A DNA stretch of 64,000 bases from Snodgrassella alvi (GTDB lineage: Bacteria; Pseudomonadota; Gammaproteobacteria; Burkholderiales; Neisseriaceae): positions 1-64,000 of the forward strand of contig NZ_MEIK01000040.1 of assembly GCF_002777855.1 (NCBI RefSeq), written 5' to 3'. This document shows, piece after piece, positions 1-64,000 of the stretch (its first letter is position 1; each line of letters opens with the position of its first letter). The notes beneath the pieces are model-generated. The model saw only the letters and a list, made by a program, of their open reading frames with translations, searched no databases and was not told the DNA's origin. Both the position numbers and the translations under genes were made by a program.

Positions 1-1
1 G

Positions 2-1573
2 CTGAGCGAAACCACCGCACAAGGCACCCTTAGCCATCAGTACGACCAACTGGGCAACCGCATCGCCACCACCTTGCCCGATGGTCGTACCCTCAACAAC
101 CTCTATTACGGTTCCGGCCATCTGCACCAAATCAACCTAGACGGCACCACCATCACCGACATCGAACGCGACCGCCTACATCGCGAAGTCCTGCGTAGCC
201 AGGGACAACTGAACACCGAATTCAGATACGACCGCAACAGCCGCCTGCAACACAAACAGACCCGACGTGGCCACAACACCATCCTGCCCGACATCCTCAC
301 CGACCGCCGCTACCAGTACGACAACCTCGACCGGCTGGTGAGTAAAAAACATACTCAGCAAGGACAGACCGATTACCACTATGACCGCACCGGCCGCATC
401 GAAAGCTGCCGCAACCAGGCCTACTGGGAAACCCTGCAATACGATGCCGCTGCCAACCTACTGGATAAAAGACGCAACCAAGACAGCAGTACCGACAACC
501 AAAACCTGGTCCGCTTTAACCAACTACTCCACTTCCGCGGCCTGCAATACACCTACGACGCACATGGGCGTACCCACAGCAAACAGACCGCCAGCGGTAC
601 CCAGTATTACCACTACGATGCCGAACACCGCCTGACCGAAGTTCGTATCGAAAAATTAAACTGTACCGAACGCTACGGCTATGTCTACGATGCCTTAGGC
701 CGACGTATCGAAAAGCACCAGATAGACCGGGCGGGCAAAGCCTGCAACCGTACCCACTTTCTGTGGGACGGACTAAGAATGATTCAGGAAACCCGTACTG
801 ACAGAAGCAAAAGCGTCTATATCTACACTGATGAAAGCGGCTATGAACCCTTAGCCAGAGTAGAGACCACCACCGGTACAGAACAAAAGGTGCTGTACTA
901 CCACACCGATGTTAACGGTGCCCCGGAAGAACTTACTGATGAAGACGGTCACATTGTATGGGCGTGCAGCTATCAGCTGTGGGGCAAACCGATACAGGAA
1001 ATCGAACACAGCCAGATACAACAGAACCTGAGGTATCAGGGACAGTATTTAGACAGAGAAACGGGCTTACATTACAATACTTTCAGGTACTATGATCCGG
1101 ATATAGGCAGATTCACGCAGCCGGACCCGATTGGGCTGTTGGGTGGGTTTAATTTGTATCAGTATGCGCCTAATGGGTTGATGTGGATCGATCCGTGGGG
1201 GTTATGGACATATAATTCGATGCCGACAATTGATGGGTTCCAAAAGCATCATATTATTCCACAGAAATTAAAAAATCATGATGTACTTAAAAAGGCTGGC
1301 ATGAATATTCATTCGGTTAAAAATATAATGTATCTGCCCACTTCAGCTGATGCGCATGCTACTAGAACGATTCACAACGGTTCACATAGAGCATACACAC
1401 GGGATATAGAAGAGCAACTGAATGAAATTGATAAAAGGGGTCAAAAGGAAAATTGGACACAAAAGCAATACAAAACAGCTTTAAATGAACTAATAAAAAC
1501 AGAAAGAACTGATTTACGTAGTGGGAAAACTATTTTAAATAAAAATTCAATTAGGCCTTCCAAAGGATGTTGA
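2..1573 (+). CDS. Rhs-family toxin, C-terminal part with AHH-type nuclease tip (5' end outside window)
   Basis: The reading frame is open from the left edge (codons in frame from base 2), so this is the 3' part of a longer rhs gene; the TTG near base 74 is not a real start. The visible protein has many YD-type repeats (for example YHYD, YVYDALGRR) and then the Rhs core end signature PDPIGLLGG...NLYQYAPNG...DPWG at about bases 1125-1200. After this junction the G+C content falls and a variable tip of about 125 residues begins. The tip has KHHIIPQ, then NIM, then HNGSHRAYT, which fits the AHH family of HNH/Endo VII-fold nuclease toxins. Rhs proteins form a shell around a toxic tip delivered by T6SS or similar. 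The gene is followed one base later by its probable immunity gene. Core assignment is secure; nuclease family is by motif only. Confidence 0.93.
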   Translation: MSETTAQGTLSHQYDQLGNRIATTLPDGRTLNNLYYGSGHLHQINLDGTTITDIERDRLHREVLRSQGQLNTEFRYDRNSRLQHKQTRRGHNTILPDILTDRRYQYDNLDRLVSKKHTQQGQTDYHYDRTGRIESCRNQAYWETLQYDAAANLLDKRRNQDSSTDNQNLVRFNQLLHFRGLQYTYDAHGRTHSKQTASGTQYYHYDAEHRLTEVRIEKLNCTERYGYVYDALGRRIEKHQIDRAGKACNRTHFLWDGLRMIQETRTDRSKSVYIYTDESGYEPLARVETTTGTEQKVLYYHTDVNGAPEELTDEDGHIVWACSYQLWGKPIQEIEHSQIQQNLRYQGQYLDRETGLHYNTFRYYDPDIGRFTQPDPIGLLGGFNLYQYAPNGLMWIDPWGLWTYNSMPTIDGFQKHHIIPQKLKNHDVLKKAGMNIHSVKNIMYLPTSADAHATRTIHNGSHRAYTRDIEEQLNEIDKRGQKENWTQKQYKTALNELIKTERTDLRSGKTILNKNSIRPSKGC

Positions 1574-1574
1574 T

Positions 1575-2123
1575 ATGATTTATAGATTTATGATAGGTAA
1601 TTATCCTGATAGTTATTGGTTTCAATATGACTCAACTGTAGTTGCCAATTACGAATTTTTACAATGCAAGGAGATTCAAACAAATAAACCCTTAGTTTTT
1701 AAATTAGAAAATAAAGTAAGTGAAAAACGTTTATTATCTTATGATTTTTTTTTCAGTGATGGTCCTGAATTTATCTCGCCTAGACTTGCCAATTTACTTT
1801 CAAACAATCAAGATTTTTTACATGATGTCCAGCTAATAGAGGCAACTATAATTGTTAATGGTCACAGCTATTCTGGTTATAAGGCATTAAATTTTCTTCG
1901 TTTAATATCATGTATTGATATGAATAAATCTGAATATATACCATTATTAGAAAGTTTGCCTGATGGACCCAAAAAATTTTATAAAATGGTCTTTAAAGAA
2001 AATATAAATGAGCAATTTTGTATGGCACGGTGTGAAGAATCTGAAGGGCGAATTGTGATTTCAGAGTCGTTACGACAGTTTTTTATTAAAAATAAAGTAA
2101 AAGGAATAGATTTATACACATAA
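1575..2123 (+). CDS. probable immunity protein for the AHH Rhs tip
   Basis: A 182-residue acidic, A+T-rich gene starts one base after the rhs stop, with an AGGATG ribosome site just upstream, which is the usual toxin-immunity arrangement. There is no signal peptide or membrane segment, so the product should stay in the cytoplasm where a nuclease tip would act. The central part (GPEFISPRLANLL, then the later GYKALNFLRLISCIDMNKSEY) resembles the Imm11/Imm43 (DUF1629-like) group, in which a 'SxRL..LL' segment and an 'N.....DxxxS' segment recur. Family assignment is from memory of motifs and is tentative; the immunity role is inferred mainly from position. Confidence 0.72.
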   Translation: MIYRFMIGNYPDSYWFQYDSTVVANYEFLQCKEIQTNKPLVFKLENKVSEKRLLSYDFFFSDGPEFISPRLANLLSNNQDFLHDVQLIEATIIVNGHSYSGYKALNFLRLISCIDMNKSEYIPLLESLPDGPKKFYKMVFKENINEQFCMARCEESEGRIVISESLRQFFIKNKVKGIDLYT

Positions 2124-2137
2124 TCCAATTTAGTAAA

Positions 2138-2160
2138 CCTGGCTATTAACAATAGTCAGG
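2138..2160. other. hairpin between immunity gene and next rhs tip
   Basis: Perfect 10-bp inverted repeat (CCTGGCTATT / AATAGTCAGG) with a 3-base loop, 15 bases after the immunity stop and 28 bases before the point where rhs homology resumes. No T-run follows, so a classic rho-independent terminator is unlikely; it may be a recombination scar or a weak terminator. Confidence 0.45.
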
Positions 2161-2205
2161 CAAGACATCTGATAAACGAAATGCCATCTGTGGGACGGAC
2201 TAAGA

Positions 2206-3027
2206 ATGATTCAGGAAACCCGTACCGACAGAAGCAAAAGCGTCTATATCTACACTGATGAAAGCGGCTATGAACCCTTAGCCAGAGTGGAGACCACCAC
2301 CGGTACAGAACAAAAGGTGCTGTACTACCACACCGATGTTAACGGTGCCCCGGAAGAACTTACTGATGAAGCCGGTCACATTGTATGGGCGTGCAGCTAT
2401 CAGCTGTGGGGCAAACCAATACAGGAAATCGAACACAGCCAGATACAACAGAACCTGAGGTATCAGGGGCAGTATTTAGACAGAGAAACGGGCTTACATT
2501 ACAATACTTTCAGATACTACGACCCGGATATAGGCAGATTCACGCAGCCGGACCCGATTGGGTTGCTGGGTGGATTTAATTTGTATCAGTATGCGCCTAA
2601 TGGGTTGACTTGGATTGATCCTTGGGGTTGGGCTCCTTGGAAGAGAGGAGGCTTTGATGACTGGTTTAATAATGCCTCACTCGATGAAATCAGGGCTAAT
2701 AAAAAAGCAGTTGAAACAGCTTTACGCAATGGTGGAGGCAAACATGAAATGTTCCCTGTTAGCCTAGCAGCAAAAGCTAAATCATTGGGGTTTACTGCTC
2801 AAGAATTAAAGGCAATGACGGTTCCCACTAAAGATATTTATTTTGTTGATGTTAAAAATAAAAAAACAGGAGCACTAATTCAAGGAGATCATCATGGTAC
2901 TAAGGCTGGTTCATATTTTCATAAAGAGTTAATAAGAAGATTAAATAGAGCTAAATCGAAAAAACAAGCAATGGATATAATTGAACAAACCCATAAGAAG
3001 CATATGAGATATAAATCAGGATGTTAA
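2206..3027 (+). CDS. orphan Rhs tip: 5'-truncated core plus a different C-terminal toxin
   Basis: From about base 2188 the DNA is almost identical to the upstream rhs gene from base 768 on (LWDG, then MIQETR...). The frame is closed by a stop at 2173-2175, so the copy has lost everything 5' of this point; the listed ATG is an internal Met of the core and may not be used. After PDPIGLLGG...IDPWGW the tip differs completely from the first copy: about 130 residues containing GDHHGTKAG...FHKELIRRL and a terminal QTHKKH. The clustered histidines suggest a metal-dependent nuclease, but I do not recognise the family. Displaced tips like this are silent donors that can recombine onto the full-length rhs gene through the shared core. 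Confidence 0.8.
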   Translation: MIQETRTDRSKSVYIYTDESGYEPLARVETTTGTEQKVLYYHTDVNGAPEELTDEAGHIVWACSYQLWGKPIQEIEHSQIQQNLRYQGQYLDRETGLHYNTFRYYDPDIGRFTQPDPIGLLGGFNLYQYAPNGLTWIDPWGWAPWKRGGFDDWFNNASLDEIRANKKAVETALRNGGGKHEMFPVSLAAKAKSLGFTAQELKAMTVPTKDIYFVDVKNKKTGALIQGDHHGTKAGSYFHKELIRRLNRAKSKKQAMDIIEQTHKKHMRYKSGC

Positions 3028-3044
3028 CTAAGGAATAGTTAAAT

Positions 3045-3884
3045 ATGAATAAAATTGATATAAATAAAGTTACCATTCAATTATGGATAGGTAATAATTT
3101 TTTAGAAGAAGAAGAATATCAACAATATTTTCATAAATTTGAAGGAATGCAAAAGGATGTATTAAACCCAAAACCAAGATGTTTATTTTGTGCAGATATT
3201 GGAGAGATAACTTATATTACAGAAAAATTAGTTGTATTAGAAAGGTTTCCGTCACCTGAAGATATTAATATAGTTATTAATAAAATACAAGTAAATAGAA
3301 ATGAGAAAAAAAGAATTTATGAAAAATGCATTGAATTAGGCATATCAAAAGCCAATGCCGTTTTTTGGCATATAAATAATGACTTTTCGCTCAATATTGA
3401 AGTACAAAAACCTTATAAAGACAATTACAATGGGCTGAAATATATAGGTGAATTTAATGCTGATGAAGTATATCCTTCCGAAATCGAAGATCTTTCATCA
3501 GATCAATATTTATGGATCGGCACCAATTTCATGCCAATAGAAAAATACAATAAATATTTTGAGCTGGATTATAGTACTGAAGATTTGGATGACCCTGACT
3601 ATAAAGTTTGTGATTTTTGTAAGGATATAGGTGATAATTGGTATGATGAAGATTTTATTGGATACCCTGAACCCTTGAAAAAAGAGGTTGATATAGGAAA
3701 ACTGATTGATAAGTTAATATCGCCTGGATTAGATTGCAGACAAGCAATTATAGATAAATGTCACAGCTTAGGTATCACAAAAGCTAATGCTTTATTTTGG
3801 TATGAAGCAAGTGAATTAACACTAAAAAAACCATACAAAGAAAACTATAACGGACTTAAATATATTGGGATATTTAATATTTAA
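3045..3884 (+). CDS. tandem Imm22-like immunity protein (two repeated domains)
   Basis: The 279-residue product is made of two similar halves. Each begins with LWIGxNF, continues with a YFxx...C.FC.DIG block, then a KCxxLGIxKANAxFW helix, and ends KPYKxNYNGLKYIGxFN. The second half has DDPDYKVCDFCKDIGDNWYDEDFIG, which I associate with the immunity 22 (Imm22) family, normally a single domain of about 120-140 residues. It starts 17 bases after the orphan rhs tip and has an AAGGAA ribosome site. No signal peptide, so a cytoplasmic role is expected, consistent with protection against a cytoplasmic toxin. The repeat structure is directly visible; the family name is a motif-level judgement. Confidence 0.78.
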   Translation: MNKIDINKVTIQLWIGNNFLEEEEYQQYFHKFEGMQKDVLNPKPRCLFCADIGEITYITEKLVVLERFPSPEDINIVINKIQVNRNEKKRIYEKCIELGISKANAVFWHINNDFSLNIEVQKPYKDNYNGLKYIGEFNADEVYPSEIEDLSSDQYLWIGTNFMPIEKYNKYFELDYSTEDLDDPDYKVCDFCKDIGDNWYDEDFIGYPEPLKKEVDIGKLIDKLISPGLDCRQAIIDKCHSLGITKANALFWYEASELTLKKPYKENYNGLKYIGIFNI

Positions 3885-3927
3885 TATTGATATACAAATT
3901 ATTGGTAATAATTAAGACTATATATAG

Positions 3928-3955
3928 AAGCCTAAGCTATTTTGCTTAGGCTTTC
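3928..3955 (+). terminator. rho-independent terminator after the Imm22-like gene
   Basis: Ten-base-pair stem AAGCCTAAGC / GCTTAGGCTT with a TATTTT loop, followed by a short T-rich end. It lies 44 bases past the stop codon and closes the second tip-immunity cassette. Confidence 0.75.
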
Positions 3956-4008
3956 GATTAAAAAATATTTATTATCTGTTTGAATTTATATATAACTATA
4001 GTTATTAA

Positions 4009-4983
4009 CCTTCCTCTACTTCAGGCGAAGGACGCTACCAGTACGACAACCTCGACCGGCTGGTAAGTAAAAAACATACTCAGCAAGGACAGACCGATTA
4101 CCACTATGACCGTACCGGCCGCATCGAAAGCTGCCGCAACCAGGCCTACTGGGAAACCCTGCAATACGATGCCGCCGCCAACCTGCTGGATAAAAGACGC
4201 AACCAAGACAGCAGTACCGACAACCAGAACCTAGTCCGCTTTAACCAGCTACTCCACTTCCGTGGCCTGCAATACACCTACGACGCACATGGGCGTACCC
4301 ACAGCAAACAGACCGCCAGCGGTACCCAGTATTACCACTACGATGCCGAACACCGCCTGACCGAAGTTCGTATCGAAAAATTAAACTGTACCGAACGCTA
4401 CGGCTATGTCTACGATGCCTTAGGCCGACGTATCGAAAAGCACCAGATAGACCGGGCGGGCAAAGCCTGCAACCGTACCCACTTTCTGTGGGACGGACTA
4501 AGAATGATTCAGGAAACCCGTACTGACAGAAGCAAAAGCGTCTATATCTACACTGATGAAAGCGGCTATGAACCCTTAGCCAGAGTAGAGACCACCACCG
4601 GTACAGAACAAAAGGTGCTGTACTACCACACCGATGTCAACGGTGCCCCGGAAGAACTTACTGATGAAGACGGTCACATTGTATGGGCATGCAGCTATCA
4701 GCTGTGGGGCAAACCGATACAGGAAATCGAACACAGCCAGATACAACAGAACCTAAGGTATCAGGGACAGTATTTAGACAGAGAAACGGGCTTACATTAC
4801 AATACTTTCAGATATTATGACCCAGATATAGGCAGATTCACGCAGCCGGACCGGATTGGGCTCTTGGGTGGGTTTAATTTGTATCTGTATAAACCAAAAA
4901 GAGCTTCTTTTATTTCTGGAACGTCTATAAATGATGTTTTGAGAAACCTTAATAATCAAAAAATAAATCATAGAAATTTATAA
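4009..4983 (+). pseudogene. third Rhs fragment, 5'-truncated, with a very short aberrant tip
   Basis: An open frame begins after a stop at 4006-4008 and from about 4031 matches the first rhs copy from base 311, nearly base for base, for about 860 bases. It lacks a start codon of its own until the internal Met at 4504. The signature reads PDRIGLLGGFNLYLYKPK instead of PDPIGLLGGFNLYQYAPN and the IDPWG motif is absent; only about 35 more residues follow before the stop at 4981-4983. This is either a decayed tip or a cassette whose toxin was deleted. It is a probable recombination donor rather than a functional toxin. Confidence 0.72.
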
Positions 4984-5063
4984 TATTGAATTGAAAAGTA
5001 TATGCTAAGATTTACAAACTTTATATAAAACAATTTTTACCTAATCCAAAAAGGGAATTAATA

Positions 5064-5516
5064 GTGATTGAAATAAATACTTTTATAAAAATAGGTCATG
5101 ATCAATTTATGAATTTTTTAGCATATAATTATGATATTAAAGATGTAAACAATATTGAGGGCAGCATACATCTGAATATAAACCGTGTTATTTTATTAAA
5201 ATATAATATGTGTGATTATATTGATAAACTATGGGCTAATTTAGTTCAAGGATTGGAGCAGATAAAAAACAATAACGAATTTAAAACAAATTTCGAGAGC
5301 AAACCAATTGAAATAAAACTAAAACCGATGGGAAATGATGTACTAGTTAGTGTTAATAGTAATATGAAAGTTGAAGCTTTAATAAATAAAAAATATTTTA
5401 TAAAAGCCATGTCTGAACATGCATTATATTTTTTTAATAAACTTTCTGGTTTCAATAAAATTCAAGAAAATCGGTATCAATCGGAAATTGAACAATTAGA
5501 ACGAATTTGCCTGTAA
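5064..5516 (+). CDS. small hypothetical protein, possible orphan immunity gene
   Basis: 150 residues, starting at GTG with AAGGGA about 8 bases upstream. It is A+T-rich like the other immunity genes, has no signal peptide or clear membrane helix, and follows a Rhs tip fragment at 80 bases. I do not recognise the sequence. Its position after a truncated tip suggests an immunity gene that has outlived its toxin, kept because sister cells may still deliver that toxin. This role is inference from context only. Confidence 0.55.
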   Translation: MIEINTFIKIGHDQFMNFLAYNYDIKDVNNIEGSIHLNINRVILLKYNMCDYIDKLWANLVQGLEQIKNNNEFKTNFESKPIEIKLKPMGNDVLVSVNSNMKVEALINKKYFIKAMSEHALYFFNKLSGFNKIQENRYQSEIEQLERICL

Positions 5517-5895
5517 ATTAATTAATCGAAATAATTTATATAAAGATTAGAAAAAATAAACTTATTGTTGATATTAACACTTCACAAAAATAGATATGAA
5601 ATTCAAATTCATAACTATTCTATTAACTGAAAATTCGACAATAAATTAATCTAACGAATCTCAGTTTCTTTTTATATTTTATTATTTTTGATGAAAGATT
5701 TTTATCGAAATTCATTTACCAGCTTCCAAGCTAGCAGCAATATTATTCTTCGTATTTAAATAGTCATCAAATTTTCGGTTGTCACTGATACAAATTTTTC
5801 ATTAACATCATTTCATCAGATTTAATAATCAACACATTATCGATTGCTCAGCAAAGCCACAAAAACTAAGTCAGAAAAATCTAGGTAGCTAAAAC
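5517..5895. other. A+T-rich spacer, no gene seen
   Basis: About 380 bases between the last Rhs-region gene and ada. No open frame, strong hairpin or recognisable repeat was seen. It marks the boundary between the accessory Rhs cluster and conserved genes. Confidence 0.5.
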
Positions 5896-6954
5896 ATGCC
5901 CATCACAGATAAAAACATTATTCAGAAATACTATCAGGCTTTACTTGCAAAAGATCCTGCATATGTTGGTATTTTCTTTGTAGGAGTGAAAACAACTTCA
6001 ATATTTTGTATTTCTACTTGCAGAGCGAGAAAACCGAAATTTGAAAATACTGTATTTTATCAAAGCGTAAAAGAAGCCCTGAATGCGGGTTATAGGCCAT
6101 GTAAAATCTGCCGGCCTACCGAAAATGCAGATGAAGCGCCTGAGCAAATAATCAAAGCAATCAAAATGATTAGCCAAAATCCCAAGATAAAGATATCCGA
6201 CTCGGTACTAAGAGAGCATCATATCAGTCCGGAAATCGTTCGGCGTTGGTTCAAAAAAAATTACGGCATTACTTATCAGACCTATCAACGTATGTACCGA
6301 ATCAATCTAGCTTATCAAGAATTGAAAAGCGGCAAAAAAATAACGGATACAGCATTCGACCATGGTTATGAATCACTTAGTGGTTTTGGCTATACATATA
6401 AAAAATTTGTCAAAAATGCCCCCTCCAACCAAGCTGAAAACAATATTATCCTGATTAACCGTTTATCCACACCCATAGGCCCAATGTTTATATGCGCCAC
6501 GCAGCAAGGTATTTGTCTGCTGGAATTTGTAGACCGGCGAATGTTAGAGACGGAGTTTCAGCAATTACAAAAATTACTAAATGGAACAATCATATTTGGC
6601 GTAAATAATCATATCCAACAAGCCAGAGCAGAAATTGAGCAATACTTTCAAGGAAAAAGAAAAAATTTTACCGTCGCCCTGCATACCCCGGGGACACCAT
6701 TTCAGCAATCCGTTTGGGCATGTTTACAAACCATCCCCTTTGGCGAACTATATACGTACAAACAGCAAGCCGAAAAACTAAACCATCCTAATGCAGTCAG
6801 AGCAGTAGCCAATGCAAATGGCTTGAATCGGATTGCCATCATCATTCCTTGCCACAGAGTAATTGGTTCCAACGGCCAGTTAACCGGATATAGCGGTGGA
6901 TTAGAACGCAAACAATGGCTGATTAATCACGAAAAAAGCCATCAGCATTTATAA
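5896..6954 (+). CDS. ada: Ada bifunctional DNA repair protein / transcriptional activator
   Basis: 352 residues with the full Ada architecture. The N-terminal methylphosphotriester domain has zinc cysteines at C38, C42, C69 and C72, the same positions as in E. coli Ada, so C38 is the expected methyl acceptor. An AraC-type helix-turn-helix region follows (about residues 85-175, with KITDTAFDHGYESLSGFGYTYKKF). The C-terminal O6-methylguanine methyltransferase domain carries the PCHR active site at 318-321 (C319). The protein removes methyl groups from alkylated DNA and, once methylated at C38, activates alkylation-response genes. It stands alone between two A+T-rich spacers. Confidence 0.95.
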   Translation: MPITDKNIIQKYYQALLAKDPAYVGIFFVGVKTTSIFCISTCRARKPKFENTVFYQSVKEALNAGYRPCKICRPTENADEAPEQIIKAIKMISQNPKIKISDSVLREHHISPEIVRRWFKKNYGITYQTYQRMYRINLAYQELKSGKKITDTAFDHGYESLSGFGYTYKKFVKNAPSNQAENNIILINRLSTPIGPMFICATQQGICLLEFVDRRMLETEFQQLQKLLNGTIIFGVNNHIQQARAEIEQYFQGKRKNFTVALHTPGTPFQQSVWACLQTIPFGELYTYKQQAEKLNHPNAVRAVANANGLNRIAIIIPCHRVIGSNGQLTGYSGGLERKQWLINHEKSHQHL

Positions 6955-7545
6955 CAACTAAAAACCTTATTTTATAAAACACCCTTCAATCGGACTAATC
7001 CTTTTAAGTTCTGGTAAAGACTAATTGAAGATTGTTACCAAAATTATAAGTATTATCAAAATTTTATTATCAAATATGTATCTAATCCGGTAATAAAAAA
7101 TACTGAATCAAAACAAGTACCACAATATTTCAAGTTTATTGCTTAGGAAAATGGATAGAAGGCATGCTTATAAATGTATCAACCATTAATGTATTGATTC
7201 ATTCAATCAATCAGAAAACGAAATTTTAATTTATTATTCGAATAATTTTATATTTAAATATCATATTATTTGGATTTCGTAATAAATTTTAATTACTTTA
7301 GGTACACTATCCATATACTTGTGAAAATTCACACAGCTCAACCAGCCTAAAATCAGCACGATCGTGATTTGTATTACAGCTAACCAATTGGCTTTATCCA
7401 CTATACAGTTTCACACTTAATCACTCAAATTTGCGCATCAACCTGTTTAAACCATAGTCAATACATGACTTCAATATTACAATCACACCATTCAGACATG
7501 CTTGATCATAACAAGCATAATCATTTTTTCTTTATAAAGTATTGC
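6955..7545. other. long A+T-rich intergenic region
   Basis: About 590 bases between ada and the rRNA methyltransferase. No credible coding frame on either strand. A loosely paired CTTCAAT / ATTGAAG repeat near 6985-7030 could be part of the ada transcript end, but there is no strong T-run. The promoter of the next operon should lie here; I could not pick one with confidence. Confidence 0.45.
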
Positions 7546-8703
7546 ATGAATTCTTATTCTTTATTTGTAAGCTGCCCGCGCGGACTGGAAACCATATTAA
7601 ATCAGGAACTGGTAAAGCTGGGCTGCGAACAGATTCACCCTCGCGATGGCGGTGTAGCCGTTAACGGCGATTTAGCTACAGTCTACCGGATTAATCTGCA
7701 TAGTCGCGTAGCCAGCCGTGTACTCATTCGCCTTAGTAGCGGCCATTTTCGCAATGAAAACGATATTTACCTACAAGCAAAAAAAGTAAACTGGGCCAAA
7801 TGGTTTGACGTTAAAAAAACTTTCAAAATTCATATCGAAGGCAAACAGGCGCAAATCAACAGCCTGAACTTTGCTGCCCTCAAAGTAAAAGACGCCCTTT
7901 GCGACGTTTTTCGCGAACAAAACGGCAGTCGACCCAGCGTGGAAAAATTTCAGCCCGATATTCGCATTCATGTTTTTATCGAAAAAAACGAACTTTCCAT
8001 TTATCTGGATACTAGTGGTGAAGCCTTATTCAAACGCGGCTACCGCAGCGACACTGGCGAAGCACCATTACGCGAAAATCTGGCTGCTGGACTGCTGTTA
8101 TTGGCAGGCTACAACGGCAGTCAGCCTTTTATGGATCCATTCTGTGGCAGCGGCACCCTCGCCATAGAAGCAGCATTGATAGCCAGCAACAGCGCCCCCG
8201 GCCTAGAGCGTACTTTCGGATTTGAACACCTACTCAATTACGATGCCACCTTATGGCAGCAGCTACGCCGTAACGCATTGTCCGCAAAAAGCCAGCCCCA
8301 AGCACCAATTTTTGGTGCAGATATTGAGGGGAAACTAATTGTACTAGCTCAAAATAATGCTCGCTATGCCGATGTAGACCAGTATATCCAGTGGCAGACT
8401 GCCGACGCACTGGATACCCGCCCCAATGGCACCAACGGCATTATGCTCAGCAATCCCCCTTATGGTGTGCGCTTGTCTGAAATCCAGTTACTACACGCTT
8501 TATACCCTCAAATGGGAAGCTGGTTGAAACAATATTTTGCCGGCTGGCTAATTGGCATGTTCAGTGCCGATCGAGATATGCCCAAACTAATGCGCCTGTC
8601 TCCCAAACGCAAGATTCCGCTTTTCAATGGCAATCTGGATTGCCGCCTATTCCTGCTGGACATGGTAGCCGGTTCTAATCGTAATAAAGAGCACAAAGCA
8701 TGA
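7546..8703 (+). CDS. rlmL: THUMP-domain 23S rRNA (guanine-N2) methyltransferase, RlmL N-half type
   Basis: The open frame begins at 7465, but the family start is the internal ATG at 7546 ([15 protein letters not shown]), giving 385 residues; the 27 residues before it are low-complexity and not family-like. An N-terminal THUMP RNA-binding region (about 40-150) is followed by a class I SAM methyltransferase domain with [14 protein letters not shown] (SAM site) and the SNPPYG motif of N2-guanine methyltransferases. In E. coli the equivalent activity (m2G2445 of 23S rRNA) is the N-terminal half of RlmL; here it is a stand-alone enzyme, as in other Neisseriaceae. It overlaps the next gene by four bases (ATGA), implying translational coupling of two rRNA-modifying enzymes. 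Confidence 0.88.
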
Positions 8704-9443
8704 CAACCGAACAGAACGAAGTACAACGTCTGTCCAAACGCATGGCACAATTGGGCTTATGCTCACGCCGTGAAGCTGACAGCTATATCGAACAAGGCTG
8801 GGTAAAAGTCAATGGCGTTACAGCCGTACTCGGACAAAAAGTACTAGACTCAGACCGCATCGACCTCGACCGGCAGGCACACCGCCAACAAGCCGAACGT
8901 GTCACCATCCTCTTAAATAAGCCTGTTGGCTATGTTAGTGCGCAACCGGAAAAAGGCTATCGAGCAGCCGTCGAACTGATTACCGAAACCAATCATTGGC
9001 TGGAAGACAAAAGCCCCATTCACTTTCAGGCTACCCATACACGCCATTTGGCACCGGCCGGCCGGCTGGACATTGACTCTGTTGGATTACTCGTTCTCAC
9101 TCAGGATGGGCGAATTGCCAAACAGCTAATAGGTGAAAACAGTGGCATAGAAAAAGAATATTTAGTACGCGTCAGCGGACGTTTAGATGATAAAGGCTTG
9201 GCACTACTTAACCACGGTCTTAGTTTGGATGGTGAAAAATTGCGGCCGGCCAAAGTAAACTGGCAGAATCAGGATCAATTGAAATTTATCTTGAAACAAG
9301 GTAAAAAACGCCAGATACGGCGCATGTGTGAACTTGTCGGCCTGAAGGTAATTGGACTAAAACGAGTCCGCATGGGCAGAATCAAACTTGGTGCCCTTCC
9401 CCCCGGCCAATGGCGCTACCTGAGCCCACAGGAAAAATTCTGA
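8700..9443 (+). CDS. rluF: 23S rRNA pseudouridine synthase, RluF-like
   Basis: 247 residues. An N-terminal S4 RNA-binding domain ([21 protein letters not shown], residues 10-30) is followed by the RsuA/RluB/E/F catalytic domain with KPVG at 74-77 and the GRLDIDSVG motif (catalytic Asp at about 124). The C-terminal [10 protein letters not shown] and PPGQWRYL blocks match RluF best. RluF converts U2604 of 23S rRNA to pseudouridine; the RluF rather than RluB/E assignment is by recollected similarity. Starts inside the stop of the preceding methyltransferase gene. Confidence 0.85.
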
Positions 9444-9562
9444 TACTAAAATTAATAGAGAAATCTAGAAATACAAATTACTTCAGATTTCAACTAATAT
9501 AATTTTGACATAAAAAAACAGTCTCTATATACTTTGCCCAAATTAATTTAACATAAATAACC

Positions 9563-10225
9563 ATGAATAAATTTTATTTAACCGTATTAAGCGCATTTTT
9601 ATTATCAGCCTGTGCCACCGAAAGCTCACAGGTTTTAAATGTACCTAAAGTAGAAACCTATCAGCAGACATACAATGGTATAAAAGCTCCATTGGCAGTG
9701 GGTAAATTTGATAGCCGTGGCAATATGGGCGGGGGCATTTTCAGTAACAGTACAGACCAATTGACCAGCCAGGCTAAAACCATCTTAATGGCAGATTTGC
9801 AGCAAACCGGACGTTTTTCAGTTCTTGACCGTGGCAACATGGATGAAATCAAAAACGAAGCAAATTTCAAAGGAATGAATCAGAAAATTAAGGGTGCGCG
9901 CTACGTAGTAACTGGAGCCATAACTGAATTCGGTCGCAGAAATATTGGTGATCAACAACTATTTGGCATACTAGGACAGGGTAAAACACAAGTCGCCTAT
10001 GCCAAAGTTACACTGAGCATCGTAGACGTACAATCCTCCGAAATTGTCTTTTCAAGCCAAGGGGCTGGTGAATTCAAACTTTCTTCACGAGAAATACTTG
10101 GTACCGGTGGCCATGCAGGCTACGACGCCACATTAAATGGAAAAGTTTTGGATCTGGCTATACGCGAAGCAGTTAATAATCTAGTACGCGGTATAGATAA
10201 AGGACAATGGAATCCTCAACCTTAA
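9563..10225 (+). CDS. CsgG/HfaB-family outer-membrane-associated lipoprotein
   Basis: 220 residues with a lipoprotein signal: hydrophobic N-terminus ending LLSAC (Cys at 17). The mature part has the CsgG-type pattern: VGKFD near the start, LMADLQQTGRFSVLDR, GARYVVTGAITEFG, and a VTLSIVDVQSSEIVFSSQGAGE strand region. CsgG relatives form or accompany outer-membrane secretion pores for curli-like or holdfast material. It is the first gene of a three-lipoprotein operon (26-base gap, then a 1-base overlap). In Neisseria this trio is conserved, but its substrate is unknown to me. Confidence 0.88.
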   Translation: MNKFYLTVLSAFLLSACATESSQVLNVPKVETYQQTYNGIKAPLAVGKFDSRGNMGGGIFSNSTDQLTSQAKTILMADLQQTGRFSVLDRGNMDEIKNEANFKGMNQKIKGARYVVTGAITEFGRRNIGDQQLFGILGQGKTQVAYAKVTLSIVDVQSSEIVFSSQGAGEFKLSSREILGTGGHAGYDATLNGKVLDLAIREAVNNLVRGIDKGQWNPQP

Positions 10226-10250
10226 AAATAAATAATTAGGTAAAACCAAA

Positions 10251-10610
10251 ATGAAACATATCTTAACAACGGCCATAGCTGCCTTGTTATTGGCTGCGTG
10301 TGCTCAGAACAATCAGCCAGCTCGCACACTTTATTACTGGGGAGATTTTAACAAACAGCAATATCAGACCCTTAATAATGCCCTGACCCCTCAGGAACAA
10401 ATAGCCAACATGGAAAAATACTTCCTTGATGCACAAAGCAATCAGGCTAAAGCTGCCCCCGGTACCCATGCACATTTGGGCATGCTTTATGCCAAAGTAG
10501 GTAATTTAGCCGGAGCCAAGACTCAGTTTGAAATGGAAAAACAAGCGTTTCCTGAATCAACCGCCTACATGAACTTTCTGCTCAAAAATGTAGCCGGAGT
10601 AAAATCATAA
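10251..10610 (+). CDS. DUF4810-family small lipoprotein
   Basis: 119 residues; signal peptide with LLAAC lipobox (Cys at 17). The sequence RTLYYWGDFNKQQY and the helical, TPR-like remainder (HLGMLYAKVGNLAGAKTQFEMEK) fit DUF4810. It lies between the CsgG-like and GNA1162-type lipoproteins and its stop codon shares a base with the start of the next gene, so all three are probably made together and may act as one periplasmic/outer-membrane assembly. Function unknown. Confidence 0.88.
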   Translation: MKHILTTAIAALLLAACAQNNQPARTLYYWGDFNKQQYQTLNNALTPQEQIANMEKYFLDAQSNQAKAAPGTHAHLGMLYAKVGNLAGAKTQFEMEKQAFPESTAYMNFLLKNVAGVKS

Positions 10611-11299
10611 TGCGACTAATCAAACTATTATTACCCTTATCTGTGGCTGCCATACTTTCAGCATGTGGCACCACTGTACAGAAACAGCCCTACGATTACA
10701 GCAAATTTCAGCGCACTGACCCCCGTTCAATATTGGTAGTACAGCCAACTAGCTCATCAGTAGAAGTAAAAGCACCCAATGCTGTCTTAGCTCAATCAAC
10801 CAGACCACTGGCAGAATCTGGCTACTATGTATTTCCAGTCGTTTTGGTCAATGAGACATTTAAAGAAAACGGATTAAATGACGGTGCAGAAATACAGGCT
10901 GTTGATTTGAAGAAAATTCGTCAAGTCTATAATCCAGATGCTATCCTGTATATGGATATAGATGATTACGGTACCAAATATCAAGTGATCAACAGCACTA
11001 CTACAGTAAGCGTTTCAGCTAAATTAGTAGATGCCAAAACTGGTGATATCATTTGGACAGGTGCAAAAAAAATTACCGTTAACTCCAATGATAACGGTAA
11101 TCAGGGTTTTCTAAGCGCAGTCACATCTGCTTTAATATCTCAGATTAAAGACAAAGTAAAAGACACGGCTTTTGACCTAGCCGGAAATGTTGAAGCAAAC
11201 CTGCTTTCTGCAGGCAGGACAGATGGTATTCTTTATGGCCCCTATCACCCAGCCTATCAAAAACCGGCCACACAGCTACCGCCTGTGCAAAACCAATAA
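10610..11299 (+). CDS. GNA1162 family (DUF799) lipoprotein
   Basis: 229 residues; signal peptide with LLS-type lipobox ILSAC (Cys at 19). The sequence DPRSILVVQPTSSSVEVKAPN, the central YPDAILYMDIDDYGTKY-like segment and the C-terminal GPYHPAYQ are characteristic of the neisserial GNA1162 antigen family. Members adopt a fold related to TolB-type and CsgG-like proteins. Start ATG overlaps the TAA of the preceding DUF4810 gene. A strong terminator follows directly. Exact role unknown; likely works with the two upstream lipoproteins. Confidence 0.9.
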   Translation: MRLIKLLLPLSVAAILSACGTTVQKQPYDYSKFQRTDPRSILVVQPTSSSVEVKAPNAVLAQSTRPLAESGYYVFPVVLVNETFKENGLNDGAEIQAVDLKKIRQVYNPDAILYMDIDDYGTKYQVINSTTTVSVSAKLVDAKTGDIIWTGAKKITVNSNDNGNQGFLSAVTSALISQIKDKVKDTAFDLAGNVEANLLSAGRTDGILYGPYHPAYQKPATQLPPVQNQ

Positions 11300-11305
11300 A
11301 TGCCA

Positions 11306-11339
11306 AAGCCCTTTAATTCAAATTAAAGGGCTTTTTTAA
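11306..11339 (+). terminator. rho-independent terminator of the lipoprotein operon
   Basis: Perfect 13-bp stem (AAGCCCTTTAATT / AATTAAAGGGCTT) beginning seven bases after the stop, followed by a T-run. Confidence 0.9.
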
Positions 11340-11638
11340 TGAAATGACAAAATATCAGAAATTTCAAAAAAATAATAAAATCAAAATACAACAAATAAAC
11401 AACAATAATATTGTTTATAAGCTGAAAATATCTAAAAACAATACCATAGCAAACCAGACTGACAACTTATACATGAAACAAAATCCCATTACATCGTCAG
11501 ATTTTTCCATTGCCACACATTTCGTTTTCACCTAAATTGTTAGCAGACAAAAATGCGAAATACAGCGTAAATCAGTTAAAATAACCCGTTTACAGATTCA
11601 TTAATTTAACGCCAGCAGAGCGGAACGGAACACGTTTA

Positions 11639-14600
11639 ATGAGCACACAGACCAATCAGCGCATACGCGAAATTCCCTATAACTACACCTCCTTTTCAGA
11701 CCGTGAAATAGTTATCCGGCTTTTAGGTAGCCAATCGTGGGAATTATTGCAACAACTGCGCGAACATCGACGTACAGGCCGCTCCGCACGCATGCTGTTT
11801 GAAATATTGGGTGACATCTGGGCAGTGATTCGCAACCCCTACCTTATCGACGACCTGCTCGAACATCAGCACCGTCAACAGGCACTGGTCAAAGAAATGC
11901 ATCACCGCCTAAACGAAATTCAAAAACGGCGCGATAACAACCAGCAGGTTGCCCAGCTCATAGAAAGCACCGAACAGGCCATCAACGATTTTGACAGCAG
12001 CTTCGGCAAAACCCGCAGCAAACGCGAGCAAGTATTCAACCGTCTGCGCAAAATCACTCATAAAGACAACATCATGTTTGATGGTCTGGCACGCGTGACA
12101 CACGTCACCGATGCCACCGACTGGCGCATCGAATACCCTTTTGTTGTCATCAACCCAGACCACGAAAAAGAAGTTGCCCCGCTGGTTCGCGCCCTGATAG
12201 AACTTGAACTGACCATCATCCCGCGCGGCGGCGGTACCGGCTACACTGGCGGTGCCATCCCCATGGACGCCATGAGCGCCGTTATCAACACCGAAAAACT
12301 CGACCAGTACAGCCCAGTAGCCTTACAAGCATTACCCGGACTTGAAGGCACCCACCCCGTTATCACCTGTGGTGCTGGCGTCGTTACCCGCCGCGTAGAA
12401 GAAGCAGCCACAGCAGCCGGTTGGGTATTTGCCGTCGACCCCACCTCAGCCGATGCCTGCTGTATCGGCGGCAACGTAGCCATGAACGCCGGCGGAAAAA
12501 AAGCCGTATTATGGGGTACCACCCTCGACAACCTCGCTTGGTGGAAAATGGTTAACCCTCAAGGCCAGTGGCTGAAAATCGAACGTGTGCGCCACAACTT
12601 CGGCAAAATCCACGACGAAACCACCGCCATCTTCGATATCCACACCCTAGATAACGATGGCTATTCCATCATCAAAACCGAGCGCCTCGAAGTGCCCGGC
12701 CAGCGATTCCGCAAAGTCGGACTTGGTAAAGATGTTACCGACAAATTTCTTGCAGGCGTACCCGGCGTACAAAAAGAAGGCACCGACGGCATCATCACCT
12801 CAGCCGCCTTCGTTCTGCATCGCATGCCCAAATACACCCGCACCGTGTGCATGGAATTCTTTGGCACCGTAGCCAACGCCACCCCCTCCATCGTCGAGGT
12901 GCGCAACTACATGCTCAACCACAAAACCGTCAAACTGGCGGGGCTGGAGCATCTCGACTGGCGCTACGTCCGCGCCGTCGGCTACGCCACCAAGGCAGCC
13001 GGCAAAGGCCGCCCGAAAATGGTATTACTGGCCGACATCGTTTCTGACGATGAAAACGAAGTACAAGCCGCCGCCGCCCACATCGTGCGGCTGGCCAATG
13101 CCCGCTGTGGCGAAGGCTTTATCGCCGTCACCCCCGAAGCACGTAAAACTTTCTGGCTCGACCGCTCCCGTACTGCCGCCATTGCCCGCCATACCAACGC
13201 CTTCAAAATCAACGAAGACGTCGTTATTCCATTAGAACAGCTCGGTAGCTACTCCGATGGCATCGAACGCATCAACATCGAACTGTCCATCCAGAACAAA
13301 CTGGCCTTGTGCGCCGCCATCATCGACTACCTGCAAACCAAACTGCCCGTAGACAAACTCGACACCGATTTGTCTAGCGCCGAACTGCTCGGCTCACGCA
13401 AACAACATGCACTAGACTACGTCACCAGCATCCAGAGTCGCTGGACATGGCTGCTAAACCATCTCGATGCCCCACTGACAGACTACCTGCAACAATTTCC
13501 GCAGAAACTCGAAGACGACGAACCTGTCTCAGACCAAAGCTGCTTTATCGCCATGCGCGACTTTCACCTGCGTGTTTCCGTTAAACGCGATATTATGCAG
13601 CCACTGGCAGAAATCTTCAGCGGCAAAACCGACACCCTCATACTGGAAAAACTTGACGAAATCCACCGCCACATCATTCGCGGCCGCGTATTCGTTGCCC
13701 TGCACATGCATGCCGGAGACGGCAACGTTCACACCAACATACCAGTAAACTCCGACGACTACGACATGCTGCAAACCGCGCATCAGGCCGTAGACCGTAT
13801 CATGGCACTGGCACGCAGCCTCAACGGCGTAATTTCCGGAGAACACGGCATCGGCATCACCAAAATCGACTACCTCACCACAGCCGAAATGCAGCCTTAC
13901 TGGGACTATAAAAAACAAGTAGACCCACATGGCCACTTTAACCGTGGCAAACTGATGCCCGGTGCCAACCTCGACAAAGCCTATACTCCATCATTCGAAC
14001 TGCTCGGCGTAGAATCCCTAATCATGGAGCAGTCCGAACTCGGCCAAATTGCCCATTCCATCAAAGACTGCCTGCGCTGCGGCAAATGCAAACCCGTGTG
14101 CAGCACCCACGTACCGCGCGCCAACCTGCTTTACTCCCCGCGCAACAAAATCCTTGGCGTCGGACTCCTTACCGAGGCATTCCTGTACGAAGAACAGACC
14201 CGCCGCGGCGTTTCTCTAAAACACTTTGATGAACTCAACAGCGTAGCCGACCATTGCACCGTCTGCCACCGCTGCATCAAACCCTGCCCCGTAAAAATCG
14301 ACTTTGGCGACGTAACCGTTGCCATGCGCAACTACCTGCGCAAAGCTGGCAAAAAGAAATTCAACCCCACTGTCTACATGGGCATGGCCTTTCTCAACGC
14401 CACAGACCCCAGAACCATCAAAGCCCTGCGCGCAGGCGTAATCAAAACCGGTTTTAGACTGCAAAACTGGGGCTACGAAATGGGCAAACACTTCAGCCTA
14501 GGCTGGCTCAAACGCCAGAAAACCGCCCCGCGTGCCACCACCGCCAAACCTGAAATCCGCGAACAGGTTGTCCATTTTATAAATCGGCCACTACCCCGCC

Positions 14601-15469
14601 ACGTACCGATTAAAACCGCGCGTGCCCTGCTTAATATCGAAGACAGCACCACCGTACCGATTATCCGCAATCCGCAGGTAAGCGAAGAAACCGAAGCCGT
14701 TTTCTACTTCCCCGGCTGCGGCTCCGAACGCCTGTTCAGCCAGATAGGATTAGCCACACAAGCCATGTTATGGCATGTAGGCGTACAAACCGTACTGCCA
14801 CCTGGTTACCTTTGTTGCGGCTATCCCCAAACCGCCGGCGGCAACAAAGACAAAGGTGACAAAATCACCATGGACAACCGCGTCCTCTTCCACCGCGTGG
14901 CCAACACCCTCAACTATCTCGATATCAAAACCGTAGTTGTAAGCTGCGGTACCTGCTACGACCAGCTCAGCGATTACCATTTCGACAAAATTTTCCCCGG
15001 CTGCCGCGTACTAGATATCCACGAATACTTGTTGGAAAAAGGGCTGAAACTTGATGGCATCAAAGGTCAGCAATACCTGTATCACGACCCTTGCCATACT
15101 CCCATCAAAACCACCCAGCCAATCAAAGTAGTTAACGAACTGATGGGACAAAACATACCCCTGTCCGACCGCTGCTGCGGTGAATCCGGCATGTTTGCTG
15201 TCAACCGCCCCGATATCGCCACACAAGTACGTTTTCGCAAACTGGAAGAAATCGAAAAAGGCAAAGCCAAATTGCCGCAAGGCGAACCAGTAAAAATACT
15301 CACCAGTTGCCCCGCCTGCCTGCAAGGGCTTAGCAGATATACCGACGATGCCAATATCAAAGCCGATTATGTCGTGATAGAAATGGCCAAGCATATACTA
15401 GGCGAAAACTGGCAGGATGAATTTGTGCAAAAAGCCAGCAATGGGGGGATTGAACGAGTGTTGTTGTAA
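11639..15469 (+). CDS. DUF3683-containing FAD/Fe-S oxidoreductase (D-lactate-dehydrogenase-like)
   Basis: 1276 residues. In order: an N-terminal DUF3683 region (about 1-170); an FAD-binding type 4 domain ([13 protein letters not shown], about 195-210); a FAD-oxidase C-terminal domain with [12 protein letters not shown] (about 687) and [10 protein letters not shown]; two ferredoxin-type 4Fe-4S motifs, [11 protein letters not shown] (about 810) and [12 protein letters not shown] (about 872); and a heterodisulfide-reductase-like CCG region with FPGCG (1024), CCGYP (1059), HDPCH (1149) and CCGESG (1178). This is a fusion of a GlcD/Dld-like flavoprotein with a GlpC/GlcF-like iron-sulfur protein, expected to oxidise a 2-hydroxy acid, probably D-lactate, and pass electrons to quinone. 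Stands alone. Codons are much more G+C-rich than the flanking DNA, as expected for a highly expressed core gene. Confidence 0.92.
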
Positions 15470-15484
15470 CTAAACGCAAAAAAC

Positions 15485-15519
15485 CTCAGGTCGCGCCAAA
15501 TAAATGAACGCAACCTGAG
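15485..15519 (+). terminator. hairpin after the DUF3683 gene
   Basis: CTCAGGT(C)GCG ... CGC(A)ACCTGAG, a stem of ten pairs with one mismatch, 16 bases after the stop. There is no good T-run, so it may protect the transcript end rather than terminate by itself. Confidence 0.5.
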
Positions 15520-15853
15520 AAATTAACACAGCCCATATTTTCAACGCTTATCCTTCTTTTCAATCAATACCCACTACAGATAATCATCAAAAATAAAAGC
15601 AAAACAGCTTAAAAAGCACACAAAATAAACAAAACGAATAATATCATTTACTTATTAGAATGCCCACTATTTCAATATTCAAACTATTTATGCATATATA
15701 ATAGCATTAGAACTAAAACAATTTTTACTGAGTAAAGACAAACATACTCAATTAAAAATAAATTAGGTCAACTAAATAACAACAAAATATTATTAACGAT
15801 TGAAAACATAAACAAAATACATAAGCTATAATTTAAAAGAAAGGCCAATTACT

Positions 15854-16309
15854 GTGAAAAACTTCATGAGAAAAAAATTAATTATTTCTCTAGCCGCCAT
15901 ATTAATCATTTTAGGATGCTATCGAATGTATAAAATAAGATTATTACATCAAAATTTGATACATGAAATGCAAACTAGAACCAATAAATACGGATTTATC
16001 AACGTTACATTCAACATTACAGGGCAAAATGGAGTTGTCGTCATTGCTCCAGTAAACTGTCTCCCAGAACGTGCCAAAAAAGCCGAAAATCTGGCTGAAC
16101 AACTCCGAAGTAAAAACATACTAGTAAACCTAGCAAATGAGTTTAATTTCAGAGCGGAATTGCTACCGGACACAAAACCAAAAAAGATAGAGAAAATATT
16201 TCAAATGATTAAATATGTAATCAAAAAACCTGCACCAATAGTATCTGTAAACGGCAAATTGAAATCCAATCCTACAATAGAAGACATCCTGAACGAATTG
16301 GAAGGATAA
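15854..16309 (+). CDS. small membrane-anchored hypothetical protein, possibly thioredoxin-fold
   Basis: 151 residues from a GTG start (AGAAAGG upstream; an ATG four codons later is an alternative). One N-terminal membrane helix (about residues 8-24), then a soluble part outside the membrane. The end, APIVSVNGKLKSNPTIEDILNEL, and the earlier VVVIAPVNCLPERAKKAENLAEQLRSKNI resemble the layout of glutaredoxin-like proteins (beta strand, Cys at a helix start, late cis-Pro-Val strand), but there is no CxxC. I do not recognise a family. A+T-rich and flanked by long A+T-rich spacers. Confidence 0.6.
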   Translation: MKNFMRKKLIISLAAILIILGCYRMYKIRLLHQNLIHEMQTRTNKYGFINVTFNITGQNGVVVIAPVNCLPERAKKAENLAEQLRSKNILVNLANEFNFRAELLPDTKPKKIEKIFQMIKYVIKKPAPIVSVNGKLKSNPTIEDILNELEG

Positions 16310-16997
16310 AGAATAACCAATTGAAATATAAAATATTTAATCCTTTAAATCTAATTTCGTATCCTCGTCTGAAAAGCAGATAATCATATAATTTATCTGA
16401 ATTAATTCACCACTCAATATACTATCAATCATTACTTAAAATTAAGTTCCTACCTGACTGAATTAAACATTTCGATTTACAGCTAATACTATACGTTCCA
16501 TTAAAACATCTTTTATAAATTCATAAAGGAAAGTTGTATATAAAAAAATATTTACAAATAAATAAGAAGATTCATCAGACCAATAGGTAAAATATCTTTT
16601 GATTTGTAACCTAGTAGGACTAAATGAATCTACCTATAATCCCAAAAGCAAAGCAGAATACGAAATTATTGAAATAATTTATCATATACAGAAAATAACC
16701 ATGTAAATCAAATTGTTGCAGCAAATCAGAAATTAAATTTTTTAGATATTTATCAAAATAATTATTTAAGATTTAAGATTTTACGCTAAAAACATATTCA
16801 ATCATTTATTTATATTAAAATTTATATAAAAATATTTATTAATACATAAAAACCTTGTAATAAATTAACTTTTAAATATTAAAATATTTCAGCAAAAAAA
16901 TATAAATAATAGTTTTCAAAAAAATTTTTTTAAATTAAGTATTGTTTATATCACAATCTCACTATATAATTTTAAAAATTATCATTATTTTGATACT
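16310..16997. other. very A+T-rich spacer with a possible IS3-type transposase remnant
   Basis: Nearly 690 bases with no complete gene. On the + strand, bases 16602-16706 translate to a 34-residue open stretch (CNLVGLNESTYNPKSK, then AEYEIIEIIYHIQ) that resembles the helical segment before the catalytic domain of IS3-family OrfB (consensus like 'GLxRSTYY...K'). No ends or target duplication were seen. The match is weak. The rest is featureless A+T-rich DNA leading into the methyltransferase island. Confidence 0.35.
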
Positions 16998-17390
16998 ATG
17001 GAACCTAACTATCATTCTATCTCATACCTTGCTAATGCTATTAATACAGCTTTAAAAGTTAAAAAATTAACTATTCGTAAATGTGTTAATTTATATAACA
17101 ATCGATATTTAAAAGAAATTAAAAAAGGAGAAAAACAATTATTAAACAAAGATTTCATTCAAAGAGTTAGATACAAAAAGTATAAAGTTGTAAGTCAAAG
17201 AATTATAGATTTATGTATTTTTTTAGACATTGATCCCTATGAACATTCTAAACAATCAGCAATTTATCCTGAGCTAGAAAATATCAAAAATTTGATACAT
17301 AAACATCCTGAATTTCGCGATCATTTAAGTAACCTGATTCAAAACATATACGATTTTGCTAATGATACTTTAAAAACAAAAAAGATTTAA
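16998..17390 (+). CDS. small hypothetical protein at the head of the methyltransferase operon
   Basis: 130 residues, basic (many Lys/Arg) and mostly helical by composition, with no signal peptide. It starts 13 bases before the cytosine methyltransferase gene ends its ribosome site, so the two are co-transcribed. A role as a DNA-binding controller protein, as often precedes restriction-modification genes, is plausible (LTIRKCVNLYNNRYLKEIKK could form a helix-turn-helix-like element), but I cannot identify a family. No clear ribosome site precedes the ATG. Confidence 0.55.
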   Translation: MEPNYHSISYLANAINTALKVKKLTIRKCVNLYNNRYLKEIKKGEKQLLNKDFIQRVRYKKYKVVSQRIIDLCIFLDIDPYEHSKQSAIYPELENIKNLIHKHPEFRDHLSNLIQNIYDFANDTLKTKKI

Positions 17391-17403
17391 AAGGAAAAAA
17401 TAT

Positions 17404-18672
17404 ATGAGATTTATTGATTTGTTTGCAGGACTGGGCGGATTCCATGTTGGATTAGCAAATAATGGTCATAAATGTGTATTTGCTTGTGAAATAGATTCAG
17501 AGTTACGAGAACTATATAAATTTAATTATGGTATAGACCCATTTGATGATGTCACTAAAATAGATGTCACTAAAATACCAAACCACGAAATAATTTGTGC
17601 AGGTTTTCCTTGTCAGCCTTTTTCTTTAGCCGGTCGAAAAAAAGGAGCTGAATGTCCAAAATCTGGAAAATTGATTGAACATGTCATCAGAATAGCCGAT
17701 TACCATTCTCCAAAATTTATTTTGTTAGAAAATGTACCGAATATTGTTACCATAGCAAATGGAACCTTTTGGAAATATTTAACAAATTCTTTTGAGAATA
17801 TCGGGTATAAAATCTATCACAAAATTATTTCGCCAGTTGATATTGGTATTCCTCAGAATCGAAAAAGAATTTTTGTAATCGGTGTTAGAAAAGATATAGA
17901 TAAAGGAATATTTAATTGGCCTAAAACAACCGGATTAAAAACAGTAAATTTATCAAAAATACTCAATAAAAATAACATTCATAAAAACCTGGAGAGCCCA
18001 AAAACAAACCTTTTGAAGCACTGGCAAAAACTATTGGATCAATTATCAATTTCTGAGCTACGTTCAACTTCTATAGTAGCTCCAGAGTTTGGTGCCACAT
18101 ACCCACATAATTTTTCCAAATTACCTTTTGCAGAAATGAAAAAATATAAAGGCGCTTATGGACAAAGCTTAACAAAATGCAAGTCTTGGAAAGAAATAAT
18201 GCAAAGAATGCCAAATTATACAAAGAAAAAAAATAAAATTCCAGATTGGTTATTAAAATCTGCTTTATATACAAGAGAACTTTATACACAAAATTCTGAC
18301 TTATGTATGGAATGGTCTAAAACCCTAGAGAAAAAAAATAATAGCTGGCAAATACTTGAATGGAGAGGGAAATTCAATGATTTAAATATCTATAATCATT
18401 TAGTGCAATTCCGTGCATCAGGGATCAGAATATTACAGGCTAATGTTGCTCCATCATTAATTTCAATGACTCCCACGCAAATTCCAATAATACCTACAGA
18501 AACTCGATATCTTTCCCCTTACGAGGCAGCAAAATTACAGAATCTACATAAGTTAAAGTTACTCCCTCATGGAACTGTAAAATCATTTAAAGCATTAGGT
18601 AATGCTGTCAATGCAAAGATTATTGAAGTTATTACCAGGAATCTAAATATAGATTATGGTATATTAAGATAA
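17404..18672 (+). CDS. C5-cytosine-specific DNA methyltransferase
   Basis: 422 residues with the C5-MTase motifs: motif I DLFAGLGGFHVGL (5-17), motif IV GFPCQPFSLAGR with catalytic Cys70, motif VI ENV (109-111), motif VIII QNRKRIFVIG (151-160), and motifs IX-X near the end (SPYEAAKLQN ... ALGNAVNAKII). Between motifs VIII and IX lies a target-recognition region of about 210 residues, larger than in minimal enzymes. It methylates cytosine at carbon 5 in a specific site. AAGGA ribosome site. The operon has no recognisable restriction endonuclease; the next gene, 23 bases on, is a GHKL ATPase. Confidence 0.93.
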   Translation: MRFIDLFAGLGGFHVGLANNGHKCVFACEIDSELRELYKFNYGIDPFDDVTKIDVTKIPNHEIICAGFPCQPFSLAGRKKGAECPKSGKLIEHVIRIADYHSPKFILLENVPNIVTIANGTFWKYLTNSFENIGYKIYHKIISPVDIGIPQNRKRIFVIGVRKDIDKGIFNWPKTTGLKTVNLSKILNKNNIHKNLESPKTNLLKHWQKLLDQLSISELRSTSIVAPEFGATYPHNFSKLPFAEMKKYKGAYGQSLTKCKSWKEIMQRMPNYTKKKNKIPDWLLKSALYTRELYTQNSDLCMEWSKTLEKKNNSWQILEWRGKFNDLNIYNHLVQFRASGIRILQANVAPSLISMTPTQIPIIPTETRYLSPYEAAKLQNLHKLKLLPHGTVKSFKALGNAVNAKIIEVITRNLNIDYGILR

Positions 18673-18695
18673 ATTAAATTAAAGGAGTAAAATAA

Positions 18696-20477
18696 ATGGG
18701 TTTAGAGCAAAAAAAAATTGATGTATCACCCGATATGCAATTTTATACTTTATTAGATAGCTATCCTTACACGGTTAAAAATGCTTTATCAGAATATATT
18801 GATAACGCATTAGAAGCATATCGAACAGCAAAAAAAAACTTAATTCAGAATCTTCCTAAAATTCTTACTATAACGATAAGTATTAAGAAAAATCGAATAA
18901 TTATAAATGACAATGGTACTGGTATAGCTGAATCAGATATACAGAGGGCAATGAAACCTGCGCTTAAACCAAAAGAACAATCTTTAAGTGAGTTTGGGAT
19001 AGGAATGAAAGCAGCTTCATTCTGGTTTGGCCAAAAATGGACACTAAACAGCTATCCTGTAGATGGCACTCAACCTTTTTCATTAAAATTTGATTTAAAT
19101 GAACTTCTTAAAAAAGGGTTACATGAAATACCTCTTAATCCAATAACAAATAGAAGTTATAGTGGGGTTGAAATCATTCTAGAAAATTATAAACGCGAGA
19201 TTGATGAAAATCATGCCAAAAGGATATGGAAAGAATTACAAGAAACATATCAGCTATTTTGCTCAAGAAAAGATCCTCAACCTATTCTTAATCTGATACT
19301 TCAATACAATGATAAAACCTTAGAAAAAGAAGATTTTTCCAAAATTACTGTAACAAATGAGTCTTTAATTTTTCCAGTTTGTAAATATCATAAAAAATGT
19401 TTATATGTTATCGGAGAAAATATTGAGTGGAAAAAAAATATAGAGTTTGAATTTAATAACAAAAAAGTTTACGGATTTATTTCATTGGGTAAAAAGTCAA
19501 GCCAAACGGAAAATCCTGGGTTGCGGCTATTCAGATTTGGTAGATTGATTAAAGGTACAAGCGAAGCTCATTACCGCCCTACAAATTTAGTTGGAACTTC
19601 AAATAAACATGCTCCCTCAAGATTTTACGCAGAACTACATTTAGATGGTCAAGAAATCAGCAATTCAAAGGGAGAATTCATTTTTGATGAATACCTCTTT
19701 TTAGATAAATTAAAAAACATACCTGAAGTAATGAAATTTATCGAACAAGCTGAAAATTATAGAAGTAAATTGGTATTAAACAACGATTATAAGAAATTTG
19801 AAACATATGAAAAATACGAAGAATTTTTAAAAAGGACAAATACAATTACAAAAAAAAATAATTCTCAATACAAAGACAAACTGCAATATAAACAAGATAT
19901 TACATTTAGTACACGACAGGATGACACTAATATTCAATTAGATTTTACTCAGGAAACTAAAGATTCAAACAATAAATCTAACATTAATAATATAAATTCA
20001 GATAACTTATCCAATTCAGAGCCAAATAATGATTCTTTGAAGGAAATTCAGATTGCAGATCATATTGAATATTCTGAGGCGTTATATCAAAATTTAGAAA
20101 AGTTAGGAGTTAGCAAGCTCCCAAAATTTTATTTTTCTCTTTGTAAAATATCACTATCAAAAGATCCTTTAGTTGCTTATGTGTGCGCATGGTCAATACT
20201 AGAATCCTTAAAAAATTTATTAAGTGATAATACACAGCAATCTGATTTATCTGCTTTTTATAAAAATAAATTATCTAAAATGATTCCAAACAAAAGTGAT
20301 AAGAATGATAAGAAAAAATATGAGGTTCCAATTACAGAGATTCATCACAAAGGAAATTTATGTAAACATGATGGTGAATATGAAATTATAAATGCATTAC
20401 AATTAAATAATGACTTTAGAATACTTGAAAGATTACTTATATTTTGTATAAATGAGAAATTAAATCAAAGTAAGTAA
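18696..20477 (+). CDS. MORC/MutL-like GHKL ATPase associated with a cytosine methyltransferase
   Basis: 593 residues. The N-terminal GHKL (HSP90/MutL-type) ATPase domain is clear: N-box SEYIDNALEAY (32-42), G1 box NDNGTGI (71-77) and G2 box SEFGIGMKAAS (98-108). A second domain follows (about 210-345, with FISLGKK and GLRLFRFGRLIKG) corresponding to the S5-like fold of MORC/MutL proteins. A low-complexity N/S/D-rich linker (about 400-460) leads to a helical C-terminus (465-593) with EIHHKGNLCKHDGEY. No HNH, PD-(D/E)XK or HKD nuclease motif was seen. Prokaryotic MORC-like ATPases in restriction-modification operons were described by Iyer, Abhiman and Aravind (2008). It is expected to act with the preceding methyltransferase in DNA defence. 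A terminator follows at 20572. Confidence 0.85.
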   Translation: MGLEQKKIDVSPDMQFYTLLDSYPYTVKNALSEYIDNALEAYRTAKKNLIQNLPKILTITISIKKNRIIINDNGTGIAESDIQRAMKPALKPKEQSLSEFGIGMKAASFWFGQKWTLNSYPVDGTQPFSLKFDLNELLKKGLHEIPLNPITNRSYSGVEIILENYKREIDENHAKRIWKELQETYQLFCSRKDPQPILNLILQYNDKTLEKEDFSKITVTNESLIFPVCKYHKKCLYVIGENIEWKKNIEFEFNNKKVYGFISLGKKSSQTENPGLRLFRFGRLIKGTSEAHYRPTNLVGTSNKHAPSRFYAELHLDGQEISNSKGEFIFDEYLFLDKLKNIPEVMKFIEQAENYRSKLVLNNDYKKFETYEKYEEFLKRTNTITKKNNSQYKDKLQYKQDITFSTRQDDTNIQLDFTQETKDSNNKSNINNINSDNLSNSEPNNDSLKEIQIADHIEYSEALYQNLEKLGVSKLPKFYFSLCKISLSKDPLVAYVCAWSILESLKNLLSDNTQQSDLSAFYKNKLSKMIPNKSDKNDKKKYEVPITEIHHKGNLCKHDGEYEIINALQLNNDFRILERLLIFCINEKLNQSK

Positions 20478-20571
20478 TAACTAAAAATTTAATTATAAAA
20501 CTCAAATTTATATTTGAATAAATTTATTTCATATTATTATATTAAAACTAAAAAATAAAATTTTTTCTGTT

Positions 20572-20606
20572 AAAAAGCATAATACGTTTGCTGATTATGC
20601 TTTTTT
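20572..20606 (+). terminator. terminator after the GHKL ATPase gene
   Basis: AAAAAGCATAAT / ATTATGCTTTTTT, a stem of at least 8 bp with a 10-base loop and T-runs on both strands, so it may work for both directions. Confidence 0.8.
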
Positions 20607-20983
20607 ATAAAATTTCAAAGAAAGCTCTTTATGATTAAATCTAATTGCTTTTAATATTGTTCATTCAATTTCAGCAAGTGAAGTGTAATGTTAATTAAAT
20701 GAATAAATTTATGTATTTTTTCGTTATTCTACTATAAGGTTTTTACAGGTAATTTAATGAGGTTGAGATAAAATGACAAATATATAGTTGAACCCTATGC
20801 ATTGCTTGAATATTGTGTTTTTAATTAAAGGGATTAAATTTTTGCCGGCATTATAAATATATTCTTTGTTTACAGCATTTTGATTGCATTAAGCATCGAT
20901 ATGGTGCATCTCATTTTAATAAAATAATTATCAAATAATTGAAACTTATATCTAATAAAATGTCAAATAAATGATATATACAA
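20607..20983. other. A+T-rich spacer
   Basis: No open frame, repeat or hairpin of note between the terminator of the ATPase operon and the degenerate end of the lipoprotein array. Confidence 0.5.
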
Positions 20984-21442
20984 TCAAGAATAACCACTTG
21001 CCTCAGCGTCTAATAATAATTGGAACGTTCCATCCGGTTTTTTTTATAATGCGCATAAATCTCCTCCATGTTTTTTGGGTTGATTTCTGATTTTCGTTAT
21101 TTCCTTTTTCAGTTGAAATGAAACTAATAGTATAAAAAATATTATTTTGGAAATGATAATTAAAATATAGACATTATTGATTTTTTACATAATAAGGCTC
21201 TGAAGAATAGAAATAATTTTTTTTCCACAATTGACCAATCCCTGACTGGAAAACCTCTGTAGTCAAAATACTATATTTTTTGCTGTAGAAAAATTTTTAT
21301 TTTCAGGGATACTAATACATAGTTGTCCATCTTTTTTTAGTGTAATATCAGGGGTATAAAATACATTGTTGTGCAATATGCAACCTGCTATCAAAGCTAT
21401 TGTAAGGACTAATGGCAAAATACGAAAAAGATTTTTATTCAT
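20984..21442 (-). pseudogene. broken fourth copy of the immunity-like lipoprotein
   Basis: On the minus strand the start (ATG at 21442) and the first 40 or so codons match the three intact copies: lipobox GC, then ILHNNVFYTPDI and KKDGQ...CISIP. After CISIPENKNF the frame shifts and meets a stop, although homology to the rest of the gene continues down to about 20984. Its spacer to the next copy is exactly 58 bases, as in the rest of the array. A decayed member of a tandem array. Confidence 0.8.
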
Positions 21443-21500
21443 TCTCCTTGTGTCCTAATAAATATCATCCAGATAATGTGCTATATTGCTTCAATCAAAA

Positions 21501-21962
21501 TTAAGAATAATCACGTGCTTCTTCGTCTAATAATAATTGCAAGGTTCCATCAGTTTTTTTTATGATTCTCATATCCCTAGTCCAATCTTTATTTGTCGAC
21601 TTCTGAGATTCATCATTCCCTTTTTCAGTTGAAAAGAAGCTAATAGAATAAAGAATATTAGTTTTAAAACGATAATTAAAATATAAGCATTGTTGATTTT
21701 TGACATAATACGGCTTTTTATAATCTTGAAAATTCTTTTTCCAGAGGTATCCAACCCTTCTCTGGAATACATATAAGCTTAAAATATTAAATTCTTTTTT
21801 TCGTCGGAAAAAATCTTCATTTGCGGGTATACTGATGCAGGGCTGGCCATCTTTTGTTAATACTATATCTGGCGTATGAAATACATTACGATGCAATATG
21901 CAACCTGTTATCAAGACTGCTGGAAGAAATACTGGCAAAATTCGCAAAAGTTTTTTATTCAT
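21501..21962 (-). CDS. putative T6SS immunity periplasmic lipoprotein, copy 3
   Basis: 153 residues. Signal peptide with lipobox LITGC (Cys at 21), then HTPDIVLTKDGQPCISIPANEDFFRRKKEF, a pattern I associate with the 'putative T6SS immunity periplasmic lipoprotein' family (N-terminal lipoprotein, 'KDGxxCxSIP' near the start, a WKK element in the middle). Array copy closest to the pseudogene. Relative to its neighbours it is most divergent around the middle (FQRRVGYLWKKNFQDYKKPYYV). Mature protein should be anchored in the periplasm, so its presumed target toxin acts there. Function by family and context. Confidence 0.75.
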   Translation of the reverse strand: MNKKLLRILPVFLPAVLITGCILHRNVFHTPDIVLTKDGQPCISIPANEDFFRRKKEFNILSLYVFQRRVGYLWKKNFQDYKKPYYVKNQQCLYFNYRFKTNILYSISFFSTEKGNDESQKSTNKDWTRDMRIIKKTDGTLQLLLDEEARDYS

Positions 21963-22020
21963 TCTCCTTGTGTCCCTATGAATTTCATACAGGTAATGTG
22001 CTATATTGCTTCAACCAAAA

Positions 22021-22482
22021 TCAAGAATAATCACGTGCCTCAGCGTCTAATAATAATTGCAACGTTCCATCTGGTTTTTTTATGATTTGCATATATCTCA
22101 TCCATTCTTTATCAGTAGATTTATTATTTTCTTCATTGCCTTTCTCATTTGAAAAAAAACCTATATGGTAGGGAATATTATTCTGAAAATGATAATTAAA
22201 AATCAGGCATTGATCATTTTGAACATAATAGGGTTTTGCAGAATGAAAATAATTTTTACTCCAAAGTTCTCCTACTCCTACTTGATAAACATATAAATAT
22301 GAAATATCAAAGTCTTTTTTTCGTCGGAAAAAATCTTCATTTGCGGGTATACTGATACATGGTTGTCCATCCTTTTTTAATTCAATTTCGGGCGTATAAA
22401 ATACATTGTTGTGCAATATGCAACCTGTTATCAAAGTTATTGTAAGGACTATTGGCAAAATGCGAAAAAGATTTTTATTCAT
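22021..22482 (-). CDS. putative T6SS immunity periplasmic lipoprotein, copy 2
   Basis: 153 residues, lipobox LITGC at Cys 21, then FYTPEIELKKDGQPCISIP. It starts exactly 520 bases from the equivalent base of the next copy. The central region (YVYQVGVGELWSKNYFHSAKPYYV) and the charged block EKGNEENNKSTDKEW vary among copies, while the N-terminal third and the last 20 residues (KKPDGTLQLLLDAEARDYS) are nearly constant. Such a pattern suggests diversification against different toxin variants. Confidence 0.75.
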   Translation of the reverse strand: MNKNLFRILPIVLTITLITGCILHNNVFYTPEIELKKDGQPCISIPANEDFFRRKKDFDISYLYVYQVGVGELWSKNYFHSAKPYYVQNDQCLIFNYHFQNNIPYHIGFFSNEKGNEENNKSTDKEWMRYMQIIKKPDGTLQLLLDAEARDYS

Positions 22483-22540
22483 TCTCCTTGTGTTCTAATA
22501 AATATCATCCAGATAATGTGCTGTATAGCTTCAATCAAAA

Positions 22541-22999
22541 TCAAGAATAATCACGAGCCTCTTCGTCTAATAATAATTGCAACGTTCCATCTGATTTTTT
22601 TATTATTCGCATATACCTCATCCACACTTTCTTTGTAGATTTTCTATTTTCTTCATCCCCTTTTTCTGTAGAAAAAAAACCAATATCATATAAAATATTA
22701 GTCTGGAATTTATAATTGAAATATAAACATTGTTGGTTCTTTACATAATAATAATTTTTAGAATCTAAAAAATTTTTGCTCCAGAGTTCCCCTACTCCAG
22801 TTTGATAGACATCTAAGCCTAAAATATTAAATTCTTTTTGGCGACGGAAAAAATCTTCATTCGAGGGGATACTTATGCAAGGTTGGCCATCTTTTTTTAA
22901 TACAATATCCGGGGTATAAGGCCTTATACAACCTGTAATCAGGATTACTAGAAACAAAATTAATCCCCTGCATGGATATTTTGTTATCAACCTCTTCAT
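22541..22999 (-). CDS. putative T6SS immunity periplasmic lipoprotein, copy 1 (effector-proximal)
   Basis: 152 residues. The signal peptide differs from the other copies (MKRLITKYPCRGLILFLVILITGC, Cys at about 24) and the short HNNVF segment after the lipobox is missing, but from YTPDIVLKKDGQPCISIP onward it is the same family. It is the copy nearest the metallopeptidase gene (181 bases), so it is the natural cognate immunity candidate. Ends with the shared LQLLLDEEARDYS. Confidence 0.75.
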   Translation of the reverse strand: MKRLITKYPCRGLILFLVILITGCIRPYTPDIVLKKDGQPCISIPSNEDFFRRQKEFNILGLDVYQTGVGELWSKNFLDSKNYYYVKNQQCLYFNYKFQTNILYDIGFFSTEKGDEENRKSTKKVWMRYMRIIKKSDGTLQLLLDEEARDYS

Positions 23000-23180
23000 A
23001 CTTTATTCCTTATTGATTTTCGAATAAAAATAGACTTGAAAGCCTTCTAGTTAACAGTTAATGATTGAAATATAGGTTAAAAATATCAAACTGCAAAGAT
23101 AAACCTTATTCTGGTAGACAAATTCATTATTAATTGTATTTTATGATCATTTTCATTTTCTATTTGGTAAAAATTCTGAT

Positions 23181-23813
23181 TCATCCAAATATTGCTTTTT
23201 TATCTTTAGGATTTTTTAGAAATAAGCATAAATTATCTTCATACATTTTAAGCCAGTATTTTTGTACAAGTTGTATACTTTTCGGATAACTATCTTTAAA
23301 CTCTTCATTTGTAATTTCTTTCCATACATTAAAACCATAATTTTTCAAAGCATAATAATCTGCAATAATGGAAGCCTGCTGCTCCATACCGTAATTAGAT
23401 AATAGTGTGCCTTCTTTCAACACATATTCGTAATTTGCGATTAAACTGAATGCGCCACGCAAGGCTACCTGCATGCCCATCTGATATTGCCAAACATGGG
23501 TCATTTCATGCATAAAAAAATGTTTTCTTCTAATCGGTTCTATGGAATAATCTCTTGAATAATATTCATGCGGCCAGTATATTCCACCAAATGGTGTGAT
23601 CGCATATTTACCTTGATGCGGCAGCAAGATGCCATCCCGAACTCGTACTTGTGATAATACTATGGCGCTTTTAAAAACAGAGGTTACCATACTCATTTCG
23701 CCTGGAGTTAACAGACGAGATTGGGACTTGATATGATTACTTGCAGTTTCGTAAAGAAGATCTAATATTAACCCAGAAGCACCGCAACAACTTTGTGTCA
23801 GTAAGTTTGCCAT
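23181..23813 (-). CDS. HExxH zinc metallopeptidase, probable Rhs/VgrG-associated effector
   Basis: 210 residues, no signal peptide. Zinc-peptidase motif HEMTH at 102-106, followed by VWQYQMG; a likely third ligand is Glu144 in YGMEQQASIIADYYAL. The upstream block LSQVRVRDGILLPHQGKYAITPFGGIYWP is typical of small proteins annotated 'vgr related protein' or Rhs-associated peptidases in many Proteobacteria. The absence of a signal peptide, plus an array of periplasmic lipoproteins directly downstream on the same strand, suggests a toxin delivered by T6SS into the periplasm of rivals and countered by those lipoproteins. No vgrG or PAAR gene is in the window. Role inferred. Confidence 0.8.
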   Translation of the reverse strand: MANLLTQSCCGASGLILDLLYETASNHIKSQSRLLTPGEMSMVTSVFKSAIVLSQVRVRDGILLPHQGKYAITPFGGIYWPHEYYSRDYSIEPIRRKHFFMHEMTHVWQYQMGMQVALRGAFSLIANYEYVLKEGTLLSNYGMEQQASIIADYYALKNYGFNVWKEITNEEFKDSYPKSIQLVQKYWLKMYEDNLCLFLKNPKDKKAIFG

Positions 23814-24298
23814 CAGATTACCCCTCTATGGTTATGTAACATTCTAAATTCGAAAATCAGTATTTTTCTGATTTATTTTTCATCCTATTCTAATTCAATC
23901 CAAGATGTATTTGGCTTGAATTTATCTAGATGAAATTAAATTTAGTGATAAATATCAAAATGAAATTAATTCTAAAATGATATGCTTATTTGGTATAAAA
24001 AAAGCTATATTATTGTGTGATTAGCAGAATATTGAGTACTTTTGTTGATTCACTGTTCAATCATCTCAGTATTAATTTGGTAGAAACAAGGGATTATTTC
24101 TGCTAAAAAATATTTCGACAAAATGTTATTTTATGAATAGCAGCGCTACTGGAAAATTGTGCTAATTAGTTATATTTTAAAAAATTTTCACAAAAATCTT
24201 AGAAAAATAAGAAAGATTAAGCTGGAAACAGAATTGCGAATGTAAATTATATAGATAGAGTTAAGCGAGAAAATAACTTTACTCAATGAATAAAATAT
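23814..24298. other. A+T-rich spacer between the effector and copper genes
   Basis: About 485 bases without a credible open frame or strong hairpin. The effector promoter should be at its left end (transcribed leftwards). Confidence 0.45.
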
Positions 24299-26503
24299 TT
24301 ATTCCAGCCCGCTTTTTTTCAAGCGTAAAGCATTCAGCAATACCGAAATGGAACTCATGGCCATGGCCGCACCTGCAATCACGGGGCTAAGCAAGCCGAT
24401 GGCGGCTAGCGGAATGCCAAGTATATTGTAGAAAAAGGCAAAAAACAGATTCTGTTTGACGACGCGCACGGTAGCATGAGCTAAAGCCAGCGCATCGGCT
24501 ACCTGTGTAACAGAGTGGCGCATTAGCGTAGCTGAAGCAGTATTGGTGGCGACATCAGCACCGCCATACATGGCAAAGCTTACATCGGCGGCGGCTAATG
24601 CAGGCGCATCGTTTATACCATCGCCTATCATGGCTACTACTTTACCCTGTTGCATAAGTTGGCGAACTGCTTCGGCTTTCGCGCGGAGATTCATTTCTGC
24701 ATGATAATGATTAATTCCCAGCTGCTTAGCAATGTATTCTACGACGCTGTGCTGGTCGCCGCTCATAATATAAATGTCAATATGTTGTTGTTTTAGGCGC
24801 TGAATAGCTTGAACGGTATCTTGTTTAAGTGCATCGGCTATAGCAAAAACACCCTCTACTTTATCATTGATAGCTACGACTACAATGCTGGCTATCCGCC
24901 AGATTTCTTGTTGTTTTAATTCTTCTGGGATGTTAAAGCTGCAATAAGCGGGATTGCCCACTTTGATTGTGCCATATCCCTCTATCTGTGCTTGTGTACC
25001 CTGCCCGATATCGCTATGGCTGTTGAAAGCCTTTAAAATGGGCAATTGCTGCTTTTGTGCTGCTTGAATAATAGCCAGTGCCAGCGGATGGGTGGTGAGC
25101 TCTTCTACGGATGCAGCCAGTTGTAGTATTTTTTGTTGGCTGTAGTTACTTTCTGGCGCCTGCCATTGCGCAACTATTTGCGGTTGGCCGCTGGTTAAGG
25201 TACCGGTTTTATCCAGTACAACAGTGCCTACCTGACTGGTACGTTCGAGTGCGGCGGCATCTTTAAACCAGACACCATAGCGGGCAGAACGCCCCATGCC
25301 CACCATCATAGCAGCAGGTGTAGCCAGCCCCAGCGCACATGGGCAAGCAATAACCAATACTGCCACGCCGCGGGTAACAGCTTCGTTAATACCATTTCCC
25401 AACCACCAATTTAATAGAAAGGTTAATACAGCTATGGCAACTACAGTAGGAACAAATACCATGGATACTTTGTCTGCCAGCCGTGCAATTGGTGCTTTGC
25501 TTCCTTGAGCTTGTGCCAGCGCCTGCATCATGTCGCCCAGCAGGGTCTGGCTGCCTAGGGTCTGTGCCTGATAGGTGATGCTGCCATTGCTGATAAGAGC
25601 ACCAGCAAGGACTTTGTCTCCGGTTTGTTTTAATAAGGGTTTGGATTCGCCGGTAAGATAGCTTTCGTCACACCACGCTTCACCACTGTGCACGAGGCCA
25701 TCGGCGGCAATGCGATTACCGGCATTGGTTTGTAGAATGTCACCCGTTTGTATCTGGCTTAAGGGAACTTCTTGCCAGCCGTTTTCTGTCTGCTTGCGTA
25801 CCATTTTCGGCGTAAGCTGCAATAACAAGCTCATGCTGTTGAGACTCTGTTTTTTGGTACGTTGTTCGAGATATTTTCCCAGTGAGACAAAAGCTATCAC
25901 CATCACGCTGGCTTCAAAATAGATATATTGATGGGCATGGCTTTGATGGTTAAAGAGCATAATAGTGGAATAAATCCAAATGGCGAGTGTGCCCAGAGAC
26001 ACGAGTACATCCATATTGGCCACGCCGCCTTGCAAGGATTTGATGGCACTGGTGTAAAAAGGCCAAGCAAAGCCAAGCTGGATAATGGTGGCAAGGATAA
26101 ACTGCCACAGCGGCGGCAGCATCCAATGCTGACCTATTAACATGCCAAGCATGCCAATAATAAAGGGGATGGCAATGAGCCAGATTATGGCCAACCGCCA
26201 CGATATACCGGTATGTTTACTGGAATTAGCCTCGGCCAGTGCATTGAGACTGCTTTCACTGGCAGGGGTTGCTTTGAAACCAGTTTTAGCTACCATTTGA
26301 ACAATATCTTCTGTACTTAGCAGCTTGCTGTCAAAGCGGGTTTGTAATTCATCACTGGCAAAATTAACATCAGCAGTCAGTATACCCTGCTGCCGACGCA
26401 GTACTTTTTCTATGCGGTTGGCACAAGCTTGGCAATCCATACCCTCAATGGCAAAACGCGCTGAGGTTGTTTGAGAACTTTTTGTAAGCAAGTTTTCTTC
26501 CAT
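24299..26503 (-). CDS. copA: copper-exporting P1B-type ATPase
   Basis: 734 residues. One N-terminal heavy-metal domain (GMDCQACANRIEKV, about 18-31), eight predicted membrane helices, the CPC metal-transport motif (IACPCALGLATP, about 388), the phosphorylation motif DKTGTLTSG (about 430) and the hinge GDGINDAPALAAADV (about 626). CPC together with one HMA domain is typical of Cu(I) exporters that move copper from cytoplasm to periplasm. It lies 45 bases downstream of copZ on the same strand and opposite a cueR-like regulator. Confidence 0.95.
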   Translation of the reverse strand: MEENLLTKSSQTTSARFAIEGMDCQACANRIEKVLRRQQGILTADVNFASDELQTRFDSKLLSTEDIVQMVAKTGFKATPASESSLNALAEANSSKHTGISWRLAIIWLIAIPFIIGMLGMLIGQHWMLPPLWQFILATIIQLGFAWPFYTSAIKSLQGGVANMDVLVSLGTLAIWIYSTIMLFNHQSHAHQYIYFEASVMVIAFVSLGKYLEQRTKKQSLNSMSLLLQLTPKMVRKQTENGWQEVPLSQIQTGDILQTNAGNRIAADGLVHSGEAWCDESYLTGESKPLLKQTGDKVLAGALISNGSITYQAQTLGSQTLLGDMMQALAQAQGSKAPIARLADKVSMVFVPTVVAIAVLTFLLNWWLGNGINEAVTRGVAVLVIACPCALGLATPAAMMVGMGRSARYGVWFKDAAALERTSQVGTVVLDKTGTLTSGQPQIVAQWQAPESNYSQQKILQLAASVEELTTHPLALAIIQAAQKQQLPILKAFNSHSDIGQGTQAQIEGYGTIKVGNPAYCSFNIPEELKQQEIWRIASIVVVAINDKVEGVFAIADALKQDTVQAIQRLKQQHIDIYIMSGDQHSVVEYIAKQLGINHYHAEMNLRAKAEAVRQLMQQGKVVAMIGDGINDAPALAAADVSFAMYGGADVATNTASATLMRHSVTQVADALALAHATVRVVKQNLFFAFFYNILGIPLAAIGLLSPVIAGAAMAMSSISVLLNALRLKKSGLE

Positions 26504-26542
26504 GGTATTAACCTTTATTTGCCCAACCGCTGAATTGAAAAA

Positions 26543-26749
26543 TTAAACAACATCAAAACCGGCCGCTTCTACCGCAGCTTTTAGGGTATCAATATTGGTA
26601 AGGCTTTCATTAAAGCCTACATCGGCAAGACCTGTAGCAAAGTTAACGGCTACAGTTTCTACGCCAGGGCTGCCTTGTAGTGCTGAAGTAACACTTCTGG
26701 CACAGCCTTCACACGTCATTCCGTCAATTTTAAACTGAACCATTTGCAT
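26543..26749 (-). CDS. copZ: CopZ-like copper chaperone (heavy-metal-associated domain)
   Basis: A single HMA domain of 68 residues with GMTCEGCARSV (Cys13, Cys16). I choose the ATG at 26749 because GGAG sits six bases upstream; the longer frame reaching 26761 would begin at TTG inside that ribosome site. It should bind Cu(I) in the cytoplasm and hand it to CopA or to the regulator. First gene of the copZ-copA operon, behind a MerR-type promoter. Confidence 0.92.
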   Translation of the reverse strand: MQMVQFKIDGMTCEGCARSVTSALQGSPGVETVAVNFATGLADVGFNESLTNIDTLKAAVEAAGFDVV

Positions 26750-26794
26750 GATTGTCTCCAATATAAAGTGGGTCCATAAAAAGTATTTTAGTAA

Positions 26795-26825
26795 AGCTTA
26801 AACCTTAACCCTGTGATAAAGTCAA
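26795..26825 (-). promoter_or_regulatory. CueR-type promoter/operator for copZ-copA
   Basis: Read on the minus strand: -35 TTGACT and -10 TAAGCT separated by 19 bases, the long spacing typical of MerR-family activated promoters, with an imperfect dyad (ACTTTA ... TAAGGT) in the spacer. The sequence ending GGTTAAGGTTTAAG resembles CueR boxes of proteobacterial copA promoters. It lies between the divergent copZ and cueR-like genes. Confidence 0.7.
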
Positions 26826-26860
26826 GTTTTATTCCGGTTTCTCCATTTTATTAATTTGCA

Positions 26861-27262
26861 ATGAATATCAGTACAGCAGAAAAATTATCCGGCTTGTCTA
26901 GCAAAACAATACGTGATTACGAAGCCGCTGGCTTAATTCGGCCACAGCGACAAAGTAATGGCTATCGCGATTACACTGATGCAGATATTGCTACATTGAG
27001 TTTTATCCGCCATGCACGTGAAGTGGATTTTTCACTGGCACAGATTGCTGAGCTGCTTGCCTTACGCAATGATCCACTGCGTGCCAGTGCGGATGTAAAA
27101 TCTTTGGTAGGTGAACATATCCAGCGCTTGAATAAAAAAATATCAGATTTGAATAATATGAAAGATACATTGGAAAGCTGGTATAACCGTTGTAAAGGCA
27201 ATGATTCACCTAATTGTGCCATTATTGATGGTTTGGATAAGCGTGGTTGTATGAAGTCGTAA
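26861..27262 (+). CDS. cueR: CueR-like MerR-family copper-responsive regulator
   Basis: 133 residues. N-terminal winged helix-turn-helix (MNISTAEKLSGLSSKTIRDYEAAGLI), dimerisation coiled coil, and a C-terminal metal loop with Cys111 and Cys119, the same spacing as Cys112/Cys120 of E. coli CueR; this two-Cys loop is specific for monovalent coinage metals. Divergent from copZ-copA with a MerR-type promoter between, so it should activate copper export when Cu(I) rises. Confidence 0.92.
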   Translation: MNISTAEKLSGLSSKTIRDYEAAGLIRPQRQSNGYRDYTDADIATLSFIRHAREVDFSLAQIAELLALRNDPLRASADVKSLVGEHIQRLNKKISDLNNMKDTLESWYNRCKGNDSPNCAIIDGLDKRGCMKS

Positions 27263-27391
27263 AACTAATACGGTATCGCATTTTTGATTAAAATATTATA
27301 AACAGGTATTTGAAGTAACTAAAACTGTCTTTTTGTTTAAAACCAGCTAAAATAGCCAATTTTGTGGCTATTTGCCTGCTTTATTGTTGCT

Positions 27392-30300
27392 ATGCGTCTA
27401 ACCCATATCAAACTTTCCGGCTTTAAATCTTTTGTTGATCCCACTACGATTGCCGTACCAGGAAAGCTGGTGGCTGTAATCGGGCCAAATGGTTGTGGAA
27501 AAAGCAATGTGATTGATGCCGTGCGCTGGGTGCTGGGCGAAGCTTCGGCCAGACAGCTGCGCGGTGAAAGCATGCAAGACGTGATTTTTAATGGTGCCAA
27601 CACCCGTCGCCCTGCCCCGCGCGCCAGCGTGGAACTGGTATTTAACAATAGTGACGGTCAGCTTCAGGGAGCATGGGGACAATATGGTGAAGTGGCAATA
27701 AAACGCCAGCTCACAAGGCAAGGTGAGTCTACTTATTATATTAATAATCAAGTAGTACGCCGGCGTGATATTACAGATTTATTTTTAGGTACAGGGGTTG
27801 GAGCTCGTGGCTATGCAGTGATAGAACAAGGGATGATTTCACGCATAATTGAAGCAAGGCCGGAAGAACTTAGAGCGCATATTGAAGAAGCGGCAGGTGT
27901 CTCCAAGTACAAGGAACGCCGCCGTGAAACGGAAAACAGACTGGCAGACACACGCGAACACCTGCAACGACTGGCCGATTTACAAAGTGAGCTAGACAGG
28001 CAGGTAGAAAAATTACAACGACAAGCAAATACAGCACAACGCTATCAGGAACTAAAAGAACAAATAGCGGGTAAACAGGATTTATTTGATTATAGCCAAT
28101 GGCAACAGGCACTGGCTCAGGCTGATGATGCTACTGCAATGTATCAACAGCATGACAATGCTCAGGCAACACTTCAACAGCATCTAGAAACACTTGAAGA
28201 AAACCTTCAGCAATTGCGCGAACAGGAACAGCAGCAACAGCAACAGGTACGTGAAGCAGAAATGCAACGCGCCGGTCTGCGCGAACAGTGGGCGCGTCTG
28301 GAAGAGCAGATCCGTCACCGGCGTGACTGGCAACAGCGCATGGCGCGAGAACAAGCACAGGCTCATTCAGAACTGCAACGATTGCATGAAGAAGACCGGC
28401 AACAGCAAGAGATGCTCGAATCAGCCAATAGTGAATTGGAAGAACAGCAAATAGTGCGCGAAGAATGGGCTATGCAAGCTGCCGAGCATGAAGCACGTAT
28501 GCCAGAGCTCGAAGAGCTGGCACATCTGGGTGAACGCACACGCCAGAATCAACAGAATGAGCTGGCGCGGCTGGAGCGTGAACAGGCAATTAAACAACAG
28601 CAACACCAGCATGCAAGCAGCAGTATTACGCAGTTACAACAACGTCAGCAGCGGCTGGAAACAGAGCTGGCGCAGTTAGCCTTACCCTCTGAAGAAGAGA
28701 TGGAAAAAACGCGGGACAGTGCAGCTGAACTGGAACAGGTAGTAGCAACACTGGAGGAAAACCTGCTGCAGTTTGAGCAGCAGCGAGACAATGCCCAACA
28801 AGCACTGGCACTGGCTCAACAACAGTATCGCCAGTTGGACAAACAGCAACTTACACTGAATGCTCAGGTGGAAGCGCTTACCTTAATGTTGCCAAAAGCA
28901 GAGCACAGCAACACAACAGCGTCAGAACATACTGATATTCCCTTGCTGTGGCAGCATATGCAGGTCGAACCACACTGGCAGCATGCAACCAGTGTAGCGC
29001 TGGGGCATAAAATTCAGGCTCATTACTGTGAACAGCTACAGCTAGACAATATCCAGACTGAGCACACTTCGGTATGGGTCAATCTAAACACTCCATCCGA
29101 AACATTACCCGTTGCCAGCGATGCCTTGTTGCAGCATATTAAAGTAGAATCACCCTTTGAAGAAGTATTGAATTTCTGGCTTCGGCAGGTGATATGCGCT
29201 GAATCTTTGCAAGCAGCCTTACTACGGCAAAAGGAGTTAGAGGCACATCAACTGATTGTTACTCCAGAAGGCCATTGCATAGATGCTATAAGCATTACCT
29301 TATATGCTGAAGATAATGGCTCTAGTTTATTGCAACAGCAGCAGCAATTACGTGAACTGCAACAAGCCCTTGTGGATATCGAACAACCCTGCCAACAGTC
29401 ACAAGAAGCCATGCAGCTGGCACAGCGAAATCTGGATAATACAGAAGCTCAACTATTACAGTGCCAGCATCAATTGAAACAACAACAACAAAGCTGGCAG
29501 GCTGCCTCAGCACAGGCCACAGAATTGATTGCACGTACCAGCCAAGGGCAGCTTCGCCGGCAACATATTCAGCAGGAATGTGCCCAAATAATCAATGAAT
29601 TAACTCAATACGAACATATACAGCAACAGGCACAAACAGATGCCGATAATCTGACGCTAGCTATAGACCAATTGCGTCCCCTGCTAGAAAGCCATACGAC
29701 CAACCAGCAGAACCAACAGCAAACCCTCAAACAAAGCCAGCTGGCACTACTAGAGGCACGAAGGCAACAAGGGCTGGTTGAAATGGTCATTGTGCGCCTA
29801 CAGCAGCGAATTCAGAGTGCGTCGCAGGAACGCCAACGAATTGCACGTGAGACCGAACGTTGGCAAGAGCGCCAGAGCGAGCTGGCTCTTGGTATTGTTG
29901 ACGAAGAAGTAGAAGACGAACAAACTTTGCAAACTGAAGAATTGAATGCACAGATTAATGTAGCCAATGAACGTTGTGCCGATGCACAGCAACAGTTGCA
30001 AGAGCTTCAGCAACTGTTACAACAGACACAGCAACAACAACACACACTAAACAGCCGCTTACCACAACTACAGGCGGACACACAAAAAGCCCTACTCCAG
30101 CAGCAGGAAGCCTTACTAAATGCCAAACATTTTTACGAAACACTTCAACAGAATAAAGCCGATATAGATACATTGACAGAACAATTTGCCCATACCCAAG
30201 CAGAATCTAAGGAACTAAGCGAGCAAATCGCTATTCTTGCACAGAAAATCAATGCTTTGGGCGCTGTAAATCTGGCTGCTTTACAGGAATTGGAAGAAGC

Positions 30301-30871
30301 CCATGAACGCGCTCAATACTATCAGCAGCAAACTGCTGATGTTCAGGCCGCCATAGCATTACTGGAAGAAGCCATCAGTACCATTGATGAAGAAACAAAA
30401 TCCCGTTTTAAAACCACATTTGATGCAGTCAATCAAAAAGTACAAAGCTACTTCCCAACCTTGTTTGGTGGGGGCGAAGCACACTTGGATATGGTTGGCG
30501 ATGACTTACTCAGCGCGGGCGTATCCATTATGGCGCGACCGCCTGGCAAGAAAAACAGCACTATTCATCTGCTTTCTGGTGGCGAAAAAGCTTTAACTGC
30601 TATGAGCCTTGTATTTGCTTTGTTCAGCCTGAATCCGGCACCATTCTGTTTGCTGGATGAAGTAGATGCGCCATTAGACGATGCCAATACCAGCCGTTTC
30701 TGTCAGCTGGTACAACAAATGTCCGCCCAAACCCAGTTTGTTTATATTTCCCATAATCGACTAACCATGGAAATGGCTGAGCAATTGGTAGGTGTTACCA
30801 TGCAAGAAAAAGGAGTTTCACGGATCGTGGAAGTTAATATCCGGCAGGCTTTGGATATGGCTGAAGCCTAG
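27392..30871 (+). CDS. smc: chromosome segregation protein SMC
   Basis: 1159 residues from the ATG at 27392 (MRLTHIKLSGFKSFVDPT, the standard SMC start); the ten codons upstream in the same frame start at TTG and are not family-like. Walker A GPNGCGKSN (about 30-38), long Gln-rich coiled coil (about 170-500), hinge (about 500-650), second coiled coil, then signature LLSGGEKALTAMS (about 1057) and Walker B FCLLDEVDAPLDDAN (about 1085). It compacts and helps segregate the chromosome. The coiled coils are unusually rich in glutamine (runs such as QQQQQ). ScpA/ScpB are not in the window. Confidence 0.96.
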   Translation: MRLTHIKLSGFKSFVDPTTIAVPGKLVAVIGPNGCGKSNVIDAVRWVLGEASARQLRGESMQDVIFNGANTRRPAPRASVELVFNNSDGQLQGAWGQYGEVAIKRQLTRQGESTYYINNQVVRRRDITDLFLGTGVGARGYAVIEQGMISRIIEARPEELRAHIEEAAGVSKYKERRRETENRLADTREHLQRLADLQSELDRQVEKLQRQANTAQRYQELKEQIAGKQDLFDYSQWQQALAQADDATAMYQQHDNAQATLQQHLETLEENLQQLREQEQQQQQQVREAEMQRAGLREQWARLEEQIRHRRDWQQRMAREQAQAHSELQRLHEEDRQQQEMLESANSELEEQQIVREEWAMQAAEHEARMPELEELAHLGERTRQNQQNELARLEREQAIKQQQHQHASSSITQLQQRQQRLETELAQLALPSEEEMEKTRDSAAELEQVVATLEENLLQFEQQRDNAQQALALAQQQYRQLDKQQLTLNAQVEALTLMLPKAEHSNTTASEHTDIPLLWQHMQVEPHWQHATSVALGHKIQAHYCEQLQLDNIQTEHTSVWVNLNTPSETLPVASDALLQHIKVESPFEEVLNFWLRQVICAESLQAALLRQKELEAHQLIVTPEGHCIDAISITLYAEDNGSSLLQQQQQLRELQQALVDIEQPCQQSQEAMQLAQRNLDNTEAQLLQCQHQLKQQQQSWQAASAQATELIARTSQGQLRRQHIQQECAQIINELTQYEHIQQQAQTDADNLTLAIDQLRPLLESHTTNQQNQQQTLKQSQLALLEARRQQGLVEMVIVRLQQRIQSASQERQRIARETERWQERQSELALGIVDEEVEDEQTLQTEELNAQINVANERCADAQQQLQELQQLLQQTQQQQHTLNSRLPQLQADTQKALLQQQEALLNAKHFYETLQQNKADIDTLTEQFAHTQAESKELSEQIAILAQKINALGAVNLAALQELEEAHERAQYYQQQTADVQAAIALLEEAISTIDEETKSRFKTTFDAVNQKVQSYFPTLFGGGEAHLDMVGDDLLSAGVSIMARPPGKKNSTIHLLSGGEKALTAMSLVFALFSLNPAPFCLLDEVDAPLDDANTSRFCQLVQQMSAQTQFVYISHNRLTMEMAEQLVGVTMQEKGVSRIVEVNIRQALDMAEA

Positions 30872-30927
30872 GCCGAAGAACAAATATCGATATCAAGTAC
30901 CTCATTCCTGTAAACAACTGCTTATAA

Positions 30928-30952
30928 ACGGGGTTAAACCCGTGTGTTTTTT
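30928..30952 (+). terminator. terminator after smc
   Basis: Stem ACGGG / CCCGT with a GTTAAA loop, followed after GTG by seven T residues, 57 bases past the smc stop. Confidence 0.65.
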
Positions 30953-30999
30953 TATTATATTATGAAGACCTTGAAACAGGCCTTTCACATTGAGTGCAT

Positions 31000-32304
31000 A
31001 TGCTATTGAATCTTTTATATCAATTTTTATGGTTGCTCGCCCCACCTTTTTTACGCCGTTATTTGCGTCGACGTGCCAGACTGGCACCGGCCTATGCCCT
31101 AAATTGGTCCGAACGTTTTGGAAAACCTTATCCGAATGCGGTAAAAAACGCTATCTGGATTCATGTAGTATCAGTAGGAGAAACGCGTGCCTCAATACAG
31201 TTTATTCACGCGTTGCAAAAGTGGTTTCCAAATACTCCTCTTTTAATCACTCAGACTACGCCTACCGGCCGTGCAACTGTGCAACATTTTTTTCCTCAGG
31301 CACAGTGCCGTTACCTTCCCTATGATAAAAAATCGTGGGTAAAGCAGTTTATCCAAGACCACCAACCTTTATTTGGTGTACTGATGGAAACAGAAATATG
31401 GCCGAATTTAATTAATATCTGTGCTAAAAATCGCATTCCTCTGTTTATGGCTAATGCACGCTTATCAGAAAAATCATTGCAAGGCTATCTGAAAGTGCGA
31501 TCGCTGGTTGCTCCTGCTCTCAGCACCTTGACAGGCTGTTTTGCTCAGACAAATGCAGATGCCGAACGCTTAAAACAAATTGGTGCAGCACATCTGAAAA
31601 TATGTGGTAACACCAAATATGATATTTCTCCAACCGAAGACATGTATGCTCTAGCACAGACATTCAAACAACGTATCGGCAACCGGCCTGTGGTGATTTG
31701 TGCCAGTACCCGCTTTTACCATGGCAGCGACGAAGTACAATTATTGCTAGACGCATGGGCAAAACAAAAAACCAGCCATACATTACTGATCATCGTCCCG
31801 CGCCATACAGAACGTTTTCAACCAGCTTTTGATTACGCAGAAAAACTTAATTTCATTACACAGAAACGTAGCGATAATCTAAATATTGCTCCAGAAACTC
31901 AGGTTTGGATTGGCGACAGTATAGGTGAGTTGTTTGCTTATTATTTATGCGCCGATATCGCTTTTGTAGGCGGTAGTCTCGTTGACAGCGGCTGCCACAA
32001 CATTATCGAACCCATCGCCTGCAACCTACCCACTTTATTTGGCCCATCTACGTATAATTTCGCTGATGCTGCACCAAAAGCGGTTGCTATCGGAGCCGCG
32101 CAACAAATCAGATCTGCTGAAGACTGGGCAACTACCTCATTAGCCTTACTTGCCAATCCACAGCAACGCCGATACATGTCGGAAAATGCAGAAGCTTTTA
32201 TTACTCAACATCGCGGTGCCAGCGAAAGAATGGCACAGGCCATTTTGGACAATCTTGCGCTTACAGCCAAGAACTCTCAGCACGAAGACAAATATTGTAT
32301 TTAA
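31000..32304 (+). CDS. waaA: 3-deoxy-D-manno-octulosonic acid (Kdo) transferase
   Basis: 434 residues from the ATG at 31000 (a GTG two codons earlier is the alternative). N-terminal membrane anchor (LLNLLYQFLWLLAPPF), then the GT30 N-domain (WIHVVSVGETRASIQFI, TQTTPTGRATV, METEIWPNLI, ANARLSEKS) and a C-domain with VPRHTERF and FVGGSLVDSGCHNIIEP. It transfers Kdo to lipid IVA at the inner face of the cytoplasmic membrane during lipopolysaccharide synthesis. Also called kdtA. A decayed copy of its 3' end lies 1.7 kb downstream. Confidence 0.95.
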   Translation: MLLNLLYQFLWLLAPPFLRRYLRRRARLAPAYALNWSERFGKPYPNAVKNAIWIHVVSVGETRASIQFIHALQKWFPNTPLLITQTTPTGRATVQHFFPQAQCRYLPYDKKSWVKQFIQDHQPLFGVLMETEIWPNLINICAKNRIPLFMANARLSEKSLQGYLKVRSLVAPALSTLTGCFAQTNADAERLKQIGAAHLKICGNTKYDISPTEDMYALAQTFKQRIGNRPVVICASTRFYHGSDEVQLLLDAWAKQKTSHTLLIIVPRHTERFQPAFDYAEKLNFITQKRSDNLNIAPETQVWIGDSIGELFAYYLCADIAFVGGSLVDSGCHNIIEPIACNLPTLFGPSTYNFADAAPKAVAIGAAQQIRSAEDWATTSLALLANPQQRRYMSENAEAFITQHRGASERMAQAILDNLALTAKNSQHEDKYCI

Positions 32305-32494
32305 AGAGCTGCAAATTATAAAAAATATATTAAATAAACCCTATGGCATATTTTTATTTAATAAATCAAGTACATTAATACTGATTTTATATTTGGAATC
32401 AATAACAAGACTGATTCAGATTAAATACACTTTTATTTTAATTAATAAAATGAGCCAAACATATTTTCGTTTGCTTAGTAGGAACTTATGTATT

Positions 32495-32760
32495 TCAATT
32501 TCATATACCTAAATAAATGATACAGAGTCAAGCTCAAAACTTTCTTTGTATTCATCAAATATAATTAAATAAATATGATATAAGCATTCATAAATATACT
32601 TATTCTGACCTTATCAGCGAAGATTTGAAAAACTATTTTGAAATCCACTTCTGGCATACTTTTGTCTGCCGTCAAATAATGGCTAAAAGCCATTGTAAGT
32701 ATTTTTACCAGCATATCGTGTTAAGAATACGGATAATAAGTATTCAATTTCAGCTACTAG
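32495..32760 (-). pseudogene. decayed C-terminal fragment of a sulfatase-superfamily gene
   Basis: Aligns, with many substitutions and small gaps, to the 3' end of the intact genes at 34315 and 36305. Matching landmarks include the end region (AAATAAATG then TCAAGCTCAAAACT), the segment before the GRQEAC codons (GTCAAATAATGGCTAAAAGCCA) and the AGCATATC / AATACGGATAATAAG stretch corresponding to the LGANTYDC-SELDM region. No frame is open. The catalytic core and membrane half are missing. Confidence 0.7.
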
Positions 32761-32984
32761 ATATTTAATTTACTCTGTCCTGCCTTATTCTTAGCATGAT
32801 ATATCACACAAGAGTATAACTTATGATTAAATCAATAGACTAATAGCATTGACAACCAGAAAAAACTTCTATTAAATATATAAAATTGTTATAAATACAG
32901 ATAAAAAAATTTATAACAATTTAAAAGATAAGGTAGTTTCATTAAAAATTTAATATTATTTGCATTATTCGCTTTTTGTTCATA

Positions 32985-33008
32985 TAAAAAAGCCACTCAA
33001 AGTGGCTT
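32985..33008 (-). terminator. terminator of the first pilin gene
   Basis: On the minus strand, AGCCACT TTG AGTGGCT followed by six T residues, 20 bases after the pilin stop. Confidence 0.85.
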
Positions 33009-33028
33009 TGTATTAAATTCAATAAGGA

Positions 33029-33481
33029 TTACAGGTAAGCTTTAGGAATGTATTTATCATTCATATTAGTTCCGGTAGCATTCTTTTTCAAAGAGCCATT
33101 TTTCAAAACTGACAATACCAAAACTTTACCAGAAATAGCTGAAGATACGCCGGTTTGATTGACAGTATACTTAATTGTACAACCTGTATCACCCATGGCT
33201 GAAGTAGCTGAAGTCATGGTAACGGAACCACCGATTTCTGCTGTGCCATATTTACCTTTTTGCTGATCTACAGCAGCATTAGCACCAGTTGTACATACAC
33301 TGTTTTGCATGTTATCTACTACCTGTGATTTCAAACCAGCAGCAAGGCTAGAAGCTTCAGATGCCTGAGAACGAGCAATATAGTCAGAGTACGCAGGTAC
33401 AGCAATAGCAGCCAGAATACCGATAATTGCAATTACAATCATCAATTCTATTAATGTAAAACCTTTTTGAAATGCTTTCAT
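33029..33481 (-). CDS. type IV major-pilin-like protein, copy A
   Basis: 150 residues from the ATG at 33481 (GGAG upstream; the frame extends to a GTG at 33493 but that overlaps the ribosome site). Class III leader MKAFQKG / [27 protein letters not shown] with cleavage after Gly7 and Glu5 of the mature protein. A single Cys pair late in the protein (SVCTTG and TGCTIKYT) could form the pilin D-loop disulfide. It is assembled into type IV pili for motility, DNA uptake or attachment. A sigma-54 promoter lies 53 bases upstream. Near-identical to copy B over the first 60 residues and over [19 protein letters not shown], divergent between and after. Confidence 0.93.
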
Positions 33482-33532
33482 TTTAGTCTCCACGTCAATA
33501 TGGTTAATAAACTAGTTGAACATAAAATCATG

Positions 33533-33549
33533 AGCAATTTATATGCCTA
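33533..33549 (-). promoter_or_regulatory. sigma-54 promoter of pilin copy A
   Basis: Minus strand TAGGCATATAAATTGCT: GG and GC separated by exactly ten bases, as in the -24/-12 consensus TGGCAC-N5-TTGC. Its position before the pilin start (53 bases) is nearly the same as for copy B. Confidence 0.75.
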
Positions 33550-33744
33550 ATTTTAGAATTATACTATTTTTATATATTAATTTCATTATTTAACATTTAT
33601 ATCATAGAATTCAAACCAGTAACATAACGAATATTTAGACTTAAGATTAAGCTTAAGAAATTTATTTATAATTTTCGATTATCAAACTGTTTTGTAAAAC
33701 AATCTATTTTGTAATAGACAAGCACTACCATTTGATGCGTTTAA

Positions 33745-34115
33745 TTATTGCGTGAGTATTGCTTATATAACTAACACAAAGGTATACAGCTACTGCCACA
33801 ATATTACTAAAACAATCGTCCGCAACTTTCTCACCTTGTTTGGTTAGACTAATCGAGATGTCGATATTGCAAGCCCAAAGAATACCCTATTGGAGTGTAA
33901 CAACAAATTCGCCGCTCGGAAAACAACACCTTTACCTCATATGCCTTATTTACCCATCCTCAGCAAGAGACCAATACATTTCAAAAATGCAAAAGCGTTT
34001 ATTGCACATTATCGGAGCGCTAAGCCAAGCTTGGCACAGGTCATTTTTGTAATTTTGGTCTTACGACAAATCATTCACTGTATTGGGATAAATATGTAGT
34101 TTAAGAAGCTGCAAA
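33745..34115 (+). pseudogene. decayed duplicate of the waaA 3' end
   Basis: Aligns to waaA bases of about 31945-32320. Examples: CAGCTACTGCCACAATATTACT versus CAGCGGCTGCCACAACATTATC, CTTGTTTGG versus CTTTATTTGG, AATGCAAAAGCGTTTATT versus AATGCAGAAGCTTTTATT, GGCACAGG, and the shared tail TTTAAGAAGCTGCAAAATTA versus TTTAAAGAGCTGCAAATTAT. Frames are broken by frameshifts and stops. It sits, like the intact gene, just before a convergent sulfatase gene. Confidence 0.75.
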
Positions 34116-34314
34116 ATTACAACCAAGTAATTAAATGTGCTCTAAAGCATTCTTTATCAAGTTATTTAGATACATTCATACTGATTTTATTTTTAAAAAA
34201 TCAAAAACCATATTGACACACATAAAAATTTCTCTTCAATTTAATCATATAATACTATTTTATAGTATAAAAATACCAAATCTATTTAGTAAGTTAGGCA
34301 TGACATTAAGCCTA

Positions 34315-35748
34315 TTAATTAACTCGTATGTGAATAAATGGCACTGAATCAGGCTTAAAACTGTCTTTAAATTCATCGAACACAATGGGCGGGCTATGGT
34401 CACCAACAACTACAATATCAGTATGCTTAAAACCACCTCTTTTTATTTCATCAGCAAGTACCTGAAAAAACTGATGTTGAAGATTCAAATTCCGGCATGC
34501 TTCTTGTCTTCCATTAAATAATGGCTGATGGCAATCGTAAGTATTTGCTCCCAACATATCCAGCTCAGAATAAGGATGATGGGTGTTCAGTGTTAGCCAA
34601 TATATAAATGATTTATCCTGTGAAGCTTTATTTGCGGCTGATACATCATGCACAATAATATAATCACAAGCTCCAGGGAATGAATAACAAAGTTTTATAT
34701 TACTAAAATGTGGATAAAAATGTGCATTTTGCAAACCCATATACGGATACCATTCTTTACGGTTATACATCTTAGAAGAAGATCCATGAAAAGCTTGTAT
34801 ATCATAACCTTGTTTTTGTAATCTTACCGGAACACATTTTTTGAACTTATCAAACGGGCCTAGTTTAAAATTGGAACTTTTAGCTTTCAAATCACATAAC
34901 TCTCGCAGCTCCCCCATTATGGTACTGTGGAGTGCCGGATTTTCACCCTGAGCAATTAGTTTTACATTGGGCAAATTCAGCAAAGGTGCTTTTACCGATG
35001 AATTAATAGCGCCATGTTCAGGTACAAAAGTACCCCATGATTCATTTAAAATGAATAGTATTTTTTTTGGGGGATGCTGCAAATTAATTTGCTTTTGTAA
35101 CACACCTCCATGTGGCCAATCATAAAACTCAGGGTTGACTTTTCTGAGCCAAAAAATTTGCATATTATATTTATAATTTTGAATAGTTTCGTAATAACTT
35201 CCCCACCAACCAGTAGTCTTATAGCGATCAGAAAGATTAGTACCACGATAATCGTAAAAGCAAAATACAAACAATAAATATAATATAGATAATGGTAGAA
35301 TCATTTGCGTAGAAGCAAAACGAACCAAATATTTGAAAATTAGAAATAAACTTAATATCAGATAACCAAAAATTAATCCTAAAATTATCCAATATAATTT
35401 TGGCGCTTGGGGAAGAAAATGAAGCAACCCAATGAATTCTGATAAATTTTCATAACGATAAAATTGCTTAATCCAATACAAAATGTCAAAAATATAAATG
35501 CAAACGTAGGAGATGGTAAATAATAATATTGACCAATTTTTTCGCAGACACAATAATGGAATAATCCAAACATATTCCAATACAACCACATACCGCTGGG
35601 AGTGAATCAATGCTTGTGATAACCAGAAAAAAACATTATTTATAATTAGATAAAAAGCTATAAAAAGCCATAACCGAAAAGAAAAATACTTATTAAATAT
35701 ATGTATTACTTTTGAAAATAAAGGGAAATTTACTTCAATATTCATCAA
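34315..35748 (-). CDS. membrane sulfatase/phospho-transferase superfamily protein, copy 1
   Basis: 477 residues. About five membrane helices in the first 170 residues, then a periplasmic alkaline-phosphatase-fold domain: FILNESWGTF (first metal site), GENPALHSTIMGELRELC (likely nucleophile Ser/Thr), YWLTLNTHHPY and VVVGDHSPP near the end (metal His/Asp). This is the layout of LTA-synthase/EptA-like enzymes that move phospho-head-groups onto sugars or proteins. It sits among pilin genes, and in Neisseria a related family member (PptA) decorates pilin with phospho-groups, so a pilin- or LPS-modifying role is a reasonable guess. 112 bases of its catalytic part are identical to copy 2. Confidence 0.8.
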   Translation of the reverse strand: MMNIEVNFPLFSKVIHIFNKYFSFRLWLFIAFYLIINNVFFWLSQALIHSQRYVVVLEYVWIIPLLCLRKNWSILLFTISYVCIYIFDILYWIKQFYRYENLSEFIGLLHFLPQAPKLYWIILGLIFGYLILSLFLIFKYLVRFASTQMILPLSILYLLFVFCFYDYRGTNLSDRYKTTGWWGSYYETIQNYKYNMQIFWLRKVNPEFYDWPHGGVLQKQINLQHPPKKILFILNESWGTFVPEHGAINSSVKAPLLNLPNVKLIAQGENPALHSTIMGELRELCDLKAKSSNFKLGPFDKFKKCVPVRLQKQGYDIQAFHGSSSKMYNRKEWYPYMGLQNAHFYPHFSNIKLCYSFPGACDYIIVHDVSAANKASQDKSFIYWLTLNTHHPYSELDMLGANTYDCHQPLFNGRQEACRNLNLQHQFFQVLADEIKRGGFKHTDIVVVGDHSPPIVFDEFKDSFKPDSVPFIHIRVN

Positions 35749-36304
35749 TATTTCTTATATAAAGTATAAGTATGATCACATATAAATGAAATTTTCATAA
35801 ATGATATCATATGAAAATTAAGACTGAAAATATATTTTAAATATTTATATTAATTCGAATATTTACTGACATTATGTAAATATATTTCCCCCCAATAAAA
35901 CAATAAAGTAAAATCTAAAATAATATTAGTAAATATTATTTTAGAAAAAGATTGTCTATCAAATTTTATAAGACTATAAATTTCAATTCATTAATTTAGA
36001 AAAGATCTGTAATTTCATTATCGTTTAAAGTAAATTGTAATGTACAAACCCACTAGCTCCCTGTACCCATTTCTATAGTCAAACTCTTTTAAAACATATA
36101 AATTTTTTATAACATTAAGGCATCAATAAAAATATTGGGCGAAGTTTTTTTTACCCATTCTTCCGCTTCAAATAATTTTTGCAACTATTATGGATTTGGA
36201 AATCTAAAAATTAAAGGCGATAAAAACTGTAAGGTACCCTTTATTACTAATTTAGAAGTAATTACACAGGCTACCTTACAAAATTTAGTTAAATATAAAC
36301 TATT
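35749..36304. other. A+T-rich spacer between the two sulfatase copies
   Basis: About 555 bases. A 62-codon + strand frame (36135-36323) overlaps the end of copy 2 and shows no family features, so I do not call it. No strong hairpin or promoter was identified. Confidence 0.45.
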
Positions 36305-37735
36305 TCAATTTACTCGTACGTGAATATATGGCACAGAATCAGGCTTAAAACTGTCTTTATATTTATCTAACATAATAGGAGGGCTATGATCACCTACAAC
36401 TACGATGTCAGTGTCCTTAAATCCTCCGGCTTTGATTTCATCAGCAAGTACTTGAAAAAACTGATGTTGAAGATTCAAATTCCGACATGCTTCTTGTCTT
36501 CCATTAAATAAAGGCTGATGGCAATCATAAGTATTCGCTCCCAACATATCCAGCTCAGAATAAGGATGATGGGTGTTCAGTGTTAGCCAGTATATAAATG
36601 ATTTACCCTGTGCAGATTTATTGGCAGCTGATACATCATGCACAATATTGTAGTCACAAGCTCCAGGAAATGAATGACATTGCTTAATATTACTGAATTG
36701 AGGAAAAAAATGCGCATTTTGCAAATCCATATGCGGATACCAATCTTTTCGGTCATACATCTTGGCATAAGAACCATGGAAAGCTTGGACTGTGTACCCT
36801 TGTTTTTGTAATCTTACCGGAACACATTTTTTGAACTTATCAAATGGACCTAGCTTAAAATTTGAACTTTTGGCTTTCAAATCACATAACTCTCGCAGCT
36901 CCCCCATTATGGTACTGTGGAGTGCCGGATTTTCACCCTGAGCAATTAGTTTTACATTGGGCAAATTCAGCAAAGGTGCTTTTACTGATAAATTAATAGC
37001 GCCATGTTCAGGTACAAAAGTCCCCCATGACTCATTTAAAATAAATAGTATTTTTTTGGGAGGATGCTGTATATTGATCTGCTTTTGTAACACCCCACCA
37101 TACGGCCAATCATAAAATTCAGGTTTAAGCGTTCCACGCCAGAAAAACTGTGTATTAAATTTAAGATTTTGAATCGTTTCGTAATAACTTCCCCACCAAC
37201 CTACAGTCTGATAACGATCTGATAAATTAGCACCGCGATAATCGTAAAAAAATATGGCAAAAAGCAAATACAATACAGATAAAGGTACAATTATTTGCGT
37301 AGAAGCCAAACGAACCAAATATTTTAGGATTAAAAATAAGCTTAAAATGAGATTGCCTAAAATAATTCCTAAAAATAGCCAATATAATTTTGGTGCCTGT
37401 GGAATGAAGTAAAGTAAATCAACGAATTCAGACAAATTATCATAGTGATAAAATTGTTTAATCCAGTACAGAATATCAAAAATATAAATACAAATATATA
37501 TTATAGTAAATAAGACCAACGACCACTTTTTACGCAAGCATAACAACGGTATTATCCATACGTATTCGAGTACAATATCATAACGTTGTGAATAAGTAAT
37601 TAAGTGTGCAAGCCAGAAAAAAACATTATTTATGATCAAGTAAAATATAAGAAAACACCACAACCGTAGCGAAAAATAACGCTTAACCAAGAAAAAAATT
37701 TTGGAAAAAACGGGAAAATGTACAGCCAATTTCAT
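36305..37735 (-). CDS. membrane sulfatase/phospho-transferase superfamily protein, copy 2
   Basis: 476 residues, colinear with copy 1: multi-pass N-terminal half, then FILNESWGTF, HSTIMGELRELC, TLNTHHPY and VVGDHSPP. The N-terminal halves differ by many substitutions, while the C-terminal catalytic halves are almost the same and share 112 identical bases (36874-36985), a sign of recent gene conversion or selection. Lies 188 bases upstream of the pilin B stop-side, same strand. Substrate unknown; see copy 1 for the pilin-modification hypothesis. Confidence 0.8.
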   Translation of the reverse strand: MKLAVHFPVFSKIFFLVKRYFSLRLWCFLIFYLIINNVFFWLAHLITYSQRYDIVLEYVWIIPLLCLRKKWSLVLFTIIYICIYIFDILYWIKQFYHYDNLSEFVDLLYFIPQAPKLYWLFLGIILGNLILSLFLILKYLVRLASTQIIVPLSVLYLLFAIFFYDYRGANLSDRYQTVGWWGSYYETIQNLKFNTQFFWRGTLKPEFYDWPYGGVLQKQINIQHPPKKILFILNESWGTFVPEHGAINLSVKAPLLNLPNVKLIAQGENPALHSTIMGELRELCDLKAKSSNFKLGPFDKFKKCVPVRLQKQGYTVQAFHGSYAKMYDRKDWYPHMDLQNAHFFPQFSNIKQCHSFPGACDYNIVHDVSAANKSAQGKSFIYWLTLNTHHPYSELDMLGANTYDCHQPLFNGRQEACRNLNLQHQFFQVLADEIKAGGFKDTDIVVVGDHSPPIMLDKYKDSFKPDSVPYIHVRVN

Positions 37736-37883
37736 ATTTAGATCACATTGTATTAATTTATATAATATTTATAAGGAATTACTAATACATATTAATAATC
37801 TTTATAAAAAAATTTGCCCATAAATGAAGGCAAATTTAATATTTAGCAGAAAGAGTAATCATTTATTATTTAGAAATATAGAA

Positions 37884-37903
37884 AAGCCACCATCGGTGGC
37901 TTT
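37884..37903 (-). terminator. terminator of the second pilin gene
   Basis: Stem AAGCCACC / GGTGGCTT with a 4-base loop (minus strand), then TTTTC, 20 bases past the pilin stop. Same kind and place as the copy A terminator. Confidence 0.75.
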
Positions 37904-37923
37904 ATGTTGTATCTTAACAAAAA

Positions 37924-38373
37924 TTATAAATAAGCTTTAGGTATATATTTTTCATCCATATCTGTACCGGCTGCTGATTTCTTTAATGAACCATTTTTCA
38001 ACACAGACAATTCTAATTTTTTACCTTTAATAGCAGCAGAAACACCGGTACTATTTACAGTATACAGAATTGTACAACCTGTATCACCCATGGCTGAAGT
38101 AGCAGAGGTCATTGTTACGGATCCTGCAATTTTTGCAGTACCGTATTTACCTTTTTGCTCATCTATAGCTTGATTATTTGAATCACAAGTATTGTTTTGC
38201 ATGTTATCTACTATCTGTGTTTTCAAACCGGCAGCCAGACTAGAAGCTTCAGATGCTTGAGAGCGAGCGATGTAGTCAGAATAAGCAGGTACAGCGATGG
38301 CTGCCAAAATACCAATAATCGCAATAACAATCATCAATTCGATTAATGTAAAACCTTTTTGGAATGCTTTCAT
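37924..38373 (-). CDS. type IV major-pilin-like protein, copy B
   Basis: 149 residues, leader MKAFQKG then [27 protein letters not shown]. First 60 residues and the [17 protein letters not shown] block match copy A; the region between ([20 protein letters not shown]) and the C-terminal third differ, the same parts that are surface-exposed in other pilins. GGAG ribosome site and a near-consensus sigma-54 promoter upstream. One of the two copies may be expressed and the other serve as a variant or alternative pilin. Confidence 0.93.
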
Positions 38374-38425
38374 TTGAGTCTCCAGTTAAAACAGTGAATA
38401 ACCTAATTACACATTAAAAGGATAT

Positions 38426-38442
38426 AGCAAATATCATGCCAT
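38426..38442 (-). promoter_or_regulatory. sigma-54 promoter of pilin copy B
   Basis: Minus strand TGGCATGATATTTGCT, an excellent -24/-12 match (TGGC ... TTGC with GG-N10-GC), 54 bases before the start codon. RpoN control of pilin is well known in Pseudomonas and relatives. Confidence 0.85.
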
Positions 38443-38789
38443 AAACTATTATTTAACATTTTTTATCTTATATTAAGTAAAGATAATTATATGTAGATTA
38501 ACTAAATATCCAAAATGTTTCACATTATTTGTCTCAAAACACAAACTACTGAATATAAAAATTTTTAGATATCAAAACATTTTAATTCACTAAAAGAATA
38601 TATTTTCAAATACTACGAAATGGATAAAGCAATTCCAATTAAAAATTGTTAAATTGTAATTGCATTGACAATATAAACAGAGTTTATTTTTCCGTCTTTC
38701 AATAAGTATTTTATTGGCTAAAATATTAATTTCTTACAAGCTATCAATAATTTGATGCTATCCTAACAATTTATATTTTCAATTAATAA
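38443..38789. other. A+T-rich region upstream of pilin B
   Basis: Contains no gene. If sigma-54 promoter B is activated by a PilR-type enhancer protein, its sites should lie here; no obvious repeated motif was found by eye. Confidence 0.35.
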
Positions 38790-39239
38790 TTAACTCAAAG
38801 ATTTGGGCAGATACTTTTTATCAATTGTACCGTTATTAAATTTCAGAGTACCGTTGGCAAGTACATCGACTACCATATAACGGTTAATTAATACTGAGGA
38901 AGCTTTTTGTGAATATACAGTGTATTTAATTTGGCATCCTGTTTGAGCGCTTACTGAATTTTGAACATTACTCAATGGAAATTCAGTACTAATTTCTGCA
39001 ATACCATATCTACCTGTATAACGATATTCAGATTGATTCTGAGCTCTACAGCGTTGGTGCTGCATATTATCTAAAACCTGAGCTTTTAAATTTCCAGCTA
39101 AATTAACACCTTCGGCTAATTGAGCACGAGCGCTATAGTCTGCATATAAAGGCACCGCAATAGCTGCCAAAATACCAATTACAGCGATCGCAATCATTAT
39201 TTCAATTAGTGTAAAGCCTTTAGCTTGTAATTTATTCAT
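38790..39239 (-). CDS. type IV pilin-like protein, copy C (divergent)
   Basis: 149 residues. Leader MNKLQAKG then [27 protein letters not shown], so it is a true prepilin-peptidase substrate, but it is only distantly related to copies A and B and has more basic and aromatic residues. Cys pair: RCRAQ and TGCQIKYT. No sigma-54 motif upstream, unlike A and B, so it is probably under different control. Ends KKYLPKSL, parallel to DKYIPKAYL of A and B. Could be a minor pilin or a diverging major pilin. Confidence 0.88.
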
Positions 39240-39488
39240 AATATATTTGATTAGATGAATGAATTTTTCTAAATATTCATAATATTGAAAATATTTATTA
39301 AATGATATTATATTTTATAATAACTTTCATAAACTATTTATATTTAAACTTGTCTGTAATTTAGCTATTGATATTTTTAGTCATTGATTACCTTATAATT
39401 GATTTAATTTTATATCTTGGTAAATCATAAACTTATACGGCAGAAAATATAAGTTATGTTTTATTTTAAGCTAATCACACTGAAATTT

Positions 39489-40304
39489 TTACAGATAAAA
39501 TTTTTTCATATACGCCCATACGGCTTCCAGCATGGCCAGCTGATCTGTTGTGTGCCCCATTTCTGCTTCAGCATTGATGTAATCAATCTGTCTCTGCGCG
39601 GCCCAGACTGATAATGAACCATCATCGCGCACTGTCTGATTATTCTGTAAAACCACATTGAAATTATGGCTGGCAAAAAAATTAAAGGCTTGTGCACTTG
39701 TTACATAAAAAAAATCGTGCGGATTTTTGTTCGGGCTAATGGCTATCTGACTCACGTCTTGAGCCATGGAGTTACCCGGCATATAGTTTCTTACGGACAG
39801 TCCGGCTGTGTGTGTGTTATGCACTGCAATAATCAGTTTTTTCTGGCTTAAATACTGTTGCAGGAAATTTTCAGCCGCCGCACTCAGCTGCTGCAAGATT
39901 AGTGCGCAGTTGCCTTTACTACATTTTAATGCTGTTTTTCGTCCGTTTGCAGTAAAAATTCTATTTGGGTCAAAGTGAAAGCTGAACTGCTGATTATGGA
40001 TGATGATTTCGCGGCTGCCGCCATGGCGCAAATCCAATAAACATCCTTGCTGCATTTGATTTAAGATATTCAATGCAGTGCGTCGAGCAGTTTCTTCATT
40101 ATCATGAACGTGTATCCATGCGATATCCGGCCAAGGCGTACCTGTACAAGTTTCGTAGGCAGGTATAGCAATAACTGTATTAGCAGGAGGAGAATTGTCT
40201 ATAGCTGCAGTTTCCGCGTGTAGGGGTAGCGCTATGGATAATGTGATCCATAGCGCAGCGTATTGATAAAAATGGATAATTTTTTTCTTCATTTTGTTTA
40301 CCAT
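39489..40304 (-). CDS. secreted protein of unknown function
   Basis: 271 residues (an ATG four codons in is an alternative start). Signal peptide KKKIIHFYQYAALWITLSIALPLHAETA, cleavage after HA. The mature part has HVHDNEETARRTALNI, LLDLRHGGSREI, FDPNRIFT and VHNTHTAGLSV, a spread of His/Asp residues that could form a metal-dependent hydrolase site. Divergent from the ferric-siderophore receptor gene with 341 bases between. I do not recognise a named family and assign no function. Confidence 0.7.
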   Translation of the reverse strand: MVNKMKKKIIHFYQYAALWITLSIALPLHAETAAIDNSPPANTVIAIPAYETCTGTPWPDIAWIHVHDNEETARRTALNILNQMQQGCLLDLRHGGSREIIIHNQQFSFHFDPNRIFTANGRKTALKCSKGNCALILQQLSAAAENFLQQYLSQKKLIIAVHNTHTAGLSVRNYMPGNSMAQDVSQIAISPNKNPHDFFYVTSAQAFNFFASHNFNVVLQNNQTVRDDGSLSVWAAQRQIDYINAEAEMGHTTDQLAMLEAVWAYMKKFYL

Positions 40305-40645
40305 ATGATTTTATTACATTTTATTTTTCGTATTAGCTGTTTATAGACTTCTATTTTTATTCTTTAAAAAGATGTGTACTAGCCTTATTAAAATTAAGTA
40401 GTGCATAGTTTGCTTTTAGAAATTTACTAAGTAATTTGATGTTAACTTCGAATCAGCTTACATTTTGAGTTTAAGGTGTCAATTTTTGTCACTTTCAACT
40501 GATTTATGTAACTAAAAGCAATTATTATTATGTATAGGTATGAATTTGTAGTTTTTAGTTAGTTAAAGATAGTTTTAATTGAAAGTAATAACAAGATTAA
40601 TTATCATTCACACCTTTAACAAATTATAAACTCTTTCTGTATTGT
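40305..40645. other. divergent intergenic region with a probable Fur site
   Basis: Carries the promoters of the leftward secreted-protein gene and the rightward TonB receptor. Apart from the Fur-like site near 40595, no repeat or gene was seen. Confidence 0.5.
40593..40612 (+). promoter_or_regulatory. candidate Fur box upstream of the TonB-dependent receptor
   Basis: The sequence AAGATTAATTATCATTCAC has the GATNAATNATCATT pattern that overlaps the 19-base Fur consensus, about 35 bases before the receptor start. Iron repression of a siderophore receptor is expected. Eye match only. Confidence 0.5.
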
Positions 40646-42868
40646 ATGTCTCAGTCTCCTTTCCCTTCTTTCAAACTGGCTTTATTACCTTTACTCTTTT
40701 CCGGCGGTATGGTGTATGCACAGGATGGCGCCAAACTTGATGATATTTATGTCACAGCCGAACAGCAAGTTAAACAATCACTTGGTGTATCAAAAATTGA
40801 TAGTCTAGATATTGAACGCAGACCACCAGTGAATGACATTTCTGAGCTAGTACGGACAATGCCGGGAGTTAATCTTACTGGCAATACTGCATCTGGCCAG
40901 CATGGTAATAAACGGCAAATTGATATTCGTGGAATGGGGCCGGAAAACACCCTGATTATGATTGATGGCCGCCCAGTAACCTCACGCAACAGTGCACGCA
41001 TGAGCTGGCGCGGTGAGCGCGACACCATCGGCGACAGTGACTGGGTGCCGACAGCTGAAATACAGTCTATAGAGGTAATCCGTGGTCCGGCTGCGGCTCG
41101 TTATGGTTCGGGTGCTGCCGGTGGGGTGGTGAATATTGTGACAAAAAAAGTCAGTAATAAATACCACGGTGCTATTAACGCATTTATGAATCTGCCAGCC
41201 GATAAAGAAGAAGGCGATACCCATCGGATAGGTTTTGATTTAACTGGACCTATAATTAAGGATGTGCTGGGGTTTCGCCTTTATGGCAATTTAAACAGTA
41301 CTGATGCTGATTCTCCTTATATCAATCAACGTTCGGGAGACAAAGGCAGCAAATCTTTGGTAGCCGGTCAAGAGGGTCTACTGAATAAGGATGTGGGCGG
41401 CCGGCTGGCATGGCGTCTTTCTCCGGCACAAACTCTAACGCTCGATGCCACGTATAGTAGACAGGGTAACCGCTACAATGGCGATGGGCCAAATAATGTA
41501 CAAACCGATTATACGCAAAGTTTATATGGTAAGGAAACGCGCCGTGTATATCGGCAAAGTTTTGCTCTCACCCATGAAGGCGCATGGGATTGGGGTGATA
41601 GCAAGCTGGTGGCGCAATATGATAAAACTACTAATAGCCATTGTTCTGAGGCGCTTGCGGGTGGACCGGAAGGTTTGTGTCAAGATTTAGGAACGAAAGA
41701 TATTACCTATGCTGACAGTGTCCTGACTACCAAGCGGCTGGCTGGTGAAGTTCACATTCCTTTTACTCTGTGGGTACCGCATGTTTTAACTATGGGTGCA
41801 GAATATCAGCACGATAAGCTGAATGATCCTGACGGTCTGCGCCGCATTCCTATGCCCAATGCTGTGTACCCAGCTGCGGCTAATCACACGCCATCGCTTA
41901 GTAGCTGGGCCGGCTACGTGGAAGACAATATCAGTCTGACCGAACAGTTGAAAGTGGTACCTATGCTGCGCTATGACCATAATAATAAAACCGGCGGTAA
42001 TGTTAGCCCTGGAATCAATATGTCGTGGCAGTTGCATCCAAACTGGCTGCTCAAAGGTGGTATCGCACGAGCGTACAAAGTACCTAATCTGTATCAAAGT
42101 ACAGACAGCTATATGCTGTACAGTAAAGGTAACGGATGTGCTGTTTCTTCAGGCAGTGGCCGCGGTTGCTACTTGATTGGTAATAGTAGGCTAAAACCGG
42201 AAACCAGTGTAAATAAGGAAATTGGCTTTGAATTTAGCAAAAATGGCTATCTGGCTTCGCTGGCTTATTTCCGTAATGATTATAAAAATAAGATTGAAGC
42301 CGGACGGCAAATCATTTTCACCGGAAGTTCCGGAATCAGTGCCCGCCCCGGTGGCTATGATTACTTTGAATGGACCAATACACGTAAAGCGCTGGTAGAG
42401 GGACTGGAAGGCAACTTTACTTTGCCTTTTTTCAAACAGTGGAAATGGGTGAATAATTTTACTTATATGTTTAATTCCAAAAACAAGGAAACCGGTAATC
42501 CGTTGTCTATTATTCCCAAATATACAATTAACTCTTCTCTGGCTTGGGCACCTACTGAAAAATGGGATACATTGCTGACTTATACCTATTACGGCCGACA
42601 GAAACCACGTACCGTGCCGGTCAATCCGGTAGAGGCAGGGATTGGCAATGGTGGACAAGGTACAGTTGGCCTGAGTGGCGAAGAAATGGGCAGCTATGGT
42701 ATCTGGGGAATTTCAGCCGGATATGCGGTGAATAAAAACATCAATGTTCGCGCAGGGATGTCAAATATATTCAATAAGCGCATCTATGCTTCTACTTTAC
42801 GCGGTACGGCCTACACTTATAACGAACGGGGACGTGCAGTGTGGGGCAATATGAAAGTTTCTTTCTGA
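40646..42868 (+). CDS. TonB-dependent ferric-siderophore receptor, FepA/PfeA type
   Basis: 740 residues. Signal peptide ending VYAQ, TonB box-like DDIYVTA (about 31-37), plug domain (VRTMPGVNL, QIDIRGMGPENTLIMIDGRPVT, MSWRGERDTIGDSDWVP, IEVIRGPAAARYGSGAAGGVVNIVTKK) and a 22-strand barrel ending in the aromatic-terminated WGNMKVSF. The MSWRGERD stretch is typical of FepA/PfeA/IroN catecholate receptors, so enterobactin-like siderophores are the likely ligands. It takes siderophore into the periplasm using TonB energy. Esterase, reductase and ABC transporter genes follow on the same strand. Confidence 0.92.
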   Translation: MSQSPFPSFKLALLPLLFSGGMVYAQDGAKLDDIYVTAEQQVKQSLGVSKIDSLDIERRPPVNDISELVRTMPGVNLTGNTASGQHGNKRQIDIRGMGPENTLIMIDGRPVTSRNSARMSWRGERDTIGDSDWVPTAEIQSIEVIRGPAAARYGSGAAGGVVNIVTKKVSNKYHGAINAFMNLPADKEEGDTHRIGFDLTGPIIKDVLGFRLYGNLNSTDADSPYINQRSGDKGSKSLVAGQEGLLNKDVGGRLAWRLSPAQTLTLDATYSRQGNRYNGDGPNNVQTDYTQSLYGKETRRVYRQSFALTHEGAWDWGDSKLVAQYDKTTNSHCSEALAGGPEGLCQDLGTKDITYADSVLTTKRLAGEVHIPFTLWVPHVLTMGAEYQHDKLNDPDGLRRIPMPNAVYPAAANHTPSLSSWAGYVEDNISLTEQLKVVPMLRYDHNNKTGGNVSPGINMSWQLHPNWLLKGGIARAYKVPNLYQSTDSYMLYSKGNGCAVSSGSGRGCYLIGNSRLKPETSVNKEIGFEFSKNGYLASLAYFRNDYKNKIEAGRQIIFTGSSGISARPGGYDYFEWTNTRKALVEGLEGNFTLPFFKQWKWVNNFTYMFNSKNKETGNPLSIIPKYTINSSLAWAPTEKWDTLLTYTYYGRQKPRTVPVNPVEAGIGNGGQGTVGLSGEEMGSYGIWGISAGYAVNKNINVRAGMSNIFNKRIYASTLRGTAYTYNERGRAVWGNMKVSF

Positions 42869-42961
42869 TTATGCTGAAGCATCAGGTTGTCAATGTGGCA
42901 GCCTGATAAAAAATATTTGGTTTTCACGTGACTTCGATGTTCAAATAAGTTATATTTATAA

Positions 42962-42983
42962 ATAGTAATGATTATTATTTAGA
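42962..42983 (+). promoter_or_regulatory. candidate Fur box upstream of the esterase gene
   Basis: ATAGTAATGATTATTATTTAG approximates the A+T-rich Fur consensus (TAATGATNATTATT). It suggests the esterase-reductase pair has its own iron-repressed promoter. Eye match only. Confidence 0.45.
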
Positions 42984-43183
42984 AATAATCAAGAATAGTC
43001 CCATCAGCAAAGGTAAACATAATTTATTGATTATCTGAAAGATTTAACCAAAATCCTGATCTGGTGTGTTAATTAAGTACTCTTTCATCTTTTTTTGCAA
43101 TGCAGCAACCTAATCTTACTTCGCTACCGTCTTGTTGTCTCCATATGTTGAGTAAAACCAATCAACTGACGGAAAGATTAAAT

Positions 43184-44128
43184 ATGCGCCAGATTATCAT
43201 TTTTTTATTAATGTTTTTTACGGCCTTAATCTTGCACAATACAGCTAAAGCCCAGCCTAATCTGAATGAAAGTGCTGATTTTGCTGTGCTGCAACAGCAA
43301 AATAGTGGTTATCATTTTACAACCCTGCCGCTTACATCTACAGACGGACAGCGCCAGTACCGCATTTACATCGGGATTCCTGCACAACAGCCTCCTGCTG
43401 GGGGTTACCCTGTTTTCTACGCGCTAGACGGAAATGCCGTACTGACTTTTCTAACACCTGAAAACATGCAGATACTGGCACGGCAGCCTCAGCCTCCAGT
43501 ATTGGTACTGCTAGGTTATGCAACTGATAAACGTTTTGATGTGCGGGCACGCGCCTTTGACTACACCATTGCGCCGGAAGATAACAATACCGATCCACTA
43601 GATGCCAGCAGAATCAACGGCGGTGCCGATATATTTCTGGATATGATACAGAATGAAATTATGCCGGCTGTGCAGATGAGAGTAGCAGTCAACCTAGATA
43701 ACCAGACACTGTGGGGTCATTCGTATGGCGGGCTGCTGGTACTGCATACTCTATTTACTCAGCCTAATCTGTTTCAACACTATATTGCAGCAGACCCGTC
43801 TGTGTGGCTGCATGGCGATTTACTTCAGCAGGAAGCAGCGGAAATGCTGAAGCGTAAGGTTGATTTTTCTGGCAGCAGCCTTTTGATACTCAACAGTAAG
43901 CTCAGGCCAAAAAAAATTCCTAAAAATCCGCATGTAGCCGCCCGAATTCGGATGCGTAACGAACAAACCGCCAGACAAGGTAATTTGGGCAGAAAGCTGG
44001 CGGATGAATTGAAGCAACATACTGATTTAAGCGTTAAATACAAAGTTTATCCGCAAGAAAACCATGGCAGCATGTTTGGCAAAAGCCTGCAACTAACTCT
44101 TTTTCACCCCTCAATCAGGCCACAATAA
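43184..44128 (+). CDS. periplasmic siderophore esterase, IroE/Fes-like alpha/beta hydrolase
   Basis: The frame opens at 43100, but the ATG at 43184 gives a proper signal peptide (MRQIIIFLLMFFTALILH ... AKA) and has GGAAAG eight bases upstream, leaving 314 residues. Alpha/beta hydrolase features: YFYPVFYALDG-like strand region, nucleophile elbow GHSYGG (Ser at about 182) and the catalytic His in ENHGSMF near the end. IroE-type esterases cut catecholate siderophores at the trilactone to free iron. Its TAA overlaps the ATG of the next gene. Exact substrate inferred from the neighbours. Confidence 0.83.
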   Translation: MRQIIIFLLMFFTALILHNTAKAQPNLNESADFAVLQQQNSGYHFTTLPLTSTDGQRQYRIYIGIPAQQPPAGGYPVFYALDGNAVLTFLTPENMQILARQPQPPVLVLLGYATDKRFDVRARAFDYTIAPEDNNTDPLDASRINGGADIFLDMIQNEIMPAVQMRVAVNLDNQTLWGHSYGGLLVLHTLFTQPNLFQHYIAADPSVWLHGDLLQQEAAEMLKRKVDFSGSSLLILNSKLRPKKIPKNPHVAARIRMRNEQTARQGNLGRKLADELKQHTDLSVKYKVYPQENHGSMFGKSLQLTLFHPSIRPQ

Positions 44129-44934
44129 TGAATAAACGGTCACCTCATCAAGCTTATCTGGTTCGGGTACAAGATATTATCGATCTAAGTCCCAATCTGC
44201 GCCGGCTGGTTTTGCACAGTGACGAATTGATTGATTATCCGCATCAGTTTAACGGTGCCCATATCAAGATTTTTCTGGCGTCCGCAGAGCAGACTACGCC
44301 GCAACTACCGCAATTTTCCGGCCATGGTTTTAAATGGGGCGATCCAGACAATAAGCCGATTGTACGCACTTATACCATCCGAGATTATGATGCTCAGGCA
44401 TGCACGGTGAGTATTGATTTTGTGAAACATGGAGACAATGGTCCGGCTTCGGCATTTGCAGAACACGCTCGTGCGGGAGACATCATCGGGATTTCATCAC
44501 CGGGAGGCCCGAATCCGATGCTGAAAGCGGCTACCCGTTATCTATTTGTTGGCGATATTACTGCTTTACCAGCGATTGCATCGTTGCTATCTGATATTGA
44601 GCAGGAGGCCTGTGGTGATGTAGTTTTACTGTTGCCAGATGCCAGTGATTTACCAACCACTCTAAACCTGCCCACCAATATGCAGTTGCATACGTTTTAT
44701 GGCAGTTTAAGTCAGATTCCGGCACTGATAGAAAAAGTGTCCGGTTTTCCACCCCTGTGTACAGATGATTTTGCCTGGGTTGCTGGTGAAGCTGAGATGG
44801 TCAGACCACTGCGTGATTTATTGCGCAACCAATGGCAATTACCACCACAACGCCATTATGCAGTCCCTTACTGGCGCCATGGTGAAACAGAAGAAAGTTA
44901 TCATGAGGCGCGGCACCGATTTATTGAAAAATAG
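44128..44934 (+). CDS. siderophore-interacting protein (FAD-dependent ferric reductase, ViuB/SIP family)
   Basis: 268 residues. FAD-binding motif RTYTIRDYD (about 75-83), DFVKHGDNGPASAFAEHARAGD and SSPGGPN of the SIP family, then the NAD(P)H-binding half (FVGDITALPAIASLL ... AWVAGEAEMVRPLRDLLR) and the C-terminal YWRHGETEESYH signature. It reduces ferric-siderophore in the cytoplasm so that iron is released. Translationally coupled to the esterase gene. Confidence 0.92.
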   Translation: MNKRSPHQAYLVRVQDIIDLSPNLRRLVLHSDELIDYPHQFNGAHIKIFLASAEQTTPQLPQFSGHGFKWGDPDNKPIVRTYTIRDYDAQACTVSIDFVKHGDNGPASAFAEHARAGDIIGISSPGGPNPMLKAATRYLFVGDITALPAIASLLSDIEQEACGDVVLLLPDASDLPTTLNLPTNMQLHTFYGSLSQIPALIEKVSGFPPLCTDDFAWVAGEAEMVRPLRDLLRNQWQLPPQRHYAVPYWRHGETEESYHEARHRFIEK

Positions 44935-44954
44935 CCATTTACACCGAAAATGAC

Positions 44955-44973
44955 CTGCCTCTGATTCAGGCAG
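44955..44973 (+). terminator. hairpin between the reductase gene and the ABC transporter
   Basis: CTGCCT / AGGCAG stem with a 7-base loop, 20 bases after the reductase stop, followed by a weak T/A-rich tail. May reduce read-through into the transporter genes or mark a processing site. Confidence 0.4.
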
Positions 44974-45012
44974 TATAATTAATGCAAACAATAATGATAG
45001 GAAATTCAGACA

Positions 45013-45978
45013 ATGTTTAAATCCTGCTGGAAACCACTTGCTCTATCTATGCTGGCATTATCGCTTCTTTCCGCATGCGGCGATAAAAACACTCAGAACA
45101 GTTCTGCCAGTAATACAACTTCTTCAGGAGCTGCTGTAAGTGGCCCCACTGTCACTGTAAACACTGCACGCGGTGAAATGAACGTACCAGAAAATCCCTC
45201 CAAAGTTGTGGTATTTGACATGGCCACCCTGGATGATTTGCAGGCTTTGAAAGTGCCGGTAACCGGTGCGCCGAAGAAAGTATTGGTACCTTACTTGCAG
45301 CAAACATTGGAAACCGTAAACAACACCGGTACCTTGTTTGAGCCCGATATGGAAGCACTCAATGCGCTGAAACCTCAGCTGATTATCATTGCCGGACGTA
45401 CAGCACCTAAATATGATGAATTAGCGGCTCTAGCGCCAACCATGGATATGACAGACAGCGGACAGGATCTGATTGGTGATGGCATGAAAATGCTTGATAC
45501 CTACGGTAAACTGTTTAAAAAAGAAGCTGAAGCCAAGAAACTGCATGATGACATTCAGAATCTGCTGGCTGAAACGCAGCAGGCGGCCAAAGGAAAGGGT
45601 ACTGGCCTGATTCTGATGGTGAATGCCGGTAAACTTTCTGCTTTCGGTCCTTCTTCACGCTTTGGCTGGATACACACACAAGTCGGAGTACCGGCTGCCG
45701 ATACCAATATTCCGGCCTCCCCGCACGGCCAGTCTGTTTCGTTTGAATATGTACAGAAAACCAATCCGGACTGGATATTTGTGATTGACCGCACCGCAGC
45801 CATAGGTGAGGAAGGCAAAACCGCACAGGCTGTACTCAACAATGATCTGGTGCGACAGTCCAAAGCGTGGAAAGAAAATCATATTGTATACTTAAGCAGT
45901 GCCTCTTATCTTGCCGCCGGTGGTGTGCAGCAGATGAAAACCGACTTAACCAATATCAAGGCTGCTTTCACTCACTAA
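45013..45978 (+). CDS. ferric-siderophore substrate-binding lipoprotein (FetB/CeuE-like)
   Basis: 321 residues, lipobox LLSAC (Cys at 22) then a Ser/Thr/Asn-rich linker. Periplasmic-binding-protein fold of the siderophore class (KVVVFDMATLDDLQALKVPVTGAP, PDMEALNALKPQLIIIAGR, GWIHTQVGVPAAD, WIFVIDRTAAIGEE). It should deliver catecholate-bound iron to the permeases encoded next. Together with the following three genes it forms a complete FetBCDE/VctPDGC-like transporter. Confidence 0.9.
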   Translation: MFKSCWKPLALSMLALSLLSACGDKNTQNSSASNTTSSGAAVSGPTVTVNTARGEMNVPENPSKVVVFDMATLDDLQALKVPVTGAPKKVLVPYLQQTLETVNNTGTLFEPDMEALNALKPQLIIIAGRTAPKYDELAALAPTMDMTDSGQDLIGDGMKMLDTYGKLFKKEAEAKKLHDDIQNLLAETQQAAKGKGTGLILMVNAGKLSAFGPSSRFGWIHTQVGVPAADTNIPASPHGQSVSFEYVQKTNPDWIFVIDRTAAIGEEGKTAQAVLNNDLVRQSKAWKENHIVYLSSASYLAAGGVQQMKTDLTNIKAAFTH

Positions 45979-46074
45979 AACTAAGTATTATTCGTTCACA
46001 GTCTTCAGGTTTCGCTTTGCCGCATTTAATAGCGGCAATAGCGAATACTTGTTGTCTGTATCTTTGTTTGCCCT

Positions 46075-47043
46075 ATGTTTCGTTCTTCCCAGATAAACGC
46101 CATCAATATACTGTTGCTGCCACTATTACTGATTATCAGCATCAGTATCGGTGCAGCCGCTTTTCACTGGAGTGATGTATTTAGTAGCAGCGATACCCGC
46201 TCTCTGCTGCTATACAGCCGCCTGCCTCGCTCGCTGGCGATTATCCTTACCGGTGCTACACTGGCTGTAGCCGGCATGGTGCTACAAATCGTTTTACGCA
46301 ACCGTTTTCTTGAACCAAATATGGTTGGTGCCACCCAGAGTGCAGCACTGGGAATTTTATTGGTATCCATTTGGTTTCCTCAGGCCACTCAGCTGGCGAA
46401 AATGAGCTGTGCGAGCATCGTTGCCCTATTGGGCATGACTTTGTTTTTATTTTTGTTTCGCAGATTACCGCCACATCGGCAGATGATGATACCGTTAATC
46501 GGCATCATCTACGGCAGTATTATCGAAGCGCTGGTTAACTTTATCGGTGTGGAAACCAATACTTTGCAATTATTGGCCGTGTGGTTTGCCGGTGATTTTT
46601 CGGCGGTATTAGCTGGACGCTATGAGCTGCTGTGGCTTACTGGATTGATGGCATTGGTTATCTATTTTCTAGCTGACCGGCTCACCATCGCCGGATTGGG
46701 GCAGAATATCAGCACCAGTCTGGGCATAAACTATGCACAGATGATGTGGATTTCTCTAATCACAGTGGCCATGATTACAGCCATCGTTGTTGTTACAGTT
46801 GGCCAGATTCCGTTTATCGGGCTAGTAGTACCGAATATTGTTTCCCGTCTGGCGGGAGACCGCTTACGGCAGAATCTGCCGTCAGTAGCACTAATGGGCG
46901 CCAATGCGCTGCTGGTATGCGACATTATCGGCCGCATCATTGATCCGCCATATGAAATACCGGTATCACTGATTTTTGGTATCGTAGGTACCGTGATTTT
47001 TCTGTATCTGCTGTTTAGAAAGCCTACCGTACATGCAACCTGA
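46075..47043 (+). CDS. siderophore ABC transporter permease 1 (FecCD family)
   Basis: 322 residues with about nine membrane helices; FecCD features include RLPRSLAIILTGATLAVAGMVLQ, the QxxxRNRFLEPNMVGATQSAALG region, and the ABC-coupling segment GQIPFIGLVVPNIVSRLAGDR...LRQNLP...GANALLVCDIIGRII. It is the first of two related permeases. It overlaps the second permease by 11 bases, which implies coupled translation and a heterodimer. Confidence 0.92.
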   Translation: MFRSSQINAINILLLPLLLIISISIGAAAFHWSDVFSSSDTRSLLLYSRLPRSLAIILTGATLAVAGMVLQIVLRNRFLEPNMVGATQSAALGILLVSIWFPQATQLAKMSCASIVALLGMTLFLFLFRRLPPHRQMMIPLIGIIYGSIIEALVNFIGVETNTLQLLAVWFAGDFSAVLAGRYELLWLTGLMALVIYFLADRLTIAGLGQNISTSLGINYAQMMWISLITVAMITAIVVVTVGQIPFIGLVVPNIVSRLAGDRLRQNLPSVALMGANALLVCDIIGRIIDPPYEIPVSLIFGIVGTVIFLYLLFRKPTVHAT

Positions 47044-48007
47044 CCATACCATGCCGTCGCCCCGTTCTGGTGCACGTTTTCTCGGCGTGCTCGGGATATT
47101 GTTGATAATTGCCAGCATTTTGTTTATGACCTATGGTGTAAAAGGGAGCTGGGATTTTGTTTTACAACTGCGTGGCAAGAAATTGCTGATGCTGCTGACT
47201 GTATCTTATGCAGTCGGCGTTTCTACATTACTTTTCCAGACACTTACCCATAACCCCATTCTGACGCCGGGTCTGCTGGGGTATGATTCACTTTACCTGC
47301 TCCTACAGACACTGACACTCTTTATCTTTGGTGCAGTGGGATACGCCAGCATTGGTGCTTTCACTAAATTTACCATTGAAGCACCATTGATGATGGCTGC
47401 TTCCTTACTACTGTTTCGTACGCTAACTCGAAACAGCAATGGTGATCTGGCTCGGCTGATACTTACCGGCACAATATTCGGCGTGATGTTTCGCAGTTTC
47501 AACAGTCTGCTGCAACGATTGATAGACCCTACCCTATTTACCGTCGCTCAGACCAGCTATTTTGCCCAGTTTACTTCAGTAAATGTCAGTATGCTGATGA
47601 TTGGCATCACAGTGATGCTAATCAGTACCATCTGGATCTGGCGCATGCGCTATCAGTTGGATGTCATGATGCTAGGACGCAACGCCTCTATTGCCCTTGG
47701 GATCAATTATCCGCGCCTAAGCCGCAACATTCTGTTGTGGATTGCGCTGCTGGTTTCCGTTTCCACAGCACTCGTGGGACCTGTGAGCTTTTTTGGGCTA
47801 CTGATTTGTGCACTGGTCAATGCCTGTACTCCCAGCATGACACACAGGCTGCGGATTCCGGCTGCGTTTCTGATGGCGGCGCTGATACTGGTCTGCGGGC
47901 AGCTGATATTCGAACACGTACTAGGCATGCAGGGCGTATTGAGTGTGGTTATAGAATTCTGCGGCGGTCTGGTGTTTCTATGGTTGGCATTAAAACGCCA
48001 ATCCTGA
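47033..48007 (+). CDS. siderophore ABC transporter permease 2 (FecCD family)
   Basis: 324 residues, about nine helices, with TLTHNPILTPGLLGYDSLYLLLQ, a MLGRNASIALGINYPR segment and VGPVSFFGLLICALVNACT as the coupling region. Forms the membrane channel with permease 1. The start codon lies inside the end of permease 1. Confidence 0.92.
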   Translation: MQPDHTMPSPRSGARFLGVLGILLIIASILFMTYGVKGSWDFVLQLRGKKLLMLLTVSYAVGVSTLLFQTLTHNPILTPGLLGYDSLYLLLQTLTLFIFGAVGYASIGAFTKFTIEAPLMMAASLLLFRTLTRNSNGDLARLILTGTIFGVMFRSFNSLLQRLIDPTLFTVAQTSYFAQFTSVNVSMLMIGITVMLISTIWIWRMRYQLDVMMLGRNASIALGINYPRLSRNILLWIALLVSVSTALVGPVSFFGLLICALVNACTPSMTHRLRIPAAFLMAALILVCGQLIFEHVLGMQGVLSVVIEFCGGLVFLWLALKRQS

Positions 48008-48057
48008 ACTTGCCACCTCAACAGCGTATTGCTTTACTGACTTAACCGGACAGCAAG

Positions 48058-48816
48058 ATGATTTCCATAAAAAATGTTAACTATTGTATCAACGGCGCTA
48101 CCATCCTGCGTGATATTAATCTTGATATACCGGATAAAAGCATCACCGCATTAATTGGACCCAACGGTGCCGGTAAGTCTACTTTGTTTTCCCTGATAGC
48201 ACGCTTGCAACCTTTACAGCAAGGCAGCATCCACATCGATGAGCTAGATGTAAGCAGTAGCAAATCCAATGCTATTGCGCAAAAGCTGGCAATATTGTCG
48301 CAAGAGAACAACATTCAAAGCCGAATTACCGTACGCGATTTACTGCTATTTGGCCGCTATCCGCACAATCAGGGGCGTATAACCAACACAGACCAGCAGA
48401 TTGTCGATCAGGCATTACAACGCTTTGAGCTGCAAGAATTGCAACAGCGTTATCTCAGTGCATTGTCCGGCGGCCAGCGTCAGCGGGCATTGGTGGCAAT
48501 GACCTTCTGCCAGCAAACCAAACATGTTATTCTAGATGAACCGCTCAACAATTTGGATATGTATCATGCTCGCGAACTGATGCGGCTGCTACGTGAGCTC
48601 ACCAGCGAACAGGGATTATCTACTGTCATGGTGGTGCATGATATTAATATGGCCGCCGCCTATGCTGACCATATTGTCGCTTTGAAAGAAGGACAGATTG
48701 TTATGCAGGGTTCACCGGATAAAATAATTACCGCCGATAATATTCAAACCATATTTAATCTGGATACCGAAGTTTTAAGCCACAAAGGCAAACCTCTCGT
48801 CATCCATCATCTGTAG
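48058..48816 (+). CDS. siderophore ABC transporter ATP-binding protein
   Basis: 252 residues: Walker A GPNGAGKST (about 34-42), Q-loop LSQENNIQSRITVRDLLLFGRYPHNQG, signature LSGGQRQRALVAM (about 138), Walker B HVILDEP (about 160) and switch His VMVVHDINMAAAYADHI. Energises the two permeases. The sequence places it with FecE/FhuC-type iron ATPases. Followed after 11 bases by a small membrane protein. Confidence 0.94.
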   Translation: MISIKNVNYCINGATILRDINLDIPDKSITALIGPNGAGKSTLFSLIARLQPLQQGSIHIDELDVSSSKSNAIAQKLAILSQENNIQSRITVRDLLLFGRYPHNQGRITNTDQQIVDQALQRFELQELQQRYLSALSGGQRQRALVAMTFCQQTKHVILDEPLNNLDMYHARELMRLLRELTSEQGLSTVMVVHDINMAAAYADHIVALKEGQIVMQGSPDKIITADNIQTIFNLDTEVLSHKGKPLVIHHL

Positions 48817-48827
48817 CAGGTCTAATT

Positions 48828-49067
48828 ATGCAAAACACCAAAACACCTCAGTCTCGCAAACAAACTTCTCTAATTATTGGCATGGTAGTCTTGTTTGTCA
48901 TACTGGCTTCATGGTTTATCTGGCTGTTTATGGGAGACGATGCAGCGGTACGCATGTCCATGGCGCGTATTATGCTGATTTTTCTGGGTTTGGTGTGCAC
49001 ATTCCTATTTGGCGTATCTATCATGATTGGCGTAAAAATCCTACGACAACAACACAGCAGGCACTGA
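48828..49067 (+). CDS. small two-helix membrane protein at the end of the siderophore operon
   Basis: 79 residues with two hydrophobic helices (SLIIGMVVLFVILASWFIWLFM and IMLIFLGLVCTFLFGVSIMIG) and a basic tail. It begins 11 bases after the ATPase stop, so it is probably co-transcribed. Neisserial fet operons also end in a small protein (FetF), but I cannot show homology. Function unknown. Confidence 0.65.
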   Translation: MQNTKTPQSRKQTSLIIGMVVLFVILASWFIWLFMGDDAAVRMSMARIMLIFLGLVCTFLFGVSIMIGVKILRQQHSRH

Positions 49068-49346
49068 AAATTGCCTGCAATACCTTAGCAGCTGCCCTCT
49101 TTTACAAAAGATGCGCAGCCTCAGCTCTGATTTTGTCTTTGCTTCTGGCCGTTCACACTGTATATTGCCGTCTAACTCAGCCTGTTTAATTTTTATAAAA
49201 TCAAATTTTACAACTGTTAAACAGCAGCTATTTTTCTTTATCCTCCGCCCAGACCGCAATACAGCCATAAAATCCCTGCAAACAAGCTTAATAGACAGAT
49301 TTGCTATAATACGCATATCTAATTATATTCCGGCAGTATCTGTGCC

Positions 49347-52300
49347 ATGTCTGTATACGAACTAAACCAAATCCTGAGCAAAGACCGCCACTTCCTACAA
49401 CGTGCTAGTAAAAACCCTGCCCGATTCGGCGGAGAAGAAAAAGTTAACCACCGTTATCAGCGTTCACACCAGATGTACCTACAACGACAGGCACATCTGC
49501 CTGTTCCGGAATACGATAACACCCTGCCGGTACATGAAAGACGAGTAGAAATCAAACAAGCCATCAGCCAACATCAGGTGGTCATCGTCTGCGGCGAAAC
49601 CGGCTCTGGTAAAACCACCCAGCTGCCGAAAATCTGCCTCGAGCTTGGCCGTGGCGTAGCCGGTCTCATCGGCCATACTCAGCCACGGCGGCTTGCTGCA
49701 CGCTCCGTTGCCGAAAGAATCGCTGAGGAACTGCACAGCCAGATTGGCCACAGTGTCGGCTATAAAGTGCGCTTTAACGACAAAACCGCTCCCGAAAGCT
49801 ACATTAAACTGATGACAGACGGTATTCTGCTCGCTGAAAGCCAGACCGACCGTTTCCTCAGTGCTTACGATACAATTATCATCGACGAAGCACATGAACG
49901 TAGTCTCAATATTGATTTTCTGCTGGGCTACTTAAAACAGCTATTGCCTCGTCGTCCCGACCTAAAAGTAATCATCACATCCGCCACCATCGATGCCGAG
50001 CGCTTCAGCCAGCACTTTACCATTCACGGCAAGCCAGCACCGGTGATCGAAGTATCCGGCCGCACCTATCCGGTTGAAATCCGTTATCGCCCATTGCACA
50101 GCACTGATGCCGATGAAGCCGAAATGGAAATCAACGACGCCATCGTCGATGCAGCAGACGAACTGGCACGCGAAGGTCAGGGTGATATCTTGATATTTCT
50201 GCCCGGCGAACGCGAAATCCGCGAAGCTGCGCATGCATTACAACAATCACCACTGCGCCGCAATGATGAAATACTTCCCTTGTTTGCCCGCCTGTCTGCG
50301 GCCGAGCAACACAAAATTTTCCATCCCAGCAGCCGTCAGCGCCGCATCGTATTGGCTACCAACGTAGCCGAAACTTCTCTTACTGTGCCCGGCATCCGCT
50401 ATGTTATTGATACCGGTCTGGCACGAATAAAACGCTACTCTGCCCGTGCCAAAGTAGAACAACTACATATCGAACCCATCAGCCAAGCTGCTGCACGCCA
50501 GCGTGCCGGCCGCTGCGGCCGCGTTGCGGCCGGTATCTGTATCAGACTGTACAGCGAAGAGGACTACAACCAGCGCCCCGCCTTTACCGATCCGGAAATT
50601 ATCCGCAGCAATCTCGCCGCAGTTATTCTCCGTATGATTAGCCTTAAACTGGGTAATGTAAATGATTTTCCCTTTTTACAGGCACCGGACCAACGATATA
50701 TCAATGATGGCTATCAGGTACTGCTCGAACTGGGCGCAGTAGATGAACACTATCGCTTAAGCAAATTAGGCGAACAGATGGCGCGTCTACCCATAGATCC
50801 GCGCATCAGCCGTATGCTGCTGGCCGCAAAACGTCTGCAATGTGTTGCCGAAATGCTGATTATAGTGGCCGCACTATCTATTCAGGATCCGCGCGAACGG
50901 CCGCTGGAAGCGCGTGATGCCGCCGCTAAAGCGCATGAACGCTTCACAGACAAACAATCCGACTTCCTTGCCTATCTAAATATCTGGGATTCCTATCAGC
51001 GCGAGCGTGACAAAGGTTTGTCCAACCGGCAGATGGTGCAATGGTGTCACCAATATTTCCTTTCGCATCTACGTATGCGCGAATGGCGCGAACTGCACCA
51101 TCAGCTGGCTCAAATTGCCATCGATATGGGACTAACAGATAAAGCCACTGCCTACCGTCAGATACCTGAGCAAAATTCTACTCAGCCTGCCCACAACCAA
51201 ACCAGTGACCAGGATTTAGCTGCCAAACTCAGGCAGCAGCAAATTGTCCGTCGCCAGCAGTGCCAGATTCGACAAAAAGCAAAAGAAGCCAGTTATGAGC
51301 AAATTCACCGGGCCTTGCTCACCGGCTTAATAGCTAATGTCGGCCTGAAAAGTCCCGAAGGACACAATTATACCGGTGCACGCGGCATTCATTTCCATCT
51401 GTTTCCGGCTTCTGCTTTATTTAAAAGCAAGCCCAAATGGGTTATTGCTGCCGAATTAACCGAAACCACTCGTCTTTATGCACGCGATGTCGCCAAAATT
51501 GAACCGGAATGGATTGAAACCGAAGTCCCGCATCTGCTGCGCCATCATTATTTCGAACCACACTGGGAACAGAAACGAGGCGAAGTCGTCGCCAGCGAAC
51601 GCATTACTCTTTACGGTCTAACCGTCCTGCCGCGCCGACCGATATCCTATGGACGCATTAACCCTGCAGAAGCACGCGAAATCTTTATCCGCGGCGCGCT
51701 GGTGGCGCAAGAATGCGACCTCAAAGCCGACTTCTTCCTCCACAACAGGCAACTGATTGAAGAAGTCACCGAGTTGGAACACAAATCAAGGCGACAGGAT
51801 GTACTGGTAGACGCAGAAGCGCTGTTTAGTTTTTACGACCAGCGCCTGCCTGCTACTGTCGAACAACAAGGGCGGCAATTGCCTTTGGCTGACATCCGTA
51901 CATTTGAACACTGGCGCAAACAAGCAGAAGTCGAAAACTCACACCTGCTGTATCTAGGCCGTGACGACCTCATGCAGCATGCTGCCAGTAATATTACCGA
52001 AAGCCAGTTTCCAGAATATCTCAATACCAAAGACGGCCGCTGTGCTCTAAGCTACCGCTTCGAACCACATCATCCATTCGACGGCGTCACCGTATCCGTA
52101 CCGCTGCCCCTTCTCAACCGCATCAGTGCGGCACGGTTGGAATGGTTAGTACCAGGCATGATTCGGGAAAAATTGCAATTACTCATTAAAGCCCTGCCCA
52201 AACAAATTCGCCGCATTTGCGTACCGGTGCCGGACTTCATTACCGCTTTTCTCTACAGCGAACCCGATACCAATGCCCCACTGTTGCCACAGCTGGCACA

Positions 52301-53369
52301 TGCCATCGCTCGTCACGCCGGCGATATGCGCCTGCTCAACCAAATCGATATCGAACACTGGCGTAGCCAACAGCTACCCGCCCATTGCTATTTCAACATT
52401 CAGGTAATAGACGACAGCGGCACAGAACTGGCCAGCGGCCGTGACCTGAATGCATTACAGCAACAGCTTGGGCAGGCTGCTGCGGTCACTTTCCGCGATA
52501 ACAGCAACGAATTCGAACGCGACAACATTACCAGCTGGGACATCGGCAAACTACCGGAAAGCATCAGATTTGCACGCGCTCAGCAGCAACTCACCGGCTA
52601 TCTCGGTTTACAGCAGCAAAAAGACGGCAGCATCTCCCTGCGTCTGTTTGATACCGCTGCTGCCGCCCAACAGGCTCATCACAACGGCATACTTGCACTG
52701 ATGAGCCTGCAATTAAAAGAACAAGTAAAGGACCTCAACAAAGGCTTGCCCGACTTTACTCAGATGGCTATGCTGCTCAAACACCTTGGTGCTGATACCC
52801 TGCGTGCAGACCTGACCCATGCCGTACTGGATCGCGCTTTGATTGGCGAAAATGAGCTGCCACGAGATGAAAAAGCCTTTAAAGAACAGTTGATACGAGC
52901 GCGCAGCCGCCTACCGGCCGTAAAAGAGGCACTTAATCAGTATGCGCTGCAAACAGCATTAGCCTATGGCGAAGTCAGTAGCCATCTGGGTAGACATCCT
53001 CTATCCTCACTGCTGCGTCAGCATCTGGACAGCCTGATTTATCCTGGTTTTGCCAGTGCCACACCATGGAAACAATGGCCACGATTGCCCATCTATCTGC
53101 AAGCCATGCTTAGACGTATGGATAAATATGGTAGTAACCCTGCCCGCGACAGCGCACGTGAGGCTGATATTCAGGCACTCACAGATATATGGCAGGAAAA
53201 GATTCGCCAGTATCAGCAACAAAATCAGCCAATCCCTTTAGCCATTGCTGATTTTCGTTGGATGCTGGAAGAACTGCGTGTTTCTCTCTTTGCACAGGAA
53301 CTCAAAACCCCCTATCCAGTTTCAGCCAAACGGCTAAGCAAAGAATGGGAAAAACTTACAGCACTATAG
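49347..53369 (+). CDS. hrpA: ATP-dependent RNA helicase HrpA
   Basis: 1340 residues, the length expected of HrpA. DEAH-box motifs: Walker A GETGSGKTTQLPK (about 83), TQPRRLAARSVA (Ia), DEAHERS (about 180), SATIDAERF (about 211), and QRAGRCGRV (motif VI, about 385). A helicase-associated domain follows, then an OB-like region and the HrpA-specific DUF3418 C-terminal part. It unwinds or remodels RNA and in E. coli helps rescue stalled ribosomes and process mRNA. Gene stands alone after the siderophore operon. Confidence 0.96.
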   Translation: MSVYELNQILSKDRHFLQRASKNPARFGGEEKVNHRYQRSHQMYLQRQAHLPVPEYDNTLPVHERRVEIKQAISQHQVVIVCGETGSGKTTQLPKICLELGRGVAGLIGHTQPRRLAARSVAERIAEELHSQIGHSVGYKVRFNDKTAPESYIKLMTDGILLAESQTDRFLSAYDTIIIDEAHERSLNIDFLLGYLKQLLPRRPDLKVIITSATIDAERFSQHFTIHGKPAPVIEVSGRTYPVEIRYRPLHSTDADEAEMEINDAIVDAADELAREGQGDILIFLPGEREIREAAHALQQSPLRRNDEILPLFARLSAAEQHKIFHPSSRQRRIVLATNVAETSLTVPGIRYVIDTGLARIKRYSARAKVEQLHIEPISQAAARQRAGRCGRVAAGICIRLYSEEDYNQRPAFTDPEIIRSNLAAVILRMISLKLGNVNDFPFLQAPDQRYINDGYQVLLELGAVDEHYRLSKLGEQMARLPIDPRISRMLLAAKRLQCVAEMLIIVAALSIQDPRERPLEARDAAAKAHERFTDKQSDFLAYLNIWDSYQRERDKGLSNRQMVQWCHQYFLSHLRMREWRELHHQLAQIAIDMGLTDKATAYRQIPEQNSTQPAHNQTSDQDLAAKLRQQQIVRRQQCQIRQKAKEASYEQIHRALLTGLIANVGLKSPEGHNYTGARGIHFHLFPASALFKSKPKWVIAAELTETTRLYARDVAKIEPEWIETEVPHLLRHHYFEPHWEQKRGEVVASERITLYGLTVLPRRPISYGRINPAEAREIFIRGALVAQECDLKADFFLHNRQLIEEVTELEHKSRRQDVLVDAEALFSFYDQRLPATVEQQGRQLPLADIRTFEHWRKQAEVENSHLLYLGRDDLMQHAASNITESQFPEYLNTKDGRCALSYRFEPHHPFDGVTVSVPLPLLNRISAARLEWLVPGMIREKLQLLIKALPKQIRRICVPVPDFITAFLYSEPDTNAPLLPQLAHAIARHAGDMRLLNQIDIEHWRSQQLPAHCYFNIQVIDDSGTELASGRDLNALQQQLGQAAAVTFRDNSNEFERDNITSWDIGKLPESIRFARAQQQLTGYLGLQQQKDGSISLRLFDTAAAAQQAHHNGILALMSLQLKEQVKDLNKGLPDFTQMAMLLKHLGADTLRADLTHAVLDRALIGENELPRDEKAFKEQLIRARSRLPAVKEALNQYALQTALAYGEVSSHLGRHPLSSLLRQHLDSLIYPGFASATPWKQWPRLPIYLQAMLRRMDKYGSNPARDSAREADIQALTDIWQEKIRQYQQQNQPIPLAIADFRWMLEELRVSLFAQELKTPYPVSAKRLSKEWEKLTAL

Positions 53370-53439
53370 CAGTACTCAGACACGGCAGCCCTGCTCTGGG
53401 CAAAGGCTGCCGCAAAACCAGAATCATGTAGCTATGGTC

Positions 53440-53895
53440 TCATTTCTCTGTTAGCTCCTGAAAATCCTTATCCACATGGTCAGACAATCGGAAGCGTACC
53501 TCTGCTGGCGGCAACGTTATACCGAGCTTTTGTGCCAGTACCAAACCATCAACATATTTATTCTCCTTCGCCGGAATGTCCAGCACCTTCAGGAAAGCCA
53601 TTAACTGCTCCCGCGACTGAAAACAAACTGCACACCAATATTCACTATCCGTCACTCGCTGACGCAACTGCTGCGGCATCTTGCCAACACGTTCAAATTC
53701 CTGCCGTAAATTTTCAAGCTGCCTCAGTGCCTCTTTGTCAGCACGCTGGCCGGCTTGAAAGTTACGTGGTGGAAAAGTCGCCGTTTTATTTATATTTTCT
53801 CTGCCATCATCACCAGACAGCACAGATTGTTCTGCCTTGCCTGCATTCTTAATTTTTTCCAAAAGTACACTCCCATCGAAAAATCTCCAGCTCAC
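53440..53895 (-). CDS. hypothetical protein overlapping a PAPS-reductase-like gene
   Basis: 151 residues, charged, with a C-x2-C pair (EYWCAVCFQSREQ, about 86-89) that may bind metal and a final KYVDGLVLAQKLGI segment. The ATG lies 47 bases inside the end of the upstream gene, so expression is coupled to it. I recognise no family. The PAPS-reductase-like neighbour and tight overlap suggest a two-gene module, often seen in prophages and islands. Confidence 0.6.
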   Translation of the reverse strand: MSWRFFDGSVLLEKIKNAGKAEQSVLSGDDGRENINKTATFPPRNFQAGQRADKEALRQLENLRQEFERVGKMPQQLRQRVTDSEYWCAVCFQSREQLMAFLKVLDIPAKENKYVDGLVLAQKLGITLPPAEVRFRLSDHVDKDFQELTEK

Positions 53896-54550
53896 ATAAT
53901 GGAAAAAATTCTAGAATTTTCTGATAATCTCGCGGATAGAATTTTTTTATTGGTAGCAGAAAGCGCAAATCTAAACTATCAAAAGAACAGCCGAAAATCT
54001 GATAATCGCTGCCTAGTCTTACATGATTGCGCTTGAAGCAGTGCAGCAAATCCTGCTTTTTCCAATCCCAAACTGGATAATACTGACATTGACTTTTTAC
54101 TATCGACCCATGCCGCTGCATACTGAGCCGCTGCTTAGCTCTTTTTTCAACCCTGGTACCATTGGCAACTGGTGTATCCGGCGGTAAATCAAACATACCA
54201 CACATCATCAGCCGAATATCGGCATAACCAAAATCTGCCAAGCCGGCTGCATCGATTACAGCAGTATGCTTTGGCGGCTGAAATACATGTGCCCGCAACA
54301 TCTGATACAGCGCAGGATGTGGCAAACGGGTAATCTTAAATCCAAATTGCTGTTCATATAATTCCAGCTGTTCTTCTACAAATTCCAGCTCCGGCACCAG
54401 ATAAAGATAATACGGATAAACAGCTGCGAAACGCTTCCTGATAGCCAGATACGCCGCTATTGAATCTTTCCCTGCACTGAAAGCCAGAATACTTTGCCTG
54501 TGTTCACTGGCAACTTTTTCAAGCGTCATTTTTCCGGACAAAATAGGCAT
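53849..54550 (-). CDS. PAPS-reductase-like (adenine nucleotide alpha-hydrolase) protein
   Basis: 233 residues (a second ATG seven codons in, with GGA just upstream, is possible). The N-terminal PP-loop LAFSAGKDSIAAYLAI (about 22-37) is the diagnostic motif of the PAPS-reductase/ATP-pyrophosphatase fold. The remainder lacks the ECGLH motif of true assimilatory PAPS reductases, so it is more likely one of the phage- or island-borne family members than the CysH sulfate-assimilation enzyme. Function uncertain. Confidence 0.75.
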   Translation of the reverse strand: MPILSGKMTLEKVASEHRQSILAFSAGKDSIAAYLAIRKRFAAVYPYYLYLVPELEFVEEQLELYEQQFGFKITRLPHPALYQMLRAHVFQPPKHTAVIDAAGLADFGYADIRLMMCGMFDLPPDTPVANGTRVEKRAKQRLSMQRHGSIVKSQCQYYPVWDWKKQDLLHCFKRNHVRLGSDYQIFGCSFDSLDLRFLLPIKKFYPRDYQKILEFFPLCELEIFRWECTFGKN

Positions 54551-55247
54551 ATATTGACACTTTCAGCCTAGAAATCATTAATAATTTCAATCAGTATACC
54601 CACAATGAAAATAAATTGCCTAATTTGTCATATCCGCAGCCACTGCTTGACAAATTAACAAAATAGTTATCGATACTAAAAATTAACAACAAAATATCAA
54701 TATAAATGCATATCCAAATAGTTTATTCTTAATAAATATAATTTTCAGGCAGAAAAAAGCAATTCACAGCCTAGGCTGAAAACTCTCATATACTTGGCTA
54801 GCCAACTGCATAAAAGCAACACTCTTACCTTAAATCAAAACAGATTAAGAATCTTCCAATAGCATCCCATTTGCACCAAACATTTATCTTACGGGCTCAC
54901 AGCGAAATTAAGCTTATTCCATGCACCAGCCAACAAAACAAATTTATACTTTATTCCTAAAACATCAACTCTCACGTACCACTTATCATCACTACCCTAA
55001 GCTAAATTCATGTCTATATAAATTTATATAGATATCGGATATATAATTTATTTTGTTAAGATTAGAAAATTTTTGTAGACGAAAGATAGATATTTTGATA
55101 ATATCAAATCCAATATCTAAGCTATTTATTTCCCTGTCCCAGCGATTTTATTTATAAGCTTTTCTCCTACATTCAGGCTTATACATTTAAATGCTGGGTT
55201 CTTTTTTTATTTATAATTACAATAAACAGATAAAATTATTTGTCATC
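54551..55247. other. A+T-rich intergenic region with palindromes
   Basis: About 700 bases without a gene. It holds a 10-bp inverted repeat (TAATTTGTCA / TGACAAATTA, 54621-54657), a 12-bp palindrome CAGCCTAGGCTG (54767-54778) and a 20-bp perfect palindrome at 55013-55032. Confidence 0.5.
55013..55032. repeat. 20-bp perfect A+T palindrome
   Basis: TCTATATAAATTTATATAGA reads the same on both strands. It lies about 215 bases past the end of the toxin-antitoxin operon. Could be an operator or a chance product of A+T-rich DNA. Confidence 0.5.
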
Positions 55248-55673
55248 TCAAGATTTAGTATTGACAGGAAATAGACCCCTTATTACGCCAAGGAAAGCGG
55301 CAAAAATATTTAAAGTTGTTGCAGAAGTAATAGCAATCAGAACATTATCTGAAAACAAATCTTTATTAAAGAAAAACCGACACAATGCATAAAGAGTCAA
55401 TAAAATAGCCCAACCCCATAATGACTTTTTTACAACCTTATATGCCTTAAAACCGTACCGTTCTCTAAGATCTCTATCAGCTTTACTATTAGCTATTTCT
55501 TCATCATGTTTTTCTTGAACCAAACTTTTGGCATCGTTAGTGGGGTTTTTTTTAATTTCACTCTTAACACTATCCAATTTTTTTTCAGTTACATCTTCTA
55601 ATTTTTCTTTTATTTTAGTAATTTCACTATCAAAGTTATCAAAAGACTTTAATGAACTATTATTATCATTCAT
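55248..55673 (-). CDS. small membrane protein with coiled coil, possible Panacea-linked toxin
   Basis: 141 residues. The first 70 are charged and helical (coiled-coil-like KIKEKLEDVTEKKLDSVKSEIKK), followed by two membrane helices (WGWAILLTLYALCRFFF and VLIAITSATTLNIFAAFLGVI). It begins 32 bases after the Panacea-domain gene. Panacea antitoxins are known to pair with many toxin types, including membrane-disrupting ones. As the last gene after the antitoxin it is a candidate toxin. Inference from context. Confidence 0.6.
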   Translation of the reverse strand: MNDNNSSLKSFDNFDSEITKIKEKLEDVTEKKLDSVKSEIKKNPTNDAKSLVQEKHDEEIANSKADRDLRERYGFKAYKVVKKSLWGWAILLTLYALCRFFFNKDLFSDNVLIAITSATTLNIFAAFLGVIRGLFPVNTKS

Positions 55674-55705
55674 GCAAAACCCACTAAACTAAAATTTATA
55701 TTTTT

Positions 55706-56179
55706 TTATTTATATAATTTTTCATTTTCCATATCTTTTCTAGTAATAATACTTTCATTATCACCACCCCCTTCTGTCCACGCAGTACCTTCCTGATGAG
55801 TTAAATTAGATAACTGACTTGCAGTTTTGTTACCATAAACATTTAAGATTTCATTTAATAATGCATGTATTTTTTGGTCTTTAGGCAGATCAGAAATATA
55901 ATCTTCTATAATATTTCCTTGTAAATCCATTCTTATCAATTTATTAGTTACCGGGTAAGAACCATAGCCTTTTAAATTATGATATAGTGAGGGCAATACC
56001 GGTCCATAAGTCCATCTATAAAAAGACTCATCAATTAACTCTTCTTTTGTTATTTTTATATACCAAACTTGTGCTAAATAGATTAGCTTTTGTATCTTCA
56101 TAGGTGTCATGTCTGATATATGTTTATCTTTTGCCATATCTAATAAAGTATTTACTATAGCATTCACTGGATAAGCCAT
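55706..56179 (-). CDS. Panacea-domain (DUF4065/SocA-like) antitoxin
   Basis: 157 residues, whole length a Panacea domain: DMTPMKIQKLIYLAQVWYI near the start, then ESFYRWTYGPVLPSLYHNLKGYGS and a final LSNLTHQEGTAWTE. This domain, from the proteolysis-promoting adaptor SocA and phage proteins, was shown to be a promiscuous antitoxin (Kurata and co-workers, 2022). Genes either side encode small membrane proteins, either of which may be the toxin it holds in check. Confidence 0.82.
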   Translation of the reverse strand: MAYPVNAIVNTLLDMAKDKHISDMTPMKIQKLIYLAQVWYIKITKEELIDESFYRWTYGPVLPSLYHNLKGYGSYPVTNKLIRMDLQGNIIEDYISDLPKDQKIHALLNEILNVYGNKTASQLSNLTHQEGTAWTEGGGDNESIITRKDMENEKLYK

Positions 56180-56195
56180 GGTTTGTTCCTTTTAT

Positions 56196-56489
56196 TCAGT
56201 TAATTTTATCTAAAACTTGATGCCTTTTAGATAAAAAATACCGTAATAAACCCAAATTTATTACTGATATGGATAACAAGCTTCCACCAACATATATCCC
56301 ATACAACCAAGCTTCAGAACAACTTATATGGGAAAAAGTTTTAAGGGATCCCATAATATATATCAAACCGATAGAGAGTATTAATACAACAACTGCTGAA
56401 AACAATAACAGAAATCCTCGTAAACAACAATTTTCACATAAAAAATTTTTTTTATTTTCTGTTTCTGACATGATTAAAGTTATCTTCAT
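56196..56489 (-). CDS. small two-helix membrane protein upstream of the Panacea gene
   Basis: 97 residues (or 91 from the second Met). Two hydrophobic stretches (FLLLFSAVVVLILSIGLIYIMG and IYVGGSLLSISVINLGLL), with a CENCC cluster near the N-terminus. It precedes the antitoxin gene by 16 bases, so the three genes form one operon. Unknown family. Confidence 0.6.
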   Translation of the reverse strand: MKITLIMSETENKKNFLCENCCLRGFLLLFSAVVVLILSIGLIYIMGSLKTFSHISCSEAWLYGIYVGGSLLSISVINLGLLRYFLSKRHQVLDKIN

Positions 56490-56756
56490 TCAAAGCCGAA
56501 TGTAAATTATTAATATTTATAAAAAATATCGATTATGTTTTTCTAGTGGAAAAACATTTACCTTATAAAGATTCAATAATTTCTTATCCTTCTCATTATA
56601 GTATAGTTTTCACAAAATTTTAAATATTTTAAATTCATTTTAAATTAATATATGATTTATATAAATTTATTAAATAATTTATTTTTTTAATCATAAAATT
56701 ATAAGATTTCTAATTTTAACTTAAGTTTTGTTTTTTAATTAAAAATATGTTATAAA
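56490..56756. other. A+T-rich spacer upstream of the Panacea operon
   Basis: Leader of the leftward Panacea operon; no gene or repeat seen. Confidence 0.4.
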
Positions 56757-56792
56757 TAAAATAGGATTTCATAACGAATGAAACCCTATTCT
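56757..56792 (-). terminator. terminator of the autotransporter gene
   Basis: On the minus strand AATAGGGTTTCAT / ATGAAATCCTATT (one G-T pair), followed by TTATTT, about 30 bases after the stop. Confidence 0.75.
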
Positions 56793-56820
56793 CATTTGAT
56801 AATCACTGTTTGACTTGTAT

Positions 56821-59800
56821 CTAGAACCGTATTCTTAGATTTGCCCGCCCTGAATTACTATGCCAGTGACTGCCATTCTCGTACTGATACTGAATACCTG
56901 CACTCATATTACGGCTCACCTGTACATTGCTACCAATTGCTGCATTCCAGCGTGTTCTGGCTGATGACCATTTACCCGCTCTTGCATCACTATGAATTCC
57001 ACTAAATCCTCCTCGTGTGGCATATTCTCGGTCTCTGAAATCATGCTCCACACCCACTGCTCCAAAGATATTCGCCACTATATCCCTTATATCAAACAGA
57101 TATTCAGCTACTACGCCGGCACTGCCAGTTACTATGCCTTTGTTTAGCTTTCTGCCATATAAGCCATATCCTTCTGCTCCGGCTTCACTGAAACTGTTCT
57201 GTTGCAGATAGTCGTAGCGTAAACCTAGCTGCGGTGTCAGTGTCAGACCTTTCATAGCGAATGCTTTACCGCCGTTCAATGCCAGCTGCCACACATTACC
57301 TTTCGTTTTCGCTCCGCTATCCTCTCTGGTTGTACCCAGCCATATGCCGCGCGTAACATCATTGGAATAGCGGTTATAACCTAAGCTACCGGATAGGTAC
57401 GCACCCCGCCAGTTGGCCGGCGCATAGAAGGTGCCTAGTGTTAAGCCGTTGCTCTTGATATCGGCACTACCATCTCTTTCACTCCAGTCTGTATTCTGGA
57501 AACTGTATGCCGCTGCTCCTGACCATCCATTACCAAAATTTCTGCTTACACCAATCAGACCGCTGTTGCTATTCTGCTTGCCGCGCACTTCGCTTGGATT
57601 CCACCGATTCTGTGAATGGTTAAATTCCATAATCAGTGCCGGTTCGGCGCTATCATTGCGGATAGACGACATAAAGTCTGTATTCAGCTTGCCCAGTGTC
57701 AGGGTATTCACTACATTGGCATTGCTGTATACCGCACCTGATAATGAATACAGTGAACGCCGCAATGTTTCTGCTGTCTTGACATTCTGAATCCGGTTGG
57801 CACCAGCAAACAATTCTGCTGTTGGACCATCTGTGCCTGTTACTGACGACAGTTTGTCTAGCTGGCTAAAGCTGGTATCAATCGCTGCAGCCGCAGCTTC
57901 AATTGCCGGATCCGCTATGCTGCGCGTTAACAGACCGTTATTTTGTACTGCCTGCCGTGCTGATATCCGCGTAACATCAAAATTCACATTGTCACCATCA
58001 TAACTGGCTTTCCCGTCCAGTAATATTCCTGAGGCTAATGCAGTTTGGCTGAATTCTCCTATGCGCTTCTGCGCATTGATAACGGCTACTTGAAGACCAG
58101 TCTGTGGCACAAAGCCAGATTTCAGGCCGTCGAAATACAACCGACCAGCCAGATTGGCTGTACCATTTATAGCTGTTTTACTGCCCAGACTGGTTTGAAA
58201 GGTTGCCTCTCCACTCTGGCTGTAGTCTCCATTAATTGTGGCATCGCGGCTGACAAACGTACCCTGATTATTCACCGCTCCAGTACTACCGTGCACCTGA
58301 TAGGTACCGTCTTTGGAAATTTTCGCCGCAGACTGACTGCTGCCATCCAGCGACAGCATTCCAGAATTAATAATGGTATTACCTTGATAGCTGTGACTGC
58401 CCGTCAAAATCAGTGTACCGCTACCATTCTTGATTAATCCGCCAGTTCCACTGATATCATTGCTGAAAATATACTGGCCACTGCTGACATTGGCATTAAA
58501 ATCGCCAAAGGCAAACTGTGCCGGCCCGTTTACAGCTTTACCGATATTCAGCAATCCCCAGCCATAAACTGAATCCACACCTTTAGCGCCTAAATCTGTA
58601 GCTGTGGTCAGTAAAGTGGTGCGCAGATTATCATTGCTCATCCACGGGTATTTCTGTTTCACCAGTACGGCTGCTGCTGTAACCTGTGGTGCCGAGAAAG
58701 AAGTACCTGAAGTAGTAGTAAGCGGTAATCCATTGATATCTTCACCAGGTTTAGCATTTAAATTGGCAGTTTGTGGCTGATAGTAAGCCACCATACACCA
58801 ATTTTTAGCGTCTCCGCACCGATTAGAGTAATCTTCAATTTTGTTATCAGCAGATACTCCGGCCACTGCAATCCAGCCCTTTTGTAGCTCTGGTTCTACT
58901 AAAGGCAATAACGATTGAACACTAGGCTGATTTAAGCCGCCATTACCCGCTGCCCAGATAAACAGCATGTCATCTTCTACCAACGTAAACAATTGGCCGA
59001 TATAACTATTTTGTTTAATTTTTGGGTTATCAGCGTTCAGATAGTTTTTTGCATCATAGATATACCACGCTTTATTGGTCACATAATTAGTGCCATAACT
59101 ATTATTGACGATTTTTACACCAGCTTTATCCAGTGCATAAAATCCCTTGATGGTAGCTTGTATATTGATTTGGCCTGCTCCGCGACTGTCTGAAGCACTG
59201 GCTGAATATATCTGCGCAGCGGGGGCAATGCCCAGTTTTTTTCCACGTACATCCTTGCCAGCTATATTTAGGGCAACTGCATCGCCATGAGGATAGGCCT
59301 CACCATTGTATACCGTACCAAATTGGCCTAAATCAACAATATTGTCTGGCAAAGCAGGATGATTCAGACTGACTGGCAAATCCACAATTCCTACTTTAAC
59401 ACCTCTTCCGTCTAACTCCTGATCACGAGCATCCTTAAGATTCAGACGATTGGCCTGTGTATTGTCTTCACCATTGTTGCTTCTGGTATATTGATTCTTA
59501 CTTAAAGGAATGGCAATAGCCTGTTCACTGCTGTCTAGCCGGGACGGATTCACAGAAGGCATAGGAATATTATCAGGAACATCCGGCTGATCTGTTGGCG
59601 GAATTACCGGTGGTTTTTCTGGTGGTTTTACCGGTGATATTGGCTTTTCAGATGGCGGATCATTCACTGGTGGTTTATCTGATGGTGGTTTCGGCGTGAT
59701 TTCATCGCCGCCGGAATGGCCGTTACCAGTATCCTCACCGCCAGAGCCACCACCTGTTTCTGTTGAATTAGAATGCACTCCACCACTGCCACCACCGCAA

Positions 59801-59862
59801 GCCGTTAAGGCAAGAGAAACAGCTATGACTAGGGATTTAAGCATTAGTTTAGAATGTTTCAT
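56821..59862 (-). CDS. subtilisin-type autotransporter lipoprotein (NalP/AspA-like)
   Basis: 1013 residues from the ATG at 59862; the frame runs 16 codons further, but only the chosen start gives a proper lipoprotein signal (MKHSKLMLKSLVIAVSLALTAC, Cys22). Then a Gly/Ser stretch and a Pro-rich linker (about 60-100), a peptidase S8 domain with Asp161 (GVKVGIVD), His192 (YPHGDAVAL) and Ser388 (TSGTSFSAPQVT), a passenger beta-helix region with an autotransporter-associated GTLILTGSHSYQGNT repeat, and a final beta-barrel of about 270 residues ending NLRIRF. NalP of Neisseria is a surface lipoprotein protease that trims other surface proteins; the same role is likely. Lone gene. Confidence 0.92.
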   Translation of the reverse strand: MKHSKLMLKSLVIAVSLALTACGGGSGGVHSNSTETGGGSGGEDTGNGHSGGDEITPKPPSDKPPVNDPPSEKPISPVKPPEKPPVIPPTDQPDVPDNIPMPSVNPSRLDSSEQAIAIPLSKNQYTRSNNGEDNTQANRLNLKDARDQELDGRGVKVGIVDLPVSLNHPALPDNIVDLGQFGTVYNGEAYPHGDAVALNIAGKDVRGKKLGIAPAAQIYSASASDSRGAGQINIQATIKGFYALDKAGVKIVNNSYGTNYVTNKAWYIYDAKNYLNADNPKIKQNSYIGQLFTLVEDDMLFIWAAGNGGLNQPSVQSLLPLVEPELQKGWIAVAGVSADNKIEDYSNRCGDAKNWCMVAYYQPQTANLNAKPGEDINGLPLTTTSGTSFSAPQVTAAAVLVKQKYPWMSNDNLRTTLLTTATDLGAKGVDSVYGWGLLNIGKAVNGPAQFAFGDFNANVSSGQYIFSNDISGTGGLIKNGSGTLILTGSHSYQGNTIINSGMLSLDGSSQSAAKISKDGTYQVHGSTGAVNNQGTFVSRDATINGDYSQSGEATFQTSLGSKTAINGTANLAGRLYFDGLKSGFVPQTGLQVAVINAQKRIGEFSQTALASGILLDGKASYDGDNVNFDVTRISARQAVQNNGLLTRSIADPAIEAAAAAIDTSFSQLDKLSSVTGTDGPTAELFAGANRIQNVKTAETLRRSLYSLSGAVYSNANVVNTLTLGKLNTDFMSSIRNDSAEPALIMEFNHSQNRWNPSEVRGKQNSNSGLIGVSRNFGNGWSGAAAYSFQNTDWSERDGSADIKSNGLTLGTFYAPANWRGAYLSGSLGYNRYSNDVTRGIWLGTTREDSGAKTKGNVWQLALNGGKAFAMKGLTLTPQLGLRYDYLQQNSFSEAGAEGYGLYGRKLNKGIVTGSAGVVAEYLFDIRDIVANIFGAVGVEHDFRDREYATRGGFSGIHSDARAGKWSSARTRWNAAIGSNVQVSRNMSAGIQYQYENGSHWHSNSGRANLRIRF

Positions 59863-59910
59863 AACCGTCTCACTTCCTGTATTAAATGCATTAATAATCA
59901 AAACGCTCAT

Positions 59911-60483
59911 GCAATTTTTTATTCTTATTTTTTAAAAATTTAATAAAATAAATGCAGTTAACCGTTATGAGATTTTTTCATTTTTGCATCATACATTGCC
60001 TAAAATATCGATTTACCTTATTAAGTATTAATTAACCAAATAAGATATAATTTTATTTATTTAATATTCTGCATATTTTTGTTGTTATTTTATTTCATAA
60101 AAATGAGCAACTTATCTATCATAAAAGTACAATAATTTATATTCTGTACTGATCAAGCTATTCTGCTGTAATTAAATTACAGTAAGCTTTTGCTATTTTT
60201 TTCTACATAAAAAATGCATAACAATATGTTAATACAATAAATTCATTTTTTTATTAGATATTGATTAAGAATATTATTATGCAGAATGATTTATACAATT
60301 TTCACTTTATTTATTAGTTATTTAAAATAAATCCAAATAAATATACGTTATGCAATCAGATTCATCTAACTATTACGTATATTAAAAATAGTTGCATAGA
60401 CAACCACTTATGTAATCAGCTACCTTACAAAAGGAACACTAAGTACCAGAAACAAATTAATTAATATCAGCAAGGAGATAAAA
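59911..60483. other. A+T-rich divergent region
   Basis: About 570 bases between the leftward autotransporter and rightward ferritin-like gene. Both promoters should lie here. No recognisable operator or gene; an AGGAGA ribosome site for the ferritin-like gene is at its right end. Confidence 0.45.
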
Positions 60484-61065
60484 ATGAATAAACGCAAACC
60501 ACTCAAACGCGATGTAAAATTCAGTACTACTGAAGAATTACGAACCAATGCTCGTAAAAATTATCAGGATGGAGCCGTAACCTCCACCTATGAGCTGGAT
60601 GTAGATAGAGTAATTGAACTACTAAATATAGCGCTGGCTTCTGAATGGGTGTGTGTACTGCGCTATTTACGCCATTACTATATGGCCAGCGGCCTGTTTA
60701 TGGATGCAGTAAAAGAAGAATTCATGGAACACGCTGAACAAGAACAAAAACATGCTGCCATGCTGGCTGAACGCATTACCCAGCTGGGTGGAGAGCCAGA
60801 TTTGAATCCAGATGTTTTTATCCAGCGCTCACCCACCGAATATGTTGAAGGCGAAACCCTGCGCGAAATGGTCGAATCAGACTTGATTGCAGAACGTATT
60901 GTAATCGATTTATACCGCCAAACCATCATGTATGTTGGCGACTATGACACCACCACCAAACGTCTGCTCGAACACATTCTGGCTGAAGAAGAAGACCATG
61001 CCGATGAATTGTCCGACATGATGGAAGGTCTGGATGGTAAACCACTTTCAGCCAAAATTATTTAA
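60484..61065 (+). CDS. ferritin-like / bacterioferritin-like protein
   Basis: 193 residues with a four-helix ferritin fold. Di-iron ligands fit E-x-x-x pairs: ASEWVCVLRYLRHY, EEFMEHAEQEQKHAAML, SDLIAERIVIDLYR and HILAEEEDHADELSDM, each with the Glu/His pattern of bacterioferritins. It should store or detoxify iron in the cytoplasm. Strong AAGGAGAT ribosome site and an efficient terminator suggest high expression. Related to the DUF2383/ 'ferritin-like' group; exact subfamily unsure. Confidence 0.85.
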   Translation: MNKRKPLKRDVKFSTTEELRTNARKNYQDGAVTSTYELDVDRVIELLNIALASEWVCVLRYLRHYYMASGLFMDAVKEEFMEHAEQEQKHAAMLAERITQLGGEPDLNPDVFIQRSPTEYVEGETLREMVESDLIAERIVIDLYRQTIMYVGDYDTTTKRLLEHILAEEEDHADELSDMMEGLDGKPLSAKII

Positions 61066-61077
61066 ATGTTTGCATAA

Positions 61078-61104
61078 AACATCCGTGCTCGGGCACGGAT
61101 GTTT
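61078..61104 (+). terminator. terminator of the ferritin-like gene
   Basis: Stem AACATCCGTGC / GCACGGATGTT with a short TCGG loop, followed by TTTT, 12 bases after the stop. Confidence 0.88.
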
Positions 61105-61359
61105 TGTGTCTATATGGCAACTACTTCACTTGTATGCTGCCCTACAAATATTCAAAGCAGAAACTATATATCTTTTCATAAAATATAAATCACCCAAACC
61201 TCTATAGCCGTTATTTGAGGCAGATTAATAATATGCCATACATAAACTTTTAGATGGCTAATAAATTGTGGTATAGAAATCATAGGAATACAATTTGCTA
61301 TTACATGATTCATCCATACTAAAGGATGATTTTTTCAATGGTTTTATGGAGGATGCAGC

Positions 61360-62430
61360 ATGAAAGCAATGGTCTACTACGGTGCCGGCGATATCCGCTT
61401 TGAAGAACGAGATAAACCGAAAATTATCGACCCCACCGATGCCGTTATCCGCTTAGCCAAAACCACTATTTGCGGTACGGATTTGGGTATCTGGAAAGGT
61501 AAAAATCCTGAAATCGAACAAAATGCAACTCAAAAAGAAGGTGCATTTAATGGCCGGATTTTGGGACATGAGGGTATTGGCATTGTTGAAGAAATCGGTA
61601 GCGCCGTGAAGCATTTCAAAAAAGGGGATAAAGTAATTATTTCCTGTGTTAGCCGCTGTGGAATGTGTGAAAACTGTCAGAAACAATTGTATGCACATTG
61701 TCAGAGCGGTGGCGGCTGGATTATGGGTTATATGATTGACGGTACACAGGCTGAATATGTACGCACTCCTTTTGCTGATAATTCACTATATCGATTACCA
61801 CCGGATTTGAACGAAGATGTCGCCGTACTGCTGTCAGACGCTCTCCCCACTGCCCATGAAATCGGGGTACAGTACGGCGATGTCAAACCCGGCGATACAG
61901 TGGCCATTGTTGGTGCCGGTCCAGTCGGTATGAGCTGTCTGTTAACGGCACAGCTATATTCGCCGAGTCAGATTATCATGATTGATATGGACGATAACCG
62001 TTTACACATGGCTAAAGAATTGGGTGCTACACAGATTATCAATTCTGCCCATGAAGATGCCGTTGCACGTGTACTCGAATATACTGGCGACCGTGGCGTA
62101 GATTGTGCCATGGAAGCAGTAGGACTAGGAGCCACATGGGATATTTGCCAGCGCATCGTAAAAGAAGGCGGCCATCTAGCCAATGTTGGAGTTCACGGAC
62201 AGTCCGTTAATTTTGAGCTGGAAAAACTATGGATTAAAAACCTCACCATCACCACCGGTCTGGTTAACGCCAATACCACCGGCATGCTGCTGAAAACCTG
62301 CTGTTCAGGCAAACTACCGATGCAAAAACTGGCCACCCATCATTTCCAATTCAATGAACTGGAAAAAGCTTATGAAGTATTCAAGCATGCCGCAGATGAG
62401 AAAGCCATGAAAGTCATCATTAACTACTGA
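61360..62430 (+). CDS. zinc-dependent alcohol dehydrogenase (MDR superfamily)
   Basis: 356 residues. Catalytic zinc ligands Cys38 (TTICGTDLG) and His70-Glu71 (GHEGIG); structural zinc Cys100, Cys103, Cys106, Cys114 (CGMCENCQKQLYAHC); Rossmann motif VAIVGAGPVGMSC (about 181). It oxidises or reduces alcohols/aldehydes with NAD(H). Closest in kind to the IDPTDAVIRL-type zinc dehydrogenases of enteric and neisserial bacteria; substrate not deducible. GGAGG ribosome site eight bases before the ATG. Monocistronic, terminator follows. Confidence 0.92.
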   Translation: MKAMVYYGAGDIRFEERDKPKIIDPTDAVIRLAKTTICGTDLGIWKGKNPEIEQNATQKEGAFNGRILGHEGIGIVEEIGSAVKHFKKGDKVIISCVSRCGMCENCQKQLYAHCQSGGGWIMGYMIDGTQAEYVRTPFADNSLYRLPPDLNEDVAVLLSDALPTAHEIGVQYGDVKPGDTVAIVGAGPVGMSCLLTAQLYSPSQIIMIDMDDNRLHMAKELGATQIINSAHEDAVARVLEYTGDRGVDCAMEAVGLGATWDICQRIVKEGGHLANVGVHGQSVNFELEKLWIKNLTITTGLVNANTTGMLLKTCCSGKLPMQKLATHHFQFNELEKAYEVFKHAADEKAMKVIINY

Positions 62431-62469
62431 TCAGCCAGCTAAACAACCACTCTAGTGAAATTTTATCGA

Positions 62470-62493
62470 AAAAGCAGCCATATGGCTGCTTTT
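62470..62493 (+). terminator. bidirectional-type terminator between the dehydrogenase and purF
   Basis: AAAAGCAGCCA / TGGCTGCTTTT perfect inverted repeat with a 2-base loop (effectively larger), T/A runs on both sides; can serve both convergent genes. Confidence 0.85.
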
Positions 62494-62654
62494 CACTCAC
62501 ATACATCACAGACAAATAACATAAATATTATTTTACGTATCGTGTCACTTAATAGCAGCTATCACCACATTTTGCTGAGTGCTACCGGCAAATACTTAAA
62601 CGAGTTTAAATAGCAACACAAATACATACTGAGGAAAAGTACGCTAATGCTGAG

Positions 62655-64000
62655 CTATTCTTCGTCATCCTCATCTTCCTGTACACTAACACTGTGTTCA
62701 ATCACACCAGGCACCACAAAAGAAGTGGCCAGAGTATTTTTACGCGTAGATAGCTGCTGCAGATAAGATTCATCCACATCTCCAGTAATATATCGGCCAT
62801 CAAAACACGAGCTGTCAAAACCCTCAATGTGCGGATTCAATTTCAAAACCACCGCTTGCAAATCAGCCAGATCCTGAAATACCACGCCATCGGCGCCAAT
62901 CTCAGCCGCCACCTGCTCAGCATTGCGCCGGTAAGAAATTAGCTCTTCTCTCGTCGGCATATCGATACCATAGACATTGGGATACAGCACCGCTGGTGCA
63001 GCAGAAGCAAAGTACACACGAGTAGCGCCAGCTTCCCGCACCATATCTACAATTTCGCGGCTTGTGGTACCGCGTACAATCGAATCATCAACCAGCAAAA
63101 CTCGTTTACCACTGAATTCATAATTCATCGGATTGAGTTTCTGCCGTACCGATTTTTTACGTACCGACTGTCCGGGCATAATAAATGTCCGCCCAATATA
63201 ACGGTTTTTAAATAAGCCTTCGCGATAAGGTTTATTTAGATGTTGAGCCAGCTCCATCGCACTAGGGCGGCTAGTGTCCGGTACCGGCATCACCACATCG
63301 ATATCTTGTAAGTTCAGCGTACGTTTTACTTTTTCTGCTAGGGTGACACCCATATTTAATCGGGCCTGATATACCGATACTCCGTCAATCACCGAATCAG
63401 GACGGGCAAAATACACATATTCAAACAGGCACGGCATCAGATGAGGTGTCAGCGCACACTGCTGCGAAAACAGTTGCCCTTCATTACTGATAAAAATCGC
63501 TTCCCCGGGTGCCACATCCCGCAGCAGCTCAAAATCCAGACTAGGAAACACCACCGATTCCGAAGCCACCACATAATCAGTTTTTCCATCCTGCTCCCGC
63601 TGCCCCAAACACAACGGACGGATGCCGAAAGGATCACGAAAAGCCAGCAAACCATAGCCTGCAATCAAAGCTACCACCCCATAGGCACCATGCACACGTT
63701 TGTGCAGTGCAGCCACTGCAGCAAATATGTCTGAAAGAGCCAAAGTAGTGCGATTACCCACCTGATTTTCCAGCTCCCGCGCCAATACATTCAGCAATAC
63801 TTCCGAATCTGAGCGCGTATTTACATGGCGCAGATCAGTAAAGCAGACATTCTTAAACAGCTCTTCTGTGTTGGTCAGATTACCATTGTGTGCTAGCACA
63901 ATACCAAACGGCGAATTGACATAAAACGGCTGCGCTTCGGCACTACAATTGGCATTACCGGCCGTCGGATAGCGTACATGAGCAATGCCAACATTACCTA
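62655..64000 (-). CDS. purF: amidophosphoribosyltransferase, N-terminus outside window
   Basis: The minus-strand frame runs to the right edge without a start (readable to [15 protein letters not shown] at the edge), so the first 70 or so residues, including the catalytic Cys, are outside. Visible: the rest of the glutaminase domain ([42 protein letters not shown]), then the phosphoribosyltransferase domain with [18 protein letters not shown] and the family's [13 protein letters not shown]. It catalyses the first step of purine synthesis (PRPP + glutamine). The very acidic tail VQEDEDDEE is unusual. Confidence 0.94.

What the first reader, a model, noticed from the sequence alone, without database searches (positions are those of the whole stretch)
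16998..20477. Cytosine methyltransferase with a MORC-like GHKL ATPase and no recognisable nuclease
Seen in sequence: three co-directional A+T-rich genes with 13- and 23-base gaps: a small basic protein, a C5-MTase with all motifs, and a 593-residue GHKL ATPase. MORC/MutL-like ATPases in restriction-modification operons are known (Iyer, Abhiman, Aravind 2008), usually with a nuclease domain or partner. Here no PD-(D/E)XK, HNH, HKD or Vsr motif is visible, so either the ATPase C-terminus (465-593, EIHHKGNLCKHDGEY) is a new effector domain or the restriction step is non-nucleolytic. This is my best candidate for an undescribed defence variant.
Basis: partly seen in the sequence, partly recalled or inferred. 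Interest (0 to 1): 0.75.

Follow-up and report, generated by a model that had tools for sequence, protein, structure and literature searches.

The report
Methylase with a MORC–HEPN fusion
Three adjacent genes form a probable mobile anti-phage system in which a DNA-marking enzyme is paired with a MORC-type ATPase that ends in a HEPN-like domain, the fold of many RNA-cutting suicide toxins; it probably shuts the cell down when unmarked DNA is sensed instead of cutting that DNA.

Summary
In detail: three co-directional A+T-rich genes (130 aa; C5-methyltransferase, 422 aa; GHKL ATPase, 593 aa) lie at 16998-20477. The ATPase is a MORC-type GHKL-S5 protein (best structural match SMCHD1, Z 23.5; MORC signature in 7/7 homologues). 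Its C-terminus (451-593) is not an orphan domain. It matches the C-terminal half of some PADLOC PD-Lambda-5_A models (3.6e-29), and its AlphaFold model (pLDDT 89) retrieves mostly HEPN structures. An invariant GNxxKH motif and a helix-2 glutamate lie where the HEPN active site lies, with K/R-x5-H instead of strict Rx4-6H. The same domain caps two architectures: MORC ATPase with C5-MTase (this window), and ParB-like protein with adenine MTase (PD-lambda-5). The fusion recurs in six other genomes, three of them with the full three-gene order. In congeners the same spot holds Dsr2, Lamassu, CBASS or IetAS, or is empty: a defence hotspot. Best reading: methylation-gated abortive infection, a new variant of the GHKL-HEPN restriction-linked systems predicted in 2013 (paraMORC-Ymh), with another HEPN family shared with PD-lambda-5. 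RNase activity, sensing of unmethylated DNA and phage defence are inferred, not shown.

The parts
16998..17390 (+). Small basic protein (130 aa), conserved first gene; possible XRE-like/controller regulator (by eye only)
   Evidence: 46-47% identical to the first gene in G046 and Aggregatibacter L024, 30% in G358, 28% in L048; no family or structure match
17404..18672 (+). C5-cytosine DNA methyltransferase (422 aa)
   Evidence: PF00145 1.2e-65, TIGR00675 9.6e-61; 65% identical to the G046 and Aggregatibacter homologues along the whole length
18696..20477 (+). MORC-family GHKL ATPase with C-terminal HEPN-like domain (593 aa)
   Evidence: PF13589 2e-17; PD-Lambda-5_A C-terminus 3.6e-29; AlphaFold model
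18726..19781 (+). GHKL + S5 ATPase module (residues 11-362)
   Evidence: VIA-align: SMCHD1 Z 23.5, MORC3 20.6, Hsp90 about 20, MORC4 19.6, MORC2 18.7; ExxxN, DNxxG, GxGMK and GhXhhpXXRhl motifs
20046..20474 (+). HEPN-like C-terminal domain (residues 451-593)
   Evidence: AlphaFold pLDDT 89, pTM 0.84; top VIA-align rows are HEPN superfamily, best Z 9.2
20202..20204 (+). E503, invariant acidic residue in helix 2 of the HEPN-like domain
   Evidence: conserved in 16/16 homologues; helix 41-59 of the domain model
20349..20369 (+). K552-GNLCK-H558: K/R-x5-H variant of the HEPN Rx4-6H motif (GNxxKH invariant)
   Evidence: GNxxKH in 16/16; residue before G is K or R in 7/7 MORC fusions; at the end of the third main helix

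Best explanation
A methylation-gated abortive-infection system. (1) The C5-methyltransferase marks host sites [domain shown; activity inferred]. (2) The MORC-type GHKL-S5 module binds ATP, dimerises at its N-terminus and clamps DNA; unmethylated sites, or loss of the methylase, on invading DNA trigger or stabilise closure [family shown by motifs and fold; sensing inferred]. (3) Closure pairs two C-terminal HEPN domains through a flexible linker into a composite active site (K552, N554, K557, H558, E503), which cleaves host or phage RNA and stops the infection [fold and motif position shown on a model; RNase activity inferred]. (4) The small first gene times expression, so that methylation precedes the ATPase [inferred]. 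The module moves between defence hotspots and mobile elements.
For: HEPN fold: model; about 20 of the top 22 rows are HEPN or HEPN-related, including MntA-HepT toxins and the AbiA C-terminus, with AbiV and Csm6 lower in the list. Motif geometry agrees with the HEPN description in PMC3710099 (motif at the end of helix 3, acid in helix 2). The same domain caps ParB-like PD-Lambda-5_A proteins beside a D12 adenine methylase; PD-lambda-5 is experimentally anti-phage and described as 'RM+Abi' (PMC9519451). MORC ATPase. Conserved operon. Defence hotspot: the same spot holds Dsr2, LmuAB, CBASS cyclase + 2TM effector, IetAS, or nothing in congeners. GHKL-HEPN in RM neighbourhoods was already predicted to work like PrrC/RloC.
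Against: The strict catalytic arginine is absent: K here, and N, L, Y, S or A in several ParB-fused relatives, so the domain may not cut RNA. HEPN sequence similarity is not significant in Pfam or against a Ymh profile; best Foldseek E is 1.2, and Z about 9 is below the tool's caution level of 13 for helical bundles. The CTD matches only 2 of the 26 or so PD-Lambda-5_A models, so the phage data for E. coli PD-lambda-5 may concern a different C-terminus. No phage or methylation data exist for this operon.
Confidence: 0.6

Rival explanations
1. Non-nucleolytic restriction: the HEPN-like domain is catalytically dead and serves dimerisation or nucleic-acid binding, and the MORC module itself entraps and compacts unmethylated phage DNA, silencing it as eukaryotic MORC/SMCHD1 do.
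For: Closest structures are SMCHD1 and MORC; the strict Rx4-6H arginine is missing and the position varies in ParB fusions; no DNase anywhere in the operon.
Against: Residues N, K, H and E in the active-site position are invariant in 16/16, which a dead domain would not need; HEPN families with a displaced R have been argued to be active (PMC3710099); the same domain is fused to an unrelated ParB-like sensor.
Confidence: 0.2
2. A DNA-cleaving RM system whose nuclease is supplied in trans or is an unrecognised activity of the C-terminus.
For: Sister operons dcm-GHKL-Z1-DUF4420 carry a PD-(D/E)XK gene; one relative (L026) has an overlapping 239-aa HNH-like gene downstream.
Against: No nuclease gene is conserved next to the homologues; none of the three proteins has a DNase domain; the C-terminal model looks like HEPN, not PD-(D/E)XK, HNH or HKD.
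Confidence: 0.12
3. Not defence against phage, but a stabilising or conflict module of mobile elements, with MTase as antidote and the MORC-HEPN protein as toxin.
For: Found beside conjugative-transfer-like genes (G046, L024) and TniB/TniQ-like genes (L028, G358) (assigned by eye).
Against: In the window's own genus it sits in a chromosomal spot shared by Dsr2, Lamassu, CBASS and IetAS, with no integrase or conjugation gene seen among the adjacent ORFs.
Confidence: 0.08

Closest known systems
PD-lambda-5 (Vassallo et al. 2022, PMC9519451; PADLOC PD-Lambda-5_A/B)
   Same: Same C-terminal domain family (two PADLOC A models, E about 1e-29); a DNA methylase partner; found in related bacteria (a full PD-lambda-5 in G044).
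   Different: PD-lambda-5_A has a ParB-like N-terminus and a D12 adenine methylase partner; here a MORC ATPase and a C5 methylase. PD-lambda-5_A C-termini themselves vary (L020).
paraMORC-Ymh HEPN fusions in RM neighbourhoods (Anantharaman et al. 2013, PMC3710099)
   Same: GHKL ATPase with a C-terminal HEPN domain beside RM genes; proposed PrrC/RloC-like function.
   Different: Different HEPN family: no Pfam Ymh match, profile comparison E 0.41, GNxxKH instead of RNPxAH; the ATPase carries the MORC signature, whereas the 2013 fusions were reported with paraMORCs.
dcm-GHKL-Z1-DUF4420 operons (MZA-like; Iyer et al. 2008 MORC operons)
   Same: Nearest relatives of the GHKL module outside the fusion group; C5 methylase just upstream.
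   Different: They encode a Z1 ATPase and a PD-(D/E)XK protein in trans and lack the HEPN-like domain.
VcSduA / paraMORC3 Shedu (PMC12137116)
   Same: GHKL ATPase fused to a C-terminal effector, anti-phage.
   Different: Effector is a DUF4263 PD-(D/E)XK nuclease and there is no methylase; no such domain was detected here.
PrrC/RloC with type I RM
   Same: Works-like model: NTPase-controlled HEPN RNase tied to methylation-based self/non-self discrimination.
   Different: ABC ATPase and a separate HsdMSR in PrrC; here the sensor ATPase and effector are one protein and no restriction enzyme is present.

Membership tests
MORC family (Iyer 2008) | GHKL motifs for ATP binding | tested here: met
   E33xxxN37, D72NxxG, GIGMK; PF13589
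MORC family (Iyer 2008) | C-terminal S5-like domain with GhXhhpXXRhl motif | tested here: met
   GLRLFRFGRLI; present in 7/7 homologues; fold match to SMCHD1/MORC over residues 11-362
HEPN superfamily | four-helix HEPN fold | tested here: met
   predicted model pLDDT 89; top rows HEPN, Z 9.2-6; caution: helical bundle, Foldseek E 1.2
HEPN superfamily | motif at end of helix 3 plus acidic residue in helix 2 | tested here: met
   K552-H558 ends helix 536-558; E503 in helix 491-509
active HEPN RNase | strict Rx4-6H motif | tested here: not met
   K-x5-H in the window; K/R-x5-H in 7/7 MORC fusions, variable in ParB fusions
active HEPN RNase | RNA cleavage | not testable with these tools
   needs biochemistry
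PD-lambda-5 | A protein with ParB-like N-terminus | tested here: not met
   N-terminus is GHKL; only the C-terminal half matches
PD-lambda-5 | B protein: D12 adenine methylase | tested here: not met
   partner is a C5 methylase
PD-lambda-5 | shared C-terminal domain of the A protein | tested here: met
   PDLC04006 3.6e-29, PDLC04000 4e-27
paraMORC-Ymh | Ymh (PF09509) HEPN domain | tested here: not met
   no Pfam match; no Ymh in the genome; hhalign E 0.41
dcm-GHKL-Z1-DUF4420 (MZA-like) | Z1 ATPase and PD-(D/E)XK partner genes | tested here: not met
   no such ORF next to the operon, judged from the ORF list; present in L022
classical type II RM | restriction endonuclease | tested here: not met
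   no DNase domain in the operon

The most novel reading that the evidence does not exclude
A defence effector is traded as a cassette between two unrelated self/non-self sensors: a MORC clamp with cytosine methylation and a ParB-like protein with adenine methylation. In the MORC version, absence of 5-methylcytosine would trigger a non-canonical (K/R-x5-H) HEPN effector, a bacterial counterpart of methylation-reading MORC/SMCHD1 silencing that kills or arrests instead of cutting DNA.
Probability: 0.45. Interest if true: 0.72.

Novelty: new variant of a known kind. Interest (0 to 1): 0.55.

Why it matters
It would give a minimal (two- or three-gene) system in which a MORC-type ATPase, the bacterial cousin of SMCHD1 and MORC2, must read DNA methylation and act without a DNase, making the question of how MORC proteins couple to DNA methylation testable in bacteria. 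It also warns annotators: PADLOC models score this protein as PD-Lambda-5_A through the shared C-terminus alone.

Tried and rejected
Orphan or new effector domain: rejected, as the domain lies inside PADLOC PD-Lambda-5_A models and has a HEPN-like model. PD-(D/E)XK, HNH, HKD or Vsr in the operon: no match by Pfam, PADLOC or NCBIfam. Ymh HEPN: not supported. Sequence search of the CTD against solved structures: nothing. Small protein: no match in Pfam, PHROGs or PDB, so the XRE-like reading stays by eye. Homology of the second PD-Lambda-5_A C-terminus (A9) with this CTD: in-register but weak, E 0.047; L048 C-terminus against A9: not significant. No E. coli copy by DNA similarity; no plasmid copy covering the CTD. 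Rfam: nothing in the window.

Full report
Observation. The three genes are where the finding puts them: 16998-17390, 17404-18672 and 18696-20477, all on the + strand, with gaps of 13 and 23 bases. The block is 28.5% GC next to a 53.6% GC gene. The methylase matches PF00145 at 1.2e-65 and the ATPase PF13589 at 2e-17; the small protein matches nothing.

The C-terminus is not unknown. PADLOC gives residues 341-592 of the ATPase a match to the C-terminal half of two PD-Lambda-5_A models (3.6e-29 and 4e-27). PD-lambda-5 is an experimentally found E. [quoted passage not shown]). A bona fide PD-lambda-5 is present in a member of the same family, G044: a 441-aa A protein (6.7e-160) plus a D12 adenine methylase. 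It shares only the C-terminal domain with the window protein.

Two architectures, one domain. A scan of 84,980 genomes with the C-terminal domain found eight loci and a viral scan one more. They fall into two kinds: MORC-type GHKL + domain beside a C5 methylase where the contig reaches it (Aggregatibacter L024, Poribacteria L025, gammaproteobacterial MAG L026, Alteromonadaceae L028, with G046 and G358 from whole-genome searches and the window, seven in all); and ParB-like + domain beside a D12-type methylase (Mucilaginibacter L027/L029/L030, alphaproteobacterial L031, viral L032, phage Pkon1, G044, G470, G608). The first kind is rare: 2 of 83 genomes in the window's family, and 3 more genomes with the domain among 398 sampled across the phylum. 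In the domain tree the MORC fusions and the Mucilaginibacter ParB fusions share one well-supported side, against the other ParB fusions, so the domain has been exchanged between the two sensors at least once; the direction is not settled.

Operon conservation. The order small gene - C5 methylase - GHKL-HEPN is complete in the window, G046, L024 and G358; L028 lacks the small gene, and L025 and L026 are cut by contig ends. Methylases are 50-65% identical, small proteins 30-47%.

Fold of the domain. AlphaFold on ten homologues gives pLDDT 89 and pTM 0.84, with main helices 41-59, 68-79, 86-107 and 118-142. In the VIA-align list the first 22 rows are nearly all HEPN superfamily (MntA-HepT toxins up to Z 9.2, YutE 8.3, AF_0298 7.2, AbiA 6.7, sacsin 6.5), with AbiV 5.5 and Csm6 5.1 lower down. 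This is a structural lead, not proof: Foldseek's best E is 1.2, Z under 13 is common for helical bundles, and Pfam finds no HEPN family. [quoted passage not shown]). Here the invariant GNxxKH ends the helix before the last one and invariant E503 lies in the conserved helix two before it, in 16/16 homologues. The arginine itself is K in the window, K or R in all seven MORC fusions (giving K/R-x5-H), and variable in the ParB fusions.

The ATPase module. Residues 11-362 of the full-length model match SMCHD1 (Z 23.5), MORC3 (20.6), Hsp90 (about 20), MORC4 (19.6) and MORC2 (18.7). The MORC-defining motif GhXhhpXXRhl of Iyer et al. (PMC2292703) is GLRLFRFGRLI here and present in 7/7. The nearest relatives without the HEPN-like domain are in dcm-GHKL-Z1-DUF4420 operons. 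In GHKL trees the fusion group is one clade, but the window's GHKL is unusually divergent and may be closer to that of L048, which lacks the domain; long branches make this unsure.

Context. Downstream of the same FAD-oxidoreductase gene, congeners carry other things: Dsr2 in G006, Lamassu LmuA/LmuB in G008 (with the same pair of ORFs in G009 and G002), a CBASS cyclase with a 2TM effector in G003, IetA/IetS in G010, a PIN-TPR-GreABC-like protein in another strain of the same species (G1071), and only 174 bp between the flanking matches in G005. This is a defence hotspot with an empty version. Elsewhere the operon lies near conjugation-like genes (G046, L024) and TniB/TniQ-like genes (L028, G358), assigned by eye from the ORFs.

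Mechanism. From these parts the most likely function is methylation-gated abortive infection: the C5 methylase marks self, the MORC clamp senses unmarked DNA, and ATP-driven closure activates a HEPN effector. Shown: domains, motifs, operon, hotspot. Inferred: sensing, RNA cleavage, phage defence. The main rival keeps the clamp but treats the HEPN-like domain as non-catalytic, with restriction by DNA entrapment.

Novelty. Anantharaman et al. 2013 already reported Ymh-family HEPN domains fused to paraMORC ATPases in RM neighbourhoods and proposed PrrC/RloC-like action (PMC3710099). The kind is therefore known in prediction. What is new is the HEPN family, its sharing with PD-lambda-5, the MORC signature in the ATPase, and the conserved small-gene/C5-methylase operon. 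A search of the held papers for HEPN + GHKL + methyltransferase + anti-phage found none. Important caveat: only two of the many PD-Lambda-5_A models share this C-terminus, so the published phage data may refer to proteins with another C-terminus.

Noticed in passing
window 15469-24299 and loci L076-L084: Spot downstream of the FAD-oxidoreductase gene is a defence hotspot in the genus: Dsr2, Lamassu, CBASS, IetAS, a PIN-TPR-GreABC-like protein, or nearly empty (174 bp).
   Followed up: yes
window 20982-23000: Tandem array of about 520-bp units, three intact 152-153 aa lipoprotein-like ORFs on the - strand plus a degenerate copy; a longer array lies at the same place in G1071.
   Followed up: partly
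L048:5995-10609: Viral contig with a cousin GHKL gene split by an IS30-like insertion, convergent C5 methylase and small gene; its C-terminus (RNLLE...LHLSAHKG) resembles by eye the second type of PD-Lambda-5_A C-terminus, which would be a second effector exchange, but profile comparison was not significant.
   Followed up: partly
window 18696-19800: The window's GHKL module is only 32-33% identical to those of G046 and Aggregatibacter although methylase (65%) and C-terminal domain (48%) are much closer; it may be a mosaic with an L048-like GHKL (36-37%).
   Followed up: partly
L020 (Kosakonia plasmid), L011-L018: PD-Lambda-5_A proteins carry at least one other C-terminal domain type (RxxxE...H), so PADLOC's single name covers several effectors.
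   Followed up: partly
L026 and L028: Both operons lie beside a related 579-585 aa gene next to lipA-like, lipB-like and penicillin-binding-protein-like genes (by eye), suggesting a common insertion hotspot.
   Followed up: no
L026:1454-2173: Overlapping downstream 239-aa gene with CxxC...DH HNH-like pattern; possible extra effector in one relative only.
   Followed up: no
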